This document shows positions 1 through 50,849 of a stretch of DNA of 50,849 nucleotides, one piece after another. The first letter of the stretch is position 1, and every line of letters begins with the position of its first letter. The notes beneath the pieces were generated by a model. That model had not been told where the DNA came from. It saw only the letters and a program-made list of their open reading frames with translations, and made no database searches. The translations under genes were made by a program, and so were the position numbers. The stretch is from Acidimicrobiia bacterium (GTDB taxonomy: Bacteria; Actinomycetota; Acidimicrobiia; IMCC26256; JAGNEX01), in assembly GCA_018003035.1 (NCBI GenBank), contig JAGNEX010000011.1, positions 13,238 through 64,086 on the forward strand. Direction: 5' to 3'.

Positions 1-2252
1 GGTGGCGAGGTTTGCTCGTGTGGTGAGGGTGTTGGGGTGGTTGGTGCCGAGGATTTCTTCGCTGTCGGCGAGGACTTGTTCGAAGAGTTTGATTGCGTCG
101 TTGGTGCGGCCCGCCGACCGATAGGAGACGGCGAGGTCTGCTCGTGTGGTGAGGGTGTCGGGGTGGTTGGTGCCGAGGATTTCTTCGCGGTCGGTCAGGA
201 CATGTTCGCCTAGCTGCACGGCCTGGCCATTGAAACCCATGCTTCGGAGCAGTTCGCAGCACCACAATCTGGTGGCCCCAAGTTCGATCAACAAGCTGTC
301 CGACGATGGATTCCAATTCAAAGTGTTAAGCGTCTCTACCATCCACGCCGGAAGCGCTTCCGCTCGACGACGGTGATCAGCAGCGCCCAGTCGGTGGAGT
401 TCGATTGCTCCGTAAATCGCTCGATACCGATCGTCGGGTTTCCCTTGGACTGCACCGAGCGCGCCCATCGCTTCGACGGTTACCTCCCGTAAGAGCGGAT
501 GCATGGTGATCGCAACGTCACCGGTCTCTCTGGGTTCCTCGATCAGGTTGAACGCACATAGGGCGGTGAACGTATCGACGCGTTCGAAGTCGGAAATATC
601 CGGCTTCGCTGTGGCGAGCGCGTCGTCGGCTATCGAACGGTCGATGCCGGTCGGGTTCATGAGCGCCAACAACTGCAGCAGCAATTCGGCATGTTTGGCT
701 TCCTCGACGGCGGCTCGAAGACTCATGTTCCAGGTGGTCCAGACGACCTCGTTCTCGCCATGCCGGGCGAGCGGCCCGTCGCCCCACCGACTGAGAACCT
801 CCCGTTTGGATGCGTCGTACACTTCGTCAAAGTTGACCAGGTCGAACTGCCTTTGGTGGATGAGTGACCCGATCTGGTTGAGAGCGAGGGGCAAACCACC
901 GAGCCGTTCAGAGACGTGTTTGGCCTGGTCCCAATCTGCGTGCGATGCCCAGCGTCCATCATCTTCCGCAAACGCTGCGTCTTCCCCTGCGATGCGCCTG
1001 AGCAAGACCTTGGCCCCCTCCTCGTCATTGAGCGCTTTGACATCGATACGTTTGAGGCCGCGACCAACCCATCCGTGGTCATAGCGGGTAGTGACCAAGG
1101 CGCGGGCCTTGCCCGCTCGCGGCTTGTACAGGTCGATGTCGGCGGGGTCCTCAACGTTGTCGAACACCAGCAACACGGGCAGATCGAGTCGTTCGAAACC
1201 TCGCCTGGTTGCGTCAACCTGGGTGATCACGTCGTCGTCTTGTTGACACCAGCCCAGGTCAGTTCCGAGGCTGGCGTACGCAGCGTCGACCGTCGCCAGC
1301 CGTTCGGCGGGACTCGGCCTCGGCTGGTCAGACCTCTGGACACTCGACGAATGTTCATCAGTGCGCTGCATGTCGAACCAGGCCACCAAAGCGAACGAGC
1401 CTTGGTGGCGCAGGACATAAGTTTCCGCCAGCGCCGTCTTGCCGATGCCACCTGTCTCGGCCAACACGGCGCCCGCAGTTGTTCCAACGATGGCCGCACC
1501 TGCCGATTCGACCTCGGTCAGCGCCCTGTGAAGAGCGGCGAGTTCATCCGACCGGCCTTGAAAATATGGGGCCGCGCAGGCGGTTGAAACAGGTACGGGC
1601 TCTCGAGCGTTAGTTCGATCCGCCGGTCGGAGGCTGGCCTGCCGAGCAGCTCGTCGAGCTTGTGTGCCTGACGTGCGTCCGCGGCCCCCGCCCGTTCGAT
1701 CGCCAACGCCTGGGCCAAACCTTGTAACGGGCCATTGTCGGCGAGGTTCTGGTTCGCCGCGTGCTGAAACGCCGATAACAACGCATCCGCCATCGCCGGT
1801 ACTGTGATCTGGTCGCGACGGTCTTCGGGGAACCAGGCTGAGGCGGCCGAGGAGTCGAGATCGTGACCTTCGAGCGGTTCAAAGAGGGGGCCGATCAGGG
1901 TGACGAACGCTTCCCACAGCGACATTGTGATCGGCCCGTAGTCACGGTCCCGGCGCCACAACGCGAGGTCGCCCAGTGTTGGGTCGTCGCCCGTCACTGA
2001 CTGGAGACGATCGGCCGTGACGTGTTCGGCGAGCGACGCAACAGCGAACTCGACGTCTTCGACCCCCATCGTTCGCATCGCTTCGCCGAGCGCTGCCGAC
2101 ACACACGCTTCAAAAGCTTTGCTGGCCTCCGTACCCGTCACGAGACCTGACAGCCGCTTCCAGGCTCCTCTCTCGGCGGATGACTGCGCCTTGCCGGTTA
2201 CCGTTGTCAGCAGGTAGGAGCCAACTGCAGCAACGGTCAACAGGTCGGCCAT
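1..2252 (-). CDS. NB-ARC/TPR STAND-family NTPase, partial and apparently frameshifted
   Basis: STAND signalling ATPase that runs off the left edge. The start is the ATG behind AAGGTG, giving MADLLTVAAVGSYLL. The first ~230 residues form a hydrophobic then helical region with no domain I recognise. After a frame change come FQGRSDELAALHRAL, a Walker A (TGGIGKTAL), a Walker B (VLLVFDNVEDP), a sensor-like LVTTRY and the GGLPLAL motif of NB-ARC ATPases. TPR repeats of 42 residues (ILGTNHPDTLTTRADLA) follow and continue past the edge. The N-terminal frame stops at 1518, but the NB-ARC frame is open from about 1590 to base 1. One extra A in the A4 run at 1561-1564 would join them as HIFQGR. Such proteins act as regulators or in phage defence in other bacteria; no effector domain is visible here. 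It may be a pseudogene, a programmed frameshift or a sequence error. Confidence 0.8.
5..194. repeat. Near-identical 126-nt TPR-coding direct repeat
   Basis: The ~64 bases starting at 5 recur starting at 131 with three differences. The 126-nt offset equals 42 codons, one TPR unit of the NB-ARC/TPR gene. Conservation at the DNA level implies recent duplication or gene conversion. The array is cut by the window edge. Confidence 0.8.
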
Positions 2253-2493
2253 GACACACCTTTCGCAGGCTCGTGGAGGTAGGAGTCGCCTAAACGTTGA
2301 CGCCGCGGATCCACCGACACACAGAAACGAACAGCACAGCGCTGATTGTGTCAAAACGCTTCAGCGACCACCAAGACTGACCTCGACGCCCAACAGGCGC
2401 GGGTCGACGGCCCGAACGCGGTTGTTCGGCTCAGGCGGCTGACACATGCGAAAGTGGCGGGCCGGGGAGCGCCAGACCGTCTTGTGAGGGAAC

Positions 2494-3009
2494 GTGCCAG
2501 ACCAAACAACGATTCTCGACCAGTGGCCCGACAGCGGGTCGGCATCGCGCCGGCTTGCTGTTTTCGACCTCGACGGGGTCATCGCGGACGCCGCCGCACG
2601 CCAGGGATACATCGCTCGGCGCGAACCCGACTGGGAAGGGTTCTTTCTGGCATGCGGGACAGACACGGTGGTGCCGGGAGCAACCGCTCTTCTCGCCTCA
2701 ATCGACCCGGCGCTCACCCTCGTCCTGCTGACGGCTCGACCGGTCACGGTTCGTCCTCAGACGGAGCGGTGGCTGGCAGACAACCACATTCGACACGACG
2801 TGCTCCTGATGCGGCCGTACGGCGACTACACCGCGTCGACCGATTTCAAACGTAACGCCACCGCCGAGTTACTCCGCGAAGGTTATGAAATCGTTCTCAG
2901 CGTCGAGGACGACCCCCGAAACGTGGAGATGTTCCGCTCGCTTGGCATCCCTTGTTACTACGTGCATTCGGGCTACTACGACAAGGCTTCTTCGCCCCTG
3001 GTCCGCTAG
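2494..3009 (+). CDS. HAD-superfamily phosphatase
   Basis: Small hydrolase of 171 residues with the HAD motifs in order: motif I FDLDGVIAD (nucleophile Asp25, general acid Asp27), motif II LLTARPV near residue 86, a Lys in STDFKRNA, and the acidic motif III/IV SVEDDPRNVEMF. This compact layout resembles stand-alone polynucleotide 5'-kinase/3'-phosphatase-type HAD domains, but the substrate cannot be read from sequence. It starts at GTG with GAGGG just upstream. Its stop codon shares the CTAG palindrome with the stop of the convergent NADH dehydrogenase gene, leaving no intergenic space for a terminator. Confidence 0.75.
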   Translation: MPDQTTILDQWPDSGSASRRLAVFDLDGVIADAAARQGYIARREPDWEGFFLACGTDTVVPGATALLASIDPALTLVLLTARPVTVRPQTERWLADNHIRHDVLLMRPYGDYTASTDFKRNATAELLREGYEIVLSVEDDPRNVEMFRSLGIPCYYVHSGYYDKASSPLVR

Positions 3010-4445
3010 TCGCCCAGTTCACGGTCGAGGATCGACGGGTTCGGGGTCGGCTCAGAGGAGCGGGGCATCGTCGGGATAACCCTGCTGCCGCGGTCGTACG
3101 TCACATAGTTCCAGGCCCAGTTGACCAGCACGTTGGCACGGTTCCGGAAGCCGATCAGCATCACCAGGTGCAGCACCAGCCATGCGATCCAGCCGAGCGG
3201 CCCCGAAAACGTCATCCCGTTCGGCAGCTGAGCGACCGCCGCGTTGCGACCGATGGTCGCCATCGACCCTTTGTCGTGATACTCAAAAGGCGTCCGACTT
3301 GAGCCCAGGATGCCGTCTTCGACATCGCGTCGGATCATGCGGGCAGCGTGTTCGGCAGCTTGCATGGCAACTGGAGCGACCTGTGGCAGTAGGTCTCCCG
3401 CTCCGCCGTCGGCATGGGCTGCTGCCATATCGCCGACCACAAAGACTTCGGGCCGGCTGGGCAGAGAGCCGTCCGCCTCGACGATGACTCGTCCGCCTCG
3501 TCCCAGCTCACCTAGCGCGGGAGCCAGCGGATGGGGTCGAATCCCCGCTGCCCACACCAGCGTCTGGGTCGGAATATGGCCACCTCCGACCAGCTCGACG
3601 CGCTCGGCAGTCGCGGCGGCAACTGCAGTATTGAGGAGCACTTCGACCCCCTGAACCTCGAGGGCATGCTTTGCCTTGAGTGATAGCGACGGCTCAAAGC
3701 TCGGCAACAGGCAAGGCCCGGCTTCGACCAGCACGACCCGCGAACGATGCACATCAAGGTCCGGGAAGTCACGCGACAACACCTTGTGAAACAGCTCGGC
3801 CATGGCGCCCGCCAGCTCGACGCCCGTCGGGCCGCCGCCCGCCACCACGACCGTCAGTGCAGCCTGCGTATCGTCCCCGGGACGCGAGTCGGCGTGTTCA
3901 AAGCGCTCCAGCACATGCGTACGAAGCGCGAGAGCGTCGCCCAGCGATTTGAGACCAAAGCCGTGCTCGTCAACACCGGGGATCCCAAAGGTGTTCGTCA
4001 CCGCGCCACACGCCACGATCAGATGGTCATAGGAGATCTGCTGGCCGGAGGCGGTTGTAAGCGCCCGACCGTCCAAGTCGACAGCCGTGACGTTCTCCAT
4101 CAGCACCCGAGCGTTGCGCTGCCGCCGTACGATTCCGCGCACCGGAAAGCACACGTTCTCGGCATCCAGGCCAGCAGTCGCCACCTGGTAGAGCAGCGGC
4201 TGAAACGTGTGGTGGTTGCGAGCGTCGATGATCACCACTTCAACGGGAGCGTCAGCAAGGGCTTTCGCCGCGGCCAGTCCGCCGAACCCAGCACCAATGA
4301 TCACGACCCGGTGTTTGCGCGCAGTGGCCGGTACCCGCAGATCCCGGCGGCCTTCGGCGAGGGTGCCAGCCCCGGTGGGTCCGTTCGCCGAATCCTGACG
4401 ACGACCGTCGTCAGTGTTGGTTCCCTTGGCCATGTTCAGTCCCAT
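3006..4445 (-). CDS. ndh: Type II NADH dehydrogenase (NDH-2)
   Basis: Single-subunit flavoprotein that passes electrons from NADH to quinone at the inner face of the membrane without pumping protons. The N-terminal FAD-binding motif is VVIIGAGFGGLAAAKAL, followed by NDH-2 signatures NHHTFQPLLYQVATAGL, a second nucleotide-binding motif VVVAGGGPTGVELAGAMAE, VLVEAGPCLLPSF, TLVWAAGI and the FAD-contacting VFVVGDMA. The C-terminal part has the hydrophobic LGWIAWLVLHLVMLIGF membrane segment typical of the family. I chose the ATG preceded by GGAGGG, giving 479 residues; an upstream in-frame start would add 15. A charged ~40-residue leader precedes the Rossmann fold. Confidence 0.92.
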   Translation of the reverse strand: MGLNMAKGTNTDDGRRQDSANGPTGAGTLAEGRRDLRVPATARKHRVVIIGAGFGGLAAAKALADAPVEVVIIDARNHHTFQPLLYQVATAGLDAENVCFPVRGIVRRQRNARVLMENVTAVDLDGRALTTASGQQISYDHLIVACGAVTNTFGIPGVDEHGFGLKSLGDALALRTHVLERFEHADSRPGDDTQAALTVVVAGGGPTGVELAGAMAELFHKVLSRDFPDLDVHRSRVVLVEAGPCLLPSFEPSLSLKAKHALEVQGVEVLLNTAVAAATAERVELVGGGHIPTQTLVWAAGIRPHPLAPALGELGRGGRVIVEADGSLPSRPEVFVVGDMAAAHADGGAGDLLPQVAPVAMQAAEHAARMIRRDVEDGILGSSRTPFEYHDKGSMATIGRNAAVAQLPNGMTFSGPLGWIAWLVLHLVMLIGFRNRANVLVNWAWNYVTYDRGSRVIPTMPRSSEPTPNPSILDRELGD

Positions 4446-4696
4446 GGGGTGTTCCCTCCGGGTCGTGCGTTCAGACAAAAGGCGTCGCATTCAACCCGCA
4501 GAGGGACACTCGCTGGGTGCGCGCGAGCGGCTTTGGCCAGTGTTGCGAACTCGGCAGACGCATTCGGCAGGACGCCGCCTGCCACTTTGTAGCGCGTTCA
4601 TCCCCTCCGATGCTGGACCACGAGCCGGGCGTGGCGGGAGACCTGTCACCGATCGCGTTTGGGTGCTGACTGTGGCAATTTCCGGTGGGGGTGATG

Positions 4697-4725
4697 TTGT
4701 ATCGGGGGGCGAGCCGCGATACGTT
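4697..4725 (+). promoter_or_regulatory. Predicted groESL promoter
   Basis: A TTGTAT -35-like box (4697-4702), a 17-bp spacer and a TACGTT -10-like box (4720-4725). This places transcription start near 4732, at the edge of the CIRCE element, which fits repression by a bound repressor. Assigned by pattern only. Confidence 0.5.
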
Positions 4726-4734
4726 CTCGCACCG

Positions 4735-4761
4735 TTAGCAGTCGGGCGTCGAGAGTGCTAA
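4735..4761. promoter_or_regulatory. CIRCE operator (HrcA binding site) upstream of groES
   Basis: The left arm TTAGCAGTC (4735-4743), a 9-nt spacer and the right arm GAGTGCTAA (4753-4761) match the CIRCE consensus TTAGCACTC-N9-GAGTGCTAA with one mismatch, in the left arm. CIRCE is bound by the heat-shock repressor HrcA. Its place at the predicted transcription start indicates HrcA control of groES-groEL. hrcA is not in this window. Confidence 0.93.
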
Positions 4762-4808
4762 CACCGACGCCGACACCCACTATCCAACCACCCTGTGGAG
4801 GACTGTCG

Positions 4809-5102
4809 ATGAACCTTCAGCCCCTCGACGATCGAATCGTCGTTCGCCCCTCGGAAGCCGAGGAAACCACCGCTAGCGGTCTGGTCATCCCCGACACCGC
4901 CAAAGAGAAGCCCCAGCAGGGCGAGGTCCTCGCGGTCGGTCCTGGTCGGCGCGCCGACCAGACGGGCGAAGTCATTCCGATGGACGTCGCTGTTGGCGAC
5001 ACCGTCATCTACTCAAAGTACGGCGGCACCGAGATCGCCTTCGACGGTGAGGACGTCTTGATCCTCAACGCTCGCGACGTGCTCGCAAAGATCAGCAAGT
5101 AA
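4809..5102 (+). CDS. groES: Co-chaperonin GroES (Hsp10)
   Basis: The 97-residue Hsp10 forms the heptameric lid of the GroEL folding chamber in the cytoplasm. The sequence begins [19 protein letters not shown], has the mobile-loop region [19 protein letters not shown], continues with [18 protein letters not shown] and ends DVLAKISK, all typical and full length. The ATG lies after GGAGG; an upstream in-frame GTG would add an unsupported leader that overlaps CIRCE. It is first in the groES-groEL operon, with a ~100-nt gap to groEL. Confidence 0.97.
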
Positions 5103-5169
5103 CAAGCCGATTGCGGATAGTCCTGGCCGCGGCCCAGTGGGCCCGGCCGGAGACCACCGAATCTCTTGA

Positions 5170-6855
<1,686 letters not shown>

Positions 6856-6894
6856 CCAGCGCCTCGGCGTTAGTTGCAAGGTCACAACCCTTTT

Positions 6895-6932
6895 GTGTGA
6901 GGGGCGGCAGGGATTCCTGCCGCCCCTCACAC
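6895..6932 (+). terminator. Hairpin terminator after groEL
   Basis: A perfect 17-bp inverted repeat (GTGTGAGGGGCGGCAGG and its complement) around a GATT loop, about 40 nt past the groEL stop. No U-tract follows, as is common for actinobacterial terminators. Confidence 0.8.
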
Positions 6933-7033
6933 GCGCCCGGTGTTGCAGCCGCTGGGGGTGTCATAACGACCGCCACTGCAACTCCAACCACGTTTCGGCC
7001 CCAGGCTGGCGGGGCTCACCGGCCGCAGACCGG

Positions 7034-7039
7034 TACCAT
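7034..7039 (+). promoter_or_regulatory. -10 box of a leaderless promoter for the Nudix gene
   Basis: TACCAT ends 6 nt before the ATG with no Shine-Dalgarno between, the spacing expected when transcription starts at the start codon. The same GACCGGTACCATG string occurs at 19628-19640, before the MerR-like gene. Confidence 0.5.
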
Positions 7040-7045
7040 GCCGCC

Positions 7046-7768
7046 ATGTCCGACACGCCCCGAGGGGGAGACCAAGTCATTCCGCGCCCCCCGGACACGG
7101 TCGAGGGCGACCCGCCAACTTGGTCCGAGCTCGCCGCGCTGCCCGACCTCTCTTGGGAGGCGGTCCAAAAGGCGATCCATGCTTTTCCCGAGGCGTCACC
7201 TCCCGAGTTTGCCGTGCCCAACTCATCGGACGCAGCGGTACTCGTGACGTTGATGCCCTCACCCGAGGGACTGACCGAGGTCGTCTTTACGAAGCGGCCT
7301 CAGGCCATGAAGAAACACTCGGGCGAGATCTCGTTCCCGGGCGGCAAAGTCGAGCCTGGTGAAACAAAGGCAGACGCAGCAATCCGTGAGGCTCACGAAG
7401 AAGTCGGGCTCGCCCCCGAAGCTGTAGAACTCGTCGGCTGTCTCGACGCCCTCTCAACCGTCGCGACCGCGTTCACGATCTATCCCTTCATCGGGCTGGT
7501 CTCAGAGCCGGTGCAGCTTGTCCCCAATCCCGGTGAGGTCGCAGCGATCCTGAGGACCCGGCTGGACGACTTGCTCAAAGAGGGTGTGTACCACCAGGAG
7601 CTCTGGACCGTCGCTGGCTACAGCTGGCCCATGCACTTTTACCTGCTCGAAGGCGAAACGGTTTGGGGCGCTACAGCGGCGATCCTCACCAACTTCCTGG
7701 GCCTGATTTCCGGGACCAAGCCTCCCGCGGGTAGGCCGCCGGTCGATGACAAGTGGATGGTCAACTAG
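7046..7768 (+). CDS. Nudix hydrolase, CoA pyrophosphatase type
   Basis: A 240-residue Nudix enzyme. The Nudix box G-X5-E-X7-RE-X2-EE-X-G lies at residues 100-122 (GKVEPGE...REAHEEVGL), supplying the Mg-binding glutamates. The preceding VVFTKRPQAMKKHSGEISFP matches the extra motif of NudL/CoA diphosphatases (TKR...LR-H-G-ISFPGG), so cleavage of coenzyme A or its derivatives into phosphopantetheine and adenosine 3',5'-bisphosphate is likely. This is family knowledge, not proven here. I chose the ATG after TACCAT; a longer upstream reading frame crosses the groEL terminator and is unlikely. It is convergent with the YihY-family gene. Confidence 0.9.
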   Translation: MSDTPRGGDQVIPRPPDTVEGDPPTWSELAALPDLSWEAVQKAIHAFPEASPPEFAVPNSSDAAVLVTLMPSPEGLTEVVFTKRPQAMKKHSGEISFPGGKVEPGETKADAAIREAHEEVGLAPEAVELVGCLDALSTVATAFTIYPFIGLVSEPVQLVPNPGEVAAILRTRLDDLLKEGVYHQELWTVAGYSWPMHFYLLEGETVWGATAAILTNFLGLISGTKPPAGRPPVDDKWMVN

Positions 7769-7830
7769 ACGCCTGACGCGCAGCGCCTGCCGTGTGTCTT
7801 CGGTAGGCCGAGCGGCGGCGCCTGGTCGCT

Positions 7831-8889
7831 TCACCCGTCGGCCGTCGGCGGGGCGTTCGTCGCTATCGTCGGATCGGCGTCTGCCATCGGTCCCTCGACG
7901 CCTAGATCCACTGAAATCTCAGGCGTTCCATCATCGCCGGTCTCGGTGGCGTCACCAACATCTGAGCTGTTTGAGCCGTCTCGACCGCTTGCGTCACCGG
8001 CATCTGTGGCCTGGGCGTCTGTGGCCTCGGCTTCGGCCGATGACCGCTTCGACACCCGTTTCACGATGGCGGGGCGTCCGGCAAGAGCCGCGTTAAGTTC
8101 CGCTCCCAGCAGCACCACCAGCGACGTCAGGTACAGCCACATAAGGAGCATCACTAGCCCTGCCATGGCGCCAAATGTCTGGCTGTACTTACTGAAGTTG
8201 TCTGCGTAGAACGAGAACCCATAGGCCACCCCCACCCACACAACCATCGCCGTTACGGCTCCAGGTGTGACCAGCTCAAACGGCTCACCTGTTCGGTCCG
8301 GGCCGAAGCGGTACAGAATCGAAAGGCCGACGATCATTCCGACGCCCAAGAGCGGCCACCGCAGGGCCTGGAGAACATCCGTGATGCCGTCCGAAAGTGG
8401 AGTTTGGTCAAGCAGCGACGGAAGTGCGGTGATCAAGGCCGTCGCGGTCACCATGGCGACGATAGCTCCCACGGTCAGCCCGAGCGCCGTCCCCCGCAGC
8501 TTCAAAAAGCCGCGCTGTTCGGTCCTTCCGTACGCGGTGTTGAGCGTGACCATCAGGTTCTTGAGCGCACCCGACGCGCTCCACAGCGCCAGGAGGATGG
8601 TGACCACTGCGATCGGTCCAAGCCCGTCGGTCGTTGCCACCGCCTTGAGTTGACGGGTCACGAGGCTTGCTGCATCGCTCGGCATCGAGTTGGTCACATC
8701 GGCGATCTGCTGTTCCAGCTCGTTGGGGTTCAGCCACAGTCCGTAGATGGACAGCGCAGCAACCATTGCGGGCACCATCGACAGAAAGCCGAAGAACCCC
8801 ACTCCGGCTGCGGCGACCGACGCGTTGTCGGCACTCAAGTTCTTGAGCGCGACTCTGAACGCTGCCGCGAACTCTCTAACCCTCTCCAC
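7831..8889 (-). CDS. YihY/UPF0761 (BrkB) family inner-membrane protein
   Basis: Integral membrane protein of 352 residues, GTG start after GGGGAG. The family layout is clear: an amphipathic N-terminus, SADNASVAAAGVGFFGFLSMVPAMVAAL, LWSASGALKNLMVTLNTAYG and repeated helices up to GAMAGLVMLLMWLYLTSLVVLLGAELNAAL, about six membrane spans. The acidic ~75-residue C-terminal tail (rich in D, A, T) is probably cytoplasmic and disordered. The family was once called RNase BN in error, and its molecular role is unknown; some members influence serum resistance or ion homeostasis. Confidence 0.9.
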   Translation of the reverse strand: MERVREFAAAFRVALKNLSADNASVAAAGVGFFGFLSMVPAMVAALSIYGLWLNPNELEQQIADVTNSMPSDAASLVTRQLKAVATTDGLGPIAVVTILLALWSASGALKNLMVTLNTAYGRTEQRGFLKLRGTALGLTVGAIVAMVTATALITALPSLLDQTPLSDGITDVLQALRWPLLGVGMIVGLSILYRFGPDRTGEPFELVTPGAVTAMVVWVGVAYGFSFYADNFSKYSQTFGAMAGLVMLLMWLYLTSLVVLLGAELNAALAGRPAIVKRVSKRSSAEAEATDAQATDAGDASGRDGSNSSDVGDATETGDDGTPEISVDLGVEGPMADADPTIATNAPPTADG

Positions 8890-9061
8890 CGCGTTCTCCC
8901 CGTCGTCGTGTGGGGGAAATACTTACACGCGATGGGTCGAGTTCATGCAGAGGAAATCGTCGCCGCCGAGAGGTGGCGCAGAGGTCGAAAGTGCACGCAA
9001 CCCCCGCGCCGCAGGCCAGACCAGCCATCACGGATCAGAGCAGGCCGAACCTCGGGCAGAG

Positions 9062-9790
9062 TTACGGGTCGGGGGTCTCTTCCGGTTGAGCCATCATCGT
9101 GTGGGGCAGGGTGGCGTAGAGCTCAAACTCGGAGACTGGCAAAGCGACGCCAGCCTGGATGAACGGGTAAAACGCATCGGCGCCGTATGCCAGCAAGAAG
9201 AGCTGCTGGAAGAATCGGCTGGTCGCCTCGTCGGTCCGTCGCGTGCTGGGAGCTGACAGCACCAGCTGTTCGATGAGGTGGATGCCAAAGTGCACCATCG
9301 CATCCGACATCACCAGAGTGTCTTCCCACGACCATTCGCGCATTCGGGTCTTGGCTTTGAGCTCCCCTGCGGTTTCAAGGGTGATGCGTCTGATCCCGTC
9401 CCTTATGGCGAGCTGGATGCGCTCGCGACCGCTGCAGCGCTCCCGAGCCACAAAGGTCATTTGCGGGCGGTGAGATTTAGAAACCTCTGCGAGGCTGGTC
9501 CCGATAGTCGCTATGACGGCGGGACCGTTGTCCTGGTCGAGATTGGCTAAGCCCTCACGTACCGCCAACGCGAGCTGGTGGATCGCTTCCTCGACGAGCA
9601 CCAAACCAATGTCGTCCAGATCGGTGAAGTGGCGATAAAAGGCCGCCGGTGTAATGCCGACGGCGGCCGTGAGCCTCCGGATTGAGAGCGCATCGAGGGA
9701 CTGATCACTCAGCTCGTCAAACGCCGCGGCGACCAGCGCAGTGCGGGTGTCAAGTTTGCTTCGTCGACGGGTCACTGGTGCCGGCTCCAT
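9062..9790 (-). CDS. TetR-family regulator, FabR/DesT-like
   Basis: A 242-residue TetR regulator. The N-terminal helix-turn-helix region (RTALVAAAFDEL... LSIRRLTAAVGITPAAFYRHF) and the following TDLDDIGLVLVEEAI closely resemble FabR and DesT, proteobacterial regulators of unsaturated fatty-acid synthesis that sense acyl-CoA. The C-terminal ligand domain is helical and diverged. A fatty-acid desaturase cassette lies 8 kb away behind a palindrome, so a link is plausible but not shown. It starts at ATG and is divergent from the surface-protein region. Confidence 0.85.
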   Translation of the reverse strand: MEPAPVTRRRSKLDTRTALVAAAFDELSDQSLDALSIRRLTAAVGITPAAFYRHFTDLDDIGLVLVEEAIHQLALAVREGLANLDQDNGPAVIATIGTSLAEVSKSHRPQMTFVARERCSGRERIQLAIRDGIRRITLETAGELKAKTRMREWSWEDTLVMSDAMVHFGIHLIEQLVLSAPSTRRTDEATSRFFQQLFLLAYGADAFYPFIQAGVALPVSEFELYATLPHTMMAQPEETPDP

Positions 9791-9939
9791 CTCTACCGCC
9801 GAGCTCCGCTCACTCGTCCCAAGTGCCTATGTGCGGAGGTCTCGCGGTCCGAATGCTACCGCGTGAGGTGCGGCTCCATCCGGGCCGGACTTGCTCAACC
9901 CTGTTTGAAGGGTCAACGGCCTTAAAGGAGCATTCAAAG

Positions 9940-10146
9940 ATGCAAGTAAATGACCAATTACTAACCGGCAGACTAAGAATTGACTACGGCGCTCCCCGAG
10001 TAGTGGGTGCGGTCCGACGGGATGGTGTCGAACCCGACAGAGAGCAATCTGATATTTCAGGGAAGACTAGTAGATACATGGAACAGAGCAGCCAGCGGTC
10101 ATCCTCTTGTGGTGGTTGTGGCGGTACTTCGGTGATTGGGTGTTGA
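9940..10146 (+). CDS. Possible small peptide with Cys/Gly-rich tail
   Basis: An open frame of 68 residues beginning at ATG with AAAGGAG nine bases upstream. The first ~50 residues are polar and charged (MQVNDQLLTGRLRIDYGAPR); the tail reads SSSCGGCGGTSVIGC, with three Cys in 15 residues plus Gly, Ser and Thr. This leader-plus-tail layout resembles a RiPP precursor, but no modifying enzyme lies in the window. The DNA is markedly less GC-rich than its surroundings and uses codons rare here (TTA, CTA, AGA), which suggests foreign origin or a non-coding region. Its stop codon overlaps the -35 box of the next gene's promoter. Weakly supported. Confidence 0.25.
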   Translation: MQVNDQLLTGRLRIDYGAPRVVGAVRRDGVEPDREQSDISGKTSRYMEQSSQRSSSCGGCGGTSVIGC

Positions 10147-10171
10147 CGTCAGATGGTTACCTTTCTAGTAT
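10143..10171 (+). promoter_or_regulatory. Promoter of the giant surface-protein gene
   Basis: TTGACG (10143-10148), a 17-nt spacer and TAGTAT (10166-10171) make a good sigma-70-type promoter. Predicted transcription start is near 10178, leaving a ~87-nt 5' leader with a GAGGGAGG ribosome site before the ATG. Confidence 0.6.
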
Positions 10172-10264
10172 GCGACTGTTTACTAAGGCCTTGCCCATAG
10201 TGAACGTAATGGCGTCGGTGTCAACAGGGCATCCCGACGCGAGGGGAGTCGAGGGAGGCTCGGT

Positions 10265-13200
10265 ATGGCGCGACCATTGTCGAAAATGTCTGGTGTTGCG
10301 CAGCGGAGGACGATTGCTGTTCTCGCGCTGCTTTTGATCCTGGCGACGTCGCTCGTCGTCGTTCCGGGGCTGCCATTCTTTGAAAAGTCCGAGGCGGGGG
10401 CGGTCGGCAATGTCGCGCCCACCGGGATCGTTGGCACCCAGATCGGTGGAGTCAACGTCGCCGGTCCGGGTGGTGTCGCTGGAGCGAACGCCTGGTTCCG
10501 CGCCGACTACGGCTATGCCGCGGGCGTTTGGCAGAACATGGCCGATGCGGTCAATGACACGCGTGCACCCAATGGGGTGCCTACGTTGGCGGCCGCAGAT
10601 GCGTCAACCAACTGGAACCCGTCGATCAAGATGGCTCGAGCTCAGCACCAATGGCTGGAGACGTTGAATCCGGTCAACACCACGCAATACGTGGGTTCCG
10701 GTCCGGCCGTAATCGGCGATTCTGCGCTCTATGCCGTTGGGAGCCAAACGGGCTACCAAGGGCACCACTGGGCCGACTTGGCAGCGATTGGTCCACGCAG
10801 CGGCTCCGGTGATTACAACGACTGGGCCGTTCTCCACGTCGACTGGATCAATCAGGGCAACCGTCGCGTTGGAGACGGTGAGCCGTGTTCGTCACCAGAA
10901 TGTTGGGCGACGGCAGGTGCGCCAGCTGGTGCCTACGGCAACGCCGACTTTTGGAGCCGTGAGGGGTACAACGCAAATCTCTCGGACTCGAACGGCGTGA
11001 ACGACGTCCAGTACGGATCGACGGTTACCAACCAATCGCAGATCTATGGTGTCGAGTTCACTCCCGACGTACTGAACGACGTTGAGATGAAGCTGAATGG
11101 CAGCACCGGTGTGCTCGGCGGCGACCGCTTCGTGCCCAGTCGCCCCGCGGGAGTGATGGCTGCTGCCGACAAAGTGCTCGGAATCGGCGGGTCGCTCTAC
11201 CAGCCCGAGAACTGGGACGGCAACGTCACCGAAGTCGTTCACTTCCCGAACCGACTGACCGCTCAACAAGCACAACAGGTCGAGTCGTACCTTTCGATTC
11301 GATCGGGCGTGACGCTTCGCGACTCCGCCGGTACAGGCGAGTACCAATACATCCTCTCCGATGGCAGCGTCGTCTGGGACGGTGCGGCCAATGCCGCCTA
11401 CCACAACGACGTCTTTGGAGTCGCGACCGACTACGCCGCGGCTCTTCAGCAAAACAAGTCCACATCGCAGAGCTACCCCGACCTGACGATCGAGGCGACG
11501 TCGGCTCCGGCCAACCTCACCGGTTCGATGTTTGGTAACAACGGCCTGTCCGGTACGACGCCGTACAGCTCGACGGTGCTCACACCCACCGACGCACAGC
11601 GGTTGAACACGGTGTGGAAGGTTTCTGACACCGACGCCCTTGGGTCGGTCATCATCACCCACGCCAACCAGGATGCGTTCCTCTACGACGCTGCCTGTGA
11701 CGGGACCTTCGAAACCGAGCTGGCGATGGCAGCCAACTCGATCACGTACGACCTGGCCGACGGTTCATGTTTCACCTTCGGAACCACCAGCTTTGCTCCG
11801 GGCGGCGTCAGCGCAGGGCTTCGCGCCTGGCACCGAGCCGACCGAGGCACCCTGGCCAGCGGAGCCCCCGTGGCTGCTGGCGGCAACGTCGCCCAATGGG
11901 TTGACCAGAGCCCGAGCGGCGCCGACGCCATGCCGAACACTCGTCCCGGTTTGACGGGCGGATGCGCCAATGTCGCGGTTCCAACGGCAAGCGATTGCGA
12001 CGGCACCCCATACCTTGAGCTGCCCAGACTGCGAGCCGGTTCAGGGTCGACGAACACCAACTTCAACCCGTATCTCGAGTTCAGGAGGGTTGACGGGGAC
12101 ACTGGTTCAAGCCTCGCGACTCGAATCCCCGTCAACGACACCATGGGAGCAGGTACCGGCGAGCCAGCGACCTTCTTCGGTGTCGGTACGAACACTGGGG
12201 CGCCGATCACGGTAGGAAACGGCGGCGCGAACTGGGCCGACCTTATCGGGCTGGAAGCGAATGCCAACCCCAACTGGTTCGTCATCCACCAGGAGAACAA
12301 CGCGCCGCCGCAATGCACCAACAGTTCGGTTGATGTGGCCCTTCCGACACCACGACCGGTTGCTGACATCTGGGCCGATGGCGGTGCCGACTGCAACTAC
12401 GCGGACTTTGGCTACAACGAAATCGCGTTGCTTGGGGCCCAAGGAAACCCTGCTGCGCCGCTCTCCAACTTTGCCGGGTACCTCAACGGTCTGACCCACA
12501 CCTTTACCGGTAACGCTGGACCAACCACAGCTGCCGATTCTCTGACACCCAAGCGTCTTTACTACGGGGCAGGTTCTTCCGACCTGGATCAGACGTGGCC
12601 GGGACCGATCACTGAAGGATTTGTCTACGACCGACTTCTCACCGCAGACGAACTCGCCAGGGTCCAGAGCTACGCGGCGCTCCGCAACGGCATCACTCTG
12701 GAAGGCTGGGATGAGGAGATCACCTACGACTACCTCAACTCGGGCTCTCAGGTCATTTGGCCGGGGAACACGAACTCAACCTTCAGCCCATTCCACGAGC
12801 GGATCACCGGTGTCATCAGTGATCTGCGTTCCGACCTCTACCAGCAGATCTCCGAAACGGTTCATGGCGACACGTTGACCTCTGGGGACCACGTCATTCT
12901 GGCGGCCGGCACGACGACCGACTTCACGTCGGCCAACGAGAGCGCTGGACGCACCAGCTTGCCCGTCGGCACGTCGGTGATCTTCGGTGACGACAACCTG
13001 ACGACGAACGCATGGGGGACCTACACCGGCGACGTCGTTCCCGGCTTCCAGCGCATCGAACGCACCTGGCGTGTCCGCCAGAACGGCGCAGCCGGACCGG
13101 TGTCACTCAAGTTTGAGAACAATGTCGTTCCGAACCTTCCGACCACGGCATCACGCGTCTTCTTGGTCATTGACCGTGACAACGACGCTGGATCGACAGC

Positions 13201-16200
13201 GCCAATGTTCACCGACGAAACCCAGTTGATTGAAGGTGTCTCGGACGGCGCCGGCGGGTTCATCTTCCCGGGCGTTTCCTTCCCGGTAGGCGACTCGGCG
13301 TTCACTCTGATGACCGGCGACCCGGTCAACTTGGTGGTCACCAAGACTGCTGACCGTGCGACGCACTCCGGTACTGGCAACGCGGTGTACACCGTCAGGA
13401 TCATCAATCTCGGGCCCAGCGACGCGGTCGGAGCAACCCTGGCGGACACGCTTCCAGCAACGGCGACATGGACCTGTGCTGCGACGGTCGGGGCGACGTG
13501 TCCCGCAGCGTCCGGCGCTGGGCCGATCAGCGCTGCGACTGGAGCGTTCAACGTCGGCGTTGGAACCGGCGGTGACATCACGACGTACCCGACCGTCACC
13601 TTTACGGTCACCGCTCCGATGTCGGGCACGTCGGACATCGTTAATACCGCACAGGTGTCGCCATCTGCTACGCAGACCGATACCGACTTGGCGAACAACA
13701 CCTCGTCGGTGGTGGTCGAGTACGTCCCTGCGACCAAGACGGACCTTCAGATCAGCAAGGCCAGCGTCGCCCAAGACGGCAGCAACGTCTTGTACACGCC
13801 GGGTGACACGATCACCTACACCGTGACCATCACCAACGCCGGACCTCTGTCGGTGCCAGACGCGATCGTGACCGACGTCATTTCGGCGAACGTCACCGGT
13901 GCAACGGTGACCTGTTCCGATGCTGCCGCCCCGGGTGCTGGTACTTGTCCCGGAGCTCCGGTTGCCTTTGACGGCGCAGGGCAGCTTTCGCTCGGCGCCA
14001 TGGATTCCGGTGACGTGATCGTCCTAACGATTGCCGGGACCGTCGCTCCGAACAAGACCGGTGACCTGGTCAACACCGCATCTGTTGCGTCGGCGACGGT
14101 GCCCGACACCGATGAGGCCAACAACACGGCGACCGTTACCGACGTGATGTTTGCCAAGGCCGACCTCACGTTGGACAAGTCGACGGCGGACACCGTCGCC
14201 ACGCCCGGTGGAACGGTGACCTACACGCTGACCGTGACAAACGATGGTCCTTCGGACACCACGACGACGCTGAACGACACGCTTCCTGCCGACTTCGCAT
14301 CAGGCACGTGGACCTGCGTCAACGATGCCACAGATGCGGGCGCCGAATGTGCAACCGCTTCGGGTGTCATGCCGCTGAGCTTGGCGTTGACGCTTAACGC
14401 TGCTGAGTCGGTCACCGTGACGGTCGTCGGCACCTTGAACGACCCGCTGGCCAACCCGACCGTTACGAACACGGCATCGTTGACCACGACCGTGTACGAC
14501 CCAGCGACAGCTGACAATTCGGACTTCGCGGTGTTGCCGGTCGACTCGGACCTAGACACCGACGGTGACGGCCTCACCGATGCTGAAGAGATCGCCCTGG
14601 GAACGAGTCCTACCAATCCGGACACCGACGGGGACGGCTACACCGATGGTGAGGAAGCCAACGGGGTAGATGATCCATCAACCCCTGCGGTTCCGGCGGG
14701 GGAGAGCGACCCGCTTGACCCGTGCGACCCGAACCCGAACGCCGGTCCTTGCGATCAGGACAATGACGGGCTCACCAACGCCCAAGAGGCCCTGCTCGGG
14801 ACAGACCCGACGGATGCCGATACCGACAACGACGGTCTGACCGACGGAGAAGAAGTCCTCGAGCATTCGACGAATCCTCTGGACTCTGACACCGACAACG
14901 ATGGGCTTTCAGACGGCGAAGAGGTCGACGGTGTCGACAGCCCGGCTACGCCTACCGTGGCGACCGGCGTCAGCGATCCGCTCGACCCGTGCAGCCCGAC
15001 GGCTGGTGCGGCATGCACCACCGACACTGACGGTGACGGCCTGACCGATTACATAGAAGGTCAGATCGGCACCGACCCGAACGATCCCGACAGCGACAAC
15101 GACGGTCTGACCGACTGGGAAGAGGTCATCGAACACCAGACCGACCCATTGGACCCTGACACCGACGGCGACGGAGTCAACGACGGTGCCGAGGTGAATG
15201 GCAACCCGGGCAGTGACCCGCTCGACGCCTGCGATCCAGATCCGAACGATCCGCTGTGTGGTACGACTCCTTCGGTAGACACCGACGGTGACGGCTTGAC
15301 AGACGACGTCGAAGAAGCCATTGGGACGGATCCCAACGACCCTGACACCGACGGTGATGGTCTGACGGACGGCTACGAAGTGGGCACGTCCCGGACCGAC
15401 CCCCTCGACGTCGATACCGACAATGACGGTGTCGAAGACGGCGACGAGGTCGATGATGGAACCGACCCGCTGGACCCCTGCGACCCCGTGGCATCCGCTG
15501 CCTGCACTCGGGACACCGACGGCGACGGCCTGACCGACTACCTGGAGGGCATCCTCGGGACCAACCCGACCGATTCCGATACGGACAACGACGGACTCAC
15601 CGACGGTGATGAAGTCTTTGAGTATGGAACCAACCCAACCAAGTCAGACACCGACGGTGACGGTCTGACCGACGGTCAAGAGGTGAATGTCACCAACACC
15701 GACCCGACCAACGCCGATACCGACGGCGATGGTCTGACCGATGGTCAAGAGGTCAACACGATCGGCACTGATCCGCTGGATGAGGACACCGATGGCGATG
15801 GCTTGACCGATGGCGAGGAAGTGTTTGAGCACCACACCGACCCGCTGGAACCCGACACCGACGGTGACGGGATCGACGACGGCGATGAGGTCGACGCGGG
15901 TACCGATCCGCTAGATGCCTGCAGCCCGAACATCACGGCTGACTGCGAGAATCTGGACCCCGACGGCGACGGCCTGACCAACGCTGAAGAAGACGATCTT
16001 GGAACCGACCCGGACAGCTCCGACACCGACGGTGATGGAGTGAACGACGGCGACGAGGTAGACGATGGAAGCGATCCGCTCGACCCGTGCGAACCGAATG
16101 AAAACTCCCCGGCATGTTTGGGGACGGACTCTGACGGTGACGGACTCACCAACGCCGAAGAGGATGCGCTGGGTACGGATCGAAACGATTCAGACACCGA

Positions 16201-17227
16201 TGACGATGGTCTGAGCGACGGTGACGAGGTCGACGAGTACGGGACCGACCCGCTCGACGACGACACCGATGGCGATGGCATCAACGACGGCGACGAGGTC
16301 AATGGAGACCCCGAATCCGATCCGACGGATGCATGCGATCCCGATCCGACGAACTCCGCCTGTGACCAGGACTCCGACGGTGACGGGCTTACCGACGGCG
16401 AAGAGGAGGAAGCCGGCACGGACCCTGATGACGGAGACTCTGACGATGACGGTGTCACCGACGGGGACGAGGTCGACGATGGCTCTGATCCGCTCAATGC
16501 TTGTGACCCGGACCGGACTGCTGACGCCTGTGTCGACAAGAACGACAACGGGATCCCCGACGCTGTCGAGGCACTGGAAGGAGACCTGCTTGCGCAGTGT
16601 GCAAGCTTCGGTCCGTACGTCCCGGGTCAGGCGATCGACTATCGACTCGACTCGAGTCTGGTCGCGGGTAGTCGAGTTCGGGTGTACATGTACTCCACCC
16701 CAACACTCCTGTACGACGGCACGGTGCCTTCAAACCGGTTGATCCAGATCAAACCGCTCGCAGGGACCGAAGGTCGCCATTCGTTCATCCAGTTTGGGTG
16801 GAACGCTGCCGGCGGCCAGGTCGTTGCAGGCTGTGCGGCCGTGGGTCAACTGGCAACGGGCAATGCTGGCGGCAATACGGGTAGCGGCTCTGGCAACACC
16901 GGTACGACCGGTGGAACCGGGGGGACCGGAGGCAACGGCAACTCTGCGGCCGGTTCCGGCGGCGGCAGTCCGTTCCTCTCTGGGGGCGGTGGCCAGGGTT
17001 CTTCCCAGGCGGCCAATCCACCGCAGGTTGCTCGGACAATCACGACTTCGTCCGACGTTGTCGCCCCGAGCGTTGCTGCTTCGGGAACAACGCCCCGTGC
17101 GTCGGCGGGCGGTGTCGCATTCACCGGCAGCAACACTCCGCTGCTGTTGGGGGTAAGCGGACTGTTCATACTGCTGGGTGTTGCGCTGCTGTGGCGTTCA
17201 CGTCGTCGGCCTACGGGGGTGTCGTAG
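10265..17227 (+). CDS. Giant secreted surface protein: LamG-like, DUF11, thrombospondin type 3 repeats, sortase-like tail
   Basis: A 2320-residue extracellular protein. The N-terminal signal peptide has a basic start, the core [16 protein letters not shown], and a likely cleavage after SEAGA (residue ~45). Two related LamG/concanavalin-like modules follow (about 60-500 and 510-1015), with shared phrases such as AWFRADYG / AWHRADRG and LSIRSGVTL / AALRNGITL. Three DUF11-type Ig-like domains (about 1018-1430) show motifs such as [13 protein letters not shown]. Then come about 25 [12 protein letters not shown]-type calcium-binding repeats (about 1430-2100), a short Cys-containing domain, a Gly/Ser/Thr linker, VAFTG (2284-2288), a membrane helix and RSRRR. 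VAFTG resembles the LAXTG signal of class E sortases. A role in adhesion or cell-surface structure is inferred; no sortase is in the window. Confidence 0.9.
14555..16569 (+). repeat. Array of ~25 thrombospondin type 3 (DxDxDG) coding repeats with periodic Cys pairs
   Basis: Each unit encodes [12 protein letters not shown] or a close variant, often followed by a GTDP or TDPLD turn. Eight times the array is broken by a segment with two Cys about 7-10 residues apart (such as [12 protein letters not shown] or [11 protein letters not shown]), giving a higher-order period of two to five repeats. The Asp-rich loops are the known calcium-binding form of thrombospondin type 3 repeats. Confidence 0.9.
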
Positions 17228-17254
17228 CCGACGATGGCCTAACCCGCCGATCAA

Positions 17255-17307
17255 GCGTTAGGCGGTGCGGGTGGGCAGCCTCCCGTACGCCCGACTCCGC
17301 CTAACGC
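17255..17307. terminator. Long inverted repeat after the surface-protein gene
   Basis: GCGTTAGGCGG (17255-17265) and its exact complement CCGCCTAACGC (17297-17307) flank a 31-nt spacer that can pair further. It sits ~28 nt after the stop and can form a hairpin in either direction. Confidence 0.5.
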
Positions 17308-17313
17308 AAACAT

Positions 17314-17350
17314 GCAATGCCCCCGGGAGCCCACCTCCCGGGGGCATTGC
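17314..17350. terminator. Strong hairpin terminator
   Basis: A perfect 16-bp stem (GCAATGCCCCCGGGAG and its complement) with a CCCAC loop. Together with the adjacent inverted repeat it insulates the surface-protein gene from the desaturase cassette. Confidence 0.75.
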
Positions 17351-17467
17351 CGCGTTCTGGGGTCGCGGGGCGTGCCTTTGTTCGGCGGAGCGGCCCAGAT
17401 AGACGTGTTCCGTGCAATCTGGACGGACAGGTCACGCGATCTTTACAGAAAAAGGTGTCACTACACC

Positions 17468-17496
17468 TTGACAGCGGGGGCTGTAACTGACAGTAT
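17468..17496 (+). promoter_or_regulatory. Predicted promoter of the desaturase cassette
   Basis: TTGACA (17468-17473), a 17-nt spacer and CAGTAT (17491-17496), which ends 8 nt before the ATG. No ribosome site lies between, so the transcript is probably leaderless. The -35 is a perfect consensus; the -10 is weak, as is typical of regulated promoters. Confidence 0.5.
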
Positions 17497-17505
17497 TTAC
17501 TGTCA
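17488..17505. promoter_or_regulatory. Palindromic operator candidate over the -10 box and start codon
   Basis: TGACAGTATTTACTGTCA: 8-bp perfect arms around a TT centre. It covers the predicted -10 and the transcription start and ends on the A of the ATG, the position expected for a repressor or MerR-type site. A weaker dyad, ACAGC-N5-GCTGT, lies just upstream within the spacer region. Candidate binders are the MerR-like protein downstream or the FabR/DesT-like TetR protein. Confidence 0.6.
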
Positions 17506-18221
17506 TGGAAACAAACACTTCTTCCGCTCCTCGCTGGTCCCAGGTGGGCCACTGGATCACCAAAGAACTTCTTGACCTCGACGCGTACCTGTCCGCACTC
17601 AACCCAATGTGGGGCAACGCTCACCGAGCTCAAGTACTCGCAATGACGCCGGTCAACGGCGGCATTCAAATTGCCCTCCGCCCATCTGGACGCTTCCAGC
17701 TGCCCGACCGAGCGAGATTCGTAACAGTCGGTGTCGACATCGACGGAGTCCGTCTCCGTCGCGACGTCATGGTTGTTCAACAAGCAGATGTCGATCCGTC
17801 GAAGCTCCGGGCGTTACTCCGACCTGAGCCAGAATCGGACAAGTACCGCCTGTTCCTAGAGCACCTAACCGTCGGGCGGGTCGTCGAACTGGCCCCCAGG
17901 GCTCCCAAGGCGCCGCGCCGAGCTCGTCGGGCCGTAGCGCCCGCCGACACATCTGGGTCCACGGCGCCATCCACCTTCTGGGAGCAGTACGACGCCGAGG
18001 TTCCCGCTTCGGCCGGCCAAACGTTGCTGGAGGCCGCGGAAGAGGCCGGTTTGAGCCCCACTTTCGGATGCCGATCAGGCGTCTGTCGGCGTTGCTCGAT
18101 TCCGCTCCTCGACGGAACCGTCGTCGACGTTCGAGATGGTCGAACCGCCGAGGGTGGAATGCATATCCAGCCGTGCACCGTCACCGCCACGACACCCTGC
18201 CGGGTGGACGCAGTTTCCTAA
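17505..18221 (+). CDS. Desaturase-linked ferredoxin-type electron carrier with truncated reductase module
   Basis: A 238-residue protein. The C-terminal third is a plant-type [2Fe-2S] ferredoxin domain with ligands Cys189, Cys194, Cys197 and Cys224 (C-X4-C-X2-C-X26-C). The N-terminal part (about 45-90, GGIQIALRPSGRFQLPDRARFVTVGVDIDG) looks like the flavin-binding barrel of ferredoxin reductases, followed by a basic Ala/Pro/Arg linker. The NAD(P)-binding domain found in full-length desaturase partners such as mycobacterial Rv3230c (~380 residues) is missing, and typical FAD-binding residues are not evident. It probably delivers electrons to the adjacent desaturase and would need a separate reductase. 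The ATG is inside a palindromic operator. Confidence 0.75.
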   Translation: METNTSSAPRWSQVGHWITKELLDLDAYLSALNPMWGNAHRAQVLAMTPVNGGIQIALRPSGRFQLPDRARFVTVGVDIDGVRLRRDVMVVQQADVDPSKLRALLRPEPESDKYRLFLEHLTVGRVVELAPRAPKAPRRARRAVAPADTSGSTAPSTFWEQYDAEVPASAGQTLLEAAEEAGLSPTFGCRSGVCRRCSIPLLDGTVVDVRDGRTAEGGMHIQPCTVTATTPCRVDAVS

Positions 18222-18316
18222 TCCGAGCAAGCGCCACCGTTCATGACGCCACTCGCAACCTCTCGCCGCCAGGCACTCCGTCAGCCCTCCGCTGACCACC
18301 ACATTGGAGAAAGCAA

Positions 18317-19558
18317 ATGACCACAGTCGCTCCACCTCAATCGACTTCCCGTACTTCGACGATCGGTATCCGAGCAACCGAGCAGACGGCCGCGACCCCT
18401 GTCCAGGATGGGCGACGGACGGCCGCCAATCCTTCGACGGGTGCGCTGGATCGCACTTTCGATGAGGCCGCCTTTGCCGAAGAACTCGATGCGGTCAAAC
18501 AGTCCGTTCTCGACCAACTTGGTGAGAAGGACGCTCAATACATCCGCTCGATCATTCGTCGCCAGCGGCGGCTGGAGATGGGAGCCCGCGCAGCGTTGAT
18601 GTTCCCGTGGCTGCCACCGGTCTGGATCGCCGGTGCGATTGGCCTTGGGGTCGCCAAGATCATCGACAACATGGAGATCGGCCACAACGTTATGCACGGG
18701 CAGTGGGACTGGATGCGAGACGATGTCATCCACTCCACGAAGTGGGACTGGGAAACCCACTGTCCGGGTGAACAGTGGAAGCGCACCCACAATGAATCAC
18801 ACCACATGTGGACCAACGTCGTCGGCAGAGACCACGACATTGGGTACAACATCATCCGGATCGATCCCAACCAGCCGTGGCGTCCCTACATGCTGGGTCA
18901 ACCGCTCTACTTCGTGCTGCTCGGCTTGCTCTTCCAGGAAGGTGTGGCCCTCCACGAGGCCAGTTCGCTCATGCAGTCAGATGACCCCGCTGACCGCAGG
19001 ACCGCTCTGAGCCGGGCTGGCGAGGCGTTTCGCAAGATGGCGAGACTCGCGGCTAAGGACTACCTGTTCTTCCCTGCGCTCGCCTTGCCACTCGGTGTGC
19101 CGGCGGCCATTGGCGTAGCGGTCGGAAACGGCATCGCAAACCTCATGCGTAACGTCTGGGCGTTCGCCGTGATCTTCTGCGGCCACTTCCCTGAGGGTGT
19201 CGCGCTGTTCTCGGAACAGGACATCGAGGATGAAACACGGGGTCAGTGGTACCGCCGGCAGGTGGAAGGCTCGGCCAATTTCACGGGCGGACGTCTGATG
19301 GATTTGATGAGCGGCAACCTCGACCACCAGATCGAGCACCACCTTTTCCCCGACCTCCCGTCCAACTACTACTCCCAGGTCGCACCGAGGGTTCGCGAAA
19401 TCTGTGAACGCCATGGGGTCAGCTACCGCACCGGCAGCTTCTTGTCGCAGTTCGGTTCGGTTGTGCGCAAGACCGTTCGTCTGGCCTTCCCGAATCGAGC
19501 CTCTCGGCCGGCAAATGACGCCCCGCCGTCAGCTGCGGGGGAGCTGATTCCGGCGTAA
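18317..19558 (+). CDS. Membrane fatty-acid desaturase, DesA3-like
   Basis: Di-iron acyl desaturase of 413 residues, the kind that inserts a cis double bond into long-chain acyl-CoA or lipid chains at the membrane. The three His boxes are present: GHNVMH (His123, His127), HNESHH (His158, His162, His163) and QIEHH (338-342). Hydrophobic helices occur around 95-115 and 195-275. The first ~50 residues are polar and probably disordered. It starts at ATG after TTGGAGAAAG, ~95 nt behind the ferredoxin-type gene, and is most likely co-transcribed with it. The pair matches the DesA3/Rv3230c arrangement of mycobacteria, where the reductase partner feeds the desaturase. Confidence 0.93.
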   Translation: MTTVAPPQSTSRTSTIGIRATEQTAATPVQDGRRTAANPSTGALDRTFDEAAFAEELDAVKQSVLDQLGEKDAQYIRSIIRRQRRLEMGARAALMFPWLPPVWIAGAIGLGVAKIIDNMEIGHNVMHGQWDWMRDDVIHSTKWDWETHCPGEQWKRTHNESHHMWTNVVGRDHDIGYNIIRIDPNQPWRPYMLGQPLYFVLLGLLFQEGVALHEASSLMQSDDPADRRTALSRAGEAFRKMARLAAKDYLFFPALALPLGVPAAIGVAVGNGIANLMRNVWAFAVIFCGHFPEGVALFSEQDIEDETRGQWYRRQVEGSANFTGGRLMDLMSGNLDHQIEHHLFPDLPSNYYSQVAPRVREICERHGVSYRTGSFLSQFGSVVRKTVRLAFPNRASRPANDAPPSAAGELIPA

Positions 19559-19637
19559 CTCAGGACGCTGCGGACAAACGGACCTTGCTCGCTAAATGCG
19601 TTGCTGGCCTCAACCCGATCGGAGGCCGACCGGTACC

Positions 19638-20519
19638 ATGACTGTCGCGATGGCATCTACTACGGAATCGACACTCGACACCGCCGCCGAAACACCAACT
19701 CGACGAGACGGGCAAACTGCGGAGGTCGAGCCCTCCACAGGCGGCGCGGACATTGAAGGGCGCGGCCCGGACGATGATTCACAAACGGTCTCCGCGACCT
19801 ACACCCTCGATGAACTGGCCAGTACATCCGGGGTCTCGGCCCGGACCATTCGGTACTACCAGTCCGAGAAACTCCTCCCAAAGCCCGACCGCGATCGTGA
19901 GGACGGCAGGGTTGCTCGGTATACGGCCATCCATCTCGATCGTCTCGCAACCATCGGACAGTTGCGCGACCGAGGGCTCAAGCTGCCAGCTATCCGTTCG
20001 TTGCTCAAACGTAACGACGCTCCCGCACGCGTCACCGACTGGCTCGGTCTTGACGACGTGTTTCGCGGTGCCTGGCAGGCGGCAAATCCCCAACTGCTGA
20101 GCGCTGGAGAGCTTTCGGCTCTGTTGGCCGATGTCGGACCCGGTAGCCAGGGATCGTTGGAGGACGGCGGCTTGATCGCCCGTCAGGGTCAGTCATGGCT
20201 CGTCTACAACCCGCCGCTCCTTGAGGTCGTGGTTCGCCTGATGCACGACGGAATCGCCTTCGAGCTCATCACACAAGCGGGCGAGATCATCCGCAAGAAC
20301 ATGGCCAAGGCGTCCGACCAGCTGATCGACTTGTTCGTCGACGCCTACAACGACGGCTACGCCGGCCTGCCCGAACCCGACCAGCTGATCACTGCGATGG
20401 GCGGCATCACCGATGACGCTGCCCGCATGATCTTTAGCGAAGAGCTCAACCGGGCGGCGAGCAACCTGCTCTCCGATGTTGAGCGTGTCGCCCGAACGGT
20501 GCAGAAGAAACCGCACTAG
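19638..20519 (+). CDS. MerR-family transcriptional regulator
   Basis: About 293 residues. After a polar ~50-residue leader comes a MerR winged helix-turn-helix: YTLDELASTSGVSARTIRYY, EDGRVARYTAIHLDRLATI and a helical segment with LRDRGLKLPAIRSLL. The ~190-residue C-terminal half is helical and not a known metal or drug sensor; there is no conserved Cys pair. Its position straight after the desaturase suggests control of that cassette, with the palindrome at 17488-17505 as a candidate site. Start uncertain: this ATG has GGAGG 12 nt upstream, but TACCAT over the start also looks like a -10 box, in which case the in-frame ATG at 19650 is right. Confidence 0.85.
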   Translation: MTVAMASTTESTLDTAAETPTRRDGQTAEVEPSTGGADIEGRGPDDDSQTVSATYTLDELASTSGVSARTIRYYQSEKLLPKPDRDREDGRVARYTAIHLDRLATIGQLRDRGLKLPAIRSLLKRNDAPARVTDWLGLDDVFRGAWQAANPQLLSAGELSALLADVGPGSQGSLEDGGLIARQGQSWLVYNPPLLEVVVRLMHDGIAFELITQAGEIIRKNMAKASDQLIDLFVDAYNDGYAGLPEPDQLITAMGGITDDAARMIFSEELNRAASNLLSDVERVARTVQKKPH

Positions 20520-20977
20520 CCGAACATCGCTGCATTCGGCAGCAATCTCGGCGTCCTGTCGATTCTGGACTCCTGTCGATTCTGGACTCCTGTCGATTCA
20601 GGAATGCGGTTCTCGGGCGCGGTTGTGCGGTCTTGCTGGCTCGATTCCAGCTCAGCAACTTCAACGCTGTTTCGCCGCCGGATCACCGCTTTTTGTCTGT
20701 CGGACTATCTCCAGGTGTGAAAACGCGCACTGTTGTGTGTTTCAATGCCGTCGCTCGGCCCGTTCAGCACTCCTGCCTCCCCCCGATGCTCTGGTGGCAG
20801 TCACGTGCTAGCCGGTTGGGCGTCCCCGCCAGCCCCCAACGCAAATGCGAGGAGGCCGTCAAACCGCCCGTCGCGTGGACGCGAGGGTACGACGGTAACG
20901 CCGTGTACTTCCCGCGCCGCCTCGTTGCCGAGTGCCGCTGGCACCGCACGTCCCTTTCCCCAACACCGGAGAAAACA
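20520..20977. other. Intergenic region before the acidic lipoprotein gene
   Basis: 458 bases without a convincing gene. It holds three copies of a 17-bp tandem repeat (20554-20603). An open frame extends upstream from the lipoprotein but would put 115 non-hydrophobic residues ahead of its signal peptide, so it is not accepted. No riboswitch or RNA gene was recognised. Confidence 0.6.
20554..20603. repeat. Three tandem copies of a 17-bp repeat
   Basis: TCCTGTCGATTCTGGAC occurs twice exactly (20554-20570, 20571-20587); a 16-nt third copy (20588-20603) has one change and reads TCCTGTCGATTCAGGA, which makes it an inverted repeat (TCCTG...CAGGA). It starts 35 nt after the MerR-like gene. Confidence 0.9.
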
Positions 20978-22156
20978 TTGACCCCTAAACGCGCCCTGGC
21001 CATTGTGGCCCTCACGTTCCTATTCGTTGCCGGTATTTCGGCGTGCGGCGGCGACTCCGAGAATGCCGAAACCAAAGACGCCCCGACAACGACTACCACC
21101 GACAAGCCAGCCAAAACCAAGTCGTCAAAGACCGACCAGACAGACGTCGAGGACGAGGAAGCTGACGGCGACGACGCTGAAGCGGACGGCGACGACGAAG
21201 CCGACGAAACCGACGAACGGTCGACGTCAGAGGATGATTCGGTCGACCAGAAGAAGGACTCCGGCTCAGATGATGAGGGGAAGTCGATCGGCTCGTCGAA
21301 GTCTGATTCGAGTGAGGACGACGTCGCAGAGGGCTCCGGCCGCGACTTCATATGGGATCCCTGGGATGCCCGTACGATGAGCGACGAGTTTGTCGGCCAA
21401 GTGGTCGATAACGGAGACGACGTGTTGGCCTTCATCGCTGACGAAGGGGGCTATCTGCCCGAGTTTGTCGAGATCCACGATGACATCCAGATGATCGAGC
21501 TGAGCATCGGCCTGCAGGTTGACTCTCGCGGCATCCTGGCAGCACACACCACCATCGCCTATATGGCGACTGGGGACGCCCAGGATCTGGCAGCGGAATT
21601 CTCCGACGCGGCGGCTGTCGACGAGGATCTTCAGGTCTCTCAGTCCAGTCGGGAGAGCGACGGGCAGACCGTTTACGGGGCGACGGCCGCGGATGACTAC
21701 GGCGACGTCGACGATGACGACTGGAGAGATGACGTCACGTTCGCAGCCGCGTCAACCGAAGACGGGACCGTGATCCACATTGAAAGTTGGTCGCGCTCCC
21801 GAAAGCCGATGGAGATCGACGGCCTTGATGATGTCCGCCTCCCCTTCGGGGACCTTCCCAACGAGCTGACCGAACTTGAAGGGTCGGTGCGACTGAACTC
21901 CTTCGGCGGTAGACCAATGGTTTCCACAACCGCAAAATTCGCGGCCCCTGAGGGATCGACCAGCGACGAGAATTTCGCAGCGGCCGCCGAGGCACTGAAC
22001 GCCGCAGGCTGGGAACAGGACGGCGACCAGAGAACCTCTGACCAGTCTGTGTCTGCGAGCTTCATCAACTCCGACTACGGCAATTTGACGCTCCACGTTT
22101 TTGACGGGGGAGGCGATTACACGTCGGTGGTGTCGCTTTCCTTCACCGGTAGTTAG
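20978..22156 (+). CDS. Acidic lipoprotein of unknown function
   Basis: A 392-residue lipoprotein. I chose the TTG start behind CCGGAGAAAAC because it places the signal peptide (KRALAIVALTFLFVAG) and lipobox ISAC at the N-terminus; the lipidated Cys begins CGGDSENAE. A long acidic, low-complexity linker (D, E, S, K, T) of ~100 residues extends to a globular C-terminal region starting near GRDFIWDPWDARTMSDEFVG. That region alternates strands and helices and ends in LTLHVFDGGGDYTSVVSLSF. I do not recognise its fold. Its stop overlaps the stop of the convergent molybdoenzyme gene. Confidence 0.8.
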   Translation: MTPKRALAIVALTFLFVAGISACGGDSENAETKDAPTTTTTDKPAKTKSSKTDQTDVEDEEADGDDAEADGDDEADETDERSTSEDDSVDQKKDSGSDDEGKSIGSSKSDSSEDDVAEGSGRDFIWDPWDARTMSDEFVGQVVDNGDDVLAFIADEGGYLPEFVEIHDDIQMIELSIGLQVDSRGILAAHTTIAYMATGDAQDLAAEFSDAAAVDEDLQVSQSSRESDGQTVYGATAADDYGDVDDDDWRDDVTFAAASTEDGTVIHIESWSRSRKPMEIDGLDDVRLPFGDLPNELTELEGSVRLNSFGGRPMVSTTAKFAAPEGSTSDENFAAAAEALNAAGWEQDGDQRTSDQSVSASFINSDYGNLTLHVFDGGGDYTSVVSLSFTGS

Positions 22157-23841
22157 CTCACCGATACCTGCACTTCGTGATAGCCGGTGGCGCCGTCCGG
22201 TCGGGGCGGCGCCACTTGCGCGGTCTGCACGTTGCCGTCCTTATCGGTAGCTCGGCACCTCAACAGGTACGTCCCAGATTTGGCGTTCCAATCTGTCCAC
22301 CACTGACGCCAGGTCGTTCCAGACAGCTCGGGTCCGAGTGTGGCGGTACGCCAACCCCCGTCATCGACCTGTACCTCAACTTTGGCAACGCCGGCAAGGG
22401 GAGCCCACGCGACGCCTGCGACAGCGACCGTTCCGGCGTCGATCGACTGTTTGGGGGTGTCGATTCGGGACTGGATTTTGATGGGAGCTTCGACCGCCCA
22501 GCCGCGAGGGATCCAGTACCCCTCCTGGTCAGCAAACGTGGTGAGTTCGATCTCTTTGAGCCACTTGGTAGCAGATACGTACCCGTACAGCCCCGGAACG
22601 ACCAGCCGCGCGGGGTAGCCGTGAGAGATCGGCAATGGTTCACCGTTCATACCGACGGCGATGATTGAGTCTCGACCGTCGAGCACCGCCGTCGGAAAGC
22701 CCGCGGTAAAGCCGTCGACTGAACGCCCCATGATCTGATCGGCACCAGGTTGGATCCCGGCCTCGTTCAACAGGTCATCGAGCCGGATCCCAACCCATCG
22801 AGCTGACCCAGCAAGGTCGCCGCCGACGGTGTTCGAGACGCACGAGAGCATGTGGTCGAACTCGAACAGCTCACGTTTGAGAAGTTGGTCGTAGGTGAGG
22901 GTCAACTCTTTGTCGACCATCCCGTGGATTCGTAATGTCCAACTGTCGGTCGACACGTTGGGAACCGTGAGCGCGGTGTCGATCCGGTAGAAGTCTTTGT
23001 TCGGAGTGAGCAGCTTCGACAAGCCTGGAGTGGTGGCAGCGGGGTCGGCAGGTGGGGTTGGAAGCACGCTTGCCGGACGTCCCAGTACGACCGCCGCTCG
23101 CTCTTTCGCGACGGAGGCTCGCTGGCGGAGCCATCGACCCGCTGCGCCCGCGGTCAGCGCGAGAGCGCCGGCGGCACCAACGCCCAGCAGAAACGATCGG
23201 CGTGACGGTTTGGCCCCGATACGGTCCATCGCCTCGTCAAACGCCGGCGTTGCGGGTGCTGGCTCGTAGCCGTCGGTAACGACGCGGGGTTCGTCCAAGA
23301 GTTGGGGTTCGGGTGCCGGCGCCTGTTGCGGGGGTAGCGGTTGGCCGTGGAGCTTGCCGGTGGAGGTCGCGACCGGCGGGCCCCCGTGCGCTGGGTCTGG
23401 CTGCAAAGTGCGGGTGAGGGCCGCCATCGTCGCCGCGGCGGCCAAACCGCCAAGGACAGCTGGCATCCCCGCCAATAGGTTGGAATCGGCCCGGTCAAAT
23501 GACGCCGCGGCCCATCCAACGACGGCAAAACCGGCAACACCCGCCAAGGCGAGCTTGAGTTTGCCGTTGCAGGCCCACATCCCGAGGAGGACCGCCACCA
23601 GCCCCAGCAGAATGAGTGTGCCGATTACGAGCGCCGGTTTGTCGTTGGTGCCCAACGCGTCGATCGCGAAGTCTTTGAGCCACGCAGGAGAGCCGTCGAT
23701 GACCCGATCGCCGACCGAAACGACCGGCGATGCCCACGAGTCGACCAGCCCTGCAATGAGCTCTCCGAGTCCCAGCCCGACCGTCATCGAGGCGAGTCCC
23801 AAGAGGGCCCCAACCCACCTCGGCTGTCGTTCTGTGCTCAT
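22153..23841 (-). CDS. Membrane-anchored sulfite-oxidase-family molybdopterin oxidoreductase
   Basis: A 562-residue enzyme. Four hydrophobic helices lie in the first ~140 residues, then a Pro-rich linker, then an internal twin-Arg-like stretch (PSRRSFLLGVGAAGALALTA, about 216-235), then the catalytic part. This matches the molybdopterin-binding fold of sulfite oxidase: molybdenum ligand Cys334 in HMLSCVSNTVGGD, the WVGIRLDDLL motif, a conserved SHGYPARLVVPGLYGY, and a C-terminal dimerisation-type Ig domain (VAGVAWAPLAGVAKVEVQVDDGGW). The catalytic domain is expected outside the membrane. The usual substrates are sulfite or other S- or N-oxides; which applies is unknown. It starts at ATG after AAGGTG. 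Confidence 0.9.
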   Translation of the reverse strand: MSTERQPRWVGALLGLASMTVGLGLGELIAGLVDSWASPVVSVGDRVIDGSPAWLKDFAIDALGTNDKPALVIGTLILLGLVAVLLGMWACNGKLKLALAGVAGFAVVGWAAASFDRADSNLLAGMPAVLGGLAAAATMAALTRTLQPDPAHGGPPVATSTGKLHGQPLPPQQAPAPEPQLLDEPRVVTDGYEPAPATPAFDEAMDRIGAKPSRRSFLLGVGAAGALALTAGAAGRWLRQRASVAKERAAVVLGRPASVLPTPPADPAATTPGLSKLLTPNKDFYRIDTALTVPNVSTDSWTLRIHGMVDKELTLTYDQLLKRELFEFDHMLSCVSNTVGGDLAGSARWVGIRLDDLLNEAGIQPGADQIMGRSVDGFTAGFPTAVLDGRDSIIAVGMNGEPLPISHGYPARLVVPGLYGYVSATKWLKEIELTTFADQEGYWIPRGWAVEAPIKIQSRIDTPKQSIDAGTVAVAGVAWAPLAGVAKVEVQVDDGGWRTATLGPELSGTTWRQWWTDWNAKSGTYLLRCRATDKDGNVQTAQVAPPRPDGATGYHEVQVSVS

Positions 23842-24372
23842 CGCCGCCGCACCTTTGCTGGTCGCTTGCTAGCCCACAGGCGTTGCGCCTCGCCCCGAAG
23901 TGAGGCGAGCCATTCTCTGCGTGCCCTTGTGCAGAGACTACCGACGGTGGGGAGCCGTCCCGCCGGCACACTGCCTGGTTTTGCCGATCATGAGGAAAAC
24001 CGGAACTTTGGGGCTGCCCCGACTGGTGTGCTCATGCGCCGCCAGCACTCGCGTCGGAGTCGGACTTCTCAGTCCGAACACGCTCAGCGTGGTTTCGATC
24101 GGGTCCCGGCGGGCGGTCGCTCGACTAATCCCCGCGAAACCTTCCGCTTGCCTTCGTGATCGGCCCGTTGCGATGGGAATAATTGCTGGTTCGCGTTCGT
24201 TGTTGTGCGTTATCTGAACACGGGAATCGGCGGGTGATACCGGCAACGTGTCGGTTCTACCCGGCGGGTCGAACGCCCGCACCGGCTTTTGGCCGACTGA
24301 TTTCGGTTCGTTCGGTGGGCGCGCTCCGCCACGGACGCGGTTTTCCAACATCAGCAGTGGGAAGGGCATCGG
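23842..24372. other. Intergenic region between divergent molybdoenzyme and guaB3 genes
   Basis: 531 bases that should hold both divergent promoters. A small dyad (CGCCTC at 23886 with GAGGCG at 23902) sits just upstream of the molybdoenzyme start. GGAAGGG precedes the guaB3 ATG. Open frames here are short and lack family features. I see no convincing promoter pair or RNA. Confidence 0.5.
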
Positions 24373-25539
24373 ATGGAAGTCGAGATCGGCATCGGAAAGT
24401 CAGGGCGTCGAGCGTACGGGTTCGACGATGTCGCCATCGTGCCGTCCCGAAGGACGCGCGACCCACAGGACGTCGACATCACCTGGGAACTCGACGCCTA
24501 CCGGCTCGAACTGCCTTTGATGGGCGCCGCAATGGACGGCGTGGTTTCACCACAGACCGCCATCGAGATCGGGCGTCTAGGAGGGCTCGGGGTGCTCAAC
24601 CTCGAGGGGCTCTGGACCCGATACGAGGACCCCGAAGGAATCCTCGAAGAGATCTCGAAGCTGAACGCCGAGAAGGCGACCCTTCGAATGCAAGAGATCT
24701 ACGCCGAGCCGATCAAACCCGAACTGATCACTCAGCGCATTCGTGAGATCAAGGCAGCTGGTGTTCCGGCCGTCGCATCCTTGACCCCGCAGCGGACCGA
24801 CGCGTACGCCAAACACGTGTTGGCTGCAGAGCTCGACATCTTGGTCATCCAAGGGACTGTCGTCTCTGCTGAACACGTTTCGAAGACGGCCGAGCCGCTC
24901 AACTTGAAGAAGTTCATCCGCGAGTTCGAGCTGCCCGTCATCGTCGGCGGGTGCGCTTCGTATTCATCTGCCCTTCATTTGATGCGCACCGGCGCAGTGG
25001 GCATCCTCGTCGGAGTCGGCCCAGGCCACGCGTGTACGACCCGCGGCGTACTCGGCATTGGAGTCCCGCAGGCGACAGCGATTGCAGACGCTGCTGGGGC
25101 CCGGATCCGTCACCTCGACGAAACGGGTGTGTACGTCCACGTCATCGCAGACGGGGGCATGCGGACAGGCGGTGACATCTCCAAGGCGATCGCCTGCGGC
25201 GCCGACGCCGTCATGATCGGCTCGCCGTTGGCCAGCGCCTACGAAGCTCCCGGTCGTGGTTACCACTGGGGTATGGCCACTTTCCATCCCGACCTTCCTC
25301 GTGGCGCTCGCGTCCACGCCGGGCAGAAGGCATCCCTCGAAGAGATCCTGGTTGGGCCAGCTAACGAGAACGACGGAACGCTCAACCTCTTCGGTGCACT
25401 CCGGACGTCAATGGCCACCTGCGGGTACGAAACCGTTAAAGAGTTTCAGAAGGCCGAGGTAATGGTCGCTCCGTCGCTACAGACCGAAGGCAAGGTGCTG
25501 CAGCAGGCTCAGCGAGTCGGCATGGGCGCCAAGTCGTAA
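24373..25539 (+). CDS. guaB3: GuaB3 family IMP dehydrogenase/GMP reductase-related protein
   Basis: A 388-residue TIM-barrel enzyme of the IMP dehydrogenase superfamily without the CBS pair. The catalytic loop is present: GVGPGHACTTRGVLGIGVPQ, with the Cys that forms the thioimidate with IMP/GMP, and the phosphate-binding parts ADGGMRTGGDISKAIACGADAVMIG and LFGALRTSMATCGY. Of the actinobacterial GuaB paralogues this is the GuaB3 type; some members act as GMP reductases, so conversion of GMP to IMP is possible. It begins at ATG after GGAAGGG. The usual neighbour guaB2 is absent, while guaA lies 7 kb downstream. Confidence 0.9.
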   Translation: MEVEIGIGKSGRRAYGFDDVAIVPSRRTRDPQDVDITWELDAYRLELPLMGAAMDGVVSPQTAIEIGRLGGLGVLNLEGLWTRYEDPEGILEEISKLNAEKATLRMQEIYAEPIKPELITQRIREIKAAGVPAVASLTPQRTDAYAKHVLAAELDILVIQGTVVSAEHVSKTAEPLNLKKFIREFELPVIVGGCASYSSALHLMRTGAVGILVGVGPGHACTTRGVLGIGVPQATAIADAAGARIRHLDETGVYVHVIADGGMRTGGDISKAIACGADAVMIGSPLASAYEAPGRGYHWGMATFHPDLPRGARVHAGQKASLEEILVGPANENDGTLNLFGALRTSMATCGYETVKEFQKAEVMVAPSLQTEGKVLQQAQRVGMGAKS

Positions 25540-25557
25540 CGCCTCGGCGATCGTGGT

Positions 25558-25591
25558 CCGCGAGCCCGCCCACCTGTGGCGGCGCTCGCGG
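25558..25591 (+). terminator. Hairpin after guaB3
   Basis: CCGCGAGC with CCGCC pairs with GGCGG and GCTCGCGG (13 bp with one bulged C) around a 7-nt loop, 18 nt after the stop. No U-tract follows. Confidence 0.55.
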
Positions 25592-25657
25592 TCAGGCGAT
25601 AAAACGGACAGGACCGGCGAACTCGTCAACTACGCCCTTAAACCCAGCCCCTATCGA

Positions 25658-25663
25658 TAGGCT
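25658..25663 (+). promoter_or_regulatory. -10 box of a leaderless promoter for the GlmS-like gene
   Basis: TAGGCT ends 8 nt before the ATG and no Shine-Dalgarno is present. Confidence 0.45.
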
Positions 25664-25671
25664 TGGCATCC

Positions 25672-28600
25672 ATGTGTGGAATCGTCGCCGTAGTACCCCG
25701 TCTTCCAAGCCGCGGCGCGCCAGACCTTGCGGAGCTCAACGACAAGGCCTCATCGGCGTTAACTCAGCTCGATTCGGTGGGCTCAACGCCGGAGGCACAG
25801 CGCCTTGAAGGCATCGCTCGTGAGCTCGCGGATGTCAACGACGCACTGCGTGGCGTCCCTGGCGTGCGAGCGATCCTTGATGCGCCCGGCCCAGCTGCCG
25901 AGCTGTCCGCGACCTGTGCTCGGATCGCCGATCACATAGCGAAGGTCGAGGCCGGACTCGATGAAGGTGGCGTGACGGCCTCTGAACTCGAAGCGGTCAA
26001 CGCTGCGCTCGTCGCAATCAAAGACTCCCAATGGGCGATAACCCGGGATCGGATCCCGGCCGCGCAAGCCGTGTCGAACCTGGTCGGAGCGAACGGCTCG
26101 ACCAGCGCGTTGGCCGTCGCAAACGCGATCAACATCGCCTTGGACGCTGTCGACCGCCTCGAAGTACGGGGCCGGGACTCCGCCGGGATCCATCTCCTGA
26201 TAACCGGCCACGGCCTTGACCTTTCAACCGAGACCAACGGTCGGCGCCTGGCAGACCGTTCGTCCGATCCGCTGTTCCGCAACGGTTCGGTACGCCAGAC
26301 TGCCGATGGTGCCTTGAGCATCGTCTACAAAGCCGCCGCCGAGATCGGTGAGCTGGGCGACAACGTGCGTGCAATCCGTACAGCGATCACCGAAGATGAC
26401 TTGCTGGCCGACGCGTTGACCAGTCCCGACGCTCAGGTGATGGTGCTTGGTCACACGCGGTGGGCGAGTGTCGGCATCATCAGCGAGGCGAATGCGCACC
26501 CGTTGAACTCGGATGAGGTCACAAGCGCCAGCACGTGTGACCTCCCCTACGCGGTCGGCGCGCTGAATGGCGACGTCGACAACTATGCAGACATCAAGGT
26601 CGCACGGCGCTTGTCGGTACGCCCCGAGATCACGACCGACGCCAAGGTGATCCCAACGGCGCTGTCTCATGAAATGGCCGCAGGTGGTCCCGTCAGTGAC
26701 GCGTTTCGGCGGGCGATTTTCGATATGGAAGGTTCGGTGGCAATCGCAGCGCAGGTCGCCGCTGAGCCAGACAAGATGTTGTTAGCGCTGCGGGGCAGTG
26801 GCCAGGCGCTTTATGTTGGCTTGGCCGATGACGCGTATGTCGTCGCAAGCGAGTTGTACGGGATCGTCGAACAGACCGACCGCTACATCAGGCTCGATGG
26901 TGAAGGGCTCTCCAACCCCGAGAACCCGGCGAGCCGCGGGCAGTACATGGTGCTTGAACGCGCTGATGCTGGGACGCTGCAAGGGGTGACGCGGTTCTCG
27001 TACGACGGGACCGAGTTGCCTGTCGCGGAGGGCGACGTCCATGGCGCTGGGATCACCACACGCGATATCGACCGCGGTGACTCCCCGCATTTCTTGCTCA
27101 AAGAGATCTCCGAGGCGCCGTCGAGCATGCGCAGAACCCTTCGCGGCAAGATCGTCGATCGTGACGGCCGTTACGAGGTTCGGCTGCCAGAGATGACGTT
27201 GACGGGCGCGGTTCGGGACCGGATCAAGTCCTGCAACACCATCTACGTCATCGGCCAGGGCACGGCATCCGTTGCCGGTAGGGCAGTTGCGGGAGCGCTC
27301 GATGAGGCGTTCGGCGGCACAGACATTCGTGTGCGACACGTCATCGCAACCGAGCTCTCTGGCTTTCATATCCGTCAAGACATGAGCGACAGCCTCGTCG
27401 TAGCGATCTCTCAGAGCGGGACGACCACAGACACCAACCGCACTGTCGACCTCGTCCGGGCGCGCGGGGCAGTCGTGGTTGGCATCGTTAACCGCCGTAA
27501 CTCCGATCTGGTTGAGAAATCCGACGGCGTGCTCTACACCTCTGACGGCCGTGACGTCGAGATGAGTGTCGCGTCGACCAAAGCGTTCTACGCACAGATC
27601 GCCGCTGGATTCCTCCTGGCCCTCGGCTTGGCGGCCGAAAGCGGTCGCGTCGAAAGTAGTGGCCTGCCCGAGGCACAACACCGCCTCTTGGTCGCTCTCC
27701 GGCAGTTGCCGGACGCCATGACCGCCGTGCTGGGCCAGCGAGCCCATATCGCAGAGGTAGCGCGGCGGTACGCACCGCCCCGCCGCTCATGGGCTGTCGT
27801 GGGGAATGGGCCGAACAACGTCGCCGCGGAAGAGCTGCGCATCAAGCTTTCGGAGCTCTGTTACAAGGCGATCGCCTGCGATGTGACCGAAGACAAGAAG
27901 CACATCGACCTGTCTTCTGAGCCATTCATCTTGGTGTGCGCCGCGGGGTTGCGTGGTTCGACGGCGTCAGACGTCAGCAAAGAGGTGTCGATCTTTCGTG
28001 CCCACAAGGCAGCTCCGGTGGTGATCGCCACCGATGGAGCCGATGACTTTGTGGACGCCCTTGACACGATCAAGGTTCCCGATGTCGACCAGCGACTCGG
28101 CTTTGTGCTTTCGGCGATGGCGGGTCACCTGTTCGGTTACGAGGCGGCATTGGCGATCGACGCCCAGGCCAACCCGCTGCGGAACGCCCGCTCGGTGATT
28201 GAGCACATCGTCACCATCGGCGCGACGGGTGAAGAAGCGCTCACTCAACTTGCACATGGGCTCCGGCCGCACGCCGATGCCTTTTTCGTGTCCCTCGCAC
28301 GGGGCGAGATGGACGGGCAGCTCGAAGCCAGTACCGCCGTGTCGGTCGCGTCCTTGTTCAGGTATGCGCTCGGCGAACTCCCCGTATCGGCGTATGAGGC
28401 GGCATTCGGTCGGGTGGGTTCACCTGCCAACCTGGCCAGTGACCTGAATGGAGCGCTCAGCGACGCCATCGACCAGCTGACCAGACCGGTTGACGCAATC
28501 AAACATCAGGCAAAGACGGTCACCGTTGGAATTTCGCGCCTCGACGAGACGCTGATGGATTCCCGCTTGGTGCAGGCCGTGTTCGACGCCGGCGCTGGGC

Positions 28601-29106
28601 GCGATTCGCTGAATTACCAGGTACTCAAGACGTTGAGCGCGTTGGATGCGGCGGTGGAATCGGTCACCGGCTTCACCCGATACCGCCTGTACGGCGACGA
28701 TGGCAACCCAATGCTGCAGGTTGTGAGTAAGGGTGGGATCGCCGAATCGATCCCGTCGCGAGTTGAGAGCGACCCGACCCTTCGCGGCACCAAACGGACC
28801 GCGGCCGAAGTGCCTCGGGTGCTGGTGGCGCAGGGCCGACGTGACGGTCGCACCGTGATCATGGTGCCAGAGGGGCATCGGGGTCGTAGCGACGGACTGA
28901 CGCTCTTGCACGTTCGCCTTGTTGACGATCTGGATGAGCGGACTGCCCGCACCGTCCTTGAGGGGTACGCGCATCGCTACACCGATCTTCGCGATCTGGT
29001 TACCGAGACCGAGCCCTCCTTTGACGACCGCGTGTTGGAGCGAATCTCGGTGCTCGACCTTTTGACCGAGTCGGTTCAGAACCTCGCCGAGCTGTGGCGG
29101 GCCTGA
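25672..29106 (+). CDS. Expanded GlmS-like glutamine amidotransferase/sugar isomerase protein
   Basis: A 1144-residue relative of glucosamine-6-phosphate synthase, which is usually ~610. It must start at ATG-TGT because Cys2 is the Ntn nucleophile (MCGIVAVV). A ~140-residue helical insertion then separates this strand from RGRDSAG (166-172). The rest of the glutaminase domain is recognisable: GHTRWASVG, EANAHPL, LNGD (Asn299-Gly300) and TTDAKVI. Two SIS domains follow, with SQSGTTTDT (580-588), EELRIKLSELCY (Glu721 aligns with E. coli Glu488) and His744 aligning with His504. The position of the Fru-6-P Schiff-base Lys603 is Arg840 (NARSV against LAKSV). A further ~290 residues have no fold I recognise. 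It could be the organism's GlmS or a paralogue with another substrate. Confidence 0.85.
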   Translation: MCGIVAVVPRLPSRGAPDLAELNDKASSALTQLDSVGSTPEAQRLEGIARELADVNDALRGVPGVRAILDAPGPAAELSATCARIADHIAKVEAGLDEGGVTASELEAVNAALVAIKDSQWAITRDRIPAAQAVSNLVGANGSTSALAVANAINIALDAVDRLEVRGRDSAGIHLLITGHGLDLSTETNGRRLADRSSDPLFRNGSVRQTADGALSIVYKAAAEIGELGDNVRAIRTAITEDDLLADALTSPDAQVMVLGHTRWASVGIISEANAHPLNSDEVTSASTCDLPYAVGALNGDVDNYADIKVARRLSVRPEITTDAKVIPTALSHEMAAGGPVSDAFRRAIFDMEGSVAIAAQVAAEPDKMLLALRGSGQALYVGLADDAYVVASELYGIVEQTDRYIRLDGEGLSNPENPASRGQYMVLERADAGTLQGVTRFSYDGTELPVAEGDVHGAGITTRDIDRGDSPHFLLKEISEAPSSMRRTLRGKIVDRDGRYEVRLPEMTLTGAVRDRIKSCNTIYVIGQGTASVAGRAVAGALDEAFGGTDIRVRHVIATELSGFHIRQDMSDSLVVAISQSGTTTDTNRTVDLVRARGAVVVGIVNRRNSDLVEKSDGVLYTSDGRDVEMSVASTKAFYAQIAAGFLLALGLAAESGRVESSGLPEAQHRLLVALRQLPDAMTAVLGQRAHIAEVARRYAPPRRSWAVVGNGPNNVAAEELRIKLSELCYKAIACDVTEDKKHIDLSSEPFILVCAAGLRGSTASDVSKEVSIFRAHKAAPVVIATDGADDFVDALDTIKVPDVDQRLGFVLSAMAGHLFGYEAALAIDAQANPLRNARSVIEHIVTIGATGEEALTQLAHGLRPHADAFFVSLARGEMDGQLEASTAVSVASLFRYALGELPVSAYEAAFGRVGSPANLASDLNGALSDAIDQLTRPVDAIKHQAKTVTVGISRLDETLMDSRLVQAVFDAGAGRDSLNYQVLKTLSALDAAVESVTGFTRYRLYGDDGNPMLQVVSKGGIAESIPSRVESDPTLRGTKRTAAEVPRVLVAQGRRDGRTVIMVPEGHRGRSDGLTLLHVRLVDDLDERTARTVLEGYAHRYTDLRDLVTETEPSFDDRVLERISVLDLLTESVQNLAELWRA

Positions 29107-29308
29107 CCGTTCTGGGGTCGCCCCGTATTCTCGGTGTCGCCGCCTAACCCTCGGAGCCCTCGGCCCGTTGCCTAACATCGACGGGCGCAGCGAGCTTTAG
29201 CGTCTGTTGCCGGTTCTCTTGTCGAGCAGTGTGCTTCTTGGCGGGTATGGCATGCGGCGGTTGAGGCGTCTGCCTGACACAAGTCGTCTGATGTTTTGGG
29301 AGTGCGTC

Positions 29309-30310
29309 GTGAAGCGTCTTCTGGCTCTACTTTCTCTGTCATTGTTGGTGTTCGCAGCGTGTGGCTCCGACGATGGTTCCAGCGCTCAGGACGACCGAGC
29401 TGCCGCTGGTGATGCCGAAAGCGGTGAGACCTTTTGCGACCTCTGGGACGAACTTGTCGACCTCCGCGATAGCTCGAAGCCGTCGAGCGAAGAAGAGGCA
29501 GACGAATACGCCAAGAAGGGTGCGGATATCACCGAGCGGATGAAGGGCGTTGTCGACGCCGACGGTGAAGACGCCGTTGCCGAAGCGAACCTGTTCTTCG
29601 TCGAGGCCGAGGATCCGGACGCTGGCGACATGGACCTGCTGACCGACTACGCAGAGGAGACCTGCGACGCTGAAAGCGCCGGAGACTCCAAAGCCGCTGG
29701 TGACACCGACGCAGGTGACACCGACGATGGCGTTACTACGACCCAAGCGGAGGACGCCGACGAACCGGTCGACGGGGACTCAAAGACCGATGAGGCGACG
29801 ACCGACGAGAAGCTGGAAGAGCTTCGGGCCCAATGTGAAGAATCGGGCCTCGACAACTGTGATGAGATCGTCGAGTCGGTCACGTCTTCGAGCGACGGGC
29901 CCCAGGCCTACGGCGACGACGAGGAGCTCGACGCTCTCTGGGACGAATGCGAAGAAGGCAACTGGAAGTCCTGTGACGAGCTGTTCATGGACTCAGCGCT
30001 CGGTTCTGAATACGAGGCCTTCGCTGCGTCGTGTGGCGACCGGCTCGAGACCGAGGATTTCTGCGTGGCGATCGCCGATGAGCTCGAAGATGTCGAACCC
30101 GACACGACGAAGTCCGACGCGGATGAGCCTAATGACTACGGGGATGACGACGCCCTCGACAAGCTCTGGGATGCATGCGCCGACGAGGAATGGGAGTCGT
30201 GCGATCAGCTGTTCCAAGACTCACCGATGGATTCGGCATATGAGGCCTTTGGCGCTTCGTGCGGCGAACGGATCGAGACGGAGCAAGACTGCGCGACCGC
30301 CATGGAGTAG
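29309..30310 (+). CDS. Acidic lipoprotein with duplicated Cys-containing module
   Basis: A 333-residue lipoprotein. GTG follows GGGAG and opens a signal peptide (KRLLALLSLSLLVFAAC) with lipobox FAAC. A helical segment with FCDLWDELVDL comes next, then an acidic Asp/Glu/Thr linker. The C-terminal half holds two copies of a ~57-residue module: YGDDEELDALWDECEEG...CDELF...YEAFAASCGDRLE and YGDDDALDKLWDACADE...CDQLF...YEAFGASCGERIE. Each has three core Cys (WD-x-C, SCD, SCG) and a fourth near its end. I know the LDALWD...CD.L...YE.F...CG pattern from other actinobacterial exported proteins, but its function is unknown. A longer frame starting upstream lacks a signal peptide at its end and was rejected. 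Confidence 0.85.
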   Translation: MKRLLALLSLSLLVFAACGSDDGSSAQDDRAAAGDAESGETFCDLWDELVDLRDSSKPSSEEEADEYAKKGADITERMKGVVDADGEDAVAEANLFFVEAEDPDAGDMDLLTDYAEETCDAESAGDSKAAGDTDAGDTDDGVTTTQAEDADEPVDGDSKTDEATTDEKLEELRAQCEESGLDNCDEIVESVTSSSDGPQAYGDDEELDALWDECEEGNWKSCDELFMDSALGSEYEAFAASCGDRLETEDFCVAIADELEDVEPDTTKSDADEPNDYGDDDALDKLWDACADEEWESCDQLFQDSPMDSAYEAFGASCGERIETEQDCATAME

Positions 30311-30393
30311 GCCATGATGTTCGCCGGAAGCGGCGCACAGGGCGGCCATGAGCGATCGGCGAGTGGCGAGCCAACAGCAGGGGCGGGTCGACG

Positions 30394-32154
30394 ATGCCTG
30401 AGACGTTCAATGATTCGGGGATGCCCGGCGATACAGGGCAGCCGGCCGGTTCTGAGCAGCCGGGCCGGTCAGCGGATGGTGAGACCTTCGATGATGTCAT
30501 TATCGGAGGCGGCCTCGGCGGCCTGACCTGTGCGGCCTACCTCGCTGCCAGGGGTCACCGAGTTCTCGTGGCAGAAAAACATGACATCACCGGCGGGAAC
30601 TCGATGGTGTTTCGCCGGCGCGGTCACGAGTTCGACGTCGGGGTCCACTACATCGGCGAATGCCAGCCGGGAGGTCTGATCAATCGGATCCTGGCCGGGT
30701 TGTCCCTCGACGACCGGATTCGTTTTCGGCCCATGGACGAAATCTTTGACGTGCTGGTCTTTCCCGACCGCACGTTGGAGATTCCGGCGGGCTGGGATGC
30801 CTACAAAGATGCGATCGCCAACGCATTCCCCCAAGAAGCGGACGCGGTCAGGGCGGTGATGTCCACCCTTGAACGGGTCGCTAATGCCGCGATGCGTCGC
30901 CCGGATTCCGACCTGGCCGATCTGTTCGAATCGGGCCTGCTACCCCTAACGACGCTGTTTGATCGCCACGATCTGTCCACGTCAGCACGCGGCGCTCTGT
31001 CGCACTGGACCGGGCTCTACGGTTCTGGACCCGATGAGTCAGCAACAGTCATCCACGCGATTCTCGCCGACCACTACATGCGCGGCGCTTTCTACCCCGA
31101 AGGCGGGGGACAGATGTTTTCGGCACGGCTCGTCCAAGTGATTGAGGCGTGCGGCGGTGAGGTCCGCGTCGGCGCGCAGGCCGAGCGGATCCTTTCCGAC
31201 GACGAGGGTCGGGCGATCGGCGTTCGTTTCGACGACGGCGCGACCGTCCACGCAACCAACGTCATCTCGAACGCGGACTATCGGCGTACGGTGCGCGAGC
31301 TCGGCGCCGACCTGAACTGGTCCGACCAGACGCGGAGCCACGCCGAAGAGGCACATATGGGCTATCCGCTGTTCTGCGTCTACGTCGTGATCGAAGGCGA
31401 CTTCGAACGCCACGTGAACAACTCCAACTTCTTTGTCTTCAGCCATGACAACGTCGCCGAAACGTTTGCACGGCTGGCGAATGGGCAGATCGAAGACAGG
31501 CCGTTCGCGTACATCTCGGTCGCGTCCCGCAAAGACCCGACCAACGCCCAACTGGGTCCGCCGGGGTTCACCAACTTCCAGATCATGACCTTGGCTCCCA
31601 CCGACTACACGATGTGGGGTGTGGCCGACGGTCCGACCGGTGGTGAGAAGTACCGCCGGAAGGATGACTACCGCTCGGCGAAAGCGAAGTTGCAGGACGA
31701 CCTGATCGACCAGGCAGAGGTCGCGTTGGGGCCTTTTCGTGACAGGATCGTCTACGCCGAATCAGCGACGCCGCTGACCCAGGAGCGTTACACCCGTTCG
31801 ACCGCGGGTTCGTCCTACGGCCTGGCACATACGCCGAACGCCGTGGGGCCGCTGCGTCCGGGCTATGGCACCGATATCCCGGGTCTGTTCCTGGTCGGGG
31901 CGAGCGCTCCCGGCGGCCATGGCATTGCGGGCGTGATGGCAGGCGGTTTGGGTGCTGCCAGCGAGGTGCTGGGTGAGAACCTGAGCCGTTCGGTGATGGC
32001 CGGCGAACGGGTTTTGGCAAGCGATGTCGTCCCACCGGACGACGACGACTTTGACCCGTACGAAATGGCTCGGGGACTGGCGATGCGAACCCGTCGGGCC
32101 GAGGGTCGTGCTCAGCGTGCCGCCCGCAAGGCGAAACAGGGTCAGGCGACCTAA
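30394..32154 (+). CDS. CrtI/RetSat-type FAD-dependent oxidoreductase
   Basis: A 586-residue flavoprotein. After a ~30-residue polar leader comes the Rossmann FAD motif DDVIIGGGLGGLTCAAYLAARG with the following VAEKHDITGGNS, as in phytoene desaturase and retinol saturase families. Further landmarks are FDVGVHYIGE, YPEGGGQMFSARLVQVIEACGGEVRVG, NVISNADYRRTV and the C-terminal FAD motif GLFLVGASAPGGHGIAGVMAGG. Members desaturate, saturate or isomerise polyene lipids such as carotenoids; the substrate is not identifiable here and no other carotenoid genes are near. The C-terminus is basic (RRAEGRAQRAARKAKQG). It starts at ATG after GGGGCGGG. Confidence 0.88.
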   Translation: MPETFNDSGMPGDTGQPAGSEQPGRSADGETFDDVIIGGGLGGLTCAAYLAARGHRVLVAEKHDITGGNSMVFRRRGHEFDVGVHYIGECQPGGLINRILAGLSLDDRIRFRPMDEIFDVLVFPDRTLEIPAGWDAYKDAIANAFPQEADAVRAVMSTLERVANAAMRRPDSDLADLFESGLLPLTTLFDRHDLSTSARGALSHWTGLYGSGPDESATVIHAILADHYMRGAFYPEGGGQMFSARLVQVIEACGGEVRVGAQAERILSDDEGRAIGVRFDDGATVHATNVISNADYRRTVRELGADLNWSDQTRSHAEEAHMGYPLFCVYVVIEGDFERHVNNSNFFVFSHDNVAETFARLANGQIEDRPFAYISVASRKDPTNAQLGPPGFTNFQIMTLAPTDYTMWGVADGPTGGEKYRRKDDYRSAKAKLQDDLIDQAEVALGPFRDRIVYAESATPLTQERYTRSTAGSSYGLAHTPNAVGPLRPGYGTDIPGLFLVGASAPGGHGIAGVMAGGLGAASEVLGENLSRSVMAGERVLASDVVPPDDDDFDPYEMARGLAMRTRRAEGRAQRAARKAKQGQAT

Positions 32155-32267
32155 ACCCGCCTGGTCGATCGGCCGAGGGTCACTCCTTGGGACCGAACCG
32201 AACGGTAGCGCTGAACGCCGGTTCGTGGCCTCGGTACCGGTTTGAAAGGCCCCTGAGGGTGCTCTGT

Positions 32268-32273
32268 TAGCCT
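32268..32273 (+). promoter_or_regulatory. -10 box of a leaderless promoter for guaA
   Basis: TAGCCT followed by exactly 6 nt and the GTG start codon, with no ribosome site between. Confidence 0.5.
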
Positions 32274-32279
32274 TCGACG

Positions 32280-33848
32280 GTGGAGCACCGAAACACAAGC
32301 ACTCATGGCCCAGGCGCTGACGTGCCTCCGGTTCTGGTCGTCGACTTTGGCGCCCAGTATGCGCAGCTGATCGCCCGCCGAGTGCGCGAAGCCAACTTCT
32401 ACTCAGAGATCGTCCCCCGGGCGATGAGGGCAGCTGACATCGCGGCACGCAAACCGCTGGCGTTGATTTTGAGCGGGGGCCCGAGTTCGGTCCACGCTGA
32501 CGGCGCACCGCTTGCCGACCCCGAGATCTTTGATCTGGGTATCCCAGTCCTCGGCATCTGTTACGGGGCTCAGCTCATCGCCCAGCAGATGGGTGGCAAC
32601 GTTGCTCCGACAGGACTCCGGGAATATGGCGAGACCGAACTCGCTGTCGTTGCAGAGTCGGTGCTGTTAAACGGCCAACCCCGCGAGCAGACGGTGTGGA
32701 TGTCGCACCGCGATTCAATCGTCGAGGCACCCGACGGCTTCGTAGTGACCGCCTCCAGCGCGGGCGCGCCCGTGGCAGCCCTTGAGGACGTCGACCGGCG
32801 TATTTACGGTGTCCAGTACCACCCTGAGGTGGCCCACACTCCGTACGGCCAGGTAGTGATTGAGCGCTTCTTGCGTGAAGGCGTTGGGGCGACACCGAAC
32901 TGGACCATGGCCTCGATCATCGAGTCATCGGTCGCGGCGATTCGCGACCAGGTCGGCGATGGGACTGTCCTGTGCGGGCTCAGCGGGGGCGTTGATTCCT
33001 CGGTGGCTGCCGCTCTGGTGCACCGGGCGATCGGCGACCAGCTGACCTGCGTTTTTGTGGATACTGGACTTCTGCGGCAAGGCGAAGCCGAGCAGGTCAT
33101 CAAGACCTTTGAGCAGCACCAGGGCATCAAACTCGTTCACGTCGACGCCTCAGAACGGTTCTTTCAGGCCTTGTCGGGGGTCACCGATCCCGAAAAGAAG
33201 CGCAAGGCGATCGGTGAGCTGTTTATTCGCGTCTTCGAAGACGCTGCCAAGGATGTCGATGACGCAGAGTTCTTGGTGCAAGGCACCCTGTACCCAGACG
33301 TCATCGAGTCCGGCGGTGGGGACGCCGCGACGATCAAGAGTCATCACAATGTTGGCGGCTTACCCGCAGACATGAAGTTCTCGCTGGTGGAGCCGTTGCG
33401 CAGCTTGTTCAAGGACGAGGTCCGCCAACTCGGCCTCGAGCTCGATCTGCCCGAAGAGATCGTGTGGCGCCAACCGTTCCCCGGTCCTGGGCTCGGCGTG
33501 CGAATCATTGGCGAGGTCACGCCTGACAAGGTCGAGATTCTGCGCAATGCCGACGCCATCGTCCGCTCCGAGCTCAAACGGGCAGGCCTAGAACGAGAGA
33601 TCTGGCAAAGTTTTGCCGTGTTACCCGATATCCGGTCAGTCGGTGTGATGGGTGACGAGCGGACGTACGCGTACCCAATCATCGTGCGTGCGGTAACCAG
33701 TGAAGATGCGATGACGGCCGATTGGGCCCGCATCCCGCACGACGTCCTGGCGTCGATTTCTCGTCGAGTGATCAACGAGGTCGAAGGGGTCAATCGCGTG
33801 GCGTACGACATCACCTCCAAGCCGCCGGGCACCATCGAGTGGGAGTAG
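32280..33848 (+). CDS. guaA: GMP synthase (glutamine-hydrolysing)
   Basis: A 522-residue enzyme converting XMP, ATP and glutamine to GMP, the last step of guanine nucleotide synthesis. The N-terminal class I amidotransferase has Cys94 in [15 protein letters not shown] and the His181-Glu183 pair in YHPEV. The ATP-pyrophosphatase domain has the PP-loop [11 protein letters not shown] (from residue 234), [21 protein letters not shown] and IKSHHNVGG. The dimerisation domain has [18 protein letters not shown] and ends [11 protein letters not shown]. The GTG start matches a leaderless promoter six bases upstream. The dtd gene follows after four bases, so the two are co-transcribed. Confidence 0.97.
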
Positions 33849-33852
33849 CGCC

Positions 33853-34290
33853 TTGAGGGCGGTGATCCAGAGGGTCCGTTCTGCCTCGGTCGATGTAGAG
33901 GGCCGGACGGTGGGACGGATCGGCGACGGGGTATGCGTTCTGCTCGGCGTCACCCATGACGATTCGGTCAAGACTGCCGAAACGATGGCCGAAAAGATCT
34001 GGAATCTTCGGATCATGCCCGACGATCAGGGTCGGATCGGACGGAGCATCGCTGACGCTGAGGGTGAGGTGCTGCTGATCAGTCAGTTCACGCTGTACGG
34101 CGATGTGAGTCGCGGACGGCGGCCGAGCTGGGTTGCGGCAGCCCGCCCTGAGCTGGCTGAACCGCTGGTCGAAGCGGTCGGTGCAGCACTCAGAGCGCTC
34201 GGCGCCAAGGTCGAGACGGGCGTTTTTGGTGCTGACATGCAGGTTTCTATCAACAATGACGGCCCCGTGACGCTCATCGTCGATGTGTGA
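33853..34290 (+). CDS. dtd: D-aminoacyl-tRNA deacylase
   Basis: A 145-residue Dtd that hydrolyses D-amino acids wrongly attached to tRNA, and glycine from tRNA-Ala. It has the family start (MRAVIQRVRSASVDVEG), the SQFTLYGD motif with catalytic-site residues, and the C-terminal NNDGPVTLIV, matching the NDGPVT motif that carries the cross-subunit Gly-cisPro. Length is standard. It uses a TTG start four bases after the guaA stop, so it is probably translated by coupling. Confidence 0.95.
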   Translation: MRAVIQRVRSASVDVEGRTVGRIGDGVCVLLGVTHDDSVKTAETMAEKIWNLRIMPDDQGRIGRSIADAEGEVLLISQFTLYGDVSRGRRPSWVAAARPELAEPLVEAVGAALRALGAKVETGVFGADMQVSINNDGPVTLIVDV

Positions 34291-34376
34291 CCACGCTCAC
34301 GAGCTTGTCTTTCAAAGCAGCTAGGCGAGAAAAGATGTGGGCGGTAGGATGGCGGCTCGTCCCTGGAGAGGTCCTC

Positions 34377-34640
34377 ATGCAATTTTTGCAATCGACGAAG
34401 AGTGACTGGTTTTTTGATCACGTTGGCGGAAGGTTTTGTCGCGTTCCGCGGGGCATGACGCCAGAACTTCTCGGATCGAGGGCGCCTTGGGCATCCTTCT
34501 TCGAGTTGGTCATCGACGATAACCAGCTGTCGTTCACGGTCGTTTTGAACGAGGGTCGCACCGAGATCATTCGTGCATCCATCGTTGGTGACGAAGCGAC
34601 CGGGACATTCGACGTCATGCCGCAAACCCAGCACGGCTGA
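34377..34640 (+). CDS. Small conserved-looking protein of unknown function
   Basis: 87 residues, MQFLQSTKSDWFFDHVGGRF through FDVMPQTQHG. The ATG sits behind a good ribosome site (GGAGAGG, 7 nt away) and TAGGAT upstream can serve as a -10 box. The frame can be extended to a GTG overlapping the dtd stop, but the added residues look non-coding. The sequence is mixed alpha/beta with no membrane segment or Cys motif. I do not recognise the family. It lies between dtd and the DtxR-type regulator, on the same strand. Confidence 0.6.
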   Translation: MQFLQSTKSDWFFDHVGGRFCRVPRGMTPELLGSRAPWASFFELVIDDNQLSFTVVLNEGRTEIIRASIVGDEATGTFDVMPQTQHG

Positions 34641-34666
34641 GGGTGACCACACTCCTCAGCCTCCCT

Positions 34667-34672
34667 TAGACT
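34667..34672 (+). promoter_or_regulatory. -10 box of a leaderless promoter for the DtxR-family gene
   Basis: TAGACT followed by 8 nt and the ATG; no Shine-Dalgarno is present. Confidence 0.45.
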
Positions 34673-34680
34673 CCGCCCGC

Positions 34681-35361
34681 ATGGGCTACGAGCCGCGGGA
34701 GTACCACCCCGCTTTCGAGGAATACTGCGAGGCCATCTTTGAATTGGCCGAGGACGAGCGCAAGGTCATTCGGGCTCGGATCGCAGATCGCCTGAACGTC
34801 TCTCGGCCCGCTGTGAGCGAAATGATTCGCCGCATGGAAGAGGAAGGTCTGGTCAAGGTAAACCGTTCCTCGATCGCCCTGACCGAATCAGGGGTTCGCC
34901 TGGCCCAGGCGGTCGTTAGACGGCACCGCCTTGCGGAACGCTTCTTGACCGATGTGCTCGAGCTGTCCTGGACTGAAGCCCATCACGAAGCGGGTAAGTG
35001 GGAGCACATCATTTCTGATCGGGTCGAACGGGCGCTCATACGCCTGCTTGGAGATCCGACTACGTGCCCTCACGGCAATCCGATCCCCGGTTCGTCCTAC
35101 GCCGCCCCGTCAACCGTTGCGCTGTCAGAGAAGTCGGTCGGCGAAACCTTCACGGTGTCGCGGATTCCCGAAGAGTTGGAATTTGAGCCCGGTCTGCTTG
35201 AGTTCCTCGAGCAAGCAACGATCTTGCCTGGGCAGTCCGGTCTTGTGACCGCGGCCGCACCGGACGGTACGGTGACGATCGAGATTGCCGGGATCGCGGT
35301 CGGTGTTGGCCGTTTTGCTAGCGAACGGATCCAGGTTCTCAACGTCGTCGACCACGGCTGA
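34681..35361 (+). CDS. DtxR/IdeR-family metal-dependent repressor
   Basis: A 226-residue regulator that, in this family, binds DNA when loaded with Fe(II) or Mn(II). The winged helix is at the N-terminus (EEYCEAIFELAE, VIRARIADRLNVSRPAVSEMIRRMEEEGLV). The dimerisation and metal-binding region has HHEAGKWEHIISDRVE and the CPHGNPIPG motif, whose Cys, plus the following His, are metal ligands in DtxR and IdeR. The C-terminal SH3-like FeoA domain (FTVSRIPEELEFEPGLLEFLEQATILPGQ) is present, which favours the IdeR/DtxR type over short MntR. No iron-uptake genes adjoin it. Confidence 0.93.
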   Translation: MGYEPREYHPAFEEYCEAIFELAEDERKVIRARIADRLNVSRPAVSEMIRRMEEEGLVKVNRSSIALTESGVRLAQAVVRRHRLAERFLTDVLELSWTEAHHEAGKWEHIISDRVERALIRLLGDPTTCPHGNPIPGSSYAAPSTVALSEKSVGETFTVSRIPEELEFEPGLLEFLEQATILPGQSGLVTAAAPDGTVTIEIAGIAVGVGRFASERIQVLNVVDHG

Positions 35362-35611
35362 ATCGGGTCCCGATCTGGGCACATCCGTTCGGACGGTGGG
35401 GCCGTGTGAGGTCACGGGCCGCATGTTTTTGCTCGGCGAGGGTCCGTCGTTTCGTCGTACTCGGTCGGTACCCTAAGGCGAACGCATGCTCGCTGGTCCG
35501 TCCGGCGGGTGGTCGGCGCGGCTGGATGGGACGCATGCGAGCGGGCAGCGATTCGCTCGCACCTGGGCAGGAGCTTGAGTGATCAACCGAACCCCTATTG
35601 CTGGAGCGAGA

Positions 35612-38380
35612 ATGAACGCGTCCGACCGGGACGATGACTGGTTCACCGGTGATCACGTCACCAATGCGCCCGACTCAGACTGGGTCGGTTTCGACGAGCC
35701 GGTCGGCGACGACGATTTTTTTGAAGGTAACGAACGTTCGGCCGCGCACCTGTTGCAGGGGCTGAACCCGGTCCAGGTTGAGGCGGTTCGCCACACGCGC
35801 GGGCCGTTGCTTGTCGTTGCTGGCGCGGGTTCGGGTAAGACACGTGTGCTGACGCACCGGATTGCCTACCTGGTGGGCGAGGCAGGCGTTCGCCCCGGCA
35901 ACATCCTGGCGATCACGTTTACCAACAAGGCTGCTGACGAGATGAAGAACCGCATCTCGCCACTGGTGGGCGCAGGGCGCGCTCGCTGGATGTGGGTATC
36001 CACCTTTCACTCCGCCTGCACCCGCATCTTGCGCCACGACATCGGTCGCTTGGGGTACGACCGTTCGTTCTCTATTTACGATTCGAGCGACGCCCAACGT
36101 TTGGTGAGCCTCGTGCTACGCGAGCTCAACCTGGACATCAAGCGGTTTCCTCCCCGGCAGATCCACAGCGCAATTTCGGCTGCAAAGAACGAACTCATCG
36201 ACCCAGAGGCATATGCCGCCGTCGCTCACAACCCGTTCGAGCGCCGGATCAGCGAGGTGTATAGCGAGTACCAGCGGCGACTGAAAGATGCTTCAGCGCT
36301 CGACTTCGATGACCTGTTGGTGCTGACCGTCAAGCTGTTCCAGGCGCATCCAGACGTGTTGGACCTGTGGCGCAGACGGTTTCAGCACATCATGGTGGAC
36401 GAGTTCCAGGACACCAACGCCGTGCAGTGGGAGCTGGTCCGGCTGCTGGCGGAACAGCATCGAAACGTCATGGTGGTCGGCGATGCGGACCAGTCCATCT
36501 ATAAGTTTCGGGGCGCCGACGCGCGCAACTTGCTGCTCTTTGAACAGACCTTCCCAGAGGCACGCGTCTTGGTCCTCGACCAGAACTATCGGTCGACGCA
36601 GGTCATCCTCGACGCGGCGAATGCGGTCATTTCCAACAACCAAGACCGGCGCGAAAAGCACCTGTGGACGGACAAGGCGGGCGGTGAGCAGATCACGCTG
36701 GTCGAATGTAACGACGAGCACGATGAGGCCAGTTACGTCGTCAACGAGATCAACCGATTGACCGGCGAAGGCGATACGCAGTTCAGTGATATCGCCGTGT
36801 TCTACCGAACTAACGCCCAATCCCGTGTGATCGAAGAGCTACTCGTTCGACATGGGGTGCCGTACAAGGTTGTTGGTGGGCTTCGCTTCTATGACCGCCG
36901 TGAAGTGCGGGACGGGCTCGCGTACGTGCGAGCGTTGGTGAATCCGTCCGATGAGGTGTCGGTTCGGCGGATCGTCAACGTCCCACGGCGCGGTGTGGGC
37001 GACACGTCGATGGCCAAGATCGAGTCCTACGCACAAGGCGCGGGCATTCCCATCATGGATGCCCTCCGAGAGGCACAAGCCGCGGGAGTCCGCGGCAAAG
37101 CTGTGGCGGGCATCGCTCGTTTCGTCGATCTGATGGACGAGCTAACCGATATGTCAGAGAACGCGACCACAGCCGAGATGTTGGAAGCGGTCCTAGAGCG
37201 GTCCGGATATCTGGCAGAGCTCGAGGCCGAACGGACCATCGAATCCCAGGGGCGGATCGAGAACCTCCAAGAGCTCATCGGCGTCGCCCGAGAGTTCGAT
37301 GACCTGCTTGCGCGCGGAGCGCTGAGCGGCCCGGCTGCAAACGCTGTTTCTGGCGTTGTCGACCAGGCCAGGATCGACTCATTTCTGGCGGTTGACGGTG
37401 GTGCTGCCACCAGCTTCGATAGCTCTGAAGATGGCGTGGTTACCGGCTTCGATGCCCCGGAAGGTTCGGACGGCTTTGACGTGTCTGACGGTCCGGGCGA
37501 CTTCGACGAGCACGACGATTCCGACGAGTACGTCGACTCCGACCAGTACGCAGACAGCCTGGCGTCGGACCGTTTGACCGTTGGGCGGACGGGAGTCGAC
37601 AACGATGCAGACGGGGACCGGGCGTTGGCCGATTCGCCCCGCGGTGTCGCTCGATTACAGGCGTTCCTAGAGACCGTCTCGCTTGTGACCGACCTTGACG
37701 AAGCGGGCGAGGTCGTCTCGCAAGTGACGTTGATGACTCTTCACACGGCCAAAGGTCTTGAGTATCCCGTCGTGTTCCTGACCGGGTTGGAAGAGGGCGT
37801 GTTCCCCCATTCGCGGAGTCTCAGCGAACCCGACGAACTCGAAGAGGAACGCCGGTTGTGTTACGTCGGCATCACGCGGGCCCAGGACCGCCTGTATCTG
37901 ACCCAAGCGTTGTCGCGGACGCTGTACGGCGCCACCGACTACAACCCGCCAAGCCGATTCTTGACCGAGATCCCCGAGGCGCTTATCCGGCGGGCTCGTA
38001 AGGCCCCTCAGTCATCCCGACGTCGAAGGCTCTTCGAATCCGAGCCAGAAGGTCGCGTGTTCGGGCGCGGCGGTGCTGGCTACCACTCCTACGACGACGA
38101 TGAGGACCGGCCTCGACGCCGTTCAAGCCGGGACCGCGTGCTCGGAAAGAACAAGGTTGCGCCGGTCACCGGCGACCGTTTCAGGCAACGCCGACCTGAG
38201 GAACCCCCAGCAAACCTTGACTTCGGAGTCGGCGACGACGTCCTTCACCACAGTTTCGGTGAAGGTACGGTGCTCGAAATCTCCGGTGGTGGAGACAAGA
38301 CCGAAGTACTGGTCCGCTTCGCTGGAGTCGGTGAAAAGCGACTGCTGCTCGCCTGGGCGCCGCTCCAAAAGGTCAACTAA
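35612..38380 (+). CDS. pcrA: ATP-dependent DNA helicase PcrA/UvrD
   Basis: A 922-residue SF1A 3'-5' helicase for nucleotide-excision repair and clearing of replication and transcription blocks. Motifs run in order: Walker A GAGSGKT (71-77), ITFTNKAADEMKNRI, DEFQDTNAVQWELV, VGDADQSIYKFRGA, NYRSTQVIL, the TLHTAKGLEYPVVFLTGLEE region and RRLCYVGITRAQDRLYL. The C-terminal Tudor-like FGVGDDVLHHSFGEGTVLEI matches the module that binds RNA polymerase in PcrA. Unusual is an acidic, Gly/Asp/Ser-rich insertion at about 590-675, ahead of the last helicase motifs. I chose ATG after GGAG; an upstream GTG would add 11 residues. Confidence 0.95.
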   Translation: MNASDRDDDWFTGDHVTNAPDSDWVGFDEPVGDDDFFEGNERSAAHLLQGLNPVQVEAVRHTRGPLLVVAGAGSGKTRVLTHRIAYLVGEAGVRPGNILAITFTNKAADEMKNRISPLVGAGRARWMWVSTFHSACTRILRHDIGRLGYDRSFSIYDSSDAQRLVSLVLRELNLDIKRFPPRQIHSAISAAKNELIDPEAYAAVAHNPFERRISEVYSEYQRRLKDASALDFDDLLVLTVKLFQAHPDVLDLWRRRFQHIMVDEFQDTNAVQWELVRLLAEQHRNVMVVGDADQSIYKFRGADARNLLLFEQTFPEARVLVLDQNYRSTQVILDAANAVISNNQDRREKHLWTDKAGGEQITLVECNDEHDEASYVVNEINRLTGEGDTQFSDIAVFYRTNAQSRVIEELLVRHGVPYKVVGGLRFYDRREVRDGLAYVRALVNPSDEVSVRRIVNVPRRGVGDTSMAKIESYAQGAGIPIMDALREAQAAGVRGKAVAGIARFVDLMDELTDMSENATTAEMLEAVLERSGYLAELEAERTIESQGRIENLQELIGVAREFDDLLARGALSGPAANAVSGVVDQARIDSFLAVDGGAATSFDSSEDGVVTGFDAPEGSDGFDVSDGPGDFDEHDDSDEYVDSDQYADSLASDRLTVGRTGVDNDADGDRALADSPRGVARLQAFLETVSLVTDLDEAGEVVSQVTLMTLHTAKGLEYPVVFLTGLEEGVFPHSRSLSEPDELEEERRLCYVGITRAQDRLYLTQALSRTLYGATDYNPPSRFLTEIPEALIRRARKAPQSSRRRRLFESEPEGRVFGRGGAGYHSYDDDEDRPRRRSSRDRVLGKNKVAPVTGDRFRQRRPEEPPANLDFGVGDDVLHHSFGEGTVLEISGGGDKTEVLVRFAGVGEKRLLLAWAPLQKVN

Positions 38381-38447
38381 AGACCCGATCGGCAGGCCCG
38401 AACGAGTCATCGGTCAACGTTGGATAACGGCAGGCGACGCGGTGCCT

Positions 38448-38478
38448 GCGTGCTCGGGACGGGCTGGCCTGAGCACGC
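38448..38478 (+). terminator. Hairpin between pcrA and amt
   Basis: GCGTGCTC (38448-38455) and GAGCACGC (38471-38478) form an 8-bp stem with a 15-nt loop. A second small stem just before it (GCAGGC at 38430, GCCTGC at 38444) overlaps it by two bases. It lies ~70 nt after pcrA. Confidence 0.45.
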
Positions 38479-38560
38479 AGTCCGTCATCTGTCGATCTGG
38501 CGTGACGCAGTACGCCCGATGCGAGGTGGCAGCACCGCTCCGTTCATTGATTCGAAACAC

Positions 38561-38570
38561 TTTCGCGAAA
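38561..38570. promoter_or_regulatory. Palindrome in the amt upstream region
   Basis: TTTCGCGAAA is a perfect 10-bp palindrome about 110 nt before the amt start, with GAAAC (38554-38558) next to it. GlnR or AmtR sites are expected before ammonium transporter genes; the match here is only suggestive. Confidence 0.3.
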
Positions 38571-38679
38571 TTGGCGACACGGTCCGTCCGTAGCGTGATG
38601 TTTGGTCACGACTGACACGTCGACCGTCGACACGGCGCTGCCTTCGGGACCCTTGCCACACTCGTTGAAAGGACCGATC

Positions 38680-40134
38680 GTGAAAACGTCGAAGCGTCGA
38701 GCGATCACCGCCGTTGGCGGACTGAGCGCCGTACTGACACTTATCCCATCCATCGCTTCCGCTCAGGAAGCCGAGCCGGTCACCATTCTCGGACAGCAGA
38801 CCAGCCTTATGTGGGTGGTCATCGGCGCCGCCATGGTGGTCTTTATGCAGGCAGGTTTCGCCCTCGTCGAAACGGGCTTTTGCCGAGCCAAGCACGCTGC
38901 CCATGTGGTCAGCACAAACTTTGCAATCTTTGGTCTTGGTTTTGTTGCCTTCTTCTTTGTCGGATTCCCATTGGCGTTCGGCGGCTTCTCGTACTCGGCG
39001 TTCGGACTCGACGCTCCGGTCGGTTCTGCCCTGCTCGGTTCAGGAAACTGGGTCTTTCTCTGGAAAGGCGGCTGGGCGCTGTCGGGTGAGAACATCACGC
39101 CCGCTCTGCTCGGGTTCTTCCTCTACATGGTGGCGTTCATGGACACCACCGCGACCATCCCGACCGGTTCGATGGCGGAGCGGTGGAAGTGGGGCAGCTT
39201 CACCATCTGGGGTCTGTTCTGCGGCGCCCTGTACTACCCGCTGTTCGCTGCGTGGACGTGGGGAGGCGGCTGGCTCTCAAAGACCTGGGACACGATGAGC
39301 CTCGGTGCTGGCTACGTTGACTTTGCTGGTTCGGGCGTCGTTCACGCCGCCGGCGGAGTCGCTGCCTTGGCGGGGGCCATCATCCTCGGACCCCGCATCG
39401 GCAAGTTCAGCAAGGACGGAACACCGCGTGCCATGCCCGGCCACCACATCCCGATGGCGATGCTTGGCACGTTCATCTTGTTGTTCGGATGGTTCGGTTT
39501 TAACGCAGCGTCGACGATGGCCGCCACGGATGTGCAGTTCGCCACGGTGGCAACCAACACCGCAATCGGCGGAGCATTCGGGGGTGTCGTCGCGATGGTC
39601 TACATCACGAAGCGAACGGGTAAACCCGACCCCGGAATGATGGTGAATGGCATGCTCGCCGGCCTTGTGGCGATCACGGCGCCCTGTGCCTTCGTTGCTC
39701 CATGGGCTGCCGCGGTGATCGGTTCGGTAGCTGCGGTCCTCGTTATTGAGTCGGTGTTCTTTGTCGAACGCAAACTGAAGTTGGACGACCCGGTTGGGGC
39801 CATTTCGGTCCACGGCGTGTGCGGCCTGTTTGGTGTCCTCGCTGTGGGGATCTTTGCGAACGGGAGCTACGGCGCTGGGTGGAACGGAAGTTCTGTGGAG
39901 GGAGTCTCAGGGCTCATCAAAGGCGACGTTGGACAGTTCGGCGCTCAGCTCTTGGGCGTTGCCGTGCTGGGGACCGTCATCTTTGGTGTGTCCTATGCGT
40001 TCTTCTACCTGCAGAACAAGATCTCGATCGCTCGAGGAAAGGGCGGTATCCGCTCGGCCGAGGACGATGAAATCAACGGTCTCGACATTCCCGAGTTGGG
40101 GGTCACGGCCTACCCCGACTTCGTCACTACCTGA
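38680..40134 (+). CDS. amt: Ammonium transporter (Amt/Mep/Rh family)
   Basis: A 484-residue inner-membrane ammonium channel. A cleavable signal peptide (KRRAITAVGGLSAVLTLIPSIASAQ) precedes eleven expected membrane helices. Amt landmarks include ETGFCRAKHAAHV, FMDTTATIPTGSMAERWKW, the signature DFAGSGVVHAAGGVAALAGA with the first pore His, and VHGVCGLFGVLAVGIF with the second. The C-terminal cytoplasmic tail is short and acidic (AEDDEINGLDIPELG). The GTG start follows GAAAGGA. The PII gene glnK that often follows amt is absent; the next gene is convergent. Confidence 0.95.
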   Translation: MKTSKRRAITAVGGLSAVLTLIPSIASAQEAEPVTILGQQTSLMWVVIGAAMVVFMQAGFALVETGFCRAKHAAHVVSTNFAIFGLGFVAFFFVGFPLAFGGFSYSAFGLDAPVGSALLGSGNWVFLWKGGWALSGENITPALLGFFLYMVAFMDTTATIPTGSMAERWKWGSFTIWGLFCGALYYPLFAAWTWGGGWLSKTWDTMSLGAGYVDFAGSGVVHAAGGVAALAGAIILGPRIGKFSKDGTPRAMPGHHIPMAMLGTFILLFGWFGFNAASTMAATDVQFATVATNTAIGGAFGGVVAMVYITKRTGKPDPGMMVNGMLAGLVAITAPCAFVAPWAAAVIGSVAAVLVIESVFFVERKLKLDDPVGAISVHGVCGLFGVLAVGIFANGSYGAGWNGSSVEGVSGLIKGDVGQFGAQLLGVAVLGTVIFGVSYAFFYLQNKISIARGKGGIRSAEDDEINGLDIPELGVTAYPDFVTT

Positions 40135-40215
40135 TCGCTGCAAGGCGGGCGGGTGAGCGGTGCGCGGCGGTTCGCGGTTGGGCAGAAACGGCGGTGGGGT
40201 ACTTCGCCGGTCGTT

Positions 40216-41754
40216 TCAGCCTGGGGTGGGTGACACCCAACCGTGGCCGCCGCGCCGATCGTCGCCCGCAGCGTGGCCAGTGGTGTCTACCGAGTGGACG
40301 CCTCCGAAGTACAGGTCACGGCGTTCCCAACGATTGGTCGGGAAGGTCGCGTCCAGGCGTTCCAAACAGGTGTCCGCGAACCCGTCTTCGCACTGGAGGA
40401 CCTTGCCGTCCCAGTGGTAGCGGGGTCGGCCGATGGCACCTTCGATCGAATCGCCAAAGTCGATCAAGTGGGAGAGGACCTGGGTGAGTGCGGATCGAAT
40501 CCGTTCCGATCCGCCGGTACCCAAGGCCACCTTCCGTCCGTCGGGCCACCGGACGATGGTTGGAGCCATCATCGATCCGACCCGCAGCCCGGGAGGCTCG
40601 GCGTGGAGACCTTCGGGGTGCAGGTCCTCTTCGCCCATGATGTTGTTGGCGTGAATGCCGGTCCCGTCCAAAAAGATGCCCGAACCCGAACCATTCGAAG
40701 TGGTCATCGCTGCGACGTTGCCATCCGCATCGATGATGCTGATGTGAGTCGTCCCTTTCGAGGCCTGAAGCGGCGAGTATGGCGGCCGCCGCCGGTGGCG
40801 ATCGACCGCTCCGCGAAGCCCCCGGACGGTCGTCGCAACAACCTCGGCGGAGCCTTGTGAAGAGGAGGTGAAGCTGACTTCCTCCATCGAGGCAAGGGCG
40901 GACGCGATGATCGAGCCGCCGAAGGATGGCGGAGGATTGGTGAGCACTTCGACGCCTCGATACGTAACCAGGAGCGGCGGGCGTTCAACGACGCGGTAGG
41001 CAGCCAGATCAGCTGCGGTCAGCAACCCTCCGTGTTGGGCCATGTCACGCTCTATCGATCCGGCAAGCGAGCCCAGGGGCCCGTGGATTTTGGAAGCCCC
41101 GGCGGCGAGGTCTTCCAGGAAGGTGGCGAGCTGTGGGTTGGTGCACAGATCGCCCTCGGTCAGGTACCGGCCTTGGGGAGCGAAGATCTGCCGGCCGGGT
41201 TCGGTGAGCGTAAAGATCGGTTCGAGGAGCGCGAAGAACTGCGCCTGAAAGTGGCTGATCGCTACTCCAGCCCTGGCCGCTTCGATCGCAGGCGCCATGA
41301 CCGCCCGCAAGCCGAGCCGCCCCCACCGACGGTGGATGTGCAGATAGCCCGCAAGGCATCCGGGGACGGCGACCGACCCGTACCCGACGTTGAAACGTTG
41401 CACCGCGCTCCCAAAACGGATGTCGATCGGGGTCATCTGCGGTTCGGGGAGTGCGTGTCCAGCGCTGCTTCGTGACGTCGTTGGGCTTTCGAGTCCCGGG
41501 GTATCGACGAAGAAGTCGACGAGCACCGGTTCCTCGTCGATCGGGTCAGCGAGCAGAAACCCACCGCCGCCCAGCGACGTCAATCCAGGTTCAGCGACGG
41601 CGGCCGCGCATGCTGCACCCACGGCTGCGTCGAACGCGTTCCCGCCGGCCTGGAGGATCTGGCGTGCGGCCTGAACGGTTACCGGATGTCCGGCCGCCAC
41701 CGAGGCGATTCCGCCGCAGGGCGAAGGTCGCCCGTGAGAAATGTTGCCAGCCAT
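40216..41754 (-). CDS. ggt: Gamma-glutamyltransferase
   Basis: A 512-residue Ntn hydrolase that cleaves gamma-glutamyl bonds of glutathione and similar peptides. The N-terminal large-subunit signature is present (GHPVTVQAARQILQAGGNAFDAAVGAACAAAVAEPGLTSLGGGGF). Autocleavage is expected before Thr335 in SKGTTHISIIDADGN, which becomes the nucleophile of the small subunit. SNGSGSGIF, MMAPTIV and GTGGSERI fit the substrate-binding loops. No signal peptide is seen, so it may be cytoplasmic. It is divergent from the GCS2-family gene with only 49 bases between the start codons; CAGGAT 8 nt ahead suggests a leaderless start. Confidence 0.92.
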   Translation of the reverse strand: MAGNISHGRPSPCGGIASVAAGHPVTVQAARQILQAGGNAFDAAVGAACAAAVAEPGLTSLGGGGFLLADPIDEEPVLVDFFVDTPGLESPTTSRSSAGHALPEPQMTPIDIRFGSAVQRFNVGYGSVAVPGCLAGYLHIHRRWGRLGLRAVMAPAIEAARAGVAISHFQAQFFALLEPIFTLTEPGRQIFAPQGRYLTEGDLCTNPQLATFLEDLAAGASKIHGPLGSLAGSIERDMAQHGGLLTAADLAAYRVVERPPLLVTYRGVEVLTNPPPSFGGSIIASALASMEEVSFTSSSQGSAEVVATTVRGLRGAVDRHRRRPPYSPLQASKGTTHISIIDADGNVAAMTTSNGSGSGIFLDGTGIHANNIMGEEDLHPEGLHAEPPGLRVGSMMAPTIVRWPDGRKVALGTGGSERIRSALTQVLSHLIDFGDSIEGAIGRPRYHWDGKVLQCEDGFADTCLERLDATFPTNRWERRDLYFGGVHSVDTTGHAAGDDRRGGHGWVSPTPG

Positions 41755-41791
41755 GGGGGAGGATCCTGCCCTGCCGTGGACGTTTGCGTCC

Positions 41792-41797
41792 TATCCT
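41792..41797 (+). promoter_or_regulatory. -10 box of a leaderless promoter for the GCS2-family gene
   Basis: TATCCT followed by exactly 6 nt and the GTG start, with no ribosome site; it lies in the 49-base gap between divergent start codons. Confidence 0.5.
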
Positions 41798-41803
41798 GAC
41801 CGT

Positions 41804-42937
41804 GTGAACGTCGATTTCAATCCCAACCCCACCCGTTCCTTGGGTGTCGAGATGGAGCTGATCCTGGTCGATCAACTCACCGGCGATCTGGTCGACGCTG
41901 GTGGCGAGATCATTGACGAGCTCGCGGCCATCGGTCTGGGGGATCGGGCAAAGCACGAGCTCTTTGAATGCACGATCGAGATCATTACCGGCGTCGCATC
42001 CAACGTGGCTGAAGCCACCGAAGATCTGCGCCAAACCCTCGACGAACTGTTCAACGCCTGCGACCGGCGGGGACTCGATCCGCTCTGCGTCGGTACCCAT
42101 CCCTACGCGAGTTGGCGGAACCATCGAGTTTCGCCTGATCCGAGGTACGGCGAACTGCTAAAGGCGATGCGCTGGCCGGCGCGTCGACTGCTGATCTTTG
42201 GCGTTCACGTTCATGTGGGGGTGTCGAGCAAGGACAAGGTCATTCCCATCACGAACGCGCTCACTGAAGCGTTGCCGGTCCTGCTTGCTCTGTCGGCCTC
42301 GTCGCCGATGTGGAATGGGACAGACACGGGGATGGCATCGGCGCGCACCAAGGTCTTCGAGGGCCTCCCGACGGCAGGTCTGCCTCCGTTTCTGAACGAC
42401 TGGGCAGAGTTTGAGCGTTTCCTCGGAGCGCTGATGACAGCTCGAGCGATTAAGACGATCCGCGAGGTGTGGTGGGACATCCGACCACATCCCGAGTTCG
42501 GCACCGTCGAGCTTCGGATGTGCGACGGAATCAATACCCTCCGAGAAGTTGGCGCGGTCGCCGCGCTGGCCCAGTGCCTCGTGGAGCGGATGGAACGCCA
42601 GCTGGATGAGGGCCAACGGCTGACTATCCCCGCCAACTGGACCGTTCGAGAGAACAAGTGGCGCGCCAGTCGCTATGGCCTGGACGCTCACTTGATTACG
42701 GACGCGGACGGAATGTGTGAACCGCTCCGAGAGGTGGCGCTCTCACTGGTCGACTCGCTGACGCCGATCTCCCGCGATCTTGCGTGCGAGACAGAGCTTT
42801 TATCGGTGCGTCACATCATCGAGAACGGCAACGGGGCGGACCGCCAGCGGCGAATCCGCAGTGAGGGCGGTTCGGCGGAGGACGTCGTCCACGCCATCGC
42901 TGCCGAGATGCGAACGAACAGGACCACCCGCGTATGA
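41804..42937 (+). CDS. Carboxylate-amine ligase, GCS2 (YbdK/EgtA-like glutamate-cysteine ligase) family
   Basis: A 377-residue ATP-grasp-like ligase. It has the family landmarks: the N-terminal LGVEMELILVD (acidic metal-binding strand), ELFECTIEIITGV, FGVHVHVGV, RPHPEFGTVELRMCD and NKWRASRYGLDA. Relatives join glutamate to cysteine or another amine with ATP; in actinobacteria some serve ergothioneine synthesis (EgtA). The acceptor here is unknown. The GTG start fits the -10 box six bases upstream; a longer frame would overlap the ggt start. The M20 gene begins inside its stop (ATGA), so the two form an operon. Confidence 0.88.
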   Translation: MNVDFNPNPTRSLGVEMELILVDQLTGDLVDAGGEIIDELAAIGLGDRAKHELFECTIEIITGVASNVAEATEDLRQTLDELFNACDRRGLDPLCVGTHPYASWRNHRVSPDPRYGELLKAMRWPARRLLIFGVHVHVGVSSKDKVIPITNALTEALPVLLALSASSPMWNGTDTGMASARTKVFEGLPTAGLPPFLNDWAEFERFLGALMTARAIKTIREVWWDIRPHPEFGTVELRMCDGINTLREVGAVAALAQCLVERMERQLDEGQRLTIPANWTVRENKWRASRYGLDAHLITDADGMCEPLREVALSLVDSLTPISRDLACETELLSVRHIIENGNGADRQRRIRSEGGSAEDVVHAIAAEMRTNRTTRV

Positions 42938-44178
42938 GCGATTCGAATGAAGCACCGCTTGGCGAGAACACCTTTCGGATGCTCGGTGACCTACTCGCCG
43001 AACTGGATCGTTGGTGGGGGATCCACCAGTCCTCCGTGGTCGAGTTTCGCCGTTTCATGCACGCTCACCCGGAGCGGTCCGGGACCGAGGTCATGACGAC
43101 GGAGCGGGTCGTCGGCGAACTCCGTGCGGCAGGCCTCGAACCGCAGGTCCTTACCTCGCGGCCGGGAACGGGTGCGATCGCAACGTGGGACAGCGGTAAA
43201 GCTGGCCCGACGATCGCGGTGCGGGCAGATATCGATGCGCTCGGATCGATAGACCTTCTCGACGAGCCGTACCGAAGCACCGTGCCAGGAGTGGCTCACG
43301 CATGCGGGCACGACGCTCATACGGCAATCGTCTTGGCCCTCGCCCGCTTTCTTACCGATTGCGGTCCCGGATTGGGACTGGCCGGGCGGGTGCGTCTGTT
43401 GTTTGAGCCTGCCGAAGAAGAAGTGCCGGGCGGAGCGATTGAGATGATCGCTGAGGGCGCGCTGGACCATGTCGATGCAATTGTCGGCCTGCATTGCGAT
43501 CCAAAGTCCGACGTTGGGCGTGTGGGGTTGCGGGCGGGTGCAATTTCTTCGGCGGCCGATCAGCTGACCATCGACCTCATCGGCCCCGGGGGCCATACCG
43601 CCAGACCCGAGGAGACCGTCGACCTTGTGTCGGTGGCCGCGAACGTCATCCTGAGCCTGCCAGAGAGCCTCCGAGCAGCTCAGTCGGGGCTGTCCGCGGT
43701 ATTTGGAGCGGTGATCGGCGGCGACGCGCCCAACGCAATCCCGACGCTCGTGCGACTCAGGGGGTCGGTGCGAACCCCCGACGCTACCGCCTGGGAACGC
43801 GCAGAACACCAGGTTCAAGCTGCGCTCTACGGTGCTCTTGCGGACAGCGGAGCGCTCGCCGAGCTGACCTATGTGCAGGGCGTGCCGCCCGTGATCAACG
43901 ATCCAACGATCGTTGGGTTGGTCAGATCTGCGCTCTCTGCGCCGCCCGACTCGGAGCTCGAGGTGTTCGGCGCGCCCCGGTCAGCAGGCGCCGACACCTT
44001 TGCGTGGTATTCCCAGCGGGTGCCGGCGTGTTACATGAGGCTGGGCACGCATAACCCCGCCTGGCCGGAGCACCGCGATCTGCACCACGGGCGGTTCGAT
44101 ATCGACGAACGAGCCCTTCGGTGTGGGTTCGAGACGTTCGCCCGGTCGGTTGTGGCGCTGCTGTCCGAATTGCGGTGA
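42934..44178 (+). CDS. M20-family amidohydrolase
   Basis: A 414-residue metal-dependent amidase of the hippurate/IAA-amino-acid hydrolase type. Metal-binding residues are visible: HACGHDAHT (His122, Cys124, His126, Asp127, His129), the catalytic Glu in EPAEEEVPGG, the LHCDPKSDVG loop, and the C-terminal His in THNPAWPEHRDLHHGRFDID. The lid domain (LTIDLIGPGGHTARPEETVDLV) is present. It overlaps the GCS2-family stop by four bases (ATGA), so translation is probably coupled. Cleavage of an N-acyl or gamma-glutamyl type amide would fit the neighbours, but the substrate is unproven. Confidence 0.9.
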   Translation: MSDSNEAPLGENTFRMLGDLLAELDRWWGIHQSSVVEFRRFMHAHPERSGTEVMTTERVVGELRAAGLEPQVLTSRPGTGAIATWDSGKAGPTIAVRADIDALGSIDLLDEPYRSTVPGVAHACGHDAHTAIVLALARFLTDCGPGLGLAGRVRLLFEPAEEEVPGGAIEMIAEGALDHVDAIVGLHCDPKSDVGRVGLRAGAISSAADQLTIDLIGPGGHTARPEETVDLVSVAANVILSLPESLRAAQSGLSAVFGAVIGGDAPNAIPTLVRLRGSVRTPDATAWERAEHQVQAALYGALADSGALAELTYVQGVPPVINDPTIVGLVRSALSAPPDSELEVFGAPRSAGADTFAWYSQRVPACYMRLGTHNPAWPEHRDLHHGRFDIDERALRCGFETFARSVVALLSELR

Positions 44179-44209
44179 CTACAGGTCAGCGGGGCCGGTG
44201 ACCCACCGC

Positions 44210-45730
44210 TCACTCGGGCTGGTCGGGGCGATTCAGGTCCGACAGCCACGAGTCTGACGGCGGCGGGCCTTCGACCAAGTCGCCGAGGTCTTGGAGCAGC
44301 ACGACTGGATCTTCTTGTGACATGGGTATCGGTCGCGGGCCAGTGTCGTCGGCGGCCGTGCGCATGCCTTCTGGGATCGACACCGTCGACTTGTTCGACC
44401 GCAAGGCGACGAACAGCATTCCGCCGAGGATCAACGCGAAGCCGGACGCCCCCAGGATGAGCCGCCCTTTTCCGTCAGAGGCCAGACGGGTCGCGTTGGT
44501 CACCTTGTCCTGAATGCTTTCGACCGGATTCTCGTTGGCGCCGGCGGCCACCGATGTGGCGAGAATGCTCGGCTTCTGCCGATCATCTGGTTTAGCTACC
44601 ACGACCTGGGCGAACTTTGCGGTCTGCTCGTTGCATGCAACATCGCCGCCAGCGCCTGAGCCGGCGAGTAGCGCCTGGGACAGCCGTTCCGAGAGGGGGA
44701 CCCCTGCCGATTCTTGATTGCGGTACTCGTTCAACGCTTCGGTCACGACTGCGGAGTCAGACACGGCGATTCCTTGGACGCTGACGTTGGTGCTCTGGGC
44801 GTCGATGGAAACTTCGGGGTTGGCGCTCCCCGTGAACGCGGCTGCGCTGCCGTTGACCGTGACGATCGCGTGCTGTTGGGTCGCTGCGTCTGGAGCGAAG
44901 TCAGGATCGATGAGGGACGAGAGCACCTCTTCAGGCGTCTGCCGGTCGCGGATGCTCAGAACTGTGCGGAATGCGGCCGTGTCCGGCTCGGCAACCCCGG
45001 GCTCAGGCAACTGGCCCAGTGGAATGGTGGTCATCGAGGGGCCGCCAGCTTCTGGCGGTGCTCCGCCCGGACGAGCGACCGAAACCATTTTCGAAGATGT
45101 TGGCTTGGGTGACAACCCCTGTTTCGCCTGCGTGTCTGACGCGCCTTGCTGTGCGGGAGTCTGCGTGGCTGGCCGTGTTTCTCGGGTGCTGGCAGACGTC
45201 GTTGGCTGCTCGTCGTCCTGACCGGATACGCCCGTTGTCGTCGAGGTCGGCCCGGAGTCGCTCTGAACACCGGGGAGAGAGGGGCGGTCGGCCGCTTTCG
45301 GTAGGGAGCCCGGCGGATCGCCCTGTTCTGTCTGTTGGCCGGGGTTTTGCAGCGTTGTCGAACTCGGTGGCAGCGGCGGCATCAGATCGATCATTCCCTG
45401 CGTGGAGCGCGGCATGTCGACGCCGATCGAAATGCCGGCACCCATGCCGGGAACCAGGGTGATCGCTGGGACCACCTCTGCCTGGCGAATACCTAGGGCT
45501 TCGTAGTCGGTACATGACGCAATGGCCACGCCCACTTCGCCGGTCTCGGGATCGACGCCCACGATCGACCATGTCGCAGAGGCTCTTCCGGGGAACAACA
45601 CGATCGCTGCCAGAACGCTGATCGCTGCCGCAGAGACCTTGAGACCAGCCAGGCGCGCTCTCATGCGTGCGGCGGAACGCTTCGCGGTGGCAGCGGTCGG
45701 CGGTGCTGGGGGTGCCGATCGGTGTGCCAT
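44210..45730 (-). CDS. DUF1028-family protein, exported and membrane-anchored, with disordered insertion
   Basis: About 506 residues. An N-terminal signal or anchor (VSAAAISVLAAIVLFPGRASA) leads straight into the DUF1028 start, ATWSIVGVDPETGEVGVAIASC, an Ntn-hydrolase-like family. After ~45 residues the domain is interrupted by ~150 residues of Pro/Ser/Thr/Gln-rich low complexity, then resumes with TPEEVLSSL, QQHAIVTVNGSAAAFTG and NVSVQGIAVSD. A C-terminal helix (RLILGASGFALILGGMLFVAL) anchors it, with an acidic cytoplasmic tail. Ordinary DUF1028 proteins are ~220-residue soluble enzymes of unknown activity. The start is uncertain: I chose the ATG that avoids overlap with the crotonase; one 22 codons later is possible. 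Confidence 0.75.
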   Translation of the reverse strand: MAHRSAPPAPPTAATAKRSAARMRARLAGLKVSAAAISVLAAIVLFPGRASATWSIVGVDPETGEVGVAIASCTDYEALGIRQAEVVPAITLVPGMGAGISIGVDMPRSTQGMIDLMPPLPPSSTTLQNPGQQTEQGDPPGSLPKAADRPSLPGVQSDSGPTSTTTGVSGQDDEQPTTSASTRETRPATQTPAQQGASDTQAKQGLSPKPTSSKMVSVARPGGAPPEAGGPSMTTIPLGQLPEPGVAEPDTAAFRTVLSIRDRQTPEEVLSSLIDPDFAPDAATQQHAIVTVNGSAAAFTGSANPEVSIDAQSTNVSVQGIAVSDSAVVTEALNEYRNQESAGVPLSERLSQALLAGSGAGGDVACNEQTAKFAQVVVAKPDDRQKPSILATSVAAGANENPVESIQDKVTNATRLASDGKGRLILGASGFALILGGMLFVALRSNKSTVSIPEGMRTAADDTGPRPIPMSQEDPVVLLQDLGDLVEGPPPSDSWLSDLNRPDQPE

Positions 45731-45755
45731 CAGGGGTTGGGTCGGGCGCAACGTG

Positions 45756-46523
45756 CTAAGCCGATCCTGCCGAGCTTCCAGATTTGATGATGCCATCCCG
45801 GCGTGACTCGATCTGTTCGGCGCTGACGCGCCACTCGGCGAAGCGGCTGCGTTCCATCTTGAGCCAGTCAGATCGCGGCGTGCCGGCACCGTCGTCGTAC
45901 AGCTTGAGGATCGCAGTCAAGGCGCGTCGGTCGCCCCCCGCGATTTGTTCGGCCGTGGCGAGGGCATGGTCCAAGAGTTGGTCGGCGGGTACCGTCCGGT
46001 TCACCAGGCCGATCTGTTCTGCTTCGGTGGCGTCGACCCAACGACCGGTGAGGCTCATCTCCTTGGCGCGGGGTAACCCGATCCGCTCGGTCAGGAGAGG
46101 CGTCATACCACCGCCCGGTACCAAGCCGACCTTCGCGTGGGTGTCAGCAAACCGAGCGTTGCTGCCGGCCAGTATGAAGTCACAGCAGAGGGCGAGCTCT
46201 AGTCCGCCTGTCGCTGCTGCACCGTTACAGGCAGCAATCGTGGGTTTGGTCACTTTCTGGAGCGCTATCCACGGGTCGAGGGTGATCTTGAGCGAGCCGT
46301 CTCCCAACGATTTGAGGTCGAGGCCGGCGCTGAAGGCTGGATCGGCGCCCGTGAGAACCACGACGAATATCGAATCGTCGTCTTGTGCGGCGCCCAGTGC
46401 CGCGCCGAGATCGTTGATCAGATCCCCGTTGAGGGCGTTCCGCTGAGCCGGCCGGTTCATCGTCAAGAGCCGTACACCCGGACGCGGCGTTGCGGTCAGC
46501 AGGACTGGATCGTGATCTGTCAT
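45756..46523 (-). CDS. Enoyl-CoA hydratase/isomerase family protein
   Basis: A 255-residue crotonase. The oxyanion-hole segments are FSAGLDLKSL and CNGAAATGGLELALCCD, followed by FADTHAKVGLVPGGG. The glutamate equivalent to rat Glu144 is not seen (His in DTHAKVG), while one matching Glu164 occurs in AKEMSLTG. This pattern is common among EchA paralogues, so a simple hydratase assignment is not safe. It starts at ATG with TACGCT 8 nt upstream and no ribosome site. It is upstream of, and on the same strand as, the DUF1028 gene. Confidence 0.9.
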   Translation of the reverse strand: MTDHDPVLLTATPRPGVRLLTMNRPAQRNALNGDLINDLGAALGAAQDDDSIFVVVLTGADPAFSAGLDLKSLGDGSLKITLDPWIALQKVTKPTIAACNGAAATGGLELALCCDFILAGSNARFADTHAKVGLVPGGGMTPLLTERIGLPRAKEMSLTGRWVDATEAEQIGLVNRTVPADQLLDHALATAEQIAGGDRRALTAILKLYDDGAGTPRSDWLKMERSRFAEWRVSAEQIESRRDGIIKSGSSAGSA

Positions 46524-46531
46524 GGGGACAG

Positions 46532-46537
46532 AGCGTA
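46532..46537 (-). promoter_or_regulatory. -10 box of a leaderless promoter for the crotonase gene
   Basis: On the minus strand TACGCT is followed by 8 nt and the ATG at 46523; no Shine-Dalgarno is present. Confidence 0.45.
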
Positions 46538-46722
46538 GCGGTCCGGTCGTTCGACAAAGCCCTTCATCCTGCGCGGTGACCATTGTCGCCTGGAGTGCCG
46601 AAGGCGCTCGTTGTGGGTGACAGTCGCTGGTCGCGTAGAGCGCGCAAAATGTCGGTAAATGTGCGGAACTCCGCCACTAAGGGTGGTAGTAATTGGCCTG
46701 GCAATATTGATGGAGGGTCCCC

Positions 46723-47220
46723 GTGCGCTTCAATGAGCTTTACCTTGTGATGCAATCGCCCTGTGAGGCGATGATCGAACGTCTTACGCTGAGCCCCCGG
46801 GTAGCAGCTGATCTGTATGACGAGGTCATGACGCGAGCCTTCTCGCGCTGGACAACCTTGCGGCTCCGCAAGGTTCCACATCGCTACGTCGCCCGGACGG
46901 TGTTAGCGAGATCCCTCGATCTCGCCCTGTCGGGCCGACTTGCGCAGACGGCTGAACTCAACGGTCAGCCGACCCTTGGACTCTCCGAGGCTGATATCGA
47001 CGTTCTCAACGACCGGCGGGCGGTTGCCGCAGGTCTGCGTCGCTTGCGCCGCCCCGTTCGCGAAGCGGTCGCGTATTCGTACCTTGCTGGCTTTGGTGCC
47101 GCGGACACAGCGCATCTAGCAGGCATCACAGAGACAGAGGCGCAGGCCTTCGCCAAATCGGGTGTGGCAGAACTGCGAGGCTGGTTAACCGTGGAGCAAA
47201 TCAATGTCCTCGTCGCCTGA
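46723..47220 (+). CDS. ECF-like RNA polymerase sigma factor
   Basis: 165 residues, GTG start after GGAGGG. The N-terminal half fits a diverged sigma region 2 (AADLYDEVMTRAFSRWTTLRLRKVPHRYVARTVLARSLD), and the C-terminal half a region 4 helix-turn-helix (LRRLRRPVREAVAYSYLAGFGAADTAHLAGITETEAQAFAKSGVAELRGW), as in SigE/SigM-type ECF factors. A GGAACT box at 46665-46670, ~55 nt upstream, resembles an ECF -35 element and may mean autoregulation. It overlaps the next gene by 17 bases, which suggests that gene product is its regulator. Confidence 0.75.
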   Translation: MRFNELYLVMQSPCEAMIERLTLSPRVAADLYDEVMTRAFSRWTTLRLRKVPHRYVARTVLARSLDLALSGRLAQTAELNGQPTLGLSEADIDVLNDRRAVAAGLRRLRRPVREAVAYSYLAGFGAADTAHLAGITETEAQAFAKSGVAELRGWLTVEQINVLVA

Positions 47221-48490
47221 TCCAACTCGAAATGACCGCCTGGAGCGCGTACTCCACGACGGGGCCAAACGGCGTGATCGGAAGCGCCTTCTGGTGGCAG
47301 CAGCCGCGGGATGTCTCGCCCTGATCTCGATCGCAGTCCTTGTCGAAAGACCCGGTAGCCGAGGTCACGAGGCGTCGGTGCGGGCAGAGGCGAGCGAAAC
47401 CTCCACCACCAGCTCGGGCACCGCCACGGTCAAAGGCAAAGACCTCGACCGCGTGGACGCTGGAAGCACTACCACCAACGCCTCCAGTACAACTCGTGCG
47501 GACGAAGCTGCCTCGACCGGGATCTCGACAACGACCATCGACAGCCCTCAGACGACGATCCTGGGTTCTCGGCCTGGTCGTTCGACCGACGACGCTAAGG
47601 ACGGCACCTCAAAAGACGGCGACACAAAAGACACAGACGACCTGGACCAGCCCAAACCGGCGCAGGCGTCGAGTAGCGACGAACTACGAGACGGGGCTGG
47701 ATCGGTTTCCTCGAGCAGTTCCTCGAGCAGTTCGTCGAGCAGCTCAACGAGTGCTCCGAAGTCGAGTTCAACGACCCAGCCAACAGCATCGACCCAACGT
47801 CCGGCAGCCCCGGCGGGGACGCAGGGGGGAAGCTCTGGCACCGCCGCACCGCGCCTTGCTCCTGTTCTTGCGGGGACGACCGTCGCTGAGATCGTCGTGC
47901 CGACCGGAATCAAGGCCGAAAGCCCAGTCACGGTCGATGTCACGGTGTCCGGCCGAGGCGGCATGGACTGCATCGTGGTTGACCTGGGTGACGGATCTCC
48001 TCGATGGGAAAGTGGGTGTTCGATCCCGGCGGCGTGCGGTGTCCGGCAGGCCGCCTCGGTCAGCACGCAGTCGCGAAGCCTGACTGCCAACTATCGATCT
48101 TCGGGTTCGCGAGAGATCTCTGTGTGGCAGCGTCAACGGCTGGCAGGCTCGGCGTGTACTGCCGAGACGTCGCTGCTGGTGCGCAAGTCCGTGCTCGTCG
48201 GCGCCGCGGCCATTCCGCAGCGAGTCCTGAACGTGAAAGTGACCACCACGGCGGACGGGCCGACCGTTGGTGGCGTGTACGTCAGCGTTCGCTCCCGGTC
48301 GGGGGTCCTGCTGACCGACACCGTGACCGACCGTCTGGGCAATGCCGCGTTGCGAGTACCCGAGAACGACCTGGTCTATGTCGAAGCCGAAGCACCCAAT
48401 CTCGATCCCAAATGTCGTTGGGTCGCCAACGGTTCCGCCGGTGCTGGGACCACGGTCGTGACCCTCGGGCTACGCAAGAGTTGTCAGTAG
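47204..48490 (+). CDS. Single-pass membrane protein, possible sigma-factor regulator
   Basis: 428 residues: a basic cytoplasmic N-terminus of ~25 residues (RNDRLERVLHDGAKRRDRK), one membrane helix (LLVAAAAGCLALISIAVLV), a ~170-residue Ser/Thr/Asp-rich linker including a run of serines, and an external beta-rich part with an Ig/PKD-like segment (VTVDVTVSGRGGMDCIVVDLGDGS) and a carboxypeptidase-regulatory-like segment (VGGVYVSVRSRSG...TDRLGNAALRVPENDLVYVEAEA). Several Cys could form disulfides. It overlaps the sigma gene by 17 bases, the place of an anti-sigma factor, but the cytoplasmic part is too short for a known anti-sigma domain and lacks a ZAS motif. Confidence 0.7.
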   Translation: MSSSPDPTRNDRLERVLHDGAKRRDRKRLLVAAAAGCLALISIAVLVERPGSRGHEASVRAEASETSTTSSGTATVKGKDLDRVDAGSTTTNASSTTRADEAASTGISTTTIDSPQTTILGSRPGRSTDDAKDGTSKDGDTKDTDDLDQPKPAQASSSDELRDGAGSVSSSSSSSSSSSSSTSAPKSSSTTQPTASTQRPAAPAGTQGGSSGTAAPRLAPVLAGTTVAEIVVPTGIKAESPVTVDVTVSGRGGMDCIVVDLGDGSPRWESGCSIPAACGVRQAASVSTQSRSLTANYRSSGSREISVWQRQRLAGSACTAETSLLVRKSVLVGAAAIPQRVLNVKVTTTADGPTVGGVYVSVRSRSGVLLTDTVTDRLGNAALRVPENDLVYVEAEAPNLDPKCRWVANGSAGAGTTVVTLGLRKSCQ

Positions 48491-48653
48491 CACCGAGGTC
48501 AGAACCAAAGCAGGCGCGCTGCGGTGACAGCGGACCGACGGTCTGGCCTCAAGAGCCGGCGGTCGACGATCTGTCGCCCGCTCGGCCGTTGCGGGCGCTG
48601 GCCCGTGGTGGGTTCGCGACGGGCTCGACAGGCATCTCAAGGCTGAGACCATC

Positions 48654-48659
48654 TAGCGT
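48654..48659 (+). promoter_or_regulatory. -10 box of a leaderless promoter for serB
   Basis: TAGCGT followed by 8 nt and the GTG start; no Shine-Dalgarno is present. Confidence 0.45.
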
Positions 48660-48667
48660 CCAGGGGC

Positions 48668-49900
48668 GTGGCGACCCCAGAGCAAGCGATCTTGGTGCGG
48701 GTTCTCGGCGTTGACCGACCCGGGATAACGGCGGGCCTTATGCGCCTCCTCGAAGAGGGCGGCGCCAAGATCCAAGACCTTGAACAGGTCGTGGTCCGGC
48801 ACAGGCTGGTGATGGCGTTCGCCATTCGCGTCCCTGATGGGCGTGACCTGCTCAAGGAACTACTCCTCTTCGGCTGGGAACACGACGTCGAAGTCGACTT
48901 TGAAGTCGTCGAAGGGGAGCACAGCGAGCGGGCCCACGGCCATGTCGTAACGGTGCTCGGCCAACGTGTGCGCGCCCACGACCTCGGAGTCGTCGCTGGC
49001 ACCATCGCCGCCTGCGGGGGCAACATCGACCGGATCAATCGTCTCTCTCGGTATCCCGTGGTTAGCTACGAGTTCCAGGTGCTCGGCGGCGATGCCGATT
49101 CCCTTAAACGTCAGCTGCTCAGCGCGCTGGCGCACCGGCCGGTCGACGTGGCGGTCCAGCGCGAGGGGCTGACCCGGCGAGCACAACGCCTGGTCGTGCT
49201 CGACATGGATTCGACGTTGGTCCAGGACGAGGTCATCGAACTACTCGCCCGCGAGGCAGGCTGTGAGGACGAGGTTCGCGAGATTACGCAGCGAGCGATG
49301 GCAGGCGAACTCGACTTTGAACAGGCGTTACGCCAACGGGTGGCCCTCCTCGCCGGGCAACCTGAAGACATCATTGACCGAGCCCTCAAAAGTGTGCGCC
49401 TGACGCCCGGCGCGCGGACCTTCTGTCGGACCCTGCAGCGGATTGGTTTTAAGACAGCGGTCGTCAGCGGCGGCTTTACCGAGTTCGCAGAACAGGTGCG
49501 CGCCGAACTCGGTCTCGATCACGCCCATGCCAACGTCTTGGAAGTCGTCGACGGTCGTCTCACCGGACAGGTCATTGGCCCGATCGTCGATCGCGCTCGC
49601 AAAGCGGAGCTGCTCGCCAGCATCGCCCAGTCTGAAGGTGTGCGGCTGAGCCAGACGGTCGCCGTCGGTGACGGGGCAAACGATGTCGACATGCTCGCAG
49701 CAGCAGGGCTCGGCATCGCTTTCAACGCCAAACCGGTCGTTCGAAACGCGGCCGATACCGCGGTCAGCGTGCCCTATCTCGACGCGATCCTGTTCGTCCT
49801 CGGTGTCCGACGCGAAGAGGTCGACCAGGCGGACGAGGAGGACCCGGACTTCATCGTGCCCGAGACGCTGCCGCCCGTGCCGACCGACGCTGACGTCTAA
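48668..49900 (+). CDS. serB: Phosphoserine phosphatase with tandem ACT domains
   Basis: A 410-residue SerB catalysing the last step of serine synthesis. Two ACT domains occupy about residues 1-165 (ILVRVLGVDRPGITAGLMRLLEEGGAKI and VVTVLGQRVRAHDLGVVAGTIAACGGNI), as in mycobacterial SerB2 where they bind serine. The HAD catalytic domain has motif I LDMDSTLV (Asp179, Asp181), motif II VVSGGFTEF, a Lys in DRARKAELL and motif III VGDGANDVDML. An acidic tail ends the protein. The GTG start suits the upstream -10 box. A hairpin follows ~110 nt after the stop. Confidence 0.96.
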   Translation: MATPEQAILVRVLGVDRPGITAGLMRLLEEGGAKIQDLEQVVVRHRLVMAFAIRVPDGRDLLKELLLFGWEHDVEVDFEVVEGEHSERAHGHVVTVLGQRVRAHDLGVVAGTIAACGGNIDRINRLSRYPVVSYEFQVLGGDADSLKRQLLSALAHRPVDVAVQREGLTRRAQRLVVLDMDSTLVQDEVIELLAREAGCEDEVREITQRAMAGELDFEQALRQRVALLAGQPEDIIDRALKSVRLTPGARTFCRTLQRIGFKTAVVSGGFTEFAEQVRAELGLDHAHANVLEVVDGRLTGQVIGPIVDRARKAELLASIAQSEGVRLSQTVAVGDGANDVDMLAAAGLGIAFNAKPVVRNAADTAVSVPYLDAILFVLGVRREEVDQADEEDPDFIVPETLPPVPTDADV

Positions 49901-50011
49901 ACAGCAGGCGCGGACTTTCTGTCGTTTTCTCGCGACCCGACCCGGCCGCGCTGCGTCGTACACACGCAACCCGCAAAAATCCGGACGGATACCCACCGCC
50001 CGGTAACCCCG

Positions 50012-50043
50012 GAGACCCCTCGGACCACCAGCTGAGGGGTCTC
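50012..50043 (+). terminator. Hairpin terminator after serB
   Basis: GAGACCCCTC (50012-50021) and GAGGGGTCTC (50034-50043) form a perfect 10-bp stem with a 12-nt loop, followed by TTCG. It separates serB from the next gene. Confidence 0.7.
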
Positions 50044-50166
50044 TTCGCGTCCGGCGACCTATCGCGCCTGGCGACCGCTGGCGGCCGATAAGTAGTCGCG
50101 TCTCCTCATCGCTGGCACCACCCTGCTCGGGCGGGTACGGTGCCGCTGCCGAGTGAGGGAGCAACC

Positions 50167-50849
50167 ATGAATGTGGACCAAACGGCCGCCGATCTGGCAG
50201 CTGAACACAAAGCACTGGATGCGGTGCTCGCCCAGATCGACGAGGACGCGTGGTCGATTCCGACGAGTAGTCCTGAATGGACGGTGGCCGACCAAGTCGG
50301 ACATTTGGCGTATTACGACCAGGCCGCGACGACCGCAATCTTGGACCCTGCAGCATTTGGGGCAATGCGTGACGAGCTCTTCAAGAGCGCCACGTCCCTC
50401 AAAGCGGTCGACGATATGACGCTGGCATCGTTTCGCCGCATGAGCGGTTCTTCCTTGTTGGAGGCGTGGCGGGATCACCGGGCAGCTCTGCTCGACGCGG
50501 TTTCAGGGCTCGATAACTCCGACCGGGTCGAGTGGTACGGACCCTCGATGAGCGCCCGCTCATTCGTCACGGCGCGGCTGATGGAAACGTGGACCCACGG
50601 CCGTGACGCGCTCGACGCGCTCAACGTCCGGGTCGAGCCGACCGATCGGCTCTGGCACATCGCCAGATTGGGTGTTGTCACCCGGAGCTGGTCCTACCAG
50701 AACAGGCAACTCGATCCGCCCGTGGGCGATGTGTTCGTGTCGTTGACCGCTCCCTCCGGGATTGTCTGGACCTTCGGTGATGCCGCCGCGGACGACCAGG
50801 TGGAGGGCGACGCCGAGGAGTTCTGTTTGGTGGTGACCCAGCGGCGCCA
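50167..50849 (+). CDS. TIGR03084-family (DinB/MDMPI-like) protein, truncated by the window edge
   Basis: 227 residues are visible before the edge. The ATG follows GAGGGAG. The four-helix DinB-like N-terminus has WTVADQVGHLAYYDQAA with the first metal His, and WYGPSMSARSFVTARLMETWTHGRDALDAL with the second. These phrases match the TIGR03084 family, related to mycothiol-dependent maleylpyruvate isomerases. Such proteins are abundant in actinobacteria and probably bind a divalent metal and a thiol cofactor; the activity is unknown. The C-terminal region (VFVSLTAPSGIVWTFG) is typical and nearly complete. Confidence 0.85.
   Translation, partial: MNVDQTAADLAAEHKALDAVLAQIDEDAWSIPTSSPEWTVADQVGHLAYYDQAATTAILDPAAFGAMRDELFKSATSLKAVDDMTLASFRRMSGSSLLEAWRDHRAALLDAVSGLDNSDRVEWYGPSMSARSFVTARLMETWTHGRDALDALNVRVEPTDRLWHIARLGVVTRSWSYQNRQLDPPVGDVFVSLTAPSGIVWTFGDAAADDQVEGDAEEFCLVVTQRR

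Follow-up and report, generated by a model that had tools for sequence, protein, structure and literature searches.

GlmS makes the first cell-wall amino sugar and catalyses the committed step into UDP-GlcNAc, hence into peptidoglycan. To our knowledge, bacterial GlmS is usually assumed to have a fixed domain plan. In the ordinary enzyme the C-tail is the free C-terminal end of the chain and constitutes a mobile connection from one active site to the other. According to a review, isomerase catalysis relies on Glu488, His504 and Lys603 (PMC9272926). In E. coli, the C-tail is restrained by a salt bridge, Arg331-Glu608 (PMC8041777). Both Trp74 and C-tail residues are needed to seal the ammonia channel (PMC7948480). 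Protein-level feedback control has been described for the eukaryotic enzyme; for bacteria, the same review describes expression control instead (PMC9272926). The eukaryotic GFAT-1 and GFAT-2 are regulated and possess added sequence affecting tail position and coupling (PMC7948480, PMC8041777). Their glutaminase core is followed by an internal loop of 46 residues, and their C-tail stays the C-terminus. Another enzyme relevant here is L-GDH180 of Mycobacterium smegmatis (PDB 7jsr), an actinobacterial enzyme of nitrogen metabolism enlarged with PAS/ACT-like domains (PMC8175468).

We analysed a stretch of 50,849 nucleotides from an Acidimicrobiia bacterium, referred to as the window. It encodes a giant GlmS of 1144 aa, compared to about 608 aa for the bacterial enzyme (E. 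coli; TIGR01135 / PRK00331), so that an earlier estimate of nearly twice the normal length was right. Giant and bacterial GlmS share an Ntn glutaminase domain, two SIS domains, a C-tail and the main catalytic residues. The giant differs by two large insertions (139 and 107 aa), a 192-aa extension and a C-tail that is internal.

Domain layout and catalytic residues

The gene for giant GlmS (glutamine--fructose-6-phosphate aminotransferase) is an uninterrupted ORF on the + strand (25672..29106), running over 1144 amino-acid codons from an ATG at 25672 to a stop that ends at 29106. This ATG was favoured over an upstream TTG at 25663 because the relatives used begin with MCGI, as the N-terminal nucleophile mechanism requires. 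The assignment rests on profile matches as well as on this conserved start, and Pfam recognises SIS and GATase_6 domains in the product. Boundaries of insertions and extension were set by alignment against 51 standard GlmS sequences. All coordinates below refer to the same strand.

According to alignment and structural model, residues 1-9 (25672..25698) make up the opening strand of the Ntn glutaminase domain and include the nucleophile Cys2. This strand is separated from the first glutaminase helix by a 139-aa insertion, predicted all-helical (residues 10-148, 25699..26115), close to the ~140 residues proposed previously. Pfam and alignment place the remainder of the glutaminase (GATase) domain at residues 149-443 (26116..27000); it keeps Arg263-Trp264, His276, Asn299-Gly300 and Asp323 and contains smaller insertions at residues 177-210, 231-244, 280-288, 411-422 and 432-437. 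The two SIS (isomerase) domains, supported by Pfam, alignment and fold match, span residues 473-832 (27088..28167), carry Ser580-Gln581-Ser582, Thr585, Lys725, Glu728 and His744, and include a 5-aa insertion at residues 515-519 relative to the 51 standard sequences. They are followed by a 107-aa insertion, helical in the model (residues 833-939, 28168..28488), by the C-tail motif VDAIKHQAKTVTV identified by alignment (residues 940-952, 28489..28527) and finally by a 192-aa C-terminal domain (residues 953-1144, 28528..29103), for which model and fold search predict an alpha/beta fold like that of PAS/GAF-type sensor domains. The C-terminal extension of ~290 residues given in the preliminary description is indeed added sequence, but it consists of two pieces (833-939 and 953-1144) flanking an ordinary C-tail. 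The first of these pieces contains Arg840 (with the surrounding residues at window 28179-28197), which is invariant in all 69 aligned giants although other GlmS lack this insertion. An origin of the additions by internal duplication was rejected: when duplication was looked for, the helical insertions and the C-terminal domain showed no mutual similarity.

The catalytic lysine was located by aligning E. coli GlmS, normal Acidimicrobiia GlmS and giants together. E. coli Lys603 (PRNLAKSVTVE; LAKSVTVE) aligns with Lys948 of the giant (QAKTVTVG), with identity over AK-[S/T]-VTV. The standard C-tail PRNLAK[S/T]VTVE pairs with DAIKHQAKTVTVG, residues 941-953 of the giant, 108 residues downstream of residue 840. 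Lys948 is invariant (69/69 giants), and the Schiff-base lysine is thus present within QAKTVTV even though the tail is internal. Glu728, His744 and Lys948 are the counterparts of Glu488, His504 and Lys603. Glu721, picked out in the preliminary description, is conserved too, but the catalytic glutamate is Glu728.

The long homologues, whose alignment had been recommended earlier, proved uniform in their main catalytic residues. Besides Lys948, Cys2, Arg263, Trp264, Asn299-Gly300 and all the SIS residues named above are invariant in the 69 sequences, which bears out the earlier statement that Cys2, Asn299-Gly300 and His744 are kept. On the glutaminase side, this covers the MCGI start with its Cys nucleophile and the equivalents of the glutamine-binding residues Arg73, Asn98-Gly99 and Asp123; at the Fru6P site, it covers the equivalents of Ser347-Gln348-Ser349, Thr352, Lys485, Glu488 and His504. 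Elsewhere, positions that do not vary in standard GlmS are substituted in every giant: Arg for Tyr28; Val, Ile or Met for His77; Gln for Cys300; Ile for Gly505; His for Asn600; and Gln or His for Leu601. Kinetics or coupling may therefore differ.

Predicted structure and proposed control through the tail

The structure of the whole protein was predicted with 69 sequences (mean pLDDT 87.7, pTM 0.80). Both large insertions are helical in the model, whose confidence drops very low mainly in the C-tail itself (941-955, <50). The top fold matches were human GFAT-1 and then E. coli GlmS, which also gave the best PDB sequence matches; GFAT-1 and GFAT-2 have neither the helical insertions nor the C-terminal domain of the giant. 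When predicted alone, residues 953-1144 reached a pLDDT of 91.6. Their top Foldseek match was to part of the structure of the large glutamate dehydrogenase L-GDH180 (E 3e-4, probability 1.0, TM 0.54, rmsd 7.4), a likeness in fold only (17% identity) with an enzyme whose catalytic core is unrelated to giant GlmS. The next matches were weaker and mostly to GAF or other sensor domains (GAF E about 0.003-0.05), and a single weak match was obtained among viral structures. Sequence profile searches yielded no convincing Pfam family or PDB sequence relative for this region. The domain is thus predicted to be PAS/GAF-like from a moderate fold match without a sequence match.

The point of fusion coincides with a known restraint of the tail. 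The Arg331-Glu608 lock, nearly universal in the 51 standard sequences, is lost in giants: at the fusion point Gly953 stands in the place of Glu608, and Arg331 is not conserved. Trp74 is kept (Trp264). A domain fused at the tail is well placed to control coupling.

We propose the following scheme. Cys2 would hydrolyse glutamine and the ammonia would go on to the SIS domains, where Fru6P would be converted to GlcN6P, with Lys948, Lys725, Glu728 and His744 acting as Lys603, Lys485, Glu488 and His504 do in E. coli. The C-tail would be held on both sides, by the helical insertion before it and the PAS/GAF-like domain after it. Binding of a small metabolite by the added domains (perhaps an end product, e.g. 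UDP-GlcNAc), or a change in assembly, would move or lock the tail and in this way control glutaminase-synthase coupling. Allosteric control of coupling through the C-tail is the best-supported idea for the extra domains, and a GlmS whose added domains control coupling in this manner is probably the best explanation overall. For regulation through the tail taken by itself, we would put the chances at about even. The regulated form suggested in the preliminary description remains plausible in view of a predicted PAS/GAF-like domain located directly on the mobile C-tail.

The principal alternative is an ordinary constitutive GlmS in which the additions are purely structural, stabilizing the oligomer or shielding the ammonia path with no ligand sensing. 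The three large additions are predicted to be well folded, two as simple helical bundles; the resemblance to sensor domains is no more than moderate and backed by no sequence family; and the fused domain could simply compensate for the lost Arg331-Glu608 lock. Against this, the C-terminal domain is conserved about as much as much of the core (mean column identity 65%, A3), many of its residues (Arg, Lys, Asp and Tyr) are invariant and not obviously needed by a pure scaffold, and the large additions flank the coupling element, which is known to be mobile. We consider a purely structural role possible, with a substantial minority of the probability, and keep control of coupling through the tail as the preferred reading.

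Identity, distribution and gene order

Among NCBIfam models, GlmS families were the best for both halves of the protein over residues 251-839 (241 and 225 bits, cut-offs 381 and 418). The giant thus misses the curated equivalog cut-off (225 bits against 418), and the other listed giants are also well below it. Since this threshold was built on standard-length sequences, a score under it argues for a separate subclass and not against GlmS function. The tree points in the same direction: over 602 columns, 14 giants formed one clade (SH-aLRT 100) that is not nested in the class's standard GlmS, on a stem of 7.75, a length that is not reliable in detail, nor hence is the deeper placement of the clade. 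With full clade support, a score of 225 vs 418 bits and fixed insertions, the new GlmS subclass suspected earlier is supported.

The window's own genome (92.8% complete) was searched for a second, normal-length glmS, as had been advised; none was found, and the giant is the only recognisable copy. Of 41 genomes searched in its order, 3 have a standard GlmS and nearly all others have the giant. The former (G006, G017 and G004; L002, L003 and L004) carry no giant, and the two forms alternate within the order. We extended the survey to 394 genomes of the class with completeness of at least 90%. Standard GlmS scored above the curated cut-off in 193, and the giant's C-terminal domain was detected by profile search in 190 (tool count 191; G170, a weak match with E 4.3e-4, was left out). 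Comparison of the two tables by hand revealed no class genome with both (0/394). G364 and G304 have a giant together with fragments of a standard gene that score below the cut-off; in G364 these are divided between two frames, and in G304 they lie at the edge of a contig. Outside the class, strong matches occurred in seven genomes of the phylum, six of them without standard GlmS above the cut-off. Standard and giant GlmS are both present in G461 (L163 and L173), whose 5% contamination may reflect a mixed assembly. Contamination or assembly error as an origin of the giant layout was rejected, given its recurrence in complete single-contig genomes (G015, G042, G062, G128, G158) and in the named isolates Aquihabitans sp. 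G128 and IMCC26207.

Gene order was examined in 68 loci of named relatives. In 63, glmM lies directly upstream on the same strand, usually 90-290 bp away; in the remaining five, upstream sequence was limited. In most of the loci checked, the class's standard glmS is likewise preceded by glmM, and the giant therefore occupies the normal glmS slot, a further likeness to bacterial GlmS. All nine giant-bearing genomes checked, eight of them single-contig, have glmM above the cut-off and GlmU matches, some of the latter below the model's cut-off, as in several controls. The window (24373-33848) is an exception in its gene order: giant glmS lies between guaB3 (upstream) and guaA (further downstream), and the genome carries its glmM on a different contig. 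Elsewhere in the window, 10265-17227 codes for a probable large surface protein of 2320 aa, which contains bacterial TSP3 repeats and DUF11 domains.

The one-for-one replacement, the glmM-adjacent slot and the retention of glmM and glmU homologues lead us to infer that the giant is very probably a functional GlmS that produces GlcN6P from Fru6P and glutamine. It is the only GlcN6P source found in a genome with glmM and glmU and, as judged from sequence, we are confident in taking it as the cell's GlmS. A shift in substrate, whether to some other ketose phosphate or to another cell-wall precursor, might be read from the standard-fixed positions that differ in all giants, the very long clade stem and the score well under the equivalog cut-off. 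However, the equivalents of the phosphate-binding Ser-Gln-Ser...Thr and of Lys485, Glu488, His504 and Lys603 are invariant, giant and above-cut-off normal GlmS coexist in no examined genome except G461, GlcN6P must come from somewhere as glmM and glmU homologues remain, and the gene follows glmM in most relatives. We regard such a shift as very unlikely; the enzyme acting on another sugar evoked in the preliminary description is countered by the retained Fru6P-binding and catalytic residues of a sole GlmS and by its one-for-one replacement across the class with glmM-glmS order in relatives.

A true replacement of the Schiff-base lysine by Arg840, as first claimed, is weaker still and can practically be dismissed: Arg840 is invariant and the first phmmer local alignment ran into this region, local matches to E. 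coli GlmS stopping near residue 840, but the stretch belongs to the 107-aa insertion, and the better alignment that had been named as decisive places at Lys948 a lysine invariant in all giants, with six-residue identity (AKTVTV) to standard GlmS of the same class, so that the Lys-to-Arg change was an alignment error.

Significance of a GlmS with an internal tail

No description of a giant GlmS form was found in the literature searched, which covers few subscription papers. As a variant of a known enzyme, the giant does not constitute a new type of system. Because it scores under the curated naming threshold, annotation may miss it, and pipelines or pathway reconstructions relying on this threshold may call its hosts GlmS-less. 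As a domain is naturally attached to the C-tail, the giant also offers a direct test of the coupling of glutaminase and isomerase through this element.

About half of the sampled genomes of the class, and a few outside it, rely on a form of near-double length in which the catalytic tail is not the end of the chain. Tentatively, and a little short of an even chance, an actinobacterial branch may have swapped ordinary GlmS for an allosterically controlled giant with a sensor domain on the tail that couples both active sites, which would place entry into cell-wall synthesis under feedback control at the protein level.
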